Shown here piece after piece: positions 1 to 64,000 of a stretch of 64,000 nt of DNA; positions within the stretch are counted from its first letter, which is position 1; each line of letters opens with the position of its first letter. The stretch comes from Symbiodinium sp. CCMP2592 (taxonomy: Eukaryota > Sar > Dinophyceae > Suessiales > Symbiodiniaceae), in the NCBI GenBank assembly GCA_905221615.1, contig CAJNDT010005831.1, forward strand, positions 231,501-295,500. The letters run 5' to 3'. The notes below the pieces were generated by a model. The model was given only the letters and a program-made list of their open reading frames with translations, was not told where the DNA came from and searched no databases. The position numbers and the translations under genes are program-made.

Positions 1-294
1 TGCTCGATCTTCCTTCTCCGGAATGTTGACAACTGAGACACAAGCTAAATCTCTTTTCGAGTTCTTCTACGGTCACAGAAATGAATTAGAAGCGTTCATT
101 GACCTCTTTCCCACGGTCTACATTCTGCCCGGCAGCGTGCTGTGGCAGCGAAAAGTGGCCGTCGGTCCTTGCACCAAGTCGCCATTGTTTGCACACCGAG
201 GATTCTTCGGTCTTGCCCTTCGGCGTGCTTTCGCATCTGGCCGACTTGTATTGCTTGACTCTGGCCACTGCATCAAGTCTGGAAGCTGCTCGCC

Positions 295-660
295 GAAGAG
301 AGCATTGGACTTTTGGATTTTGGTGTGCACGATCGTGACGGAACAAGACACAGGGACTGTCCGTTGTCTGGCGAACGGCTGCCGAAGCGGGTCCACCTGT
401 TGTTTTAGGTGGCGCTGAGCAACGGCTCTTTATTGCTCTGGATCGGTTGCTGAAGCTCCGTAGTTAGCGCTAAACGGCCAACAGGTTAAATCCGTGCGCC
501 GCAGCCATTCGTAGAGCTTCTTCTGTTTCACCGCTTTGTTGTAGTTAGTTTGTTTTTTGATGTTTGTTTGTTTGTAGGGACCGAGTGCTACAGCCGTAGT
601 CGACGAGGTCCAGTCAAGCCAAAAAAGCGTTCATTGACTTCTTTACCACTACAGTGTGTG
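295..660 (+). repeat. Dispersed repeat, copy A
   Basis: This stretch resembles 2212-2585 in the same orientation. Both start with a block containing GGATTTTGG and TGCACGATCG. Both end with an identical 39-base block (570-608 here, 2509-2547 there), followed by a related AAGCCAAAAAAGC tail. The middle is more diverged. A further short echo (AAGCGTTCATTGAC) occurs near 88 and near 627. The family is not identified. The two copies flank the coding relic at 1039-2129, so they could be long terminal repeats of a decayed element or simply two members of a dispersed family. Confidence 0.6.
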
Positions 661-1038
661 CCGACACTACGGAGGCAGTATATTTGTAGTTGACAAAGCC
701 GGCAGGTTCACCATGAAGGGAGATGCAAGCTAAGACTCCGCCTACGTGCCCACTGATTGCGGCTCCCTCCCATTGGTGGGGCATTGTTGCTGCCCTTGGA
801 GCTCCATGCATCGCTCGACCAACCGCCATCAGTTGGGAGGCTCTCTACCAGAGCTGAGATCTTGCACGTAATGCTTGCGCACTGGTTGCCGCCAGGCTTG
901 CCTACCTCCTATCGCTCCCCCTTTCGCTGCCGGCATGTGAAGGGAAGATCAGCCCTCAGAACTTCGGTGCGCGCGTGGTAGACTTTGCCGATCGCACACT
1001 CTGCGACACTGCACGCCGCCCAGTGAGACTTTTTTCGG

Positions 1039-2129
1039 GTGTGCCTCACACCTATTTTGGCAGTTTCCATTGCCCTTGCTCAGTTCTGTGACCCGGTGCT
1101 GCGGCTGCCAGAAGGTCGAGTTTTTGATCTTTCGTGGTATGAGTTGGCGCGTCCGGAGATATGGTGGTGGTTGCTATTGGACGAGCTGGATGGACTCCGT
1201 TTCTCGCTCCCCAATGCCAAAGCGGGTATCAAGTCACCTGTCCGCGATGGTAGCCTTATCCAAATGTCTCTCGCACCTCGGAGAGATCCCGCCGAGGCCG
1301 GCAGACGCCACCGTGGCACCGGCTCCAACGCCCGGCGACCCGCGGCGGCAGGCGGATCGCACACAGATCCGCAGCAAGGCACGCCACTGTGGTGTTTTGC
1401 TCCCTGTGCAGCTCGTTTTCTATCTAGCCAGGGCTCTGACCGACGAGCCTGAGACGGCTCCCCTCTTGCAGCTTGTACGTGTTGCACCAGTCGAGCATAA
1501 TGGCCTGCAGTTTGTTGAGCTCCGAGTCAAGGCGGAGCCCGACCTCTCTGGTTGGCCAACCCCAAATCGCGATTGCTGCCCGCATGATGGAAGGCTTTCA
1601 ATCGTGGACTTCTCCCTGCACGGCGCGGCGATTTCGCTCCGCAGATGTTTTCCTACTCCGGCCACTGTAAAGGCACGTTTCGCCTTCTGCTTCCTCTTGA
1701 TGATGCTTCCCTGGGATTGCGGGCGCAGCCCGCTCTTCCCCTCCAGTCTGCTGGATTTTTGCACGCCGCATTGTGTCGTCTCCGCACGGCTGCCACCGCC
1801 AGGAAGCTAATCAGGGGGTTCTACCCGACGGTAACCAACCGCGGTATCGTCTCGGACACACGTGGGGACAAGACGAGTGGCGTGCAGCGGCCCATGCTTT
1901 CATCGAGCAGGGCGGACTTGGCCCTGGCATCCAAATCCCGTTCATTTCCAATGAGCTTATGCCGCACCTTCATGAACCGGACCTAGACACCCTCCAGTAC
2001 GGCTTTCACCGCCTCAAAACCTTGTATGATGCGGGCCAGTTTCAATTGCTGTACCTTCTGCGAGAATCCCATTTTCCACAAAGTGGCAACGACATGCAGC
2101 GCAAGCTTGATGAATGGCCCCCTGCCTAG
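1039..2129 (+). pseudogene. Frame-broken coding relic, unknown protein
   Basis: Protein-like sequence runs along the + strand but changes frame. Around 1100-1280 the frame reads a plausible aromatic and leucine-rich segment (RVFDLSWYELARPEIWWW, then LDELDGLRFSLPN). Around 1390-1640 the next frame takes over (LLQLVRVAPVEHNGLQ). Around 1840-2129 another frame gives an amphipathic stretch (WGQDEWRAAAHAFIEQ, then LHEPDLDTLQYGFHRL) ending at a stop. I see no AG-G intron borders that would join these segments, so frameshift decay is the simpler reading, although introns cannot be excluded. I do not recognise the family. Copies of a dispersed repeat lie on both sides, so it may be cargo or the coding part of a mobile element. 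Confidence 0.35.
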
Positions 2130-2211
2130 GAGCGAGGCCCTTTGACCTTGGACTCATGGGATGCTCAAGGTCCAACCTTTCGACATACGTCGACGGGTCT
2201 CTCCACTGCCG

Positions 2212-2585
2212 ATGGCCTTGGACTTTGGACTTGTGGATTTTGGCGTGCACGATCGGGACACAACAGGACCTCGGGGTCGACCGTTGTTCGACGGAACTAG
2301 AACGGCGGCTGGAGCCTTGACTTGGGCTCCACTGACGGTCTTGGGCAACTTTGGGCGACGGCCCTCTGTTGTCGTGGAACGATCGCTGAGGACCCGTAGC
2401 AAGTGCTGAACGGTTAACCCCGGCAAAGCCTGGGCACCGCAGCTAGCTCCGCTCTCTCTAATTAAGTTCCTTGTTTCACCGCTGTTTTTGTTGTTTGGTA
2501 GTTTGTTCGTTTGTAGGGACCGAGTGCTACAGCCGTAGTCGACGAGGCCCGCACAAGCCAAAAAAGCCTGTCGTTAGGTTGCTTC
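2212..2585 (+). repeat. Dispersed repeat, copy B
   Basis: This is the second copy of the repeat described at 295-660, in direct orientation. The 39-base block at 2509-2547 is identical to 570-608. The left edge (around 2217-2265) matches 304-350 with several substitutions. The copies are about 1.9 kb apart and enclose a decayed coding region. No inverted termini or target-site duplication could be fixed by eye. Confidence 0.6.
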
Positions 2586-4258
2586 CTCCCCCACAGTGAG
2601 CGTACATTCGGCATGCGCTAAGCAGCAACCGGCGGTTTCGTTCAGAAAGCGTAACCCAGATTTGAACCTGGTTTGAATCTGGATTCCGGATGCAAGCTCT
2701 TCATCAATCTTTTTGCTGTGCAGAGTGCAGAGTGCCAGGGGCAGGCACAACCTGTGTGGGCACAATGGAAAATTTGTGCAAGACAATTGCATCGCTAAAA
2801 ATGTGTTGTTCGCGCTCGGACAGGCACTTTCACGTTTTTGTTTCCGTCATCCAGCACAGACCGCTGAGTGCCACCAAGCTGGTTGGAAGAGCATGGTGCA
2901 GAGCACACATACTTGTTGAAGAACTTGGGGAACGTGCACTTTAAGCGCTATGTGCTGGTTTGCTGCTTGGCCGACGGCCAAATCTTGTCCGCACTTCACT
3001 CATGACACGGCGTCTGAGCACGCTGCTTTTGTAAAAAGCCTTGTGTCCGATGTTGCTTTGGCACCGATCGCACGTGGGCCGAAGGCGCGCAAGCGGAGTC
3101 GAGCCAAAAAGACCAAGCAACAATCCGATGGTTTCCGTGAGAAGGTGCGGCGCCAAGCGCCAGTGGCGCCGCAAGCGCGCGTTATTCCCGCACTGTCCCG
3201 CTTTCTGCTGGTTTCCACAGGCTCGCAATCCCAACGATCCTGTTTTGCAAAACGGTAGTTGTGAAAATTGTGGAGAAGTTGCTTTTTTCTTTGAGAGAAA
3301 ACGTGAATGGTTCCGTGTTAAAAGAGCTTTTCTTGCAAGCCGACAAATCCCTTCTTGCCTTTCTTGCCAAACCAAGCTCTTTTGCACTTTGTCCGCGAAC
3401 GTTTGCAGCAGAGGCCAGGTCTCTTGTTTTGCAAAGACGGCAACAATGTGGAGTTGCAGGAGAAATGTGCATGTTTTCCGTGCATGGTGTTGCAGCAAGA
3501 TCCTCTGTAGTGAAGCCAGATTGGGATCCAACACATTCCAACTTGAACCGGTATGATTCGATGCATTCTGTTTGGGGTCTTCGCTGGTGTAATTGTTTAG
3601 TATTAGTAGTTTTATTAGTAGAAAAAGTTTTCCCAGTGTTCGTAATATTGGGGTTTTCGAATCTGAGTTCAAACACCGGTGTTCGAACCCAGGGTTGAAA
3701 CACCGTGATTTGGTATGGTGTTGAGAGATTTCTTTTCTTTTCTTCGCTCTTAACCCCCCAAAAGCGTTTTCGTGTGGCTACTACATAATGGAAGCTCTCG
3801 TTTTACTTTGTTTTTGAGACACCAGGAAGCTCGAGTCCACTTTCAGAGTGTTTCGAACTCCTGACAAGTTCGTAGTTGCCAGCTTGCGTCCGAACCACAG
3901 TTCGACTCTTTTGCACCTGGATGGCCTTGTAAGCAACTTGAAATGTTTCCTTTCTGACGGTGACGCTAAGCGGTTCACTACCGAAGAGAAAAGATCTCCA
4001 CGCGTCGCTTGATTTGAGTTGTTTCAGAGGAAGATCTTGATCGAAAAGTTGGTTCTTAAGGCTGGTCTTGTGGGGGAAAATCGTGCTAGCTGAGGTTGAA
4101 GGTTCGGGTCAGTTTTTGGAACCTGAACTTGGAGTCGGGATCATTCGAATTCGAACCTGAGGGAATTCGGGTGAACTCGATCAAACCCAGGTTCAAGTAA
4201 TTGGTTTTTCACCGGATTGGATGTCTTGATGTTTTGGCACACTGAAGCTGTTATCATC
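2586..4258. other. Unassigned region with several open frames
   Basis: No gene is recognised here. Between 2941 and 3703 several frames on both strands stay open at once, and none shows a family motif. One + frame (3041-3556) is rich in cysteine, with CENCG near 3258 followed by many CxxC-like pairs, but competing frames are equally open. A near-perfect 20-base palindrome centred on ACACCGGTGT lies near 3676. From 3700 to 4258 I see nothing beyond scattered GGTTC/GAACC motifs. Confidence 0.3.
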
Positions 4259-4312
4259 AAAATGCTACTTGAAGCTTTCTTTGTTAAAATGCTACTTGAA
4301 GCTTTCGTTGTT
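4259..4312 (+). repeat. 27-base tandem duplication
   Basis: Two adjacent 27-base units, 4259-4285 and 4286-4312, both start AAAATGCTACTTGAAGC and differ at one base (TTTCTTTG against TTTCGTTG). It is a recent local duplication. Confidence 0.85.
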
Positions 4313-4317
4313 CGAGA

Positions 4318-4520
4318 AGACGTTTCAACCCGAACCCCAACCTCAGGTTAAGACTTGACAACCTGGGGTTGGGGTTGGGGTTTAACCCGAACCCTAACCT
4401 GGGGGGGTTAGGGTTGGGGTTAACCCGAACCCACAACCTCAGGTTGAGGTTGTTGGACCCCCCCCTCCTTGGACATGGCCCCAGGGTTACAACCTGGGTT
4501 CACCCCAACCCACCCTCCCG
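4318..4520. repeat. Degenerate G-rich telomere-like repeats
   Basis: The tract mixes GGTTGGGG, GGTTAGGG and their complements AACCCGAACCC and AACCTCAGG in short inverted alternation. It resembles telomere-type sequence (dinoflagellates have TTTAGGG-type telomeres) but is much decayed. The inverted pairs could form hairpins. It might instead be a chance G-rich minisatellite. Confidence 0.45.
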
Positions 4521-4600
4521 GGTAAGCTGGATTTTTTTGTTTTCCAATGATTTCCAGATTTTTGTATCTTTCTATCTTCCGTTGTCCTTCAACTCGAGTA

Positions 4601-4770
4601 TACAGACCAGTAGTCAGCGGAAATGCAAAAACACCCCACAAGAGGGCTCAACCTCAGCATTTCAGGTGGCAGCATCCGAGCATAGTAGAGTCTACAGACC
4701 AGTAGTCAGCGGAAAGGCAAAAACACCCCAGAAGAGGGTTCAACCTAAGCGGTTTAGGTGGCAGCATCCG
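4601..4770 (+). repeat. 92-base tandem duplication
   Basis: Units at 4601-4680 and 4693-4770 share TACAGACCAGTAGTCAGCGG, then a block with AAAACACCCCA and AAGAGGG, then AGGTGGCAGCATCCG. The period is 92 bases and a handful of substitutions separate the copies. No function is seen. Confidence 0.85.
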
Positions 4771-4774
4771 TGAA

Positions 4775-5590
4775 TCATTGCTTTTCAACAATCTGCTGGA
4801 AGCTTTATTCGAAAGCAAGTTCAGTCTCTCACAAAGTTTAAACGTGTTGTTGTCGAGCTCATGTTCGGGAGCGACCTTCGGTCAAAACTATGTGTCTTCC
4901 CGGTATTTCTCGAGTCTATATGCGCTGCCGAAAGCCACTAATCACCAAGAATCACAGTTGAAATCGTTGGGAGTGTGTTCATGCCTTCCGAAACCGAACT
5001 TCTGTGAAACGATGCCCTGTGTTTGCGGAGAGCTCTTTTTCGTGTGCTTCTGGTTGGGGATACTGAATTAACGCTGAATATTCAACACATCGCACTGATG
5101 GGGACTATGACAAGCAAAATTTGAGGTACAAATCTTTAGGTTCGACTTGTTCGTGGCAGTTCCTGCCATGTATTCTCACCCCGCTTCGGTGTTGCTGTCG
5201 AATTTGCTTTCTTAGACTTTCTTTGATGATGCAAACATGTGGGGACATGTTTTCTGTGCTGCCTGACTCAGGGATGAACATTCAGAATACAGACTGCAGG
5301 AAGAGTAATGCCTGAAACTTTGTGACAACTGGATGGAGGTTTATCATGTCAACGATCCTTACTGACGTTAGATTTCGAGATGCTGAAGTTGAGTCTACAG
5401 CAACTATCGTCAGATCTTGCAACATCCTTGTCACTGTAAGCCCCAAGTGGCTATGCCAAAATAGCTTGCAGACGCAGTGTAGCTTTGCTCTTTGCGTGAT
5501 GCAAACGCAACTGCTTGCAATTGCACTCTGCATCTTTGTGCTTGTAGACAAGCAGACATCTAGCAACTCCACAAGCAGTTCCGATGTAGC
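4775..5590. other. No recognised feature
   Basis: No gene or repeat was recognised. The last 270 bases are an open frame leading into the RS-rich protein, but they lack its composition and are probably intron or 5' untranslated sequence. Confidence 0.4.
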
Positions 5591-5591
5591 G

Positions 5592-5957
5592 ATGGCGCTC
5601 AGCCCCATGGAGCTGGATGAGCTCCAGGCCAAGATCAACAATCTGGTCTCGACGCTTTCTGGTGAGCCACCCCAGACTCGCAGCCGCAGCCGCGATCGAG
5701 AGAGAACCTGGGATCGCCGGAAAAGCCGGTCTCGCTCCCGCAGGGATAGCACTGGTGCCCTCCCTCGACGCTATGAAAGTGGCGATGTCGTTTTGCGAGA
5801 ACGCGAGGACCGACGGGATCGGGAACGGGATCGCACCCGAGACCGGGACCACCGAGACCGGGATCGGGACCGGAGCGATGGATGGCGACGTGACCGTGCC
5901 AGCCGTGAGCCCCGAGACCGCAACCGCGATTCGCGGAGCAGGCAAACCATGACCTGA
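5592..5957 (+). CDS. RS/RD-rich SR-like protein, possibly C-terminal exon
   Basis: The frame from the ATG at 5592 to the TGA at 5955-5957 encodes 121 residues. Residues 1-30 form a short helix-like start (MALSPMELDELQAKINNL). The rest is dominated by Arg, Ser, Asp and Glu: RSRSRDRER near residue 35, SRSRSRR near 48, then long RD/RE dipeptide runs to the end. Such RS/RD tails occur in SR splicing factors, U1-70K and related RNA-processing proteins, where they are phosphorylated by SRPK and CLK kinases in the nucleus. No RNA-recognition motif is visible here. The frame is open for about 270 bases upstream, so this may be the last exon of a longer gene with an unresolved start. A CLK-type kinase lies 45 kb downstream, but the two need not be linked. 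The protein composition is unlikely to arise by chance, although short-repeat DNA could mimic it. Confidence 0.6.
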   Translation: MALSPMELDELQAKINNLVSTLSGEPPQTRSRSRDRERTWDRRKSRSRSRRDSTGALPRRYESGDVVLREREDRRDRERDRTRDRDHRDRDRDRSDGWRRDRASREPRDRNRDSRSRQTMT

Positions 5958-6189
5958 TCGACTTCTCTTCCTCTTCAGAGTGTGTGTATGTCCGTGTGTC
6001 CGTGTCCGCGTGCGTGAGCGCGCGCAGCTGTTCCATCCTGGCTGCCTCTAGAGGCGGCCATCTTCCCGAGAACGCAAACGAGCACGGGAAGGCTGAACTG
6101 CAGCTTTGTGAAGCTCCGCGTGTATGATACATCGAACACAGCTTGTTTGAGACCGCATTAAAACAGACCTTTAAGGAACAAGCACATAC

Positions 6190-6480
6190 TTTCACGTATA
6201 TGGGTAAACATTTGTGTTCATACATGCATACATGAATACATACATACATGAGAAACTATACACATGCTTGCATATGAAGCAACCTATCATGCTTTGCACA
6301 TAGCTGATAGGCACATATGGGATATGTATATGTACATACGTATATTTAAATATATAAGTAGATAAGTACATAAGCACATAAGTACATAAGTACATAAGTA
6401 TACAAGTATATAAGTACATAAGCACATAAGTATATATGTATATATGTATATAAGTGTATATGTATATATGTGTTTATACA
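6190..6480. repeat. ACAT/TATA-type microsatellite tract
   Basis: About 290 bases are dominated by ATACATA, CATAAGTA and TATATGTA units. Reading frames across it only give Tyr/Ile/Cys/Met low-complexity protein and are not genes. Confidence 0.85.
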
Positions 6481-6499
6481 AGGGGTTGGGTTTTTGAAG

Positions 6500-7130
6500 G
6501 CACTAGGTGCGGGAACTTCCAACGCTTGTTTTTGCTGCGTGATGCTCCATCGACAACTGGCAAGTCTGAAAATCCCCGTTTGACCCTGGACGTTCTGGGT
6601 GACTTCCGTGTATCCTCGGCACGTAGTAAGGCACGGTTTGTGCTTGTACTTGTGGCGGCTCCACAGCAAGTATCCCTTGAAGAATCCTGCCGCACCTCTT
6701 TTGATGATGCAATTAAAACTCATTGTGGCAGTCATTGTAGTAGGAAGAGTCCGGCAGCTTCATGTTCCTCCGTCTTTAAAGGAAAGGATGCATCCAGCCA
6801 AAAGCAGAAGCTCAGAAGTGGTATATCATAGTGTGCCCTGTACTGTGTCATCATGTTACAATACAGCACTGTACGGCACTGCACTGTACATCGCTGTTCT
6901 GTACCATGCTAGACTGTACGATACTATGGTATTACCATGCTATACGACAGTTGGGTAGGCTTGCGGCGTTCCAGTTTCTGTTTGGGAAGCTGTACTTGCA
7001 AAGAAAGGTGCCTGAATGTCGTTTTGCTTACTGGCTGGTCGTGTAGCTCATGGCCTGAACTTGCTCCAAAGCGCTCCAGGGCGGTAAATAATTCAAGCCA
7101 AGCGGTTCCCGGCAAGCACGTTTGTAAAGC
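6500..7130. other. No recognised feature
   Basis: Mixed sequence with a short CTGTAC-rich patch (about 6830-6950). No supported gene. Confidence 0.4.
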
Positions 7131-7134
7131 GTAT

Positions 7135-7470
7135 ACGTGTACATGTGTATACGGGTATATGTGTACTAGTGTATATGTACATATGTGTATATGTATATAT
7201 GTACACATGTACATATGTATCAATGTATACATGTATATATGTGCAGGCAGCAAAATGTACACACCGAAATATTTGCAAATGTTTGTATCTGTATCTTCAT
7301 ATCTGTATCTATATCTACATCCATGTCTGTATTTGTATCTGTAACCATATCTGTATCTGTTGTTGATATATATATATATATATACATATATACACATACA
7401 TATGCACGCACATTCATACCCATTCAGGCACATGCGCATATACATACACTACACTGTCATGGACATACTT
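7135..7470. repeat. TGTATA/TATC microsatellite tract
   Basis: Imperfect TGTATATG units are followed by ATCTGTATC units and a perfect TA run at about 7367-7385. A second TA run lies at about 7842-7861. Both are ordinary microsatellites. Confidence 0.85.
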
Positions 7471-7869
7471 GTGCAGATGAGTGCATGTGTGCATTATACA
7501 AGACACGCACGCCCTCATGTACATTTTCTCGAGGAGCTCTGCTAGTCAGCATGCGGAACGAATTCTGACACAGGGGAGTTGGATTAAGTGCACAACGTCC
7601 AAACCCGTAACCTAAAGATGCTTTCTTTCTATACGCAGATGCATTCGAGCGCTACTCACGGCGAAGCCGCAGCCGGCGGAGAGGAGGCACAGGAAGGAAT
7701 TTGGGGGCTCGTAGGTGCGCTGCGGCCCAGGGACGAGGGAGTCCATCATACCATGACAATATGGAATGGCGAGTAATACACATGTATGGTTTGATCTTGG
7801 AGCAAAGGGGCAAGCACATGAGCGAGTGTTGATATCTATACATATATATATATATATATGTAGTACACA

Positions 7870-10390
7870 TGCAGATATGCGTGTTTGTGTGTGCGTATGT
7901 AGGAGTGTTTTCATCTGTGTACGTATGTACGGTGCATGCAAGCAGAGACAGAAGCAGTTGTGAAAGATTGAGCGGAAGGTTTTTCCGAAGCAAGAAGCTT
8001 TGTCAATTGTGTTCCAACCTTTTTTGCCGGGTTTCAGGTTGAAGCTTCAGTTGGAAGTTAGCCGCGACAAAAGAAGCCACCAAGACTGTTCTGGCGACAT
8101 GTTTGCAAAACCGCTGAGAGGCAACAACTAGGATTTGAAGGGACGGCAGTTTGAGACTGGCAGCAGCTTTGACAGCGCTGACGAGGAAATTTCTCCGATG
8201 TCCCACCGCCGACATCGCTTGCCGGGCCGAGTGAAGGCAGAGGGCCCAGATTGCCAGCACAGAAGCTTGAGCGATTATCTAAAGCCCAGGCATTTTAATT
8301 ACGGTTCTCAGGGCTGCTAGTGACTAGTGCACATGTGCAGGCCTTGCGGCATCTGCTTCGAGCCGCGACAAGGCGATGCCCGTTTTTCGTTTGTCCTCCT
8401 CTCTCTCTCCCTCCTTCGCTCGCTCCCTTTGGAGTTCAATGGACCGCAGCCCAGCACGGCAAATTCAAGAGGCCAAGTTGGAGTTTTGCGCAGATTCTGG
8501 TTTTAGTCCGGCCAGGGGGCGCAGTGAGCAGGCTGTGTAGATGTGCACGAGCGCCCGATTCGAATCTGTAGCTTTGTTCTGTACGTTGGTCACCGCAGGT
8601 GATCGGAGGCCAGTGGAGCGGGGCCGGGAGTCAGGTGCTCACTTGGAGTTCCAAGGAACCAGCGGGGTCCCACCTTTTTCTCATTGTTGGTGATGTTTTC
8701 AGAAGCACTATGTCACGAACGATAATTAGATGCGAGCTTCAATTCGCACTGCAGCCTGTTGCTACTGGGAGCGAAAGCGCTTGCAGATGGTTCCAAAGTC
8801 CACTGCCGATTCGCCAGGGTCTGCTCTGCCTGCCCGCACACCTTCCCGGGCGTCGAGTGGTGAGGTACCGACATGCCTTGTCCGGCCCCGATCGCAGTAA
8901 TGGCTTTGACATGCGCAGCCGGGAATCTTTCGGAAGCTACGTTCGAATTGCTCGGTGTCCCAGATGTTTGCTCTGAAGGATTTTCGACGAGCTGCACCAC
9001 CAGCACAAGCCATAGGCCGGACGGATCCTGCGGAAAAGGGGTCGACGAGTAGGACAAAAGGTTCACAAGTCTCTTGAGCAGAGCGTTTAGAAGCCGCAGC
9101 TGGGTGAATTTGCAAGATTCTGGCAGGTGCAAGGACGAGCGCACCCATAGGTCGGCGGTTTCAGATTCCGGACTTCAGAGTGCACAAACGTGAGCAAGGA
9201 GGCAATTGTTGTGTTTTCGGACTATGATCACCAGGGCTTGGACTTCTTACTGTATCCGTTGAACTACTCGGTGGCCTCTGATCCTTCGAGCTTCGTAACA
9301 TTGCTTCTTTTGGCATCAGCATCGCAGAGCGACAGCGGTCGGCGTCGTGGCTTTTGAGCGTCTGTTCCTCTTACTGTTGGCTTCTTGGCTTTAAGCGGCA
9401 TGTACCATCGTCGTTGCTGGGTTTCTAGGCAGCATTTGCACTGTCAGGGCAAATTTCTTTGCATCCGCGAAGAGCTGCAGAGTTGTGGTGCGGGTGGCGG
9501 CTGTTGCATTGCTTCGTGACTGATATGCAAGTCCTTCGTGATTGAGTCGCCGTGGTTGAGTTCCAGGGATGGGATTTGATTCGGAAGTGGAGGCAATCTT
9601 AGGAATCATATGGGCTTCTGTTCCAACAACACACCGCCTCACCGGCCAGGTGCCAGCACCGCCAGCTCTTCAAGCCAGAACGGTTTGAAGGGTAGCCCGC
9701 CAGAGAAGGCCAGCTTTTTGCCATGCGAGGCTGGTACAGAAGCACTGACCCAACTGGACCGAGGCGAAGCCTACCAGCTCTTCCAATGCGGAGAGTGAAG
9801 GCCACTTCGGAGCCTCCGATTTCAATGCAAGGTCTGGAGATGCTGGAAAGCTCTGAACAGGCGGCCACCACCAAAATTCAGCAAGGAAGCCGTCATACTT
9901 TTTATGATAACGGGCTTTTGTCGCTTGCATTCTGATTTAAGGTCCATTTCCCCCGACCAACCGCCGAGATGTGCATCTACTGAGACCCTGTAGAATCCGT
10001 CGGCTCCTTGTTGCGGCTGCAGGTGTCAATGCCACTGGTCGTGCCGGTTCTGAGGAGCTGGGGGGCATGGGGGTCTTCGTGGAGAGTTTGTGTTCTCCAG
10101 GACCATTTTTCCGACTGGCATGCTGTAGTGGCGGGTGTTACATTTGTATGACAGGCTGGAATCTGTGTTCGGGGCCTTTGGAAAGAACCTAGACCTAGCA
10201 TCAGGGGCGTGACGGCGGCAAGCGAACTCTTTTTCCTCTGGTCAGCTGTCTGTGGCTGTCTCTCCTCTCTTCTCCCACACCTCTGCTCGAGCCCATGGCC
10301 GCTTCGAGCTCCCAAGATCCGCAGCCAACGTGGCCGAACTATCCAGAGGCCGATATTCTTCAAGGGCTTAGCCGGGCTTGGGGCTGTGTC
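7870..10390. other. No recognised gene
   Basis: About 2.5 kb of unique sequence. Open frames occur on both strands but none carries a motif or AG-G exon borders I could support. It may hold introns or untranslated sequence of the zinc-finger gene that follows. Confidence 0.35.
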
Positions 10391-10397
10391 CTTCAAG

Positions 10398-11852
10398 AAC
10401 CCGCCTGCCCAGATGGTCGACTGCATGGTCTGTGGAGAGAAGGGTGTCGCCAAGCGACGTCCCGGCTATCGGATGACTTGCGCGGACTGCACCAAGTGCC
10501 AGGCCTGTGGCGGGAAGTGGAAACATTTCCTTAGCTTCGGAGTTCCGAGACGATCTTGGGCATGGAGCTTCCCACTTCCGGTCCTCATAGTTCCTTCGGC
10601 TCTGCATTCGGAATTGGCTAGGGCAACGACATTAACCGGAATTTCGGAAAATCTCTATGTCAGGGCCGGTTCTGCGTGGAATGCAGGGGGCCATGGTTCG
10701 AGCCGTGGCTGCAAAATCTCGCAACGCGACCAGACAAGACTTTAGCTGACTTTTTGTGAAAGCCAGGTACTAGGCCCAGGCTTCGCTGACAGGAAATCTA
10801 GCTGAGGAGACCCATAGTTGCAAAAAGTTCATCGACGAATTCGAGCTCTTCAAAGACTTGGAGTGGTTCTTTCGAAAGTGGCTCGTCTGGGTAGGAAGTG
10901 ACCTTCTGGGCGAATGTGACGCAGTTGTTGGAGATCGCAACTGGGATAAGACGAGAGACCAACTTTCGACGGCCAGAGGTTGCAAGGCTTCACTACGTGC
11001 ACGTACGACATGCCGACATGCATGATTGCAGGGGCGAACAAATCGACGACTTCCGCGAGAATCTCCAACCGCCTCTAGACCGGTCCTGGTGCAGGTGCAG
11101 AGTTTTAACCTTTTAACCAGGGGGGCCCACTTCGGTCGCGTGGGAAGGACAGCACATGTAGGCAAAGAGTGGGCAACACCGCAACAGACCCAGGTTTGGC
11201 TACAAGATGTGCCCTGGATGCTTCCAGCCAGTCATCAAGGACAACGAGGACGACTGCGATCACATCTACTGTGGCGGCCCGTCCGCCGTCCAGGGCGGTG
11301 TGATTTTACACTATTGCCCCTTTGTGAGGCTCCTTCAATGAGAGACCTTGTTATTGAGAACCGAGAACAAGAGACAGAGGGAGAGAGAGAGAGAGAGAGG
11401 GGGCGTGCCCTCAAGCCTGGAGAAAGAAAGAGAGAGTGACATAGACGAGGCAATCCGGCGTGCCGAATGGAGTTCTGCTGGAAGTGCCTCGCAAATCGGA
11501 AGGTGATTGAGGTCCATGGGAACCATCACCACAAGCAGCTCTCATGCATTTTCGTGACGCATTGGCTTGGTGTTACGGCTTGTGGCCTGCAGTGTGGTTT
11601 AGTGCGTGCGGCAAACAGCATTTCCGACAGAGCGGCATGTCAGGCCGAAGTGCCCCTACTACTTCGAGTACGATGGCAAAGACCAGCACATGCCTGACAA
11701 GTGTGGCCCGGCCTTAATTTTGACACGATGTGACGGGCAGCCCCCGAGCCCAGTCCCGAGGCGACGTCTGCAAGAAGTCGGGCCCTCGGCTGCGCTGGCT
11801 GCGGTGCGGCGGCTGCGAGAGTCAGAAGCGAAAAAATGGGTTTTTGACGCAG
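10398..11852 (+). CDS. RING2/IBR-type zinc-finger protein, split gene
   Basis: At least five exons can be seen. The first (about 10398-10530) has CMVCGEK, then CADCTKCQACGG. Exon 11194-11276 has CPGC, then DDCDHIYC. Exon 11450-11537 has NPACRMEFCWKCL, then HGNHHHK. Exon 11644-11705 has CPYYFEYDGKDQHMPDKC, and exon 11761-11852 has CKKSGPRL, then RCGGCE. Joined in phase, exons two and three give a C-x2-C ... CDHIxC ... FCWKCL array, the pattern of RING2 and IBR domains in RBR ubiquitin ligases, which bind zinc. The three introns between exons two and five all start with GC and end with AG, and the next exon begins with G. The intron at 11277-11449 contains a GA run. A possible further exon near 10973-11030 (CTYDMPTC) is unproven. 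Start and end are not resolved. Ligase activity is inferred from the fold only; it could be a non-catalytic zinc-finger protein. Confidence 0.7.
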
Positions 11853-11859
11853 GTATGGA

Positions 11860-13125
11860 CGCTGTTGCATCACCCCGCTGGCGTATTCGAAGATGAGCAA
11901 AGCCCAGCGAGAAGGCTCGCGCACTGGGCCCTGAGCCGATAATTCAAAAGGCAGAGAACAGCCGTAACAGTGCAGCCTTTCATTGATACCTTGATGAAAG
12001 TCTTTCGGTGTTGCGGGCGGCAAGGGCCCTGGATCCTTAAACACCGCCGGGATTCAGCAGGCCACCACGAAATCTCTACCCCACGAAATCTCTACCCTAG
12101 CACCTCAAGTTTCTCTCATACTTGCTTGAAACGTCCTGCTAGCAGGTTATCCTCCGGAGGGTTGGACAGCTTATGCTGTCCGAAAGGAGAAGGAGATGGA
12201 GGCAGAAGGGATGCTTGCAACTTTAGTTTGAAGTGGTCTAATGTCACAACTGGAGGACAGCAGACGTTTTCAATCCGGGACCTGCAGTTAGTTCTGTTTG
12301 CAGGTCTGCATAGATCGCAACAATGACAGTAAATCTGCAAAACTGTTGCTGGAGCCAAACGACCTCCTGACCGCATGTGCATAGTGCGACATCTTTTTAC
12401 ATTTTTGGCAAGATCATTATGTTTTGTTGCACTGTTCACTCTGTCCGGCAAGAAATGCCAGATCCCAGCAGGCTCACTGCAGTGATTCATTCATGCAAGT
12501 ATTTCGTGTAGGCGGACAAGATTGAGTATGTACGTGTTCGAAGGCATGTTTTTCTAACTAATGTGTGCCGGATTGTTTTGGTCGTCGCTCCCGGCCAAGC
12601 CTGGAGTACTGTAGCTAGACTCGCCTAGTCAACAGCCGCTCAGAAGGCTGAGATATATCAAGATCCCCAAATTGTAATTAGCCGAGTAGTCACTTATGTG
12701 GATCCGTTGATGTAGGTTCTTGGGAAGACAGGCAGTTGAATGACAAACCCAGTGCTTGCCGGCCCTCGGACAAGTGTTGGTTCCTTCGAAACAAACGGTT
12801 ATCGGCACGCGGCTAAGTGTCTACCCTTTTCTCAAGAAAAATTTACCGGTCCTTGAATACGTTTTTACGTTTACTCCAGAACACGGCAGTTATCGACTCC
12901 GCACAACCGTCCATTTCTCCCCAAACAGGCATGTTGTCTCATCCTGTCATGAACCGTCATCTTGTCGTTGACGCACCTCCGCTATGTATGTATGCAGGCG
13001 GGCAGGTAGTATGTGCATGTGTTCGTCTGTCTTTCTCCTTTTTGTCAGTCTGTCCGTCTGTCGGTCTTTGTGCCTGTCTGGCTCATGTATTTCAGTAGGT
13101 ATGCAGGTAGCATGTGCGAGCATGA
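11860..13125. other. No recognised gene
   Basis: Possible 3' continuation of the zinc-finger gene (an open frame at 11970-12070 reads QPFIDTLMKVFRCC) but no border could be fixed. Nothing else was seen. Confidence 0.3.
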
Positions 13126-13126
13126 C

Positions 13127-13157
<31 letters not shown>

Positions 13158-13160
13158 GCG
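13126..13160. repeat. TA microsatellite
   Basis: A run of about 14 TA units follows TGTATATG. It lies next to pyrimidine-rich TCTGTCTG sequence (13020-13080). Confidence 0.9.
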
Positions 13161-13359
13161 TCTTGCCAGGTCTGTTTTTATGTTTCCTTGCAAGCCTGCA
13201 TTCATGTTGTTAGCTTTTTTCTCTCTTTCTTTTAGTTTTTGTGCTAGCTGTTTGTTGGTACGTGTCTTTCTCTGCCTTTGTCACCCTGGCTGCCTCGCAT
13301 TGTTTCTTTTCTGCTCAGCTGTTCGTTGTACATCTGTCTAGCATGTAAAAAGTAGTGCA

Positions 13360-13452
13360 CAGGAGAAGAAGAAGGAGAAGGAGCGCCGAAGGCAACGGCG
13401 CGAGGAACGGAGGCAACGGCTGGAGGAGGCTCAGGCGCCAGTCAGGGTTTTT
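13360..13452 (+). CDS. Possible exon encoding a charged helix
   Basis: One + frame reads EKKKEKERRRQRREER, then QRLEEAQAP, a strongly charged, coiled-coil-like segment. It ends near a GT-containing border (GTCAGGGTTT). No partner exons were recognised, and purine-rich repeats can mimic such protein. It is listed only as a candidate. Confidence 0.25.
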
Positions 13453-13599
13453 TGCTCCCAACGTACTCCCGTCGTTTCTTTGCCTCCGGCATCTTTCGAA
13501 GTGTGTCTGCAGCACCCTTGCTCAGGACGCAGGCATCTTGGCATTTGTGCAGCGCCTGTTCACCCCGAGTAATGCTCCTGAGTCAGGCTAGAATTGGCT

Positions 13600-14520
13600 A
13601 AAATCCTTAGCTCTTCACACTGTGCTTTATGCACACTTCTCTGGTAGATCGATGCCATGCTTGAGAGTGTGACATGGTCACAACCTTGCTTTGCATGTCC
13701 GTGCAATTTTCCCACCCGGCGCTAATCTGCAAAAGCATAGCTCCACAGGGTGCTTTGATCTTTTGCATTTCGCGACTATCAACTGTCTTTGGCGGCTTTG
13801 CTCAATTTGGAAGCCCTTGCTCGTTGATCTTCATTGGAATTACGCTTGGGTGAACGCTAAGAAAGGGACGGTAGCGTTGTTGTAGCCAAAGCATTCCAGG
13901 AACGATGAAGTTTTATTACATTGCAGTTGCGAACTGCCTGAATTCGATCCGCGGTCATGAGAGCGTCACTTCCTCCAAAGTTCTGGACAACTGTTTACAG
14001 CCTTGGTGCTCGCCCGGGTGCTCTTGCATGGGAGACCGTGGGCGGTGCCAGCTTTAATTATGCTTTGGAAGTGTAGCTGTGTCACGGTGCATGCATGCGA
14101 TTGCCGTGTCACAGCCATGCGGCGCTACCTTCCATAGTTCGAGGACAGCTGGTAAAATCTGCCTATAGCATGGAATGTGTATGTGTATGTATCTATGTGT
14201 AGTGATGTGTAGTGTAGTGATTGCTCTAGACATGGTTGTGCCCCCGGTTCACTTCCCCGCCCCCTCCCCATATTTTCCCCTCCCGCCTCCCTTCCCTGCC
14301 CCCGGCTCCCTTGCTATTTACTTATGTCGAGCCGGCCTGAACCCTGAAGCTTCAGCCCTGCAGAATCATTGCTCGGAGGCCTCACCCAACCATTCTACAG
14401 AGCGAAACTCCGAAGCTCAAGGGCCAAGCCTTTCCGCAGAGAAAAGGGGATGACCATACGCAGGGACCATGGGGGTGCCCGCCGGGGCACAACCACGTAG
14501 TATGTCTCATTTGTGTCGAG
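13600..14520. other. No recognised feature
   Basis: Unique sequence with a C-rich stretch at about 14240-14310. No gene was recognised. Confidence 0.35.
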
Positions 14521-14529
14521 TAAGTGTAA

Positions 14530-14575
14530 GTAAGTGTGTGTGTGTGTGTGCGCGTGTCTGTCTGTCTGCACAGAT
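14530..14575. repeat. GT/CTGT microsatellite
   Basis: GTGTGTGT followed by CTGTCTGTCTG. Simple repeat only. Confidence 0.85.
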
Positions 14576-15017
14576 TGTGTATCAAAGTTTGTGTGGCAGG
14601 GAACTAGCTTTGAAACTCCAGACCGCCAGGGTCCTGCCGGGCCAACGGTCGAGATGGAGCAGAACGTTCAGGAAGGGCTCTTTCGAGGCGGATCCGCAGT
14701 TTGTAAAACTATCAGGTAGCTTCAGGATGTCCCCTTACAGTGACAAGGGAACTGACTGAGGCATCGTTTCCGTCATGCCACTGAGGTTTATCTTTTCGCT
14801 TGATGCCCTTGGTTAAGAGCAAGCAAGAAACGACACAAGCATGGTAGTTGCTATGCTGTCGCTCTTGTGCCGTCATTGTTATTCAGCCATGTCTTCTGCA
14901 GCATAGGTCACACATCGGTCTTGCATTCCAAGTGGGCGGTGATGATCATAGCGTTATGAAGAGGGTACATCATGACCGTGGCGAGGAAGCTTAAGTACTT
15001 CGGAGGGTGGTGGCTTC

Positions 15018-15150
15018 CGAAATGCTGATGCTGATGACGATCATGATGATGACGAACATGATGATGACGATCAGGATGACGATGACGATGACCATGAGGA
15101 TGACGATGATGATTATGATGAGGATGATGATGATGTGACGATTGATGACG
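15018..15150. repeat. ATG/GAT/GAC triplet tract
   Basis: About 130 bases of imperfect ATGATGACGA units. The complementary frames give His-rich or Ile/Val-rich low-complexity protein, so I treat it as repeat and not gene. Confidence 0.8.
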
Positions 15151-15407
15151 ATGAGGATTAAGATCATGCTGATGGTGATAACACTTACTACTAACTGCAG
15201 TGGCCGTTGTCGTATCACATTTACTAGCGTTAGCAAAACATCTTTCTGATGCTTTTCTTGTACCGGTAGTTACAGCTCCGACAGAAACAGAGCTATTCCC
15301 AATTACCTGGAAACCAGAGAGCACCCCAGGCCAACAGCTCATGAACATATACGTGCATCTATACCTGTCTGTCTGCATGCATGCTTGCATGTTATATGCA
15401 TAAATGA

Positions 15408-15456
15408 ATGCATCCATCCATCATCCATCCGTCCTCCCATCTATCCATCCATCCAT

Positions 15457-15488
<32 letters not shown>

Positions 15489-15670
15489 GCCTGCATGCAT
15501 ACCTTGGTTCGTTTGTTCGTTCATTCATTCATTCATTCATTAAGCTGTGAATATAGATACACATATTTTTATATAGATGTATATGCATATATGTATATGT
15601 ATATACGTGTATATATATATATATATATATGTATATGTATATATATATATACATATGCACATATAAATAA

Positions 15671-15708
<38 letters not shown>

Positions 15709-15712
15709 GTAA
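15408..15712. repeat. CATC, ATTC and TA microsatellite cluster
   Basis: Three simple repeats lie in a row: CATC units (15408-15485), CATT units (about 15520-15542) and long TA runs interrupted by TATG (15545-15712). Confidence 0.9.
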
Positions 15713-16359
15713 TGTGCGAAAGCAAGCGTCAGCGCCCGGCCCTGCTCCAGCCTCGCTCCGGCGGCCTTTGCCTGCAAACGCCCGCTGCGAGCGGCTCGTC
15801 TGGGGCCCCTGGCAACGGAATCCCCGACAGGCGCCCGCAATCGCGCAGCCGCTGCGCTTTTTTCGTCGAGAAGAGCTTGAGATGCTGGGGTGACGAAGCA
15901 GGTAGGGATTTAAGAGCCATGAAGCAACGGAATGCAAGAGTGCGACTGCGACCTTCCATGTTGACCATGACTGGCATGGTCGTTGATTACCAAGCTCGCC
16001 GGAGAAGATGCTAATTGGTGGCGATGATGAAGAAGAAGATGATGGTGGTGGTGGTGGTCGCGAGGACGAAATGCTGATGTCGATGGCATCGAGTTCGAAG
16101 AAGAATCAGGTGATTATAATGATGCTGGCGGTGATAACAGGTTCTCAACAATGAAAGCACCCGAAACACAAGAAACCCCTCAGTTTGTATGCTGCAGCCC
16201 TAAACCCCGGATGCAAGCCTGAAGCCTTCGAAGAGCCAGGCATCTCAGGATGGAGAGCAGCTCAAGGAGGCTGTTCGAGGAGTAGAGTGGTCCTCAGTGG
16301 CTGTGATGGGTTGATTCAGAGGCTTTCGCCTTCCGTGCTTGAGGGCTGGGGTTTGGAGT

Positions 16360-16420
16360 TGACGGCGTTGGCAGGGAGAGAGGGAGAGAGGGAGAGAGGG
16401 GAAGGGATGGAGGGAGGGAG
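16360..16420. repeat. GAGAGG purine tract
   Basis: GGGAGAGAGGGAGAG-type purine repeat. No function is seen. Confidence 0.8.
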
Positions 16421-16574
16421 AAAGCACGAAGATCTGTGCTGCTCTCCCAGTCTATTCAGGCGTTTTTTTTGTGAAGCTGAGCGTGCAACCCAACTAGCAC
16501 ACTGCACTGGAACAGTATGATCTTCAGAAACCTAGATAGGAGTCAGGGCTGCAAAGAAGTGCGGAAGTTTTCCA

Positions 16575-17036
16575 ATGTACTCCGGCTTTTCGCTGTCCAT
16601 GCAAAGCTGGAGCTTTCACGGGGCAGGATTGAACATTTCGTGTTGGATACTCAGATATCAGGATCGTGTTGACAGAGCAGGAGAGCAGAGTTGCTTTCAA
16701 AAGAGTCTTCGCTCTCCCGAGGAAGCCTCTTCCATGGTGGGCAGGCTTCTCGAGGCAGCAGGGTGCCCACCTGCGGATGCCTGCAGTCTCCTCGCCTCGA
16801 AGTATTTCTCGTGGCTCTCTGCTGAGGCCAGGACCCTCCACCTCAGCCAACCTCTGGAGGCGGATAATCTGCTTGGGGTCGAGATTGCATCAGTTCAACT
16901 CATTGACGCTCGGTTCAATCAGTCTTCGAGCTTATGTACTGGAGTCAACCGGCCCCGCGCACAGCTGGAAGATGCACTCCTAGCTTCGGATTTCAACCCA
17001 GCTTCCGGCTTGCTAGATTGCTGCCCAGTCCTGTGA
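16575..17036 (+). CDS. Hypothetical protein, ORF of 153 codons
   Basis: The + frame from the ATG at 16575 to the stop at 17036 stays open for 153 residues. From about residue 45 it has balanced composition with helical stretches (EEASSMVGRLLEAAG, ADACSLLASKYFSWLS, ADNLLGVEIASVQLIDARF). I do not recognise a family. It ends about 220 bases before the ankyrin-repeat protein and could be an exon of a separate upstream gene. No border motif was fixed at the start, and another + frame is also open in its middle, so the call is tentative. Confidence 0.35.
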   Translation: MYSGFSLSMQSWSFHGAGLNISCWILRYQDRVDRAGEQSCFQKSLRSPEEASSMVGRLLEAAGCPPADACSLLASKYFSWLSAEARTLHLSQPLEADNLLGVEIASVQLIDARFNQSSSLCTGVNRPRAQLEDALLASDFNPASGLLDCCPVL

Positions 17037-17253
17037 ACTAGCAGAAGGCACCAACTTCCTCTAATACCCGGGCTCCGACGATGTTGGCATTAAGAGGTCA
17101 GCACTACAGTGTCCTGCGATACTACGAGAGGATTGGGTTTCAAGTCGCAAGAAGCCCAGAGTTGAACAAGTAAGTGCAGTGCGTTTCTTCCTTTGATGTC
17201 CTTGTGGCCTGGTGTCCGCCCTGGAATGGGACAGCGATCGGCTGCAAGTCGCA

Positions 17254-19842
17254 ATGCTGCGCATATTTGGCGACGCAGAAGAAGAGCTGGCTAACATGTC
17301 CCTGGACGATGTCTGGAACATTAAGACCGTGAAGCAGCAGTTGCACAAGCTGCATGGGTTTTCCGTATTCCGGCAACAGCTCCTGCGGGATGGCAGCAGC
17401 CTGGAGGACGACGATAAAATAGACGAGCCCTGTGACTTGCAGCTGATCTTCTTCAACTTCGCTAAGGCCTCAAAAGAGCAAGCCGGTAAGCTGACAGCCG
17501 CTGCGCAAAGTGGCAGCATCTTCGACGTTGAAGAGATGCTGCAACGCCTCCTCGATCCAAACCAGGCAGACAAGTCTGGCCAGACACCGCTTGTCATGGC
17601 AGGCCTGGGAGGTCATGAGGTCACTGCACGTTTACTTCTGGAGGCCGGGGCTGAGAAGGACTTGCCAGATCCCAACGGCGTGACGGCTCTGATCGGTGCA
17701 GCCAGCGAAGGCCACGTAGAGACTCTTCGATTGCTGCTGGAGGCTGCCGCAGAGATGGACTTGGTTGACAGAGACGGTGACACTGCACTTATGTGTGCTG
17801 CCAGCAACGGCCACGTAGAGATAGTGCGGTTGCTGCTGGAATCGGGTGCTGTAAAGGTTTTGGCGAATTGCGCTGGCCGGACTGCTCTGATACAGGCATC
17901 GATACCAGGCTATGCAGCGACCGTTCGCTCGCTCCTGCTTGCGGGTGCCGGCAAGGACTTGGGTGACAATGCTGGTGACACAGCGCTCATTCTTGCTTCT
18001 CTCGAAGACAACATGGAGACGGTGAGTTTGTTGCTGGAGGCCTACGCGGACACAGACCTGGCCAATCATGATGGGGACACAGCTCTTATTTGCGCGTCCA
18101 GCAAGGGACATGTGGACATTGTGCGTTTGTTGCTTGAGGCCCGCGCTGATACCGACTTGGTGAACGACAGCGGAAGAACCGCCCTGATGAGTGCATGTTA
18201 CCGAGGTTCTGTCGGGACCGTGCAGCTACTCTTGGACGCCGGTGCTGCCAAGGATGTAGCTGACAAGGACTCCGAGACCCCTCTTCTTTGCGCAGCTGGA
18301 AGAGGCCATGCAGAGATCGTGCGACTGCTCCTGGATGCAAGTGCCAACCACCACCTGGCGAAGCAGAACGGTCGGACAGCTCTGATACAGGCATCTTTGT
18401 GTGGTCTGGGAGTCTCTGTGGAGAGCGCGCGCTTGCTCTTGGCAGCTGGTGCGGACAAGGACTTGGCTGACAACGATGGCGACACGGCCCTTATTTGCGC
18501 ATCTGGGAAGGGGCACACCGACATTGTCCGCTTGCTGCTGCAGGCAGGTGCTCAGAAGGACTGGGCGAATTATGGCAGCGACACCGCCCTGATTTGTGCA
18601 TCGAACGAAGGCCACGTGGAAATTGTACGGCTGCTGTTGAAAGCAGGTGCTGACAAGGACCTGGCCGACAATGATGGCGATACCGCTCTGATTTGTGCAT
18701 CAAACAAAGGCCATGGGCAGATCGTCCGCTTATTGATGGAGGCCGGTGCAGACAAGGACCTCGCAAACGATATGGGCCAAACACCGCTCATGCACGCGGC
18801 TCTACGAGGATATGTGGAGACTGCCCGACTGCTCTTGGAGGCTGGTGCCGACAAGGACCTGGCTGACAACGACGGCGACACCACTCTGATCTGCACATCT
18901 GGCAAGGGTGATGTAGAAATTGTACGATTGCTCCTGGACGCTGGTGCCGACAAGGACAGGGCGAACAGCGCGAGTGACACAGCCCTCATCTGCGCCGCCA
19001 ATGAAGGCAACGTGGAAACCGTGCGTTTGCTGCTTGCTGCTGGTGCCGCAACGGGTGCAGCGGACAAGGACGGGGACACTGCACTGATTTGTGCAGCTGG
19101 CAAAGGCCGCTCGGACATCGTGTGTTTGCTGCTCGAGTCCGGTGCGCAGCCAAACGTAGCAAACAGCAAGGGTCGCACAGCACTCATTCAGGCCTGCTTG
19201 CGAGGAACTGTAGAGACCGTAAACTTGGTCCTGGAGGCCAGCACCGACAAAGATTTATCTCAGCATGCTTGGCAAGCCCTTATTAACGAATCTCTCCGTG
19301 GTTATGTGGAAGTGATTCGCTTGCTGCTGGATGGTGGTGCTGACCCAGATCTTGCCGACTACCGTGGTGACACCGGACTCGTTTGTGCATGTGGAAAAGG
19401 ACACGTGGAGATTGCACGGTTGTTGATCGCAGCGGGTGCTGACAAGGACTGGGCAAACTATGACAGCGACACGGCTCTCCTCTGTGCAGCCAACGAAGGC
19501 CACGTGGAAATTGTACGGCTGCTGTTGAAAGCAGGTGCCAGCAAAGACTTGGCGGACAACGACGGCGACACTGCACTGATCTGCGCCGCAAGCAAAGGCC
19601 ACGAAGAGGTGGTCCGCTTGCTCTTGGACGCAGGGGTGGACAAAGACCTTGCTAACGACAGTGGACGAACAGCTCTTATGCAGGCATCTCTGAAAGGGTG
19701 GAGGAAGACTGTGACTTTGCTGTTGGATGCAGGTGCTGACAAGGACCTGGCGGATAATGATGGCCAAACAGCGCTGACGTTTTCGCAGAAGGAGGGCTTT
19801 GCAAGAATCGAGAGGTTACTTCGCGCTCAGAACAACCTGTGA
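17254..19842 (+). CDS. Ubiquitin-like/ankyrin-repeat protein, intronless
   Basis: The frame has an upstream stop at 17194-17196. The first ATG is at 17254; a GTG at 17212 would add 14 codons. The product is about 862 residues. Residues 1-60 (MLRIFGDAEEELANM, then FRQQLLRDG and DLQLIFF) look like a ubiquitin-like domain of the kind often placed before ankyrin repeats in dinoflagellate proteins. From about residue 75 to the end I count about 23 ankyrin repeats of mostly 33 residues (consensus GDTALICAS-KGHVEIVRLLL, then AGADKDLADND). One repeat (18394-18480) is 3 residues longer, another is 1 shorter, and the last is partial. Repeats beginning GDT, SDT and GRT recur in order, showing block duplication. 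The protein is probably a cytoplasmic protein-binding scaffold; partners are unknown. It has no introns, unlike the split genes nearby. A possible upstream exon at 17080-17170 (MLALRGQHYSVLRYYER) is not required. Confidence 0.93.
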   Translation: MLRIFGDAEEELANMSLDDVWNIKTVKQQLHKLHGFSVFRQQLLRDGSSLEDDDKIDEPCDLQLIFFNFAKASKEQAGKLTAAAQSGSIFDVEEMLQRLLDPNQADKSGQTPLVMAGLGGHEVTARLLLEAGAEKDLPDPNGVTALIGAASEGHVETLRLLLEAAAEMDLVDRDGDTALMCAASNGHVEIVRLLLESGAVKVLANCAGRTALIQASIPGYAATVRSLLLAGAGKDLGDNAGDTALILASLEDNMETVSLLLEAYADTDLANHDGDTALICASSKGHVDIVRLLLEARADTDLVNDSGRTALMSACYRGSVGTVQLLLDAGAAKDVADKDSETPLLCAAGRGHAEIVRLLLDASANHHLAKQNGRTALIQASLCGLGVSVESARLLLAAGADKDLADNDGDTALICASGKGHTDIVRLLLQAGAQKDWANYGSDTALICASNEGHVEIVRLLLKAGADKDLADNDGDTALICASNKGHGQIVRLLMEAGADKDLANDMGQTPLMHAALRGYVETARLLLEAGADKDLADNDGDTTLICTSGKGDVEIVRLLLDAGADKDRANSASDTALICAANEGNVETVRLLLAAGAATGAADKDGDTALICAAGKGRSDIVCLLLESGAQPNVANSKGRTALIQACLRGTVETVNLVLEASTDKDLSQHAWQALINESLRGYVEVIRLLLDGGADPDLADYRGDTGLVCACGKGHVEIARLLIAAGADKDWANYDSDTALLCAANEGHVEIVRLLLKAGASKDLADNDGDTALICAASKGHEEVVRLLLDAGVDKDLANDSGRTALMQASLKGWRKTVTLLLDAGADKDLADNDGQTALTFSQKEGFARIERLLRAQNNL

Positions 19843-19849
19843 GGCGTGT

Positions 19850-20655
19850 TGGATCAGTAAAGTGACATGCGTGACGGTGGACTCGCGAAACTGTTACGGC
19901 TTGATGGACACCTGCACTGTGCTCGAGTGCTCGAGCTGCAGCATGGACAAGGAAGGACCACGCCAGAGGTGAATCTGCCAGCAGATTGCGCTTCTCGTCC
20001 TCTCCCAGACCTTGACCTTGGCATTCGTGCCACTATCTGACTGTTGAGACCGTTGAAGCTTGCAGATCTGGATGCCTCCGCGCCAACAAGCCTTGGCTCA
20101 TGTGTGGCATGTACCTGTCTTGTGCGTAAAGCACATGCAGCATGTCGGAAAAAAGCGCGAAGAAACAATAGCTATTACAGCAGTGCCATGACCATAGCAT
20201 CACACTGCATGCAAGACCTTAAGTTTCGCGCTGGCCAGTACCGCCTTCATCAGGCCAACGCAAGGCAAACCTACACCGGCCTCTTGCGAAAATGCAAAGG
20301 CCGGCAAGCGTGGGATTCGTAGCAGCACTTCGTTTTTTTGACACACTCGGATTTGATGTCATCTCTTTCCTGGGCTGGGCCTTGCTTGGAAGCGTCGTTG
20401 CTTATGTTGTTTCCAGGCAGACGCAGCCTCACGAACTCGTATCGAAGTTCCTGCCATGTTGACATCCACAAGTTTGCAGTGCATGTGCCTTCGGCTACCC
20501 GTTTAAACTGTAAACTGTAAGCTGCCACTCGCGAAATGAGCTGAGCTCTGGTGTGTGGCGCTTCGATGTTCCCGTGACTGGCAGGGGTTGGTGGCTTGGA
20601 ACTGGAGGCACGGACTTCCCACATTCTCTGGTTGTGGAGAGTTTCGCACCTCGAC
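19850..20655. other. No recognised feature
   Basis: Sequence downstream of the ankyrin gene, probably 3' untranslated and intergenic. No gene was recognised. Confidence 0.4.
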
Positions 20656-20659
20656 CACG

Positions 20660-21325
20660 ACGACGCTTCAGGTATACTCCTACTGCGAGATACTCCTACT
20701 GCGACGACAACGACTGCTGTCGCTACCGCTGTCGCTATCGCTGTCGCTACTGCTATCGCTACCCCTATCGCTGCCGCTTTCGCTGCCCCTATCGCTACTT
20801 CTGCGACTACCCCTACCACTACCGCTACCACCACCTCTAGCACGGCCACTGCGACTACGCTGCAACATCAATTGCGACGATGCGAATGACGATGACGATT
20901 ACTACTGCTACCCTGCCAGTGCTACAGCTACTGCAACTGCTTACTGCTACTGCAACTTTAAGCCGCTACAGTTGCTACTACCACGGCTACTACGACGACT
21001 AAGACTGCTACGACTACTACGACATCTGCGGCTGCTACGGCTGCTAGGACAACTACGACCTTTGGGCGACTAGTACTGGTACTCTACTACTGCTACTGCT
21101 ACTGCGGCTGCTGCTGCTACTACTGCCGCTGCTACCACTATTATCACTACTACCACTACCACTTCCACTAGCTCTAGTACGAGACGAGCATTACCAGTAC
21201 CTCCTCCACCAGCATCACTGGCACTTCGACGGCTACCCCTGCCCGCTACCCTACCACTTCTAGTGCCATTACCACTATCACCACGACCACTTGAACGATG
21301 ACGACGACGATGACGACGACACAAC
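20660..21325. repeat. CTA/CTG/ACG triplet-repeat block
   Basis: About 660 bases of imperfect triplets: CGCTAT, GCTACT, CGACTA, then ACGACG. All three frames stay open over parts of it and give single-residue-biased protein (Arg/Tyr/Cys, Leu/Ser, or Thr/Ala), which marks it as repeat. A similar block lies at 52820-53520. Confidence 0.85.
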
Positions 21326-21329
21326 AACC

Positions 21330-22513
21330 GTCATCCCAACTTCCCACATATGTACTCACACACCTATATCGGGTGTGTATGTATTGCGTGTGTACAGTGT
21401 GTCACACTGGAACGTTTCGCTAAATACATGAATCCAGGTATGTAAGTATGTAGGTATGTATGTATGTAGGTATGTATGTGTATATATGATCCCCCCCGAA
21501 GCTCACGCCCGAGCTGATCAGGTATTACATCCACCGCAGTTGTACCATTTGCTTGGGTTCAGGGCTCGTGTCATTAAACGATGTTTTCCTCATATCCACA
21601 AGACTCCTGCCCTGATTTGAAACCTTCCTGCAATTATCGAAGCACTTCTAAACGGAAAGTTTAAGGGTTTCCAAGATTCAGCTATTTCCGACAATTCCGA
21701 AACGTCAACATTTTTTTGAACACTTTTTCAACATGTACAAAGTTTCCAAATTCTTTTCAATGTTCTAGAATGTCAAAATTTCCAAAAAGCTGGGAACACA
21801 TGCCAAGACTTTAGAACACCATCGTAAAACGAAGGATTCTGTGGGCTTTGAGGGCGGGGGAGTAGCACGTATGTGTATGTTAGGATATGTGTACGTATAT
21901 GTACATACTTATTTACATATATATATATATACATACACATTTTTTTCGTATATGTTTTCTGTTTAGGTGTTTATGTGTTTAAGCATTTATGTGTTTGTGC
22001 GTTTATGTATTTGTGCATGTGTGTCTGTGTATTTGTGTATGTGCGTATGTGTATATACATGTGTATGTGTATATGTGTATGTGTATATGTGTATATGTGT
22101 ATGTGTGCATGTGTATGTGTATACGAAGGCGTATCTGTGTGCGTATGCGCTTGTGCATGCGTACGTGTATGTGTGTATGTAGATGTGTGTATGTACATGT
22201 CTGTGTATTTGCGTATGTATAGGTATATGTATATGTGACTATATGCGTGCGTATATGTGTCTGTATACGTATAATATACTTATATGCATATGTGACTATA
22301 CGTGTATGTATATGTATATGTGTATGTGTATGTATATGTATATGTATAGGTGCATTGTTTAAGCTGGTCTTGTCATAAAATCTTTGCACATAGCATCAGC
22401 GAGTGCAGCGTAGCATGCATCCGCATCAATAGACAAATAGGTACCTATCTATATGTATGTATATATATATATATATAGGTGCGATATATATATATATATA
22501 TATGTGCATATGC

Positions 22514-22544
<31 letters not shown>

Positions 22545-22560
22545 TGTGAAAACCAAAATC
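21330..22560. repeat. TATG/TGTG microsatellite tracts
   Basis: TATG units (21425-21490) are followed by about 350 bases of unique sequence (21500-21860) with no gene, then a long tract of TGTATG and TGTGTA units (21865-22350). TA and TATG runs follow at 22455-22550. Confidence 0.85.
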
Positions 22561-23340
22561 GGATTGGATTGTAGACAAATGTGGACACCTGTGCAGATAG
22601 ATGCAGACAAAGAGAGGCAGACAATCATCGGCCAGGCTGAGCCTGCCCCGAAGAGCCAGGAGATGTGTCATGCCTGCAGGGTTATTGCCATAGGCATAAA
22701 GTACTAGTGTGCAAGACAGGAGAGTGCAGCTGTTTTGGCGCTGGATGAGCCCCTTCGTGATTTGGCCGCCGGCCATGTTCCTTGCCTCGGTGGTCTTAGG
22801 CGCTATCGGTGCATCTGCCACGTGCTGGACGACGAGCGGAGTGGCTTGCTCACTCATGTTGTTTCCCACACGTCCAGGGAAATTGAGGTTCCGTGGAAGT
22901 GATATGGGAACCAGCGGGGCTTCTAGAATGCACGCAGGCTTGTACAAACTGTGCACCGTAATATGCAACCGTATATGCATGCAGGCGACACGCACATCTG
23001 TCTCACACGCATAGGTGCATGCATGCTGTGTACATGCGAACATGCACACATGACCATACACAAGCATGTGCTCATACCTAGATGCATATTTATGTACATA
23101 AAAACGCAAGCCATTCTGTGCATGGATGTGGGGATCAGTCGAAGCTTCATTGATCTTGCTTGTGGTTTGTACATGCCTTTCGGAAGTCTTGCCGATGAGG
23201 TCAGAAGATGTTGGAAGTGTCGGGAACCTGGCGCCAGGTGACCAGGGTCATGGGGTTCTGGTGAAGCGAGCTGTAAACACTCAGGTGTGTGCAAGTATGT
23301 TCCCAATCTGAGTTTCAGCAGCTGCTAATTCCCGACAGAA
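22560..23340. other. No supported gene
   Basis: Open frames exist on both strands, such as a + frame at 22709-23014 with hydrophobic residues, but none has a motif. A patch of CATGCA and ACATAC units lies at about 22965-23110. Confidence 0.3.
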
Positions 23341-23342
23341 TC

Positions 23343-24066
23343 ATGCACCGTGGTGGTCGCAGAGCCTGCGTCGAGCTTGTTGCGGAGTTAATCGAAGCCA
23401 GGGAGACCGGCGCCAAGCCGAATCAGATGGCCTGGTGCGAACCTCGGATCATCGAAGAGGCCATGCGGCAAATTGCAGTCTTGCATGTCCAACGACTCCG
23501 TTCTGACGTTTGCTGCGGCACTAGCCTGAATACAGAAGCCGAACTCTTTGACACGGAGACGGTGGAGCACAGGAGGATGCGTTTAGGGGCTCCTTCCCTT
23601 CTGAGGTCATCCTGCAGAAGTATGCCTTCAAAGGGATGAGTGCTGCTCGGGTGGTCCAACGAGACATCATGGCAGGCAAGCCCGTCACTGACGTTAGAAG
23701 GTTCAGGACCCGCTCAGATTCCTGGTGTCCCGGAAGCTGAGCTGGTCCGTGGACAGGGCTTGTTTGTGCCTGGGTCTTATGTTGAAGTGATTAGTTGAGA
23801 ATTGGGCCAGCATCCACCTTGTGCTTTTGAATGTCGATGTGAGGATTTCTGCACCTGCATCATGGAATTGGCAATCCCAGCAAGCGAACATCAGATGAAT
23901 CTTGAGGGGGCTTCTTTTCACGGGAATCATTTCGAAGGGTTCATTTTCTGCGCAGGTATCCCTATCGCTCCGGAAGCTCCATCAGGAGTTCAGTCTTGAT
24001 CTTGTGGTGCCTGGCCTCTGTGCGAACGAACGGGTGTTAAGGAAGCAGGCTCCTTGTGACGAGTGA
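23343..24066 (+). CDS. Unknown split gene
   Basis: Three + strand segments look like exons. The first, from the ATG at 23343 to about 23512, reads HRGGRRACVELVAELIEA, then WCEPRIIEEAMRQIAVLHV. The second, from about 23567 to 23705 after an AG-G border, reads DAFRGSFPSEVILQKYAF, then AARVVQRDIMAGKPVTDVRRF, and its frame changes relative to the first, as expected across an intron. Further on, frames near 23727 (VPEAELVRGQGLFVPGSYVEV) and 23955-24066 (LSLRKLHQEFSLDLVVPGLC, then stop TGA) may be later exons. Codon periodicity and residue mix are gene-like. I do not recognise the family and suggest no function. It lies about 770 bases upstream of the carboxypeptidase on the same strand. Confidence 0.45.
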
Positions 24067-24069
24067 CAA

Positions 24070-24830
24070 GTCAATATTTACTGCTGTCGATGGCTCTTGG
24101 GAGACGGGCACCGGAATCTGCAAAAAAACTCGGAGGAGGGATGCTGCCTTTGTGTGATGTGCATATCGGCGCGTGTCGGCTTAAATGAGGAGACCAGCCT
24201 TCGCAGGACGAGGTCGGGCCCGATGTCTGCGGGTTCTGGGCTCGTGCTGTGAGGTGCCCACAAGTCGGGGACAGTTTTCTTGATCCGCAGTCCCGAAACC
24301 ATGGCTGCCGTTCAAACAGCAAGGATTCAGCTGAGTCAGTCGTGAGGCATGCAGGTGTGCGGGATTGGATATCTTCAACGACCCTAAGCCCAAGCCTGAA
24401 TCATAGCAAAGCTCTTGCATGACATGCAGCTCAGCCGTATCATGCCGTATCCTTTTCAAAGCATGTCCCGCTGCTCGTGATTAGCAGTTTCGTCTGGCTC
24501 AACTCCAGGTCTCTCGAGTTATATGCGCATTTTGTTGCACGTCTGCATACAAGTCTGAGGCAAAACCCCTTGTCCTGACTTGGTCTACGGCTTGCGGAAT
24601 TCCCGTTCAACCATTACTTTGCACCCTTCAAGCTTTGTAGATGCAACGCGGACTTGACTTTTTCGGCACGGCATGGCTGCGGGCCTGAGGAGCTCGGGGC
24701 CCAGACACATCGCTGCATCGTCGCTTCGCTGTCGCTCTGCTTTCGATCTTGGTGTGACCCTGCGTTGCCATTGGCTCTCAAGGGTCTCATACCTAGCTCA
24801 CTTGCGCTTGGGCATTGCAAAGGGCTCCGC
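24070..24830. other. No recognised feature
   Basis: Intergenic sequence between the unknown gene and the carboxypeptidase. No promoter motif is expected to be readable in a dinoflagellate and none was seen. Confidence 0.35.
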
Positions 24831-24831
24831 A

Positions 24832-27800
24832 ATGTGGCGCCTGCCTCTGCTTGCATCGCTGGCACGTGCGGCGCCTTCTGGCGAAGCGGCCTGGGACCTG
24901 ATTGCTGTGCGCACAGTCGCACCTGATCCGTTCTTGGCAGTGAGGTTTCGAATCTTCCAGGGTATGGCCCACCGCCAGCGCCGCAGTATTCCGGCTTTCT
25001 GGATGCCGGAGCAGTCGAGTCTCAACCAGCAAGAGATGTAGGGCAATGCAGAGCTCTGAAGTTGCAAGACAGTGCGAACCATTCGGCAGTGTCGTAATCG
25101 TCAATTCTACCACCGCCTGGGAACTCCTGCTCAAGAGTAAATAAATGCCTCTTAAAGGATCTAGCAAGAGATCTGGACAATCATGTGTTGGAACAGGAAC
25201 CGGGGACTCAGCTCCACTACTGGTTCGCCGCTGCAGAATCTGCGGATGCAGCCTCCCTGCCCGTGGTGCTGTGGCTGTCCCTTGCCGTGCACCTAATTTT
25301 GTTGGGGCCAACTCTGTGTAAGAGGTTTGTCTTGTGATGTGACTGACGATCAAGACCTGCGGGCTAGGAGCCAAGACTTTCAGGGATGTAAGAACGCCGG
25401 TTCAGGAGGGATTTTGACAAGGGCGAACGATTCAATGCCCAGTCCGTATGAGCAGCGGAGTCTCCGAGCTTATCCAGAATCCAGAGTTCCCTCTGAGCCG
25501 CAAACGAGACCTGAGCTTTCGACAATTCGACACCCGGTCGACCGAGCACAAGCTGGCTACTAGTAGGGTGCCACCGAGCCTGCTCCATTTCAGGAATGGC
25601 GGACCTGGCAGCAGCTCGATCTTGGGCATGTTGCAGGCACTGTCCATACGAAGGGTGCAAGCATCTCCAAAAGCAGCAGAATTTGCCTCAGGGAGTTTTG
25701 AGCACGGGAGATCTTCAGCTGGTATTGAAGTTTTCCCAATTGCGAGCCATCTGCAGAAAGCTCTTGGCCCTTGCACAGGAGAATGGGCCCTTCCTCATCA
25801 ATGCCACCGGTGGACTCATGCGAAATCCGTATGCTTGGACCAAGCAAGCCAACCTCTTGATCCTGGAGAGCTGGGTCCTCAAGACCAGGATCTCATGCTT
25901 GCAGCATCTTGTAGCGACTCTAGACTCCGGATATAGAGATGTTGGGCCGTCTGCCGCTTCACCTGTCTGGTTTCCAGAGTTGAAACAGGTGCCTCTACCC
26001 CTCCACCTACAGCACAGCATCAATAACCTGATCCCGAGGTCCTGGAGGTGTTGGATACTCCTATTGCGCGGCCATGAAGGCCTTGTGATTCGTGCAGGCT
26101 TTGGCTTGCGAGAGCAGCGTAGAAGCTCTGGAGCCAAAGCTTCGAACTTCGTCAAGCTGAGCTCAGCCGCTCAGCCTTAGCTTAGGGCCCTGGCCGGAGC
26201 CTCGATTCGGCTCAGCCGTTCCTACATCAGCCACCTTCCGCCCTCGCGTTGCCTGCAACTTCAAACCTTGATAGTGTGAGTGTTTCATCGGCTGCGTTCC
26301 TTCAGCATGCAGTAATGACTGTGCCGATGTGTGTTTCCAACGATCTCTTGGGTCCGATGGTAGAGTGTTCCCCCCTGCGGGTTCCCAAACGGTCTTGTAG
26401 CTTTTGACGATGTTAAAGGCTCCAAGCCTTTCTGGACAGGCAGGCGGCAACTGCAACAATACAGATATCTCCACGGCCCGCGCGAATCGTGCAGCGGTGC
26501 AGGACTTCTTCAAGAAGCGCCACAGCAGCAGAAATCAGTAAAACAAGCCTCCGGAGACCCCAAATTCCTGTGCTCCTCCGGCAAGGTTTCCAGAGCTGAA
26601 GGCCAACGAGTTCTTCATCACAGGCACACATTACGAGCATGCTGAGAAGCCCTCTTCCCAGCATGTCACCGCAAAGCTTGAAGCAACAAAAAAGGAAATA
26701 GCACAGCAACGTCTGAGCCTAAGCCAAAAGCTGCTGCCAATTCCGAATCGGTTGCTCAAAGGCGAATCCTACGCAGGAGTCCCTTGGCTCATTGGCTGCT
26801 GTCTTTGCCTGTTCGGACGGACCGCCGAAGTTACCTGAGTGCACGGGGCAGCTGATCTTCACCTCCAGCTGAGGTCTACATTCCGACACTGACGCATGAG
26901 ATTCTTGAAAATGCGCCTGAAGTCAAAATGATTCTGGGCTTGTCTTTGCCTTCTCCATGGCGCACGTGCCAAAAAAACCAGCACGCATGCATGATGTATG
27001 CAGCAGGTATTCTGAAATGGTTTGTGCTGCAGCTAAGGACAGGATGCTTGGCACAAAAACACAGCTTGAGGTTGTTGCAGAGTTTGGTCTAGCTACTAAT
27101 TGAAATACTTGCTCAAACCTAGGAGTTGCCGTTGGTGATCCTTGCACCGACCTGCCATCGCAGAAAGAGTCGATGGACATGTGCCTGAGCAAACATCGCA
27201 GCACATCGCACAACTCCGCGGCTTTTGTGGGGCTTCCACCTCTCCTCTTTCTGGCAGCACAGGTTGTGGTATGCACACAAGCACGGCTTCGTTCCTGACA
27301 GTGACTTCGACTATCTCTGGAACAACTGCTCAGCAAGGCATGGCAGAGTCCGTTCTTACTCCTGTTCTCCTTGTGTTCGCACACTGCTAGACTCCGCGCC
27401 GTTTTCTTCAACCGTCTGTCTGACTTTCCCTAAGCTGAGCTCGTTTCACCTCTTGTGGCTGAGTTTTTGTTAGGCATGTCCTTACATAGCGGCGCCTCGA
27501 GGCATCCATCCTTCCTAGCACGTGGGCACTGGCGCCGGTCAGCGGGGCACTGGCCTTGGGCAGGGATCACAGTATATTCTAGTGTATGCTTCTAACCGGT
27601 GTAGTGGCGCTCGCAGTGGTGGTTGGTGTTTTGCTGCGGCTGTTGTTGTTTACCGTTTTCCAGCTACCGTTCTCGAATAGGGTATGAGAGGATCGAGTTG
27701 TCCGGTTTTCGTGGCGTGTGTTTCAAGAAGGCGCTGGGAAGCCAAGATCGCGCCCAGCTTGGCCTCGGCCACCCGGCCACGTCGATAGCTTTCCGACGCA

Positions 27801-29448
27801 GCGCTGTCGTGCTCTCTCTCTCTCTCTCGCCCCCCTTTGCTCTTCAGTTCGGGAAGGGCCAGGAGAGCAGCACAGGCATCGGACGAGAAGTGCAAGCTGC
27901 TGAACCGACAGTTCTTGGCCACCACATCCCGTGGTCTTTCCCAAGGCTGGAAGAAGGCCGCTTCCCTTCTCTCATCTTCTCTCTGTCAGTGTTTCAGAAG
28001 AGACATCGAAGTCTGACCGAGGCCTACATCAACGAGCTGAACCTCTTTTCGGACGCTTCGGCCCTGGACTGGTCTCTGCCAGGCACCTTGAACTACTACA
28101 CGGCACAGTGGATGATGCGGGCGGATGCAGCTCAGCGATAACAGGGAGAGCTCAGAGCTCTCTGCCAGGGTGGCGTCCCTGGCCCCACATCCCCGTCCTG
28201 CGGCCCAGGTGAAAGCAGCTCTGCATGTGGAGAGCTCCCCGGCGACCTCCTGGCCAGGTCCGCCGGATGGCTGGCAATACACCAGCAGCCCCTCGACGGC
28301 CCAACAGACAACTTCTGCTTTTGGCCCCTTTTTGGAACTTCCCTTGAGCCGAGAATCCGATGACCCGAGGCTACAACGCCTGCAACGACGCACCGGGCAA
28401 GCCGAGCATGATCGATTTCTACCGCATGATCGCTCCAAAGCTGAGGACGACGATCGTTTCTCGGCTTTGCCTCGCTTCGACTTCCAAAGTTGAGATGACT
28501 TCTGTTTTTTGGCGGCTCTGGACTTGTCCGATTGGGGCAGCCAAGGTTTTCAATGGCGACACTGACCCCTGCGTCTCCTATGAGGGCACACGCACGGCCA
28601 TCGAGAAAGTCGGCTATGCAGTGGTTCCCGGTGGTCCATCCCTCAGTGGGAGTGTCTTGTGCTTCTCTCCGTGCCCCCCTCCTGCCGCAATCGGTCCATC
28701 TGCGGGAGGTCACTACCGCCCGTGGTTCTACGACAAGACGGCCGCGGAGATCGGAATTCTGAAAGAGCCACCCGTCGTCAGCTCTCTTGTAGGCTCGTCG
28801 CTCTTCACAGATGAGATGGGAATGGGCTGAGGAAGCCCAACCTCTTCGGCCCCAACCTCGAGCTGCAGCCTGCCGGGGCCCAGTTCGGTGGCCACGTGGT
28901 GGACTACGCGCCGAGCCAAGGGGGGGGCGCTGGTGGTGGCGGGTGCGTCTGTGCGTCGGGTCTTCCATCGTGCCGCCCAGGAGCATGGCCTTTCCTTCGC
29001 CACCGTTCACGGCAGTGGACACATGGCGCGAGCCTGAGTCACCCGCCACCCGGGCCGAGTTGGAATAGCCACGCCCCGCCTTGGCCCTTGGGAAGGTGCC
29101 GCAGTTCCGTCCCCAAGCAGCTGTCCGCTGCTTGCCCGATACTTTTGCAGATGCCCACCTCTGACGAGCTTCTCCCTTTCCGGCGGGAACTGCCATCGGC
29201 CAAGGCTTGCTTGACCGTCTCCTTTCGGGCAAAGCTTTCACACCCCTCCTTCCAAGCGACTCGGCCCAGTTACGCTTTCGACACCTCAAACCTGGGCACG
29301 TGGCAGAGTGGCCGAGTGCCCACTTCCCCAACCCAAACCACACCGAGGTGACTCAGAGCTTGCGGCCATGGACGACGACGCCTTTGACCAGGCAGTTGAG
29401 CCCTGGCACACAAACAAGGCAGTCTTCTGTGAGGCGTGTCCGAGCTAG
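24832..29448 (+). CDS. Serine carboxypeptidase, peptidase family S10, about 23 exons
   Basis: Removes C-terminal residues from peptides in the secretory or lysosomal route. ATG 24832 begins a signal-peptide-like MWRLPLLASLARAAPS. Later exons join in phase: 24961-25010 (QYSGFLDAG), 25197-25276 (HYWF, LPVVLWL), 25594-25636 (NGGPGSSSILGML), 25779-25869 (ENGPFLINATGG), 26039-26079 (PGGVGYSYC), 26440-26516, 26586-26623 (FPELKANEFFITG), 26762-26778 (GESYAG, catalytic Ser), 26874-26937, 27123-27180 (GVAVGDPCTD), 27263-27342, about 27867-27956, 28022-28126, 28209-28287, 28370-28455, 28546-28630 (FNGDTDPCVSYEG, catalytic Asp), 28709-28766, 28832-28907, 28981-29025 (TVHGSGHM, catalytic His), 29096-29126, 29205-29255, 29348-29448 with stop TAG. 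Of 20 donors fixed by phase, 15 are GC and 5 GT; all twenty acceptors are AG-G. The junction after the first exon and the exon between 27342 and 27867 are unresolved. All three catalytic residues are present, so it is probably active. Confidence 0.93.
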
Positions 29449-29459
29449 GGACTCTGGAG

Positions 29460-30035
29460 ATGTTTGTCTCATCGTCGCGACTAGTGACTAGTGTTGCAGG
29501 ATGTTGCAGGAAAGACTTCATGTCCTCTCCTAGCGGCTGTGTCAGCTGCCATTGGACTTCCCGCCCCGGCCATTGCACTCGCATCCATCCTGAGGACCAG
29601 TGGACCGACAAAGCAGAGAAAGACGTCACTGCACGAATTACTTCCTTGGTTGTTTGAGCCAGGAGCCTCTCATGCTTCGTCGACAATAGGTCGCGAGTGC
29701 AGAGAAAAAGCCTCGAAAGGGACAGCACGTTTGTTTTCCTTGGACATAGCTATGTAATGCAATGCGGGGCTTGGCGGAATCCATCTGTTAGGGGATTTGT
29801 TTGATGACTGGTGATCACGTTTGCAGAAACTCCCAGCAAATGGCTGCTCCAATCTTGCGACAGATTGCCTAACACGGTTGCAGTCGCAGACCAGATCTCG
29901 CTACTCTGACTACGGCTGCGTGTGAAACCCTTGCAACAGTTGCTGTTCCAGTTGTGCACCCAGGCCGATGATGCATCAAAGAGGCCTCGCCCATACGCAT
30001 GTCAGGGTTCGGGCTGTCATGCGGAAGTTCCTGTA
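29460..30035. other. Probable 3' region, no recognised gene
   Basis: Sequence after the carboxypeptidase stop. No motif was seen. Confidence 0.35.
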
Positions 30036-30039
30036 CACT

Positions 30040-30420
30040 GTACAAGAGCATACGTACGTTATGTACCTGTATCTATAATCTATTTCTTCATCTGATTCAC
30101 CTATATATCTATGTATCTATGTATCTAGATCTCGGTTTATCCGTATACCTAAATGCATATATCCATATACATATAGAGTTCTGTCTACCTATGTATCTAT
30201 GTCCCTTTATATCTGAATACCTTTATCTATATGTATGCATGTACATCTGTATATCTATACACCCATACGTCTACATGTCTATGTACCATATGTACCTGAC
30301 TATCAAGATATCTATGCCAATACATACAGTATCTATGTACCTGCTCCATCTCTCACTTTCCCTTCCTCGCTCCCTCCCTCCCTCCCTCCCTCCCTCCCCC
30401 CGTCCCTACGTTCCTCCGTC
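30040..30420. repeat. TATC/CTAT and CTCC microsatellites
   Basis: Imperfect TATCTATG units (30060-30335) are followed by a run of CCCT units (30360-30402). Confidence 0.85.
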
Positions 30421-30631
30421 CGCCATGCACGATGTACTGTATCTTCGTCTTAGCAATGGCCTGAGGCATGGAGCCCCCGGCCTCGCAGATGTCGGAGATG
30501 CTGCTGGACCCATTGCTGCAGGCAGGGGCGAGTAAGGCTGGGAACGGCAAGTTGAGGCTTAAATTTCAGGTTTAGGAGCTCGCGTTGATCTGGTCGAGGT
30601 CTCGGGCCAGTCTCGGGTTTAAGATTTGGGG

Positions 30632-30850
30632 ATGGCTCTTTCGCGGCTTTGCCCGAGTGCATGCCACAAGGCCATCGTGGAACTGCTGGGTTTCGGAGAT
30701 CTGCGTGGCTTCTTGGCGGCCCCGGCCCCAGCAGGGGTTGATGTTGGTGCCTTGGCTCCAGATAAGCGCGAGGGAGGATGGTTCGGTAACAAGCGCCAAA
30801 AGGTTAATAATACTGAAAACGAATGCCGTCCGATGTCCAAAACTATTTGA
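30632..30850 (+). CDS. Possible first exon of an unknown gene
   Basis: From the ATG at 30632 a + frame reads MALSRLCPSACHKAIVELLG, then FGDLRGFLAAPAPAGVDVGA, before becoming less gene-like and stopping at 30848-30850. The composition is typical of dinoflagellate coding sequence. No family was recognised and the donor site was not fixed. It might join the exon at 31541-31722. Confidence 0.3.
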   Translation: MALSRLCPSACHKAIVELLGFGDLRGFLAAPAPAGVDVGALAPDKREGGWFGNKRQKVNNTENECRPMSKTI

Positions 30851-31540
30851 GGATGAGTGGCGAGTGTCGAATCTGAGAATGATGGGAGTTGTGCGGCTGA
30901 TGCAGTGGGGGTGTCCATCTGTGAAGCTCAAGAGTTCTTGCAATCCGCTTCGTGCCAACAAGTTCCAGTCACTACATCGGAGCTCTGCTGAACACAAAGA
31001 GCCGATCAACGAAAAATATTGGCGTGCAAGCTGGCTTTGACTTCGTCTTCGTACTATGTCATTCTATGTCTCCACAGTGTAGGTTTTGCTTCGGAGCGTG
31101 CAAAATCATTTGCAGAGTGTGAGCTCCTGTCATGGACTGAGTTCCACTGGCAGGTGTGTTTGCGATGGTTCACGGTGACCGTGCCGGACCTGGGCGATTC
31201 ATAGTATGGGTTGTTGGCAGGTCTACTTGCGAGGAGCAGGATATGTAGAATCAGTCTAAATAACAAAACACTCCATTCTTGGAAAGGGTCGAGAATCCAG
31301 GTTTGTCATCCGTTGTTCATCCGAACGCCCTTCGAAACGTGTCAGCGGGATGCTCAGCACAAGTGAGAAGCTGCATGCTGCTTGGTCTTCAGTTGGCAGC
31401 ACGATAGGTCCGAGTGGTTTTCCTTCCTCCATGGCATGTGCTCCTGAGGCAAAGCACCATGTTGATGCTGATGGCGGGGTCGGCATTTCCTGTGCGTAGT
31501 CACGTGTCGTCGTGGCCCTCCGCCCCTCCCCCCCCACAGT

Positions 31541-31722
31541 CTGCATCGCTTTCAGGATCTCATGGCGCGGGCCAACGAGCCCCCGGCTTCTTTGCAGGAG
31601 GTGCAGATGTGGGAATTCTCACTCCTCGTGCAAGATTGTTTTACCTGGGAGGATCCAGCAGCAGCTTTCGAGCATGCAGAGGCCGGGCTTCGAGTTGTGG
31701 GCAAGCAAAATGCCTTGATGCC
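31541..31722 (+). CDS. Probable exon, unknown protein
   Basis: After a pyrimidine-rich CCCCACAG the + frame reads LHRFQDLMARANEPP, then SLQEVQMWEFSLLVQDCF, then WEDPAAAFEHAEAGLRVV, and ends at a clear GTGAGT donor near 31723. The polypyrimidine tract, acceptor and donor make this a good exon. The segment is helical and acidic; no family was recognised. The first base after AG is T rather than G, so the acceptor may be a few bases off. Confidence 0.45.
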
Positions 31723-31749
31723 AGTGAGTACTGTATTGGGCCTTTGAGT

Positions 31750-32890
31750 GTCTCGGAGTTGCTATGGGGTGCCCGAGGAGGGGCTTTTAAGTACTGAGCT
31801 TCCCCCTTCCTCGAGGTTGAGCTGCAACTGACGGAGTTTTTCGCTTCGCCTCCATCCTCGCTCTCGCTGGTCTACCTCCGGTGCCGGAGGGTCTTGGGCG
31901 CCTTAGCCGTAGGGTTTTCATGCCGGGGCGCCCCCCCAACTGGTGACCGGAGGGAGTGCCTGTCTGCTTCTTTGCTGAGCCACTCGCTACAGGTACGTTC
32001 GTCGGCTCACCTTTCTCTTCCGGTGGATCCATGTGTCGGCTGAGTGCCAGCTAGGCCAGGAGCCGTAGTCGCCGTAGTCGAGATAACGTTGCTGTAGCCA
32101 GGTAGCCAGTAGCTAAGAAAAAGGAGCCGATGAGCCGACACTCCACGCAGGCGACCTTCCGGAAGCACGGCATGGCCACGTCCTGTCTGCCATTGAGGTT
32201 CGGACGCACTCGCGTAGGGTTCCTCATGCCGATCCCGCCGCTGTTCCAGGAGGTGAGGCACAGAGCCGGAGACATGGCCTCGGCTGGGCAGCAGCTTCTC
32301 TCGCAGATGCCGGACCTGCGGGCTTTTTGAAAGGATGGTCGCTGACAGCTTGGAGATGTTACATGAGCGCATGATGCAGAAGAGAGCATCGCACATTCTC
32401 CTACTGCCGCTCCTATCTGCTCCTCGTCGTCCCATAGTCCACTCCAACTCCCACTCCCATTGGTTGAGCGAAGAAGCGGCTGCGCTTTGAGCGTCTCGGT
32501 GTTATGCTGTCTCGTGTTGATCCTATTGTCATCGTAGACTATGCTGCTCAAAGGGTTCCGCTGTGCAGCAAACGGTTGCTTGTAGGCGAGTGTGTACACT
32601 GCGCTGCTGCTACTGCTACTGCTGGTACTACCTTCGGTACTTCGACGACGCCAACAACCGCTGCCAATGACACCGGAACCGGGTACGAAGCAGGATTGGT
32701 CAGCAACATGCGTGGTGGTGTTCAAAGTTCGCAGTATCGTTCATATTGGCAGTTGAATCACAAAATATGGTGAAGCAGATATTCACCATACCGCCACACG
32801 CATCATGCAGTATGCATTATTCAACAACGCAGATGGCCGGTGTATTACATGTCACTCACCTTATGCTGATGCGATGTGTGTCTGACTGTA
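31750..32890. other. No supported gene
   Basis: A minus-strand frame (32051-32725) and a + frame (32130-32330) overlap here. Neither has a motif. A duplicated CCGTAGTCG pair lies near 32062. Short GCTGCTACTG triplets lie near 32600. Confidence 0.3.
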
Positions 32891-32896
32891 GTTTCA

Positions 32897-34300
32897 GGTG
32901 TTCGGCACATACGGGTGGGTTGGAATGACCACTTCCGCGCGCAGGATGCCGGTCTGCCCAGCCGTTGGGGCGAGTGGCTTGAGCATGTACTGGAGGTCAC
33001 GGCTGCTGAGTTGTGAGTGATACCAGGTCGTACCTACCATGTTGCTGTCGGGTCCGCCCTGTGAACTTGACACGTTCAGTGTTTGGATTTCGGACCGGTC
33101 CGTCGTGCCTGCAACCGTGGAGACAAGGGATTGCCAGTCAGAGTTGCCAGTGTTGAGTCACACTTCCAGGGCGGTAAGAAACGCAACTGCCTTATTCCTC
33201 AGGCGCGCGGTCTGCCAGGCAGTCACTGCCAGCAGTTTTCTTGCCAGCGCAGAAGAGTACCTCGGCAGAGTGAGGGACGGGGATGTTGAGGGAATCGATA
33301 ATTGTGTTGGGGCCTCGTGTGGGACAGCATGTTCGACCTCAGTGCGAAAGATCGCTCCAGATCGCAGGCGCGATAGGCATGGTGCTGTTGCATTTAGGTC
33401 TCGACGATCTGGGGCAACATCCTGCACCTCGGCAAGATGGTGTTTGTGCGGCACGGACCACCAACAGAAATCTGACCACAGGTTTTGGCGGTCGAAGGTT
33501 GCGAAACCATGTTCGAAAGAACATGTAGATAAGTCGCTGTGGAGCGGGGGATGGCAACTGTGCAGGCATACTTGGCACAAGTGCAGAAAGTAACGAGACG
33601 TCGGACTGTTCTCTTGTGCTTGCCAGTGCTGTTTTGTTGAGATTTGCAGCATGCACATCCAGCCCTTCAAAGCAGTCTTAAAGCCCGAGTCTTTTGACGA
33701 GAGCGTCCCAATTGCACGCCCTGTCTGCACCATTCTCCACACTGCCACGGCTGTCATCGACGCTTCGGAGAGCCTTCACTCTTGGATTCGTACAGGTTGC
33801 GAAGCACTTCGTCCGAATTCGAATGGTCTCCGGCCTTGAAAGTCCGATGTGCCCAGGCAGATGCTGGAAGCTACAGTTCGTCAGCTCGAGGATCTATCCA
33901 GCGCTGGAGATTCTTCCGGCATGCTTCTTATTTCTTTCTATATAAGCTTCTCACTTCAGGCCATGCCAGTTTGGTGCTGCGAATCCAGACGGGTTCCGGG
34001 CCAGCAATTCTCTCCAGACGTTTGCACGAGCACCTTGTAAAGCTTTTTGCATCGTGGAGTAATCTGAAGAGTAGGTTATTGTGGGCTGCATACAGATCGT
34101 GGTTCAATTCGCCACTTGTTAGTCCACTGTCGCCCAAAATCTCTCAGTCTTGTATTCAGACTGTGAGACCCCATACTTGTTACGCTTAAAAGTTGCTGGA
34201 GACTGGAATCACCCTTCACCAGCAGGACATCGCAAGTCTTGCTGGGCAGCTCGAAAAGTTTGCCGGCGACTCGGTTGATCCCGTGAACGAACCTGTGACC
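32897..34300 (+). CDS. Unknown split gene, helical protein
   Basis: Several + strand segments look like consecutive exons. About 32897-33013 reads VRHIRVGWNDHFRAQDAG, then WGEWLEHVLEVTAAEL, and ends at a GTGAGT donor. About 33203-33300 reads FLASAEEYLGRVRDGDVE. About 33651-33803 reads MHIQPFKAVLKPESFDE, then TATAVIDASESLHSWIRT. About 33847-33920 reads QMLEATVRQLEDLSSAG. About 33970-34075 reads GPAILSRRLHEHLVKLFASW, and about 34187-34270 reads LLETGITLHQQDIASLAGQL. The segments are amphipathic helices with gene-like composition, in different frames separated by stops. I could not join every border in phase and do not recognise the family. Long minus-strand frames overlap at 33158-33757 but lack such regularity. 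Confidence 0.45.
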
Positions 34301-34699
34301 ACCTGATTCATTGTTTTCCTGCCCATATCATGGTCATCATGTTTATCGTGACCAAAAACTTCCAGGAACATGAGAACATCAGTCTTTCAGTTCCATCGGG
34401 ACCCTATGAGCAGGAGATGTGCTTTAATCATGGGTCCACCTGCACAGAGCCCTCCTTTGCGTCGTCGCAACACGTTCCCTGTCAGTGTTCGTCGTCACAG
34501 TGGTCACATGGAAAAGTGCATCAGAGTGGTTGCATGTTTTTCTCCAAGTATGTCACGAAAGCTGGCATGGCAAGGCTGTCGTTTCTGCATAAGGGGTCTG
34601 GATGACCAACCCCTCTCCCTCTCCCCCTACACCCGCTCTCTCCGTTGCTGAGTTGCTGATGTTGGATGTGATGGAACGTGATGATGGGTTGCATGTGGG

Positions 34700-34862
34700 A
34701 TGCCTGCAGCCCGCTCTGTGCCGCAGGGCCTTTCGTCCCCCTGCTGTCATCCAGTCCTGTCGAGGTCCAGGATGCCGAGACCGAGGCGCGTCCGCACCTC
34801 GTGCTTGCTGGCCTTCCGGGCCAGGGGCCCAGAGCTGTGAAGTTTCGGGGCTTTTGGCTTCT
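34700..34862 (+). CDS. Possible exon, unknown protein
   Basis: A + frame reads PFVPLLSSSPVEVQDAETEA, then RPHLVLAGLPGQGPRAVKFR. The composition is gene-like, but a second + frame is open over the same stretch and no borders were fixed. Confidence 0.25.
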
Positions 34863-35239
34863 CTGCGCTGGGCCGCACTTCAAGGCGCACTCTGCCGCCC
34901 GAGCCTCGACCTCTCCTCTGCGCTCTCATGGAGGAGCCGAGCAGATCGTTTCGTCTCGCTTTGAGAACTGGCAGCTTGACGCTCGGGAATGCCTTCTGCA
35001 GGATTGAGACTGCGTGAGTTACGGCTGGGACGAATGAACGGACACAGTTCCTCCAGTGCCCATTGGGTGGCAGACTGTACATAGACTCTGAGCATCTCTG
35101 AGCCGCAGAATGTTGACGACCAACGGTCTCAGCCCGACATGTCTCTTGAAGAAGAGAGGCAGGCTTGTTGCCCCGCTTTCGCGGTGTGGCCAGGGAAATG
35201 AACACATGGCGAGAGCCGCATGCATGGTCGATGCTCCAC

Positions 35240-35705
35240 ATCTCTAGTTACACTAGAGTCGGGGAAAGAGGCATTCGCAAGCGAATGGTCTGCAGGCCGA
35301 TGCATCAGAACCGAGTTGGACGCCCAGCGGTCTGAAGTAAGAACCCCTTCGGAGTCAGTTGCGTTTTGCCAATCACCATTGCCAGTGTTTCCCGTGCCGG
35401 AGCTGCGTGCATGTGGCAGAAGGCTCAGGGCCAGTGTAGGTATCGGGTCTCTCCGCTGTGCACTGTCCCGCCGCCATGGGAAGTGTCAGCCACCAGGCGG
35501 GATGTTCGTAACGTCCTTGTCGATGCATTGCATGCCGCCTCAGCAGCCGCACAGGCCAGAAGCTGCACAAGCGATCTTAATTGCCTCTAAGAAGATGACG
35601 GATGCTCCATGTGCGCAGTATGGAGTCGACAGAGTCGAAGGTTTTCGCAGGTTTCCGTGTTTAGAGCTGAGGGTTTTCTTGGTGAGAGAGTGCAGGTATT
35701 CGTGA
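35240..35705 (+). CDS. Possible hypothetical protein
   Basis: One + frame is open from 35220 to 35705. Its best part is near the start (LESGKEAFASEWSAG, then TELDAQRSEV). A second frame near 35460-35560 reads RRDVRNVLVDALHAASAAA. A split gene is plausible; no family was recognised. Confidence 0.25.
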
Positions 35706-35979
35706 CAAGCCGAGCAAGTCCCCTTTGACCCTATCGATTCAATGAGCTTTTCAGGACTCTTCCAAAATCCCAAGACCGCCGACTGCCCCCCTGTCCCTTG
35801 TCCCGGTGCCGCTACTATACCGGGCCAACCTTAGCTGGCCGTGGATTTGGCCATGGGACTGATGTCCGTAAAGCCATGCTTTCGTGAGTCGGTGTGTCTG
35901 GCCGCTCAAGACGTTGGCTCTTTCGGCACATGCGCAATTCCTCTCTGCATGTGTAACCTGTGTATGTAAGTATTTCAAC

Positions 35980-36149
35980 ATCTATTTGTCTGTTTGTCTG
36001 CCTATCTAACCATCTATCTATCTATCTATCTCTACGTATCTATCTACCTATCCATTTTTCTACCTATCTGTCTGTGTACACACAGTCATATGTAGGTGCA
36101 TTTGCATAACCAAATACATACATACATAAATAAGTATTGTATGATTATG

Positions 36150-36188
<39 letters not shown>

Positions 36189-36300
36189 AGGTAAATAGAT
36201 GAGTAAATAAGTAAATAGATACATGTATATATAAATATGTATATGTACACATGCACGTAGAACTGTATATGTATATATTATATATATATATATATGTATC
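35980..36300. repeat. TATC, GA and TA microsatellites
   Basis: TATC units (36005-36060), a GA run of about 17 units (36152-36187) and a TA run (36277-36295). Confidence 0.9.
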
Positions 36301-36313
36301 TTTCACTGGGCCA

Positions 36314-36544
36314 GGCTTCTGCTGTGAAGCGAGCGCCTCCTGTCCGCATCGATCCCGACGAGCTCCCCGCACGGGAGAAGTTCCGACTCATGCAGGCTGG
36401 CTCGGTCTCCCGTTCTTGGGCTGGTGGTGGGCGAGGAGGAGGAGGTTTACGTTCCGGTTCTTACCAGAAGGGGCCAAGGAGAAGGAGCCCAGGAATATCG
36501 ACATACGTACCTCCAAGAATGCCGTGCCCCGTGTGGTGCGTTGA
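36314..36544 (+). CDS. Probable C-terminal exon pair, unknown protein
   Basis: After an AG-G acceptor the + frame reads ASAVKRAPPVRIDPDELPAR, then EKFRLMQAG. About 90 bases later another frame, also after AG-G (near 36449), reads FTFRFLPEGAKEKEPRNID, then IRTSKNAVPRVVR, ending at TGA 36542-36544. A small intron with a GT or GC donor between them would reconcile the frames. The protein is basic. The family is not recognised. Confidence 0.4.
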   Translation, partial: GFCCEASASCPHRSRRAPRTGEVPTHAGWLGLPFLGWWWARRRRFTFRFLPEGAKEKEPRNIDIRTSKNAVPRVVR

Positions 36545-36559
36545 AACGTAGTTTGCATC

Positions 36560-37330
36560 CTGCGGCTTTGTAGATTGTAGGCATATTTAAGTACAAGGCA
36601 AACTGCCCATGATCTCCATTGATCCCCGTGTATGTATACTTCATAGAGTGTACAGCGTCCCCGAACCACACGTTGCAGACACATAATACAAACACATGTG
36701 TATGCATATGTTTCATGACTTTAAGAGATGATGCAGGAACATGTTTCATGACTTTAAGAGATAATGCAAGATAATGTAATGTAAGCAAAATGTAAGTAGC
36801 AGCAGGGTAAGACCAAGTAACTTGCTATAATGCAATCTATTAGTGCTATAGTACGAGGTAATATTGGATAACATAGTCCAAGATAAGGCGATACTAGATA
36901 AGGTAAGATCACACACCACACAATTGTAACATAGTCTGCTGTAACATGGGATAGAATGTTATAGATGGTATCTTATAGCATAAGATATTGTAACAGAACA
37001 TAATGGAATATAGTATCAGGGAGTGCATATTTCGGTATAACATATTACAATAGAGTAACATACAGGAGAGCATGACGTGACATAGAATGTCATGACATAA
37101 CATGATCGAACCTACAATAGTACAGATTACATGTACAAACTACTTTAGTATAACATCATATAATAGAACCTAGTATAAATCATACTTGTACGGTAGTATG
37201 CGGTAGCATCACATAGTGGAGCATAATGCCCTGCAGTATAGCATAAGATACCACAATGAATAGCATATACTGCACTATACTATAATAAAGTATAGTCTAG
37301 TTTGACATAGTATGACAAAACATAACAAGA
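36560..37330. other. AT-rich ACATAG/GTAT region without genes
   Basis: About 770 bases enriched in ACATA, GTATA and ATAGT words but not in register as a tandem repeat. Frames are short. No function is seen. Confidence 0.6.
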
Positions 37331-37499
37331 TGCAGTACCTATGGCCATATACAGTATGAATACATAGGCAAATACTGGAATGACTACAGCACATGAGTCA
37401 GTGGATACGTGTACGTGAACGGGTACTGAGATAGATAAGCAAGTAGGCAAACAGAGACTTAGATAACTAAAAAGCAAACAACTTCGGTAATCAAGTAGA

Positions 37500-38265
37500 C
37501 ACATAAACATGGGTACACAGGTGTATATGTACATTGCTGAGAAACACAGATGTATATATGAGTATATCTTTATATGTGTATATGTATATATGTATATGTG
37601 TTTATGTATATGTATGTGTATATGTATATGCATAGGTACGTGTATATGTTTGCACATATACAACGTACATGTATACATACATGCATCATACATACCTGCA
37701 TATTTACATACTTATATACATGCCCACATATATATATATATATATATACGCACAGAGACACATATGTACACACACACACGCTAGCACGGAGGCGCGTACA
37801 TTCGCAAAATCATCCATGCATCCATGCGCGCGTCTCTTCTCATGTTGCTTTGTCTGTCTGCCTGTCTGCGTGCCGAACTGCCTGGCTGTCTGCTTGCCTG
37901 CCTGCACGCCTGCCTGTCTGTCCGTGCGGTTGCCTGCCGGCAGTGTCACTCAGCAGTCTCTTTGCTTCTCTCTTCGAGTATATTCATGTAGCTGTAATTT
38001 GTCCATCTCTTCGTATCTCTATGTGCGCTTGCAACGTATCTCTTTCGATAGTCGCAGTTTTCACTTACCCCGCATGGATTTGTTTGCTAACCTGGATCTC
38101 TGTACCCGGCTTTCGTACGATATCTCCACCCCGTGTCTTCTTTTTGCGGATCTGTCTGCCAAACTTCTTCTCTGTGCGTGTCGGTACGACGCCTTTCTCT
38201 CCAGCATTTCATCTCTCTCTCTCTCTCTCTCCCTCTCTCTCTCCCTCTCTCGCTCTCTATGACTT
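37500..38265. repeat. TATG, CTGC and CT microsatellites
   Basis: TATATG units with a TA run (37550-37750), CTGCCTGT units (37850-37940) and a CT run (38208-38260). Long open frames across this stretch are low-complexity and are not genes. Confidence 0.85.
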
Positions 38266-38269
38266 CCGC

Positions 38270-39430
38270 TCTGTCTCCGCATCTGACTTCCGCTTTGTCT
38301 CTGTATCTCTTCTGTCCGTCTTGCGCACTTGTCGCGATTTTGTTTGCAGTCCATCTCGCTTTATGTCTGTTTTCGCGTTCGAGGCATACCTGTTTATCGG
38401 CGCTTGATAAAGCAACCGAGTCAAACTGTGTGGGGGTAGGAGCCAGGTGTCAAGTGATTGTATAAAACTTGCAGAGTTAGCACGGTGATTTCATTTAGCT
38501 CTACCAACTTGCACTTGAAGGTGCCTTGGGCTCGAGCGCTACTATTTTGAAGTCACGACTCCAGTTCCCGCTGTCTGCTCCAAGTCCCACGTGTGTGATC
38601 CATCCTCCTGCCTATCCTCTTGTCTGTGCCGTTGGCCACTGGACATTTAGCACCGGTCTGCCTTGATCGTGACCTAAGTTAAAAAGCTGAACTCTAAACC
38701 CGGAGCCACAGCCCAACTTAAGTGCTCTTCCGTCACGGCGCAGTCCCTGAACCTGGAAGCCGCCTGCATCCCCAAGCGGTTGCTTTCGGATCCCCAGAAG
38801 GCCCGGCCACAGTGGTAGAGTTGTTATGATCAGTCTTGCCTGATTTTCGTCATCAGCCGTCGCCAGTGCTACTGGTGCCATTGCTGTTTCTTATCCAATC
38901 CATATTAGTAGTTTTCTAGTCTCACTACATCTATTGCTAGCGCTGTTGTGCTTCGGTGATGAATTTAAATGCTGCCATGATCGTCGTTATGTTATTGTTG
39001 CCTTTATGCCGAATAGAGACAGTGGAGATTGCTGGGGGAGTGAATCTGCTGTAGGGGCTATAAGGCTGGGCTTCGTCCATGTGCATGCAGGGCAGGGGCG
39101 AATAGCGTGTGGGGAAGTACGGCCTATAAGGTTCTTCACGCACTGTTGCAAACTCGGCTGGGTCGGGAACGAGTTCAGGTCCAGGTTGCCTCAAGGTGAG
39201 ACTGAAGATAGGTCAGGTATACCGCAAGGGATGACAGCAATCTTAGCAAAAAGGGTTGACAGAGATCATCCTTTTTGCATGTTGGTTGAGGCCGAGCCTG
39301 AACGCAAACGTGCATTCCTTTTGGCGGGCCATCTAACGGCTGGGCTCTTTTTTCTAAATCATTTTTTAAATCCTGCCCGAACAAATTTTATCGCCTCAAG
39401 AAGACCGAGTCGGCAACGGCAATAAACTGC
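38270..39430. other. No supported gene
   Basis: An uninterrupted + frame of 163 codons runs from 38934 to 39425 (late part EPERKRAFLLAGHLTAG), but it has no recognised motif and no supported start. Confidence 0.3.
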
Positions 39431-39433
39431 CTT

Positions 39434-39732
39434 TTGGCCTGCTCGATGCCTAGTTCGCCCGCGTCTCTGAGCTCTTCCAGCCGTTCTGGGCAGACCCCAG
39501 CTACCAGGCCGTTGCTTTGTGCATTCTCAGCTTGGTTCGTTGCATACCTCTTTGAGAATCAAACCGAGCTTCCGAGGATATGGTCATGCTGCGCCGGCTG
39601 AGGCGGCAACAGAATAGAGAGGGCAGCAACGAGCACGCAGAGCACATGGAGCGCGAGCGCATGGGGCGCGAGGAGCGCGAGGGGCAGCAGAGGGCAGAGG
39701 CGGCAGAGGTGGAGTCCATACCACAAGATTGA
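39434..39732 (+). CDS. Probable C-terminal exons, Arg/Glu-rich helix
   Basis: A + frame after CCTAG reads FARVSELFQPFWADPSYQAV (about 39452-39530). A second frame from about 39582 reads MLRRLRRQQNREGSNEHAEH, then ERERMGREEREGQQRAEAAE, ending at a TGA near 39730. The last part is a charged single-helix type sequence. The two could join over a short intron. The family is not recognised. Confidence 0.35.
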
Positions 39733-39771
39733 GGACAGTGTTGGGAGCCTTGGACAGTAAAATTAGGGCTT

Positions 39772-40122
39772 GTGGCGGATATGTGCAATTCTGACAGAGC
39801 GAGTGCGCTCAGGATGATGGCTTCTGGAGCCAGATGGATAGAGAGCATCCTTTGGCGGAAAGTCATAGGATGTGCGACAGCAGCAGAAGACTGTAAAGAC
39901 GGTCAGAGCTCGAGTCAGGCTCGAAACAGGCCCCCCATCACCGTCGTGGTGTTTTTTCCCAGGCTGAGCCCCTGTACAAAGCAATTCTGCCTAGTCAAGC
40001 CGTGCCCAGGGTGTCAAGGTTTTCAGTTGCAGAGCCTAATAACGCGAGAGGTTTACTTTACAAATGAAGGTTGCAAGCGTTGTCACGCGCAGAAAGTCAG
40101 AGAGAGACTTTTCTGCGGATGA
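39772..40122 (+). CDS. Possible small Cys-containing protein
   Basis: An open + frame of 116 codons starts at an ATG. The C-terminal half has cysteines in pairs (CTKQFCLVKPCPGC, then CKRCHAQ), which could bind a metal. There is no recognised family, and the N-terminal half is unremarkable. It could be chance. Confidence 0.25.
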   Translation: MADMCNSDRASALRMMASGARWIESILWRKVIGCATAAEDCKDGQSSSQARNRPPITVVVFFPRLSPCTKQFCLVKPCPGCQGFQLQSLITREVYFTNEGCKRCHAQKVRERLFCG

Positions 40123-40129
40123 AGGGCTA

Positions 40130-40840
40130 TCGTGGTAGCCTCGTGGTAGCCACCAGATATGTCGAGGGCACCATCCATTTAACCAAAATTCGTTTCCTAT
40201 CAATTTTGCAGCGTGCGTCCATAGATGCGAGATCGCACACCAATTCTTTACAAAGCATGACGTGGCCGGATTTGGGATGTCCCTCCAAAATCACCGACAT
40301 TGTGTAACGTTGTCTATGTGAGCATCAAGCATTGGGAAGCTTCCCAAAGTCGCAAAAGCAGCGGGGACCGGTCTTTCGGAGATCCGATGAAGTGTCGGAT
40401 CTCTTTTGGCTGTGGCAAATGCTGTCTAACAGCTGAATTCCCGTCATCTCACTGCACCAGACCCACCAGGCGGGCCTCCCATCCTTGGGGAAACTGCAAG
40501 AGCCGTCTTTCTCAACCACTTCAGCTCTGTCCATCTGTCAAGCCGCAGTGACTGGGTCTTCAGTCATGCTGGCATGCACTATCTCGCATGAGCAGACGGC
40601 TCGGAACTGTGTACTTGCGCGCTGAAGGCGGACCCAACAACCTCCCATTTCTTGCGTGGCCGAGGTGCATCCAGCCGCCCGCCCCTGCTGCGGCAGCGCC
40701 CGCGTGAGGTGCAGCACGGATCTGGTAGTACGCACGCTTTGCTTAGATGCGTCTTGCGTGCTTCATGAGGTTGGCGCTATGCTGGTATGAAGTATCACCT
40801 AGTGACATAGTGAGCTAGTGGAGAGATCCATTTGTTGATG
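40130..40840. other. No recognised feature
   Basis: Short open frames on both strands, none supported. Confidence 0.35.
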
Positions 40841-40847
40841 TTCAGGC

Positions 40848-41240
40848 GCCTGTGAATTTTCTACAAGATGCGGCGACTCTCGACCCCGCAAAGCTCGAAG
40901 CCCCAAAAGTGGCAGGGGGGGCGGGGGGGGTGGCGCAAGGCTCCGCGACCTCCGCTGAAGCGAATGCAGCTGGGGCCTCAGGATGCAAATGCGTTGTGCG
41001 ACGATGCAAGCCCCAAAGCTGCTTTAGAGCGGACAAGTGCAAGAGCAACCCGATAGCAGCGTTATTCAACCAGTTGAGATGCAGCCGGACCCCCCTACAC
41101 ACTCGAAATCCAACCAAAACAGGACTGTGTCCTCAAGTGCTGCTACTCAAAGGCCTTTGCCCAACGCCAAACTTTGGCAGAGGCCCGCATCCGAGCATGT
41201 TCGTGGTTTGGAGCGAATTCCGTGCTGGTAGATGTTCGTG
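40848..41240 (+). CDS. Possible exons, Ala/Gly-rich protein
   Basis: A + frame reads NFLQDAATLDPAKLEAPKVA, then an Ala/Gly/Ser stretch, to about 40985. From about 41037 another frame reads MQEQPDSSVIQPVEMQPDPP, then ATQRPLPNAKLWQRPASEHV. Both look gene-like and could be joined by splicing. A run of G at 40916-40930 may distort one frame. No family was recognised. Confidence 0.3.
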
Positions 41241-41249
41241 CATGTATGT

Positions 41250-42117
41250 ATGCTGAAAAACTCAGCTACTTGACCTGTTCTCCGTTGTCATTCCTCTCAC
41301 AGTGTGAGCCTGCTGTTAGAGAGCGAAGGGGCCCGGCGCGACGTAAAGGATCCTCAGTGCGGTAGAGCTCAAAGCTTGTCGTCGAGCATGAGAGAGAATC
41401 TCAACATGCCGAGATCCAAGCCCCTGGTGGCCTGGAGCTTGGATCTGCAGAGTGGAGTTCGCAAAGTCCGAGAAGTCGCGGATGCGATTTAGGTCTTGAG
41501 GGGTCGCGTCAACTGAAACCGGACCGCGCGAATCGAAGCTGTGGCAGTCATATGCCGTCTGCCTGGGAAGCTTCGAGACATCCAGGCGCCGAAGTCGCTG
41601 CCCAAAGCCGGAGTGGGGGCGAAGGCTCGGATGGTCGGATGGTGTCTTAAGCCTAGCAAGTTGCCGCAGCATTCCGCCTCTCTCATCATTAAGTCACAGT
41701 GTTGTCCTTCGATGCCGGTGAGTAGACTGGCCTGTAGCCTGCTCTGTTGAGAGTGCTGCTGAAGTCGGCCAGGTACGGTTGCTTGCAAAGGCGAGGACCG
41801 CAGGAAGTCAGAGGGCACAGCACGCACGGCACGCACATCACGCACAGCACGCCGGTTCGCGCGAGCTTTGTCAGGCGACGGCGCGTCCACCAGGTCTCGT
41901 GCTTCCCAAAGCCAAGACGGTGCCGAAGGCCAAGGCTGCATCCAGCTCAACGAAGGCCTGGGCCAACGTGGACCCGTGCGAATGAGACCTGGGGGGGTGG
42001 GAGTGTTTTCGATTCCAGGTCGCGGTACCCCTGGGAGCTCCGCTAGGTGCCTCCGCAGGCCGCAAGCTCTGTCATCTCCTTGGCCTGGAGACAGGGTGGG
42101 AACTACTGTGATTCTTG
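41250..42117. other. No supported gene
   Basis: The best + strand segment is at about 41872-41990 (PKAKTVPKAKAASSSTKAW, then a stop). GCACGCAC repeats lie at 41818-41855. Nothing is firm. Confidence 0.3.
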
Positions 42118-42140
42118 GGCTCATAGCCGTTTTGGCTTCC
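42118..42140 (+). other. Possible relic of the dinoflagellate spliced leader
   Basis: TAGCCGTTTTGGCT here resembles the core of the 22-base dinoflagellate spliced leader (TAGCCATTTTGGCT in the conserved sequence) with one difference inside this 14-base core. The flanks match poorly. Relic leaders mark genes that were reinserted from mRNA. A small Cys-rich ORF starts 120 bases downstream. This may be coincidence. Confidence 0.2.
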
Positions 42141-42260
42141 GAAGCTTGCCAAAGGAGCCAAGGGCGTTCAAGCCATGGGCACCGAAGCCCTGAAGCAATG
42201 CATCAGCCACCACGGCAGCACATCGGAATGAAGACGGTGCATCTATAACTTGTGTAAAGC

Positions 42261-42485
42261 ATGGAGCTAAAATCCGTGAAGCCATGCGGCCAGTGCACGT
42301 CTGGCTCCAAGACTAGGTTGTGCTGCACAGCGTCTTGCAGCTTTGAACATGAAAGTCCCCGCAGCTGTGCGCCCGCCATCTGTTCAGAGGCCTTGGCGAT
42401 CTCTGGGTCGTGCAAGACAGCACCGAGCTGTTGCAACAACAGCCCTACGGCCCCTGCGCATGCGCCGGGCCGAGAGGCGCAGTGA
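42261..42485 (+). CDS. Possible small Cys-rich protein
   Basis: From the ATG at 42261 a 74-codon frame contains many cysteines (CGQCTSGSKTRLCCTASC, then further single and paired Cys). It has no hydrophobic signal peptide and no recognised family. It follows a possible spliced-leader relic at 42118-42140. It competes with other open frames on both strands. Confidence 0.2.
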   Translation: MELKSVKPCGQCTSGSKTRLCCTASCSFEHESPRSCAPAICSEALAISGSCKTAPSCCNNSPTAPAHAPGREAQ

Positions 42486-42840
42486 AGGGCGAAAGAAGCT
42501 CTGCCGGGCCGGTCTGCTCCTCTCAGCTCTGGGGTCAGGCCGTTCCGGCCGTCCAGGCCATGGCTTGTTATCGGCTCCGCGGGTTACGCCAAAGCACGCG
42601 GTCGCCAGGTGCTCCCGGCAGTGAGTACTCATGGAAGCGCCGCATGTTGCAAAGCAGGCTCGGCACTGCCGCGTTCCGGCAGAGATGACCGAGGATGAGG
42701 CCTTCTCTTCTAGGCTTTGCGATGAGCCAGGTCTTATGCATTTCCACAGGAAGCCACGGATGCAGTGGATGACACCGGTGGAGGGGAGGTCCAGGCGGTG
42801 GGAGTGTAGGTCTTGCTGATGCGAGGATTATGCTGCAGTC

Positions 42841-43760
42841 GTGGCACGTCCCACAGAAATCGCATGTTGCCTTTGCAGGGCAATGCATGCCCTGGTGTGT
42901 CAAGCCAAAGCCGCACGCTGGCAGGATGGGCGACGGAGCTACGAGACCTGCCGCTCGTCTGCACCGTGGGTCTCTGGCCTCTGGCCTCTGGCCCTGGCAC
43001 TGAAGACATCGCATTGTCTGCTGCCTGAAGGTGTTGGCTCCTATGCCTGGCTCTACGACAAACAGGCCTGGGATTGGAGACTGCAGACTTCCCTCAAGAC
43101 AATGCCTGAGCTCTGTGGCCTACGCCAGGGCTACGACTGGACCGAACTCGCGGGTCGAAGAGAGAAAGGGCCCAAGACCTCTGTGGCATTGATCATAGGC
43201 AGGGCGCCTTGCCTAAGCCTATCAGCCCAGCAATCTGCCTGTGATGTGCTTTGCGCCGGACCTGAGCAGAGGTTTGCCCCGGAGTTATCGGAGTTTGCGG
43301 GCAGTGAACTTCAGTACGCGAAACCGTGATGTTGTTGGGAGGCTACTTGGGCCACCACTTCGCTGGTCTCCAGCAACCTTGGATAGGCTTTGTGGCACAG
43401 AACAGGATGTTGTTCCGTTGCAGTTTTCGTCAATTCCTGCAGCTCTGACTGCAATCGGCACGAAGCATGGTGCAGCGTTGCTATGCTTCGTCTCTCCAGC
43501 CGAGCTCGATGTCGGGTTCAGTGGCTTCTGACCTGGCTTCAATCTCCCAATGCACCAAACTAAACTAGTCACTCAACCAAGATCCTCACACGCAAAGCTC
43601 TGAAGCCCTGCAAGCCCAATGTGACGCTTGCAACTCAGCTTCGGAGAACTTCGTGCGTGCGGTCGAGACGGAGCTCGAGCTAGCGTTGCTGAAGGCCGGT
43701 TCCAGGTTTCTGGGTTTGGGTGCTTTGTTCTCCTAGAGATGAATGCTTCGCAGGAGTGGC
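42841..43760 (+). CDS. Unknown split gene
   Basis: A + frame from 42841 is open for 162 codons. Its later part is gene-like (EGVGSYAWLYDKQAWDW, then MPELCGLRQGYDWTELAG). A second frame at about 43370-43531 reads LDRLCGTEQDVVPLQFSS, then IPAALTAIGTKHGAALLCF. A third at about 43575-43715 reads SSEALQAQCDACNSASENF, then VRAVETELELALLKAG. The shifts in frame fit short introns. The family is not recognised. Confidence 0.35.
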
Positions 43761-43769
43761 GCATGATAT

Positions 43770-45035
43770 CGGAAGTTGAGTGCTTAAGATGCCAGCTGCC
43801 ACCTCCGCTCAGGGCAACAGTTCCCCGACTCTCATCTCTTATAGTCGTTGCAGGTCTAGTTGGCAAATCGAAAAGTGCTGCTTGTCCTGGCTCTCCGTTT
43901 TGTTTGTCTGCATCCTTTTCCGGCTTGAACCGCAACGATAGTCTTTGCGTCTGACCTGGGGCTGCTATCTTTGACTGGCACCTCTTGCTGCTTCCAAGCT
44001 TGTTTTTCCTCCATTTGCGGCTTGTGCCGGCGATCTCCCAGTACCTACAGCGACCTGCAGCAATCCGGGTCCGTGTACCTTAGCTCGAAGATGCGCCATA
44101 CACTGCTGTGTACATCCCGGGGCTGAAAAGCATGGCTATTGTACCCCTGGCCCGATCGCGCAAGGCGGGAGCCATGATTCCGGAGAACTTTGGCAACCTG
44201 TGCAGGCGACTGCTCGCTTGCATGCGCAGCGGCGTAGCAAGTCATGACATGCTGCAGGGGATTGCAGGGCAGGGTGTGCAGCAGCGGAGTTAGCATGTTG
44301 GTCGCCTTTACAGGCTGCGATGGAGCCGTGTTGGCCGAACGGACGGCGGCGCGAGGCGCCTAAAGCGGACAGTACAAACAAGAACCAATCAGGCAATATA
44401 GCAACGAGGTATGCGCATGCACATACTGTATTGCTCCAGGTCGAGTCTCTGAAGCTGCACAAAAAACCAACAAAGGATCTCTCACACAACAACTCTTCGA
44501 AATTCTCTCGTTTTCAACCACTGAGCTGATGTGCCCAGGTCAGTGCAGCTTGTGCCCCTGGCCTTGTTTGTACGAAGCGTAGTGCAGCGTGTCCATGTGC
44601 CTTCTTCGACGACAGAGAAGACAGAAACTTTAAACACACCGGAATCATGGCAGCATGATCTTTGGGGCAGCTTTCTCGGCAGGTAATGTGGTTACCGGCC
44701 GCCTGATTGTTGGCAAGGACGTGCGACTCTGCGTGCAGGGATCGGAACTTCAGTCAAGAACCCAACTGCGCCGTTATCGGACGATCATGGGAATTACAAT
44801 CAGCCCAGAACTGCAGTCGTGTGCCTGCAGTTTTTTTTTCAACTCGAGCTGACGATCAGACAGACGACCAGTCGCCATAGGTTGATCCACGTCAGCTGTA
44901 TCTGTATAGTACTTTTACAGATCACCTGTGCCTCAACGCTTTCATAAATCTCCATCGACAGGCCTTGTGACTTGTGGCTGCTAAGCGCCAGGGGAAGCAA
45001 ACCCCACAGCAGTAGCGAGAATCTTTGTCACTGCC
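43770..45035. other. No firm gene
   Basis: A + frame near 44108-44293 (IPENFGNLCRRLLACMRSG) may be an exon. The rest shows nothing recognisable. Confidence 0.3.
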
Positions 45036-45791
45036 ACGATGGGCGGCCGCAATAGCCGTCCGAGCGCCACGCCCGCCGGGCCTCGCATCGTCGCGACGAA
45101 CGTGCCCAGCGTCGCACAGGCTCGGGACGCTGCTGTGAGCTGCAAGCAGTGCAAGTGCAAGCAGCTCTGACAGCTCTGAAGACTTCGGAGACTCACCGCC
45201 GATCCGGCTCCCAGGCCGCCACCTCCGGGCCGCTGACTGGAGGCGAGAGCGGGGCGTGTTTTGGGAGCTCGCAGAGCTTTGCGTTGCAGCGGTTGGAGAC
45301 AGCAGCGCATTTGAAAAACTCGCTCTGCCATGCTCGGTCACGTTACACGGCGTTTTCTCCTTCCGAGCCAGGTCACGCATGCTGGACAGTGCCAAGAAAG
45401 GAACTGGTGTGTTGGGAGCTGTGGGGCTTTCAAAGGTTGAAGGTTGAGGACAAGTCCCAATCGCCAAATTGGGGCAGGACGTCATTGGCATCGTCATCTC
45501 CTGGGGAGGCTCTGCTACCCGTGGAGTTCATGGAGCGGTTCCGGGAAAAGCGAACTGATGAGAGCTAGAGAGATGAAGTTTCAGAACAATGAAGACGGGA
45601 CAGTCACTCCGACTGCAGGTGCCACGTCGTTGGCCACCGCTGACCTCCCTTCGGAGTACAGGGTCCCTTCCTTGCAGCGACCGGGCCGGGAAAGTCTGAA
45701 AGCCTTGCGGCCCGTGTGTTGCCCCTTTGAGGTCTTCGCGCTGGGCGACGGTGCCAGCCTGCCTGGAGGCCCGAGTCGTCGCGGGACGTGA
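45031..45791 (+). CDS. Possible split gene with MGGR start
   Basis: An ATG near 45038 opens a 43-codon frame reading MGGRNSRPSATPAGPRIV, then CKQCKCKQ before a stop at about 45170. The Met-Gly-Gly start could be an N-myristoylation signal. Downstream + frames (45149-45568, and 45560-45791 with EMKFQNNEDGTVTPTAG, then TADLPSEYRVPSLQRPG) also look gene-like. Splicing between them is assumed and not proven. No family was recognised. Confidence 0.3.
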
Positions 45792-45799
45792 TGACGGGA

Positions 45800-46280
45800 T
45801 GTGACGGGTTGTTGGGACTTCCTGCCAGGCCCTGGGCTTTACATGACCCCACCTGGGCCACCGCTGCTGCTTGTGGTGGCGGAACCTGGGGAGGTGGAAG
45901 GGCTCTTTGAATGGGAGAGTAATGGAAGATAATGGGAGCAATCAGGGCCGGAGAGTGTCCTGTCGGGGAGTTGACAGGTCAGGCATTGCTCTGTAAGCGT
46001 AGTAGTAGACTTCGCTTGGCTCAAGCTGCGAAGTGCCTTACACCTAACTAGGTGGGCCTTAGGCGATATTTTGCATTTTCCCATAATGGGCTTAAGAGGA
46101 TCTTATTTACGATCTTTCAGAGGCTTTCCAGGCCAACCTTTCCAAGAACAACTGCACCGTGCTGCAAGCCGTCTGCAGTCCGAAGGCTCCAAATTGCAGC
46201 TGCATTCTGAAAGTCCTTCACCATGACCCCCATGATGACATGACGCTTCTGCTGTGGTGATAACGCGGATGTCGCATCAC
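45800..46280. other. No recognised feature
   Basis: No motif or supported exon. Confidence 0.35.
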
Positions 46281-46284
46281 CAAA

Positions 46285-46410
46285 AGCTAGTACAACCGAC
46301 ATCACCGGTATCATCACCACGACCATGACTGTCGATGTCATCATCATCAGCATCATCATCATCATGATCTTATTCTTCTTCGTCGTCCTCACCATCATCA
46401 CCATGGCCAG
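46285..46410. repeat. ATC/TCATCA triplet tract
   Basis: Imperfect ATCATC and CACCATC units, about 125 bases. Frames give Met/Ile/Val or His/Ser-biased protein only. Confidence 0.8.
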
Positions 46411-46981
46411 CATGTTTATCATTATACTCACGCTGCGCGCCATCGTCGCCTGAGATTCAAGGTAGCTGTATACCGACAGTATCATACAATTGTGCTTGCA
46501 GCATGCGGCGTCCCTGAACTTATGCTGGCCTGCAGATGTACTGGTGTTTCAGCAATCGAGGTGAATGTTTTGAAGCACCTGGCGGTGGCTCCTGGTTGCC
46601 ACCCGGCAGCTGCAACGGAGCTGGTCTGCGACTGGTTGAAGTCGATGCTGCCAAAGAGGCGGACCTTGGATCGGACGTGAGGGCAGGGGCTCTCAATTCC
46701 ACGAATGTGGTGATGTAGCGACCGGCGTTGTGTCCTTTCCACGTTCCCCCTTAGCCACGGCTATCTCCTCGTCTGCCTGCGAGGTGCAAGCTCGAATGCA
46801 TCGAAGATGCGAGCACGTGCGGGCTTGACTTATCCCAGCTGCAGCAGCTGGCATCTGTGTCCTGAGAAAAAAGCGAGGTTCAGGCCTGAAGCACCAGCAT
46901 GTGAAGATCTGAACTGGCCAGATCAGGGATGGCGACCGGTCGCGTTGCAATGAAGGGTTACTGCGGGGGCGTGACTCGGAC

Positions 46982-48011
46982 ATGTCAGCGAAGCTGCAGG
47001 AGGAAGGTGCGCTGGATGCACTCGTGGAGAGGATACGCTCGCTGCTTGTCAGCACAGGTCTTCAAGATGTGTGCAGGCAGAAGAGTACGGGATGGGGTTG
47101 CGCCCAACTGCAGAAAGTCGCAGCGTGTTGTTACAGTTGCTGTCGCATGTCCAGGCAGCATGTCGAGAGAACTCCCAACGAGACATCACTGCATTCGAAT
47201 ACTCATGGACCCATGGTTTCAGACTGTCCCAGCCTCGCAGCTCCGCTGCTTCTTGCTGGAGGTTCCTGCCTCCCGATGTCCGGTCCCTCAGCTGTGGTCA
47301 GTCGAAAGCTGTGGGGCAGCACATTATGCCTTGAGGTTGAGTTGCACGGTGCGGCCGCCGTTTCCAAACGCTACAATGCACGTTGGGTGTTGCCGGCTCA
47401 TTCTATTCGGCAGCCACGCCTTCATCGTAAGCTCTTTGCACCGACCGCTTGCTCCTGGAAAGGAAGGCGCTCGCCGCGACTACCGCTTTTTGTTGCCCAG
47501 CTTCTGTGCCGCCTGGCAGAGTAGGAAACAGAGTGTTAACGACTTCTTATTGAAACTCCGCTGCTTTCGGAAGACCAAGGTCGTGCCGACGTTGGCCAAA
47601 GTCCGCCAATGGCTGGCAGAAAACAGGTTCTGAGCTTCTGAAACGTGTTACTCTTGAGCAGTCTGGCAGCTGCAGGCCCTTGGAATCCCCGACGGGTTTT
47701 GACGTTGAGGCAGGCAGACCTAGCAGTTTCGACACATCTGATGCGGTCGTTCGCCAGTGCTTGTGGTCCATACATGTCCATGCAAGCTCTGCGGCTGATC
47801 CTTGCCATGACTTCGTCAGGATCTTAGGGAGATTGAGAAGGAGCTAGGACTGCGGCAGGCCAAAGTGCTGATGAAGACAGATTACTGCCCAATGCAGCTA
47901 CGGGTTCTCCACGACGGTCGCTTTTGCCAGGTCCGCATTAGCGACGACCAGCTGCAGCGCTTTCGCGAAGCCTTTTGTAGCTTCGAGGGTACGTGGTCCC
48001 AGCGGGATTGA
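46982..48011 (+). CDS. Unknown split gene with clear last exon
   Basis: The first + segment from an ATG near 46982 reads MSAKLQEEGALDALVERI, then RSLLVSTGLQD. Another frame at about 47069-47220 reads AEEYGMGLRPTAESRSVLLQ, then LLSHVQAACRENSQRDITAF. A third frame covers 47230-47633 and reads RFLLPSFCAAWQSRKQ, then FRKTKVVPTLAKVRQWLAEN. About 47725-47815 reads SSFDTSDAVVRQCLWSIHVH. The last exon, 47827-48011 after TTAG-G, reads EIEKELGLRQAKVLMKTDYC, then VRISDDQLQRFREAFCSFEG, with stop TGA. The last exon is the most convincing. Some frame changes lack obvious introns, so part may be decayed or a second gene. The family is not recognised. Confidence 0.45.
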
Positions 48012-48432
48012 GCCCGAGAATCCAAGCTCCAGTCAGCTTTGAAGTCGCAGCAACTAGCCTCACTTCCCAGCCGCTGCCAGGCATTACTTCGGGAACTTCG
48101 CCAACAAGAAGCTGGATCCCATGGCGTGAAGCTGAGCCGTTGACAAGGCTTAGGGGTAGCACTAGGTAGATCATCGTTTGAGCGCATCGCATCATGCTAA
48201 ATCGCTAGATAACAGGGAGTCACAGGGAGGATCCCATCATGCCATCATCCAGCATCAGTCTGAAAGATTCTGACCTCAGGGACCTCAAGGCTTTCGGCAC
48301 CTGCGAAGGCACAGCGACAGCGAAGCTTGTTCTAAGATGTTCGAAGGCATTTCAGGTCGATGTCTTGGGAGTTTTAGTGTGGTTCCAGCAGTGCACGGAA
48401 GCGGCATGAAAGAAGTGTCCGGTGGCTGTTCG

Positions 48433-48582
48433 AGATAGCTTGCAAAGCGCAGCTATGCGCAATTCGAAAATCGGATCAGTTTGTCCAGGGTGGCCTGTGG
48501 AGAGCCATTCGTGGATAACTTCGGCAGAGAATGGCTTCCTCTGGAGATCAGTCGGTTACCCAGCCGCGACCAACCCTGAGAA
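48433..48582 (+). CDS. Probable exon, unknown protein
   Basis: The + frame reads LAKRSYAQFENRISLSRVAC, then GEPFVDNFGREWLPLEISRL, up to an in-frame TGA. After the stop the same frame reads ESDCEEQAVLLDFSNTRNAS near 48592-48660, which suggests either a short intron containing the stop or a decayed copy. No family was recognised. Confidence 0.35.
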
Positions 48583-48699
48583 GTTAGGGCTGAGTCTGAC
48601 TGCGAGGAGCAGGCTGTACTGCTGGACTTTAGCAACACGAGAAATGCTAGTGCATGCTCGCAGTCCCTTTTGTCCGCCAGTTGCCTTCCACTTCCCTTC

Positions 48700-49280
48700 A
48701 TCCATGTCTACATGTACCTGTGCCGACAGCCATATCATGTCTGGAAATGCTACATATCTATATCTGCTTCGACTTCTACATTTAGCTTCTTTTCTTCTTC
48801 CATAGCAGCATACGAGCTACTGTCAGTATTAGGGAGCAGAACACCTCATCAAGGAGGAGCAAGTGACACATCCGGATTCCCGTATCATTGGCCGCTTGTC
48901 TCGAATCACAGGGTTGGCAAGCGTAAAGTTGGAAAGCTGAGGTGGAGATAGTTTCCTGACCCACCAGATCCGGAAGATGGTGGCCACCGCCGCCTTGGCC
49001 ATTCGGGCTTAAGGTACTTGTAAGGTATTCGAATTCCGGTCTGCAGGTTCCGAAATTTCGGGTTTGGGAAGTTGGGAGTTGCTATGGGTACATGAGGGTT
49101 CATAGCTTCTTTGCGTTGACGTTGGCAGAGCTTGATGCGGGAAACAGCGCATGGCTTCCACCCGTGCAGGTTGCGCAGGGCATAGTGTCGATGGAATTCA
49201 TCCAAGCTGCCATGCACAGGCTGCGGGGTTGTAGTCGAAGTCTTCGGAAGACAAGTTGACAAGTCCAGAGTCCAGGAAGG
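48700..49280. other. No recognised feature
   Basis: Nothing supported on either strand. Confidence 0.35.
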
Positions 49281-49283
49281 TAG

Positions 49284-50741
49284 GTGAGATGTATCAGAGA
49301 GGCTTCAGTCTCCAGTTTTCGGGATGTCCAGACTGGCAGAAACTGGGGCTTCGGTCAAGCTCACAGTGCTGTGCTCTTGGGCAGGCGCATCTATGTGAAG
49401 ACGCACCTTGCTTGCAAAGCCAATGCAGTGAATATTCACCTCACATTCTCGAGCGAGTCAAGGCAGCGGTTTCCGCCCGTGGGGCTGATGTTCCAAAGGC
49501 TTGCTTGCTTGCTTGCTTGCTTGTTGTTGTTGTTGGGACTTGGGGCTTTCGCAAGGAAGAGACGCCTTTCACTCTGCGCTCGGGCAGGCCGTTCTTCAGC
49601 CCGAAGACTCCACAGCGTGCCGGTGTCGAGGCACATGCACCGCCCACGATAGCCTTACGTGCCAAGCGTGACAAGCGGTGCAAAATGTAAATGGTTCCGA
49701 CGTGTGGCTCTGGCGGAGGCAGCACTCCAGTCTGAAGACGTCTCCGACCGCATTGCTGCCATGAAGGTCCGCTGTTTTGTGAATGAATGCTGGCTTGTTT
49801 TGCATATCTGGTATCTTGACAGAAGCTCCCTTCTGCCATTTTCCAGCTCATCTTCTGCTGATCAACTTAAGACTTGTGGTAGATGGTGACGCGATTCCGG
49901 CAGGATCTGTGGGCATGCCTTGCACTAATCGCAGATGGCAACGTAGCGCAGGCACGTCTCGAGGAAGCCATCCTCAAGGCCCGGCCCGGCGAAGCGCAGA
50001 GCCATAGGCCACAGGCAGCCACAGACTTCGCTGAAGCTTTCAGATGTTGGCCCGTGCTAGGAAGCGGATGAGCGGCGAAGCGCAGCGGCCTGCCTGCATT
50101 TCGAGCCTCCCTGGCGCTGAGTTTGCGGCATGAGTGCAGAAGCCGGGACATCCATCTCCCACATTGAGGTGAAGTGGCTGGCCTGCGTGGCGCACTTCGC
50201 TGGAAGCTGAGTTTTGCACTGGTACGGAACAGTATTCGTTTATTTGTTCGCCAGCTAGCAACTAGTGTTGCACCGATCTCAGTAGAAGGTGTGACATCTG
50301 ACTTGTCACGAGGAGCCGGAGGACATGGAGAGCGAGGCTTTCCGCAGTTGCTTCGCGTAGCTTGCAGTTGTGTGTGTGTGTGTGCGTGCAATGTGTTGAG
50401 TCCTGGAGACACCAACCGGCAGCTTGTCATGCGATGCCAACAAGAACTCAGTCTTGTAGGAGGACCTTCCTGTATCGATCGGAGACATTGCCCCTGCCCA
50501 GTCTGAGTTCTGAAGCATATGCAAACGTCTGGCTTGCCAAAATCAAGCACCAAGTTTCACCTCCAAGAAGCAGTCGCTACAGGTTCTCAAGGAGTTTCGG
50601 GAGCTGAAGTCAACTATGGATCGGCAGATTCGTGGGCGGCGTGCAGCAAGCACCCAGGCTTCTCGGTTTGCGCTGGCCAGAATCACGCCTGTGCTGCCTG
50701 TTCTACGGGTAGTGTGTTACGCTTGTGCTTCCAGGCGGTAG
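49284..50741 (+). CDS. Unknown split gene, helical protein
   Basis: Candidate exons follow each other on the + strand. About 49380-49530 reads YVKTHLACKANAVNIHLTFS, then a Leu/Ala/Cys stretch encoded by a CTTG repeat. About 49690-49775 reads RRVALAEAALQSEDVSDRIA. About 49883-49980 reads VTRFRQDLWACLALIADGNV, then AQARLEEAILK. About 50560-50741 reads KKQSLQVLKEFRELKSTMDR, then QASRFALARITPVLPVLRV, with stop TAG at 50739-50741. The helices are regular and charged. The family is not recognised. CTTG and TTG repeats at 49500-49532 lie in or beside the first exon. Confidence 0.4.
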
Positions 50742-51146
50742 CCCTGGCAATGGTCCCTTTCCACTGTCGCGGAGACCCGCAGGTCGTTTGCATCCGTGCT
50801 GGCGAAGGAAGCGATCTTTGGCCCTCCCCTTAGCAATAGGCGTTTTGACCGTCAGCCAGATGAGGTGGCGATGGAGGTTTTGACACGTAGTTTTCACGGA
50901 TCCGTCCTCACTCTCTCAAGGTTGGGCCGCCACTTCCAGAGCAGATGACGCTCGCGTCGAAAAGGGAGCATGCTGCCAACGTGCCGCTGCGATGTCGTAG
51001 ACCCTTAGGCAGTGATCCAGTAGCCAGGTAGCCAGTTTCCAGTCATGTGCTCACCTGGCTGGCAAGCCAGCTGAGCACCGGCAACAGTTGGCAGCACTGT
51101 CTCAAGCGGTCTGCCCGGCTTCTGGCCTGCACCCCCCAGACACGAC

Positions 51147-52394
51147 ATGGAAGCGGGCGGCAGCTGCAGCCGGTGGAGTCCGGCTGTTCCAGAAGATGAT
51201 GGTCAGGGCGCTTGCACGCCAAGCCACCGGCAAACCGCGGATTCGTCAAACGACGAGGAGAGCGGGCAAGATGCGATCGTGCATTTCGATTGGGAGCCTG
51301 GGCAGGTGCTGAATCGAAGGTATCGACTGCACTCTCTAGCTGGAGACGGGACATTCGGCCGAGTCTGCCTGGCCACCGACACCGCAAAGAAGCGCCAGGT
51401 CGCGATCAAGATCATTCGCGATGTCAAGCAGTTTAGAGAGGCTGCACAAGAGGAGGCAGAGGTCTTGGCGGCTATTTGTGCAGCTGACCCGTGGGGGCAA
51501 TTTCGTTGCTGCTGGATGCACACTTCCTTCCTTCACAACTCCAGGTTCTTCTGCATGGTCCTTGAACCACTGGGCTGTAGCGTGCACGAGTTCACCAAAA
51601 ACAACGATTACAGAGGGTTTTGGCTTCAGGACATTCAGATCATTGCAAAGCAGCTCTTGTATGCCCTGAACTTCTTGCATATGAAGATGAGGTATACCCA
51701 CACGGACTTGAAGCCAGAGAACATCATGCTGACCAGCATTGAGCCTGCAAGGCCGGAGTGGTTTCCAAGGGAGGAGTTCTGCGAGGTGCATGGCGACGAA
51801 GTGATGCGCAAGAAGAAAAGGAGTCGCCCCCCGTACCTGCGACCACGTAGCGCGGGCATCAAGATCATCGACTTTGGCAACACGGTTCGGGAACATGATC
51901 GCCGTGAGAAAATCATCAACACCCGGCAGTATCGGGGGCCCGAGATCATTTTAAAGCTTGGCTGGGATGAGAAGTCAGATGTTTGGTCAGCTGGCTGCGT
52001 CCTGATGGAGCTGTACACTGGTGAGATGCTCTTTGGTACGCATGAGAACATGGAACACCTGGCTCTTGTGGAGCAGATCCTTGCTCCGCTGCCTTCGACA
52101 ATGATCCGGCGTGCCCATTGCGATCATGTCAATAAGAGTCCGATGTTCAAGAAGCTTCGCACTTCGAAAAAGGAGAGTCGATGGGCATTGAATTGGCCTG
52201 CCGGGGCATCATCTGATGCTTCCATTCAGAAGGAGGCCAGTCATGTGCCGATTGAAGAGCTCTTGCAACAGAAAGACTCCGATCAGAGGCTCGGAGCTCT
52301 GGTGCGTGAGATGTGCCAGCTCCAGCCGGACAGGCGCATCAGCGCCAAGAAGGCCATGCATCACGAGTTCTTCGACTTCTGGTATGATGAGTGA
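51147..52394 (+). CDS. CLK/LAMMER-type dual-specificity protein kinase, intronless
   Basis: One uninterrupted frame of 415 residues. The N-terminal 45 residues are unstructured. The kinase domain begins at about residue 55: glycine loop GDGTFGRV (about 66-73), VAIKII with the ATP-binding Lys (about 85), catalytic loop HTDLKPENIM (about 186-195), metal-binding IDFG (about 246), activation segment TRQYRGPEIIL, and DVWSAGCVLMEL. The HTDLKPEN loop and the EHLALVEQILAPLP segment (about 305-318; canonical EHLAMMERILGPLP) identify the CLK/LAMMER family, which phosphorylates RS-domain splicing factors in the nucleus. An insert of about 35 residues precedes the IDFG motif. All catalytic residues are present. 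The start is the first ATG giving a full domain; the frame has no introns, unlike neighbouring genes, which suggests origin from a reinserted mRNA. DYRK-type kinases are the nearest alternative but lack the LAMMER motif. Confidence 0.93.
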   Translation: MEAGGSCSRWSPAVPEDDGQGACTPSHRQTADSSNDEESGQDAIVHFDWEPGQVLNRRYRLHSLAGDGTFGRVCLATDTAKKRQVAIKIIRDVKQFREAAQEEAEVLAAICAADPWGQFRCCWMHTSFLHNSRFFCMVLEPLGCSVHEFTKNNDYRGFWLQDIQIIAKQLLYALNFLHMKMRYTHTDLKPENIMLTSIEPARPEWFPREEFCEVHGDEVMRKKKRSRPPYLRPRSAGIKIIDFGNTVREHDRREKIINTRQYRGPEIILKLGWDEKSDVWSAGCVLMELYTGEMLFGTHENMEHLALVEQILAPLPSTMIRRAHCDHVNKSPMFKKLRTSKKESRWALNWPAGASSDASIQKEASHVPIEELLQQKDSDQRLGALVREMCQLQPDRRISAKKAMHHEFFDFWYDE

Positions 52395-52399
52395 AGCAG

Positions 52400-52815
52400 A
52401 TTTACACCTTCTTCGATTGAAATTGGGACCTCCCGACCTGGAGGTCCCCTTGAGCCATCCCTGGCTTCACTGTTTAGAAGTTTAGCATGTTCCAAACGGA
52501 AGACTGTACAGCCTCAGCCTCTCAGCCTCGGCAGGGCCTCGGCCTCCTCGAGTGTCAGTCCGTTAGTCCATTAGTCCATTAGCCAACGGACCCCCAAGCG
52601 GCCCAAGCGGCCTTCTAGCTCACCGCTGCCGCGAGGCCTACCGCGAGAGCCAAATCAGCCCCCGCCTGGCTACGTGGAGAAGTTCCAGGTGAGAGTCTTT
52701 GGGGTTCCGTTGCATCACAGGGCCCGAAGAACAGTAATCAAAGACAAAGAAACACTATGGCAGTACACATGTGGACATCAGCGCTTGGAACGACACGAAA
52801 AGCGTTACCAATGCT
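52400..52815. other. Post-kinase sequence, possible Pro-rich exon
   Basis: Sequence after the kinase stop at 52394. A + frame at about 52590-52695 reads PKRPKRPSSSPLPRGLPREP, which could be an exon or chance C-rich sequence. CAGCCTCAGCCT and TTAGTCCA direct repeats lie at 52510-52580. Confidence 0.35.
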
Positions 52816-52817
52816 GG

Positions 52818-52875
52818 CAGTACTGCTGCTGCTGCTGCACCACCACCAGCAGCACGACTAGTAACTAGTACTTAG

Positions 52876-52906
<31 letters not shown>

Positions 52907-52928
52907 TCTACTGCAACCGCGACGGCTG

Positions 52929-52974
<46 letters not shown>

Positions 52975-53089
52975 AACTACGAATACTACTTCTGCCGCTA
53001 CGACGACGACTTCTACTACAATTATTTTTATGACAACTACTGCTGTTACTACTCTACGACGACTACTGCTGCTACTGCTGCTACTACTG

Positions 53090-53139
<50 letters not shown>

Positions 53140-53530
53140 GTTACTATTACCAATGCTATTACTATTACTATTGCTACTACTCTTACTCTTACTATTACCA
53201 TAACCATTACCATTACCATTGCTGTTGCTATTGCTATTGCTGTACTTTCGCTATTGCTACTACCACCGCCGCTACTGCTACCGCTACTGCTACAGCTACT
53301 GCTACACCTACTCCTACTGCTGCTACTACTACTACTACTGCTACTGCTATCGCTCCACCACGCACATGACTTTCATTTCTTTCATCACTTTCACATCACT
53401 CTCATCACTTCTTCACACATACGTCTCACTCTCATGTCTTTCCCTTTCATGATCACCACCATTCTCGTCATCATCATCATCATCATCGTCGTCGTCATCG
53501 TCATCGTCGTCATCATCATGCTCATGTTGA
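52818..53530. repeat. CTA/CTG/TTA and ATC triplet-repeat block
   Basis: About 700 bases of CTACTACTA and GCTGCTGCT units with pure CTA runs (52940-52975 and 53090-53140), grading into ACCATT and then ATCATCGTC units. It is closely similar in type and orientation to 20660-21325. All frames through it are low complexity. Confidence 0.9.
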
Positions 53531-53572
53531 TGAGCATGATCTTGGTTACGATCCTCTTATTGTCCTGATAGC

Positions 53573-54177
53573 GCGGCCCTTGACACAGAGCTGGCCAAGG
53601 CAATTGCCTGTTCAATGAGGGGCCCCGAACCCTGGAATCTCAGTCCCAAAGAAGAAGAGCCGTCCCAGAGACAACACCGGATAACACCGGCTTCAGGGTG
53701 GGAAGAAGAGCGTGACCTCCTCCCGAGTCAAGCCAGGCCCCAAGCTCTAACGGTTTGATCCAAGCTGCAGATGGCTCATGGCTGGGCTTCAGCGGTCTAG
53801 CTTCGGTTTTTGGGCTCGACGCTCGGCGGCTTCTACGATTTACATACGTACGTATCGTGCCAGCTTGCTTAGTGACGCACTTACCCTCTGATGCGCCGTG
53901 TTTGCTTCTCCCGGGCAGTGTGCAGTTTGTGTGTTGTGGCGGTAAGTCTAACTACTGGCTTTCGGTTTGCAGGAGGCCTTGTGGCTGGGTCAAGATGGAG
54001 TGCTAGAGGATTTTGTGTCATTATCCTTATCATCTGCGACAGCTGCAACTTGACAGCAAAAATGATGCAGAAGACAAAGCTTGTCCGGCCTTGGTTGCAG
54101 AGCTGAGGCTTTCTGCCTACACTCCAACGCGCAGCATCGGTGCCGCCGAGCCACCCACACAGCCGACAGAACTTTAG
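53573..54177 (+). CDS. Unknown protein with ubiquitin-interacting-like motif, 3' part
   Basis: Three + segments look like exons. About 53573-53757 reads ALDTELAKAIACSMRGPEP, then NLSPKEEEPSQRQHR and ASGWEEERDLLPSQ. About 53971-54033 follows TTTGCAG-G and reads EALWLGQDGVLEDFVSLSLS. About 54059-54177 reads KNDAEDKACPALVAELRLSA, then PTRSIGAAEPPTQPTEL, and ends at TAG. The first segment contains DTELAKAIACSM, which fits the ubiquitin-interacting motif pattern (acidic, then Leu-x-x-Ala-x-x-x-Ser), a short helix that binds ubiquitin. The start lies upstream, perhaps beyond the triplet block. The family is otherwise unknown. Confidence 0.45.
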
Positions 54178-54335
54178 GAACGATGATGTTTTGACATGTT
54201 TTGATAGGTCTCCAGCTTGTGGCGCTGAACTAAACGCAAGTACTTGATCGTCGCCTTGAGTGACCCGCACGTACTTGGGCTCGCAGGCATGTACGGTGGT
54301 TATGTGTTGCGTAGACATGTCAATCATGCCAAGCA

Positions 54336-57300
54336 GTGCCAAACCGGCTCGGGACTCTCTGCATGGGAAGGGAGGATGAGCAGGACGCCCTGGCACAGCT
54401 TGTGCAGCTCGTGCTGGACCGCACGGACGAGAGACCGGCTGTGCTGCATCGTGCGGAGTTCCTAAGCCTCGCAGAGCTCGAAGAGTGTGTGGCGGCGCTC
54501 TCCGTGTACCTTGGGGACTTGGAATCATTCTCTGGATTCCTGGGGATTTGCGTTCACCGCAGCTTCGCTTTGGTGGTGTCCTTACTGGCTTGCCTTCTGA
54601 ACAAGAAGGCCTTCATTTGCCTGGACCCGGCATTTCCAGCAAAGAGGCTAGGCTTCATCCTGGACGACTCCGGGCCAGGGGCTTTGTTGCTGGATGAGGC
54701 AACAGTCCACCAACATCCCCACCTTCCCTGCTTTTGCCGTCACTTCCTCCTGCTGGACCGACGAGGGCAGGTGTGTCAGACTGGTACGCAGCCACAGAAA
54801 CCAGGAGGTGAAGAAATCCCAAGCGGAGTCGCATATGCGATCTACACAAGTGGCAGCACAGGCCAGCCCAAGGGCGTGGTGGTCTCGCGGCCCAACTTGT
54901 ACCCCCGCTTGAACAGTGCACAAAGCGAGTGCACAAAGCACGGTAAAGCAGAGCTCAGAGAGTGGAGCCTAGGGCCTAGGTCCTAAGTTGATACTGAGGG
55001 TAGCGGGTGGTTTTGAAAGTAAGGCTCCAGCCGAGGCACAACTTGCTCTCCTTCTTCTTGGAGCTTCTTGGCCCCCGACTCGAAGGCTTCGTTTGGGTGG
55101 CCGTGACGACTTTCTGCTTTGATATCGCCCTTCTTGAGCTGCTCCTTCCCCTGATGTGCAGCTGCATGTGGCCTCGATGCATTTGGCCTGACCGGATTAA
55201 AGGAGACTTGCGGCCCGAGTCTAGGGGGTTGTAGGGCGTGTGGGATGCGACAGGTTGGATGTCGTGGGAGCGGAGATCTCCAAACAGGGGCCCGAGCTGA
55301 AAGCTCGTCTTGCCAAGTATCCCAGGCTTCGGCATGACTATTTTCATGCAGTTCGCATGCTCCATGGTGGCAGGTGAAGGCAAGTGTAGCGCCCTGGTGC
55401 AGGTTGGCTTTCCAGGCCACGCCCAGCAGCTACAACCTCCTCAGGTGCGGGGCGAGCGTGGTGAATAAAAGCAAGCATCGGAAGACATCTATCTATCTAT
55501 CTATCTATATATATATATATATATATACACATATGCATATGCTCGCCCCCAAATATCCACGCTATCGTGGTTCATGTGTGTATGTACATATATATATATA
55601 TTATAATATAATGAATTGGTCTGTGTGTCTCTCTGTGTGTGTATGTGTGTGAAACTCCTGTAACCGAGGAATTCCAGTAAAGCAGGGGGCCGGTGCTCTC
55701 CCTAGGGGTCACTGGCCAACGAAGACACCCGCAGGGAGGGGTGCAAACGAACCTGTTGCAAGATATGCGAAGGGCATCCAGGCTAGGCCAAAAAACCTGG
55801 CATGCCGAAAGGCTTGCAGTCAGGCACAAGGACACAAACATGCGTGTGCATGTTCTTGTAGCTCTCCACGACTATTGACTACATTGGAGGGATCGATGAG
55901 GAATGGATTGAGGGAGGGGGATCTGCAGCCAAATTTCCCTCGATTGAATAGAGCTACACGGAAGGGCACGGCTTTGTGGCATTGGTTGAGTGTTTGACCT
56001 TTCAAGAACTTCTGCACAAGTGGCAGGGGGAACAAGAATGAACAAGGCTTCCAGGGTCCGGTACAGGGAGCCGTTGTAGAACACAGCACTTTGTTGCGTC
56101 CTTTCCCGCAGCAGGTCATGTGGCTGGGCTCCTCCTGCAGGAGCTGTGCTGCTCTGCGGAGGCGAGCCCTTCCCTGCGTGGCTCAGCGAGTACGGCAGCG
56201 ACGTCTACCTCCACAACGTGTGCCTCTCCATGTCTGCTACAGTGCAGCTGTTGCGTTTTATTGGGATAACTTTGGATTTCGCCTCAGGTATGGTCCCACA
56301 GAAACGACAATTTGGTCGACGGCGGAGCATGTCGACGCGCCGGCCACTGGTGCTTCGGTGCCTGGATGGTTCGTTAGAATCAATGCCCTCGCTGCGGGCA
56401 GGACGAAGCCTCGAAGCTGCTGCAGGTTTCTATCGGGCCTCCCATCCGTGATACGACCCTGCGGCTGTGCAGCGACCCTTGTCTTGGTCCAGACATGCAG
56501 AAAGCTCCCGGACGGTGCCTTGCCGGTTGCGAGACAGCTCTTTTGCTTAGAGTCGATGCCTGCAAGGAGCGAGCTGAGCGAGTCGAGAAGTTTGAGTCCG
56601 GAGAAATCATCATAGGTGGGGCCCGGGATGGCCAGGGTCGCCGTTGAAGCCTCGCATTCGCTGAGCTGCCAGGAGGCGCTGGCGTGAGCCTGGGGCTGCA
56701 TGGCTTGACTTGGCTTCGTCTGGGTCCCTCCTCGGCTGTGCGGTTGTCGACTCGTCGTCTTCTTGCTTGCAGCGGCAGCCGTAGTCGCCGTAGTCGTGCA
56801 CTTCGCTCGGGTCTCTGCAAGTGTTGCGGTCGTCGAAGACACGGTCACTTGCCTACAAGGTGCACAACTGTTCTTGCGAATGCTTCCCTAGGTACTGGAA
56901 AAGGGAGCTCTTGACCCTCGAGCGCTTTACACCGTCTCTCAGCGGCGGCAAGGAGTTCCGCACAGGAGCTCAAGCCATGCAGTCTCTTTGGGCGGATATG
57001 CGCATGCTAGCATGTGCATCGACTGCAAACTCCAGGTCCCAAATCCGCTCTAAAGGCATGAACATGAGGAAGACCCGAAACTCCTTCCTGAGCCGTAGAC
57101 AGGAGACTTGGGACGCAGGGATGACAGTGGAAAGACCTACTGCCTGGGTAGGCCTGGAAGTGCCTGTGGAATGAACTCTAATCAGCATACCGGGAAGATG
57201 AAGCTTCGAAGCAGCCGCCAAATTGCTGCTCTAGCCCATGCCTTCCTCTGGCGAGGATAGATGAACAGGTCAAGGTCAATGGCTTCCGCTTGGAGCTGTG

Positions 57301-58074
57301 CGACGGGGCCGCAGAGAGTGCATGGATAAGGCTGGATAGCAGTTCGGTGTTTCATAGGGTTCCCAAGGTACCTAAAGGCGGCAGATAGTTTCTGTTTGTC
57401 GCTGGCAGACCTTCTGGCGAGGCGAAGTAGATGCTGCTTTGCGCGGCTTTCCCGAAGTCAAGTTCGGCGCCTGTGACGTGAGGACAGGGTTACCGGCCCA
57501 GATAATGTCTTCGGGGTCAGCTGACCAGAGTGCGATGAAGAGAGCGCCAGGCGGAACAGGCTCGACCAACCCGTCCTTGTGGCTTACGTGGTCTGGCGGG
57601 AAGGCGAAGGCCCCGTGTGCTAGCTAGAGGTGACTTTAAAGTCGTATAAGATCCTACAAGGGTTAGACCCTGCTTGGGAAGGAAGACTATCGAGAAAGTG
57701 TTGATTGCTCTGGAGTTGTCCCGAGATGCCACCGCAGCGCAAGCTTCTGCAGTCAAAGATGCTGCAGTAGTCTGTGGAGGTATGGACAGGCGAGGTCGAC
57801 TTCATGCCCATCTTCGACAACATCTTCCGGAGTATATGTGTCTCATCTGACGTACGCCGCATTCTTTCGTGCATTCGCGGCGGCGGCAACACAGAGCATG
57901 CGAAAGGTGGCCGCAGAAGACACTCGCTATGGACAAGCTGCCCTTGACTTTGAATGGTGTCTCGGTCTTGATGTGCACTTTCGGCCCAGCCGAACCTCAT
58001 GACGATGTTTCTTCTTGTTCGATTTGCAGGCAAGCTGGAGCGAAAGCGTTTGCCCGATCCTTGGCAACTCCAGG
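54336..58074 (+). CDS. NRPS-type adenylation domain protein, split gene
   Basis: Activates an amino or related acid with ATP to an acyl-adenylate. Exons and core motifs in order: 54336-54889 (A1-like LSLAELEE; A2-like LDPAFPAKRL; A3 YTSGSTGQPKG), 55036-55155 (A4 TTFCFDIALLELLLPL), 55254 onward, 55403-55444 (FQATPSSYNLL), 56115-56219 (LLCGGEPFPAWL), 56288-56357 (A5 YGPTETTIWS), 56426 onward (IGPPIRDTTL; A6 GEIIIGG), 56892 onward (YWKRELLTLERF, FRTG), 57256-57299 (A8 IDEQVKVNGFRLEL), 57422-57479 (EVDAALRGFPEV), 57560 onward (LVAYVVWREGEG), 57795-57837 (LRQHLPEYM), 57907-57956 (DKLPLTLNG) and 58030-58074 (A10 GKLERKRLP, catalytic Lys). Most junctions keep phase. A6 lies across two frames, and the exon carrying the end of A7 was not found. 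Neither a condensation domain nor a convincing carrier domain was seen, so it may be stand-alone, truncated, or continue beyond 58074. Substrate is unknown. Confidence 0.85.
55485..55655. repeat. CTAT, TA and GT microsatellites inside an intron
   Basis: A CTAT run (55488-55507), TA runs (55508-55527 and 55588-55600) and a GT-rich patch (55620-55652) all lie inside the 670-base intron 55445-56114 of the adenylation gene. Confidence 0.9.
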
Positions 58075-58079
58075 GTGAG

Positions 58080-58985
58080 CTGGTGCAGGACACATTCACT
58101 GAGTCCGGACTAATGTTCTAGCAACTCGCGGTAAGATGAGCCAGTGGTTTGAGGACCTTCAGGCGGACTGTCTCGTGTCTTGGAAGTTGTCAGAACTTCT
58201 GGCACTAAGTGGCAATCGAGTAGTTCTGTCCCCGCCGCTTGCTTCATGCATGCTCCTGCGCGACAAAATTTTTGGACCGAGAAGGATGATCAGCTGGAGG
58301 TCGGGCAAATGCACAAGCAGGGTGCCATGTGGTGCTCTTGCTGCCGCAAAGGGGCTTGCAACAGGAAATGACAACAGCTCCAAGTCCTCGAATATGCGAG
58401 GGTACGCGACTCATGGGTAGGGAACCGAGCAAGAAATCCTGAAGCATGTGGGGATCAGCAAGCAGAGGTGGCGACATAAGATGAAGGTGCGCCAGATTGC
58501 AGATGTGCCCAACGACACACGCTCCAAATGATCCAAGCTTCGCATTGCCTCGTCAAGTACATGGGGAATAAGAGATCCAAGCCGTTTTTTGCCCTGGAGA
58601 AGAGGACAAAGAGGAACACGAGCCGGCGAAGCCATCGGAAGCTATTCGGCTGCAGGAGGCGTCATTCGTATGGTTTCAACAGCAATCGAAAGTGTTTTGA
58701 ATCCTTCTCTTTGAGGTTCTCGTATTGTGGTGCCTTTCTCCGTAAAATGTGATCAGTTTAATGCTGTGGTGACAGCCGCTCAACGACGGATGCTGGCAGG
58801 TGTGTGCAACAAGTATGCCTACTGCCGACGCTTTGCGATTCCTCGTGTTGCAGGTCATTGAGGATGGGTATAACGCGTCGTCACGTCAGTCAATAGCCTC
58901 AATTTACAGAAACAAGACGCGGGACCTGCTTATGGGTAGTTCTGAGATTTGACGGCTGCCACTGCACGTTCGGAGCGTCTCTCAT
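58080..58985. other. Region after the adenylation domain, unresolved
   Basis: A following carrier domain would be expected here. A + frame at 58136-58270 reads KLSELLALSGNRVVLS, distantly like the FFxLGGxSL signature but without its serine. No exon border could be fixed. Other open frames show nothing recognisable. Confidence 0.25.
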
Positions 58986-58989
58986 GCCC

Positions 58990-59385
58990 GGGTCATGCCC
59001 TCATCTGCAGGAGCTGATCGAGGGCACGCTCCCGTGTGTCATGCACCAGACGACAGAGGAGAGTGACAGAGGCACCTCGCCCTGCATCACACAGCCGAAC
59101 TCTAGACCGTTTTCTAAGCATATCACCCGCATTCCAAACTCGATTCCGAGTATACTTATCTAGGCCTCTAGGGGTATTTAGAAGAGCTCTGTCATGAATT
59201 TCAGTCGCAATAATGAGGCCACCCTGGAGCCGCGGCTGAGGGAAGCACGGGAAGCCTGCAACGACTTCCAGGTGACAACTCAGTCCGAGACCAATCGACT
59301 TCGCCCGATCATGGAGTTGATAGTGGACCGCCTCGACCGGGCGAGTATCGCGCATATGCGAGGTCGTCAGGAGCACCAGAAGAAT
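58990..59385. other. Overlapping open frames, strand undecided
   Basis: A minus frame of 127 codons (58993-59376) and two + frames overlap. The + frames read LQELIEGTLPCVMHQTTE near 59008, and MNFSRNNEATLEPRLREA, then MELIVDRLDRASIAH, from 59194. The + reading fits the direction of neighbouring genes, but no family or border supports either. Confidence 0.3.
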
Positions 59386-59386
59386 C

Positions 59387-59585
59387 CGAACCCCAATACC
59401 CTACGCCCTAAACCCCAAGCCTCAAACCCTAAATCCCAAAACCCCACCCCAAGCCGAAACCTAAATCCACCCCCAAAAAACCTGCAATCCCCAAACCCTA
59501 AACCCCAATACCTTAAGCCCTCACCCTAGCCTACTTAATCCCCAATCCCTAAACCCAAAGCCTTTGGCCTTAAACCCTCATCCCT
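59387..59585. repeat. Degenerate CCCTAAA telomere-like array
   Basis: About 200 bases contain many CCCTAAA or near variants (CCCTAAACCCC, AACCCTAAATCCC, CCCCAATCCCTAAACCC). This is the complement of the TTTAGGG telomere repeat reported for dinoflagellates. The units are out of register and mutated, so it is an internal relic and not an active end. Confidence 0.7.
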
Positions 59586-59639
59586 ATGCAGCCAAGCAAA
59601 TGTTGACGCCAAAGGAGAGGAGTGGCGGCACCTGGGTCT

Positions 59640-60070
59640 GACTTCATCCATGGCTGCGGCCTTCGGCATTGCACTGGGGAGCCTGGGTTGCCTTTGTCTG
59701 GTGCTCAGTTTTAGAGTTTCTCGAAAGAGCTTTCCAGGAGGAGCCTAAGCCTGCAGTGGCCGCAGAGACGCTGGCCGGCGCTGGGTGCCGCGACCATGTT
59801 CGAGCCCCTCAGCGAGAAGTAGAATCAGCGAGAAGTAGAGAGAAGCAAAAGCGGAAGCGGAAGCAGGAGCAGAAGCGCAGGAGAGAGTTCGAGGTGCGGC
59901 ACGGTCTCTCGCCTGGTGGCCAAGCTGCTCCAGGACGAGGCCGTGGCCGTGGAGGCGACCGAAGCGGCTCCGGCCTCTGTCGGACGCCAGGGCGGCGCTG
60001 CGCGGCACGTGGCCTCCCTCGGCAGCCTTTGCATGACGGCCCAGGCGCAGGTCTCTAAATCTTTGAGGCG
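59640..60070 (+). CDS. Possible exons, basic charged segment
   Basis: A + frame at about 59820-59900 reads SREKQKRKRKQEQKRRREFE. The adjoining stretch reads SRLVAKLLQDEAVAVEATEA in another frame, to about 59980. Both look like protein but their order and joining are unclear. They may be upstream exons of the gene at 60366. Purine-rich sequence could mimic the first. Confidence 0.3.
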
Positions 60071-60365
60071 CGGGCTCTGGGTTCCCTGACAAGCTCAGGC
60101 CATGGAGCACCTGAGCTTGAGGCGATGGCCGGGACCTTTTGACTGGGTTTTCTCTGCACCTGAGATGGTCACCCACTGCCTCAAGGATGTCGGGCCAGCT
60201 TTCATGGTGTAATGTTTGAGCACAGCGGAGTTCTGCAGACTCTGCTGTTTCGATGACCCTGAGGACGGTTTTGCAGCCTTCCTTGATCCGTCGTGCTATG
60301 TTGCAACTGCGTGCCGAGCTGAGGTAGTTTGAGCCCCTGTTCCGCCAGCAGTAGTCAGTCGAAGG

Positions 60366-61791
60366 TTGTACAAAGGCGGAGCAAAAGTGCCATGCAAATT
60401 GCATGAAGCTGGTGCTTGCAGGTGCAAGAAGGCAGGCCACAATATTTACTCGCCCATGTTGCATCGGGATGTGATCTTCAATCACCACAACCCAATGATC
60501 CCTGCCGACTACGAGTTCCTCCAGTCTTGTGTGCTCTCCTTCCAGCATTTGCTCAAGGGCTGGACGGCAACACCTGTCGACATCTCGCAGGAGGACTTCG
60601 TGCTCTTTCTCCTTTTCAACCTGGAGCGGCGAGTGGAGTTGAAGGATGCAGCAGTGCTGGAGCTCTTCGAAGAACTCCTAAGGCAGTCGCAGCTGCCCTT
60701 CCGGCTGCTCGTAGTGAAGGTTGTGACGAAAGCTGCGGATGCACCTCAGGAATCCCTCTTGATGCAGCGCTCTGTGGAAGCGGCCGGGGCCGGACAGAAA
60801 TCCAAAGTGCAGGAGCTCTATGTGCACGAGCTGCAATGCCAAGGCAGCCATGATGGCTGGCGCTTCAGCGACGATGCGGACTTCCACGCGCTCGACAGAA
60901 TCATCCGCAGCCACTGTCCGGAATTCAAGCTCTTTGCCGGTGCGCCGACGATTGCTTTGCTTCCCTGCAGTTCCGAGGGCTGCCAGTACCTCTGCACCTG
61001 GCTTGCAGGCCACTGCTGCCACCGCTGCTCTAGCAAAGCTGGCTGGCACGGCCCTCGTTGCGACCGTCACGGCTTAGACCAGGACCAGGAGGGGTCGGTC
61101 GAGCCTGTAACAGGCTACAAACCTTCCGGGCAGCTCCGAGAGGGCCACCCGGGCAGCATTTCAAGGGCGGAGCGATTTCGCAGCTCCCTTAGTCAGGCCC
61201 AAACACAGGGCCAGGGCGGACAGCGCCCGTCACTGTCGTTGCAGACTTCGGCCCTCCGCCGGCTACAGCGCTGCCTCAGAGCCACCGAAGCCGAGACTGA
61301 CGAGACTCGTCTCTGCGAGAGCTGCGAGAGCTTCGAGGCTTTGGGGCATCCGATCCATGAGGGGCCAAGCTGGAAGCTATGGTGTCCTTTGGAAGCTAAC
61401 CTTTGCACTTCTTTGAAGCTCCTGAAAGCCGCTCTCTTGCAAGCAGCTCTGCTCTGATTCGCTTCACGACGCTGCCCTGCAGCTTGCCAGGAGCGATTTT
61501 CAGATGCCAGGGCGCTGCTGCTTGGCCCCACGAGGGCCTTCGAAGCCCTGCCCGACCTCACAGGCCAGGAAGCGGGAGCTGGAGAGGATCAGTGAGAGCT
61601 CCGCTCCTCTGTCGTCATGTCTTGATGTGTCTTGAGAGTGCTGAGTTTGGTTTTGGTCTTTGGTGTTTGGGGCTGTGACGTGGACAGGTGCTGGCTTCCA
61701 GGAGGTGTGCCGCTTCAAGCAGAACACGGCGCCTTGGCTTGAGCTTCCTCACGATAAGGCCTGGACCCTGGACCGAAGCGCCTCCAGCTAA
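60366..61791 (+). CDS. Unknown multi-exon protein with Cys/His N-terminus
   Basis: The longest unassigned frame is open from 60366 for 363 codons. Residues about 5-40 contain CKLHEAGACRCKKAGH, then MLHRDVIFNHHNP, a possible zinc site. Then follow helices (SCVLSFQHLLKGW, DISQEDFVLFLLFNLERR, VLELFEELLRQSQLPFRLLV) and a segment near residues 165-205 (GWRFSDDADFHALDRIIRSH, then EFKLFAGAPTIALLP). The frame probably leaves the exon near 60960-61080. A later exon at about 61488-61590 reads ERFSDARALLLGPTRAFEAL, then PDLTGQEAG. The last, 61689-61791, follows GGACAG-G and reads GFQEVCRFKQNTAPWLEL, then HDKAWTLDRSASS with stop TAA. The composition is strongly gene-like. I do not recognise the family, so no function is proposed. 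Confidence 0.55.
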
Positions 61792-61794
61792 AAA

Positions 61795-62540
61795 AATGGT
61801 TAGGGTCCGGAGAGCTCAGCAGGAACTCCCTGCAGAAGAAAGGGTCTTCAGGGCCGCTTCAATCCCCGTTGCTGTCAGGACCTCTTCGCAGTTACAGCCG
61901 GGGACAACGGGCCGGTAGAGAAGCTTCCAAGGAGAGCTGGGAGGGGTGTTGCTGGGAATGCGGGAATTCGCATGAAGTTGGGAGGACACCGGAGGAGTTC
62001 GTGGTGCTGGCCAGAGATGCGATACAGACAGTGCAATCCTGATCCCCAGCTTTCTCGCCTGACCATGGACGGACAAGACCCTTCAAAGCTGCGGATACTG
62101 GCAAGTTGAACACCGGCCACTTCTGGAAGCAGTGGGACGAAAGATGATCTCCTAAAATAGCCGACGCTAGCGATTCCAAGAAGGCCGTAGGGGAATTAAG
62201 TTTGGGGTCAAACACTTGTGGAGCAGGCCCTAGGGGTAAAGACAGGAAGCACGACGTTCGACGACTTCGTGTGCAATCGGCAATGCATCGGAAGCATTGC
62301 ATTGATGAGATGAGAAGATTGCTGAGCACTCGTTCGAGACTTGCGCTGGAGGTCTCATTTGCTTCCTAGCGGCCTAAATTTGGGCTGGTGCGGTGCAGCT
62401 GTTTGAGGCCTTGCCTTTGGTGGTTTCGGTTCATGCAAGTCCAGCATTGTTCGTTGTTGGCCGATTTATTCTGCTGTGGCCTGCGAAACAAGCGTGGCCA
62501 TCCCCAGAGTGATTCGGACACTTTCGGCATTGTTGGTGCG
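61795..62540. other. No supported gene
   Basis: A minus frame of 145 codons (61892-62329) and several + frames are open but unmotivated. Confidence 0.3.
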
Positions 62541-62545
62541 GTAGG

Positions 62546-63160
62546 TTGCAAATTGTGCACCATGAGACAAGCACTACCTCACCACCCTTGCCAGATACGG
62601 ACTCTACGCCTTCGGTTGTACGTCAGTTGTGGTGTTCCTGTGCCATGCCCAAACTCGACGGGCACGACCCAGACTTCGTCCAGCAGCACACAGGCGGCAC
62701 CAAATGTTGCGGGAACTTGTGCGTGAAAGAGCTCTGCAAGATCGCAGAAAATGGCTCGTCGGATGCCGAGGGGTTTGGCGCCGATACGTAGGATTTTTGA
62801 AGGCGCGACTAGGTAAGTTTGACAGCACTTCCAAGATCAATCTCAGCTCGTCCTTGTAACGTGGCGGTTGGACTTGCAACTTTCACAAGTGTAGGAAAGG
62901 CTAATTGGGCCACTCTAGCGCTGACATGTCGCCGGTCCCCGCAGCTGTTAGCTCGGAGATCCAAGCGGGCGGCGGCGCCCGCGCGACCCGAGCCTCAGGT
63001 TCCGTGCTTTACCCTGCGAGAATGGAACCTTGCCCATGCCCGGCTTGCTGCAACGGAAGAGGTCATGTCGGTGAAATCCATCCGCGAGCAGGACGGAAAG
63101 GCCTTCTGCGAGACAGGGACAAATACTGTGCAACACATGCAGCAAGGACAGCGGTAAGAG
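62546..63160 (+). CDS. Possible split gene, Cys-containing
   Basis: A + frame at about 62640-62790 reads PKLDGHDPDFVQQHTGGTKC, then CGNLCVKELCKIAENGSSDA. A second frame at about 62990-63157 reads VPCFTLREWNLAHARLAAT, then EEVMSVKSIREQDGKAFCET. Both look gene-like with different frames, as expected for exons. No family was recognised. Confidence 0.35.
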
Positions 63161-63489
63161 CTGTGCTGGTAGCACCCGGCTGCAGGTAGCAGTGAGTCAC
63201 AAGCGGCAGACAAAGCTGTTTGTATTATCATACAAGCAGCACCAACCAAAGACAGTCATTGGCCATTCGGCTTGTGAGTGCCAGGCGCTGCTGAAGCGGT
63301 GGCTTCCAGAGTGCTCCAAACCAGACAGCGAGGGCGGGAGGGTCCGGTCCAAGAAAACAACGGCAAAGTAGCTTTATCAAGCCCCGGGTCCTCTTAGGTG
63401 TGCGGAGTAACCAATCTGGTACGTGATGGTCTGTACCCAGGCAGTATTGCCATATGCTAGATGACGAGTGGCTGGAGGCTCCAACACGC

Positions 63490-64000
63490 CTTGGGTTTTG
63501 GGTCGAACTGGGTGCCTACTCCTGTTCCGAGTTTGGGGGGCTTTCACTTCGGGCAGAGGGGAGCCCCGCCAGGTACTCCAACAATGCCTTTGGACTCGAC
63601 AATGCTGGATGTCTGGTCTCTCCCGGCGTTCCGAGCTTGGATGTGGCCTTCAACATTTGACTCCTCGCTCTTCAGGGCTTTCAGCCCTTGAATCAGGTGC
63701 TCGACAGCTCCAAGGGCGAGGATTGGAACACGATCCTGGAGAAGAGCCTCGAGCCTGACTGGCCCAGGGCCCGCAAGGCCAAAGCGGCCAAAGCCTATAC
63801 TATACCCACTCTTTGTCGGCAGGTGTGCACACAACGGTTGTGCGTTCAAACCGCAATATCTTCAAAAAGCAAATCGAGGCGAAGTGCAGTTGCCAAAGAA
63901 TGGTTTAGTGCAGAAAATCTATGCGTCATTCGATATCGCCGCTCCCCAACACAAGGTGCCTTGTATAAGAAGCTGCTAGACAGAGCTGAATTGGGGTTCA
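63490..64000 (+). CDS. Partial unknown gene running off the window edge
   Basis: A + segment at about 63490-63690 reads VPTPVPSLGGFHFGQRGAPP, then LDVWSLPAFRAWMWPSTFDS. After CTTCAG-G at 63676 another frame reads GFQPLNQVLDSSKGEDWNTI, then LEKSLEPDWPRARKAKAAKA, and stays open to the last base. It may leave the exon at the GTGTGC near 63823, since the residues beyond are less gene-like. The segment has a good acceptor and balanced composition. The gene is incomplete and its family is not recognised. Confidence 0.5.

Follow-up and report, generated by a model that had tools for sequence, protein, structure and literature searches.

Predominance of GC splice donors in a predicted Symbiodinium serine carboxypeptidase gene probably reflects the donor mixture of its genome

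Does a gene in which GC, not GT, opens most of the introns need a splicing apparatus of its own? The question is raised by a predicted serine carboxypeptidase (S10) gene at 24832-29448 on the forward strand of a 64,000-nucleotide stretch of DNA from Symbiodinium sp. CCMP2592, here called the window. A first-pass annotation had placed an S10 gene there and given it 20 introns, 15 with GC and 5 with GT donors, each ending in AG before an exon that starts with G. In our gene model, 23 exons encode a predicted 490-aa protein whose residues 21-448 match Pfam PF00450 (Peptidase_S10; E 2.8e-86, 290.9 bits, cut-off 21.9), which bears out the assignment, strand and extent. The introns number 22 instead of 20, with 17 GC and 5 GT donors; the GC majority and the number of GT donors thus stand, the GC count does not, and the AG/G acceptor holds in 22/22. 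A stitched draft of the protein matched human cathepsin A at 4.5e-47. GESYAG, NGDTDPC and GSGHMVP are all present in the model, and we take GESYAG to be the catalytic serine motif, NGDTDPC to hold the catalytic aspartate and GHM the catalytic histidine. No close copy of the protein was found elsewhere in the 1.098-Gb assembly, which also served for mapping the other genes; all 22 candidates (22/22) were scored and the next best show 41-45% identity, so that the functional copy elsewhere by which the annotation might have been overturned did not appear. The predicted locus is thus an ordinary S10 gene, rich in introns, in a dinoflagellate genome of Symbiodinium type.

Searches of the window for other features gave no Rfam family at gathering thresholds, no tRNA (using the bacterial code) and only partial matches to the spliced-leader core. 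A candidate opposite-strand gene, a 406-aa minus-strand frame at 28135-29352, had no Pfam match and was rejected.

Table 1. Exons and introns of the predicted S10 gene, in window coordinates, with the basis of each donor call.
Feature	Coordinates	Strand	Remarks
exon 1	24832..24870	+	3' border provisional; alternatives exist
intron 1	24871..24944	+	GC donor, position uncertain; in-phase: GC plus one GA
intron 2	25011..25196	+	GC donor picked; in-phase GT, GA alternatives
intron 3	25277..25593	+	GT donor; VVLWL/NGGPG sets position
intron 4	25637..25778	+	GC donor; sole near in-phase option
intron 5	25870..26038	+	GC donor; sole near in-phase option
intron 6	26068..26439	+	GC donor; near in-phase options all GC
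intron 7	26517..26585	+	GC donor via DFFxxFPE spacing; GA option one codon upstream
intron 8	26624..26761	+	GC donor; interrupts codon preceding ESYAG
exon 9	26762..26778	+	encodes GESYAG
intron 9	26779..26873	+	GT donor; GESYAG/VYIP sets position
intron 10	26938..27122	+	GC donor; sole near in-phase option
intron 11	27181..27262	+	GT donor picked; GA alternatives
intron 12	27333..27875	+	GC donor
intron 13	27957..28021	+	GC donor
intron 14	28127..28208	+	GC donor via ADVKAALHV spacing; GA alternative
intron 15	28288..28369	+	GC donor
intron 16	28456..28545	+	GT donor; complete 4-bp repeat, GTTT at either end
exon 17	28546..28633	+	encodes NGDTDPC
intron 17	28634..28708	+	GT donor; near options all GT
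intron 18	28767..28831	+	GC donor picked; GA alternative; automatic path deviates
intron 19	28908..28980	+	GC donor picked; GA/GT alternatives; holds 8-G run
exon 20	28981..29025	+	encodes GHM
intron 20	29026..29095	+	GC donor
intron 21	29127..29204	+	GC donor
intron 22	29256..29347	+	GC donor, weak: beyond Pfam match, as is last exon

As the GC majority depends on where each donor is placed, we examined how firmly the borders are set. The first-pass annotation had held them to be fixed by phase. Such fixation proved weaker than stated. Alignment automatically placed eight introns in 24942-26912 (6 GC, 2 GT); downstream it placed 2 to 5, varying with intron cost, and at the two lower costs it used a GA donor at 28765 and omitted exon 19 of the model. 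Introns 1, 10-19 and 22 depend wholly or partly on our hand modelling. Keeping the acceptors as modelled, we listed every in-phase GT, GC or GA within -9 to +12 nt of each donor. Only GC was available for 11 introns (4, 5, 6, 8, 10, 12, 13, 15, 20, 21 and 22) and only GT for introns 16 and 17, while eight had mixed options. In our judgement, S10 spacing decides four of the mixed introns, 3 and 9 as GT and 7 and 14 as GC; introns 1, 2, 11, 18 and 19 have more than one in-phase donor and are ambiguous. To count as firm, an intron had to score 5 or more in each flank, and for the S10 donors our own judgement also entered; the firm S10 set comprises 16 introns (12 GC, 4 GT). When all 16 donor dinucleotides were equally allowed in the N-terminal half, with the acceptor kept as AG, sampled paths used GC in 26.5%, GT in 15.5% and then GG in 7.7%; with the acceptor also freed, GC took 12.0% and CA 9.8%. 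For the C-terminal part (28520-29260) GC and AT came to 15.0% and 14.7%, and path sampling is therefore indecisive there. Within these limits GC donors exceed chance in this gene, and their majority is confirmed as real at the level of the sequence.

Is the gene, then, the special natural case that the annotation had proposed? Four other genes of the same genome yielded 78 introns with 39 GC, 17 GT and 22 GA donors, and non-GT donors are as common there (61/78, 78%) as in the S10 gene (17/22, 77%; Fisher p=1.0). The annotation's further remark that GC donors are known in Symbiodiniaceae agrees with these four genes and with published work (PMC7789003, PMC5177918). Because the non-GT share is equal in the other genes and the pattern is in print, the S10 gene is not special in this respect. 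Counting pure GC, its 17/22 differs from 39/78 elsewhere at p=0.029, a value on which the choice of this gene for standing out bears, as it does on the other GC p-values: 0.14 against the best-mapped gene, GOGAT C4889 (15/27), and 0.12 for firm introns (12/16 vs 16/33). GC use varies widely between genes, with 14/22 in GcvP and 5/18 in one GOGAT gene. GA donors were 0/22 in the S10 gene and 22/78 in the others (p=0.003). A plain genome average fails to predict the nominally high GC and zero GA of the S10 gene.

The comparison set differs in how well its members are mapped. GOGAT C4889 has 15 GC, 7 GA and 5 GT donors and AG/G acceptors in 27/27; its spliced product is identical to an intronless copy at 988/1034 aligned residues (chunk overlaps counted twice), and 25/27 donors were unchanged when any donor dinucleotide was allowed. 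Over the four genes 76/78 acceptors are AG/G, borders which the mapping itself favours. GcvP contributes 22 introns from the parts anchored by E. coli GcvP. For GOGAT C4955 we counted 18 of 20 introns, leaving out two, both GC, because the chunks were cut differently; adding them gives a baseline of 41/80 GC and Fisher p-values of 0.032 (GC) and 1.0 (non-GT). The S10 gene L047 (3 or 4 introns; 1 GC, 1 GA and 1 GT with GT, GC or GA donors) was left out because its borders are weak, and the S10 loci L048 and L050, the GOGAT copy C5074 and the E. coli ValS, MetH and PurL regions also stand outside the counts.

A source for this mixture is suggested by the intron borders. Dinoflagellate introns reportedly have identically repeated borders, with the repeat around both splice sites, a description attributed to Mendez et al. 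in 2015. Among our 100 introns, 55 have the same base at donor +2 and exon +2 (30.7 when permuted), and donor +2 to +4 agrees with the opening bases of the exon that follows at 133/300 positions (82.3 when permuted; 0/20000 permutations as high). The S10 gene alone gives 26/66 against 16.9 (p=0.007), as expected of target duplication; its +2 position alone agrees in 10/22 (p=0.057), and a complete 4-bp repeat is found in 1/22 of its introns (0.5 when permuted). Its paralog L049 is without target-repeat signal (10/33 vs 9.4). A clearer case is a 99-bp element with many similar genomic copies, which forms introns of two genes (donors GA, GT and GT): of 20 copies inspected, 15 have a complete 4-bp target duplication, and 72/80 bases agree. 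Base 2 in this family is mostly T or A, and the family does not itself explain the GC donors. Inner inverted ends in L049 plus GOGAT C4955 number 64 against 37.2. Inverted ends of S10 introns are not significantly above permuted pairs (p=0.20 and 0.25), and none of the 22 S10 introns is similar to the remainder of the window or to the compared loci up to L057. It is by analogy that we infer the S10 introns to have originated from inserted elements.

In such a scheme, an introner carrying a 3' splice site at its own end (...AG) would insert into an exon and duplicate a 4-bp target, which reads GNNN if the insert is able to act as an intron. The left target copy would become the first four intron bases, donor +2 being the base of the target at the start. 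Given canonical U1 and U6, the spliceosome would require G at +1 and tolerate C, T or A at +2, which may tend toward C over time. Taken jointly, it is highly probable that the GC/GT mix of the S10 gene is the norm of its genome and that the introns of this genome, by their look, are largely small DNA-element insertions, young or decayed.

The last step of this scheme can be extended, so that GC would be the end state of donor decay: GT, GA and GC would arise by target duplication, and base 2 would later become C via mutation or selection. This would supplement the insertion explanation, and we advance it tentatively, at somewhat short of an even chance. Where donor +2 of a firm intron differs from exon +2, the donor base is C in 24/31, against a share of 0.326 expected from intron composition (p=4e-7), and over the 100 introns the donor agrees with the exon base in 19/22 GA, 16/22 GT and 20/56 GC cases. 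At S10 introns 4, 7, 14 and 20 the exon base belongs to the codon of a residue conserved in reference proteins, so the donor is the side likelier to have changed. However, the direction is unpolarised by outgroups, target preference may vary among element families, the exon side may be what changed, and the S10 donors were judged firm partly by ourselves. Intron positions +3 to +6 match U1 at 0.73-1.36 of 4 bases per gene, and control sites at 1.01. It is possible, if doubtful, that, within the intron, the 5' splice site holds no U1-complementary signal beyond G1 and that +2 drifts to C from target duplication, making GC, not GT, the end state under a canonical U1. GC as an end state is perhaps new; the donor mixture and the introner mechanism are already published.

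It is improbable that the locus is a pseudogene, or its model part artefact, and the donor counts unreliable. Uncertainty attaches to the terminal exons and to five introns, the borders are predicted from the DNA sequence, the automatic path deviates at introns 18-19, and the 8-G run in intron 19 could alternatively be a one-base frameshift with no intron. Nevertheless, the model keeps a single open frame through all 490 residues, with the three catalytic motifs and one Pfam match spanning residues 21-448, and no better S10 copy was found in the assembly.

The first-pass annotation had suggested comparing U1 5' ends, and this comparison returned canonical ends and no GC-adapted U1. Of 70 matches to a 21-base U1 5'-end pattern, 69 read ACUUACC; the base opposite donor +2 was A in 69, C in 1 and G in 0, and ACUUGCC, which would pair with GC, occurred in 0/70, although a divergent U1 would escape the pattern. 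The fetched U1 loci had the canonical 5' end in 20/20, and U6 has ACAGAGA in the single copy inspected, of 48 matches. A U1 variant pairing with GC was rejected on these matches, and specialisation of the S10 gene through such a variant or another factor favouring GC donors is very unlikely indeed: the GC excess and the lack of GA described above would fit it, but GC is also foremost in GcvP and GOGAT C4889, and several ambiguous S10 introns have in-phase GA alternatives. A GC majority in single genes of this lineage would need no special splicing signal, and the donor diversity fits a by-product of intron birth. If the drift to GC is genome-wide, this would be a rare case in which GT is not the stable state despite an unchanged U1.

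GC donors make up about 1% in mammals, against half or more here. Asymmetric change of the kind proposed here is seen in mammals, with 298 GT-to-GC and 40 GC-to-GT changes (PMC2490688). For S. microadriaticum the introner mechanism is in print, as laid out in the Fig. 2B legend of PMC9860276; the S10 introns could be assigned to no family, and the element seen here lies in other genes. AG followed by G is the acceptor in S. minutum (PMC4083563). PMC7789003 and PMC5177918 (Table 1) give S. microadriaticum 26% GT-AG (printed 0.26) and 73.95% GC or GA donors, with GC most frequent and GT and GA next. The genome studied here likewise has GC foremost and uses GT and GA too, although GA is unseen in the S10 model.

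Within contig C4969 of the assembly searched (1,098,105,373 bases, 5383 contigs), S10 motifs were found in order along stop-free frames of window 24700-29600, and a stitched draft of the serine carboxypeptidase they encode matched human cathepsin A (4.5e-47). To map the introns, we used splice-aware alignment with introns permitted in every phase; its reference profile combined L001, an intronless S10 copy from the same genome, with yeast carboxypeptidase Y and human cathepsin A. Eight introns were placed in 24942-26912. From 26860 to 29500, two to five were placed, varying with intron cost, none of them upstream of 28303; at lower costs the alignment took a GA donor at 28765 and a longer intron. 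The rest of the model was built by hand, with frame, an acceptor AG followed by G, and S10 spacing as guides. The completed model has 490 residues in 23 exons and 22 introns, Pfam Peptidase_S10 spans residues 21-448 unbroken (2.8e-86), and its best solved relative is cathepsin A (5.6e-55). With 17 GC and 5 GT donors at the predicted borders, the GC majority and AG-G acceptors described in the first-pass annotation are well supported at sequence level. The final ten introns of the model (window 27957-29347) are each 65-92 nt, far shorter than the published S. microadriaticum mean, near 505 bp. Other features are collected in the table.

Features of the window, and a repeated peptide at a glycine decarboxylase (GcvP) locus
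Feature	Sequence	Position	Strand
Ankyrin-repeat open frame, 881 aa	window	17197-19839	+
Open frame antisense to the S10 3' half, 406 aa, without Pfam match	window	28135-29352	-
Open frames with protein-kinase / AMP-binding-enzyme matches	window	51075-52391 and 54315-54983	+
HLNLHKTF three times in ~310 bases, GcvP gene region	L052	~8043-8351	-

The further claim that phase fixes the donors holds for part of the gene, as alignment placed only some introns. Tabulating in-phase donor alternatives at -9 to +12 nt, with acceptors fixed, left 11 introns with GC only, 2 with GT only, 1 with GC plus a distant GA, and 8 mixed, four of which were decided by S10 spacing. The resulting firm set of 16 comprises 12 GC and 4 GT donors. 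When any donor dinucleotide was permitted in the N-terminal half, GC was sampled most (26.5%, vs 15.5% for GT); with acceptors also freed, this lead was almost gone (GC 12.0% vs CA 9.8%). In the C-terminal part, any donor being permitted, GC (15.0%) and AT (14.7%) were nearly level.

As a baseline, we mapped four other genes of this genome: the S10 paralog L049, against L001 (74% identity within the largest exon; 5 GC, 3 GT, 3 GA); GOGAT on contig C4955 (5 GC, 6 GT, 7 GA; adding back two omitted GC introns alters nothing); glycine decarboxylase on C780, against E. coli GcvP (14 GC, 3 GT, 5 GA); and GOGAT on C4889, against an intronless copy at ~96% identity (15 GC, 5 GT, 7 GA). Together these 78 introns have 39 GC, 17 GT and 22 GA donors, and 76 have the AG-G border. 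Non-GT donors account for 61/78, compared with 17/22 in the window gene (p=1.0), which does not support the S10 gene as a special case. Its GC share is nominally higher (p=0.029) and its GA share lower (p=0.003), but the gene was chosen for standing out, and thus should not be read as differing from its genome; the GC excess gives p=0.14 against C4889 alone, and p=0.12 for firm introns against those of the first three baseline genes. Published usage is alike. S. microadriaticum has predominantly GC, GT and GA donors (PMC5177918 Table 1), with GT-AG at 0.26, read as 26%, and GC or GA at 73.95% in the PMC7789003 column assigned by its 505-bp mean intron length. A review gives 25-74% GC or GA donors across Symbiodiniaceae (PMC11453091), and in S. 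minutum GC is almost as frequent as GT, with G often after AG (PMC4083563). Judged by its predicted donors, the S10 pattern is ordinary for the Symbiodinium lineage, and the interest lies in the general donor question rather than in this gene itself.

Intronless and intron-rich copies of one gene coexist for S10 (L001 and L049) and GOGAT (L055, and L079 with L080). The intronless copies, perhaps retrocopies, served as natural cDNA in splice mapping. The 2.96-Mb contig C5051 carries intronless matches to GcvP (55% to E. coli) and S10 (L006) and may be a bacterial contaminant.

Across all 100 introns, donor +2 to +4 equals exon +2 to +4 past the acceptor at 133/300 positions, vs 82.3 in shuffled pairs. 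Such agreement, read from predicted borders, is the trace that target duplication leaves. It is seen singly in four of the five genes, including the window gene (26/66 vs 16.9), and is absent from L049 (10/33 vs 9.4). One 99-bp element constitutes a GA intron of L049 and two GT introns of GOGAT C4955, and is nested inside two further introns. A search of the whole genome turned up 276 candidates, of which 40 were scored as copies. Perfect 4-bp duplications flank 15 of the 20 full-length copies read (72/80 bases agree), with T at duplicated base 2 in 13, A in 5, and C and G in 1 each; the donor therefore follows the target in this family. As that base is mostly T or A, the family itself leaves the abundant GC donors unexplained. 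Two copies, L063 and L070, have a TA-rich left flank without the duplication (2/4 and 1/4 bases).

Donor +2 matches exon +2 in 19/22 GA and 16/22 GT introns and in 20/56 GC introns. The two differ in 31/76 firm introns, and in 24 of these 31 the donor has C. Either donors would shift to C, or exons would have shifted away from it. At four S10 introns the exon base lies within a conserved residue, which would favour a donor shift to C.

The first-pass annotation had also proposed comparing U1 5' ends. In our search, 20360 first-look candidates yielded 42 scored U1 matches, every one of which exceeded the gathering score, and AAACTTACCTGG is present in 20/20 fetched loci. The base opposite donor +2 is A in 69 and C in 1 of 70 matches to a 21-base pattern with that base left free, which misses copies changed elsewhere in those bases; none has G. 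Over +3 to +6, U1 match ranges from 0.73 to 1.36 of 4 per gene, vs 1.01 at control sites within introns. The exon side (CAG) exceeds control in all genes (0.86 to 2.00 of 3 vs 0.78), so some U1 pairing probably remains there. The commonest donor-side bases are C at +5 (59/100) and T at +6 (42/100), which differ from the usual consensus, GTRAGT. We found no statement of either the lean to C or the intron-side U1 match at control level in the literature searched, subscription papers lying outside it, and claim no priority. The U1 genes are tandem (unit ~2136 bp; contigs C2929, C3660, C1571 and others; loci L009-L028), and each of the five loci scanned has U2, U4 and U5 within the same units. For U6, 48 matches were scored; they form repeated series on contigs other than these, and the single copy read shows ACAGAGA.

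A larger study on dinoflagellate introners, small intron-generating DNA elements, is reportedly that of Roy et al. 2023, cited in PMC11453091. The clustering of snRNA genes is described for S. minutum in PMC4083563. The borders of the 99-bp element resemble those of S. microadriaticum introners, in which, going by the legend to Fig. 2B of PMC9860276, the same arrangement is seen, the target duplication supplying the donor. The putative shift to C, in turn, resembles the mammalian asymmetry, given in PMC2490688 as 298 inferred GT to GC changes vs 40 from GC to GT.
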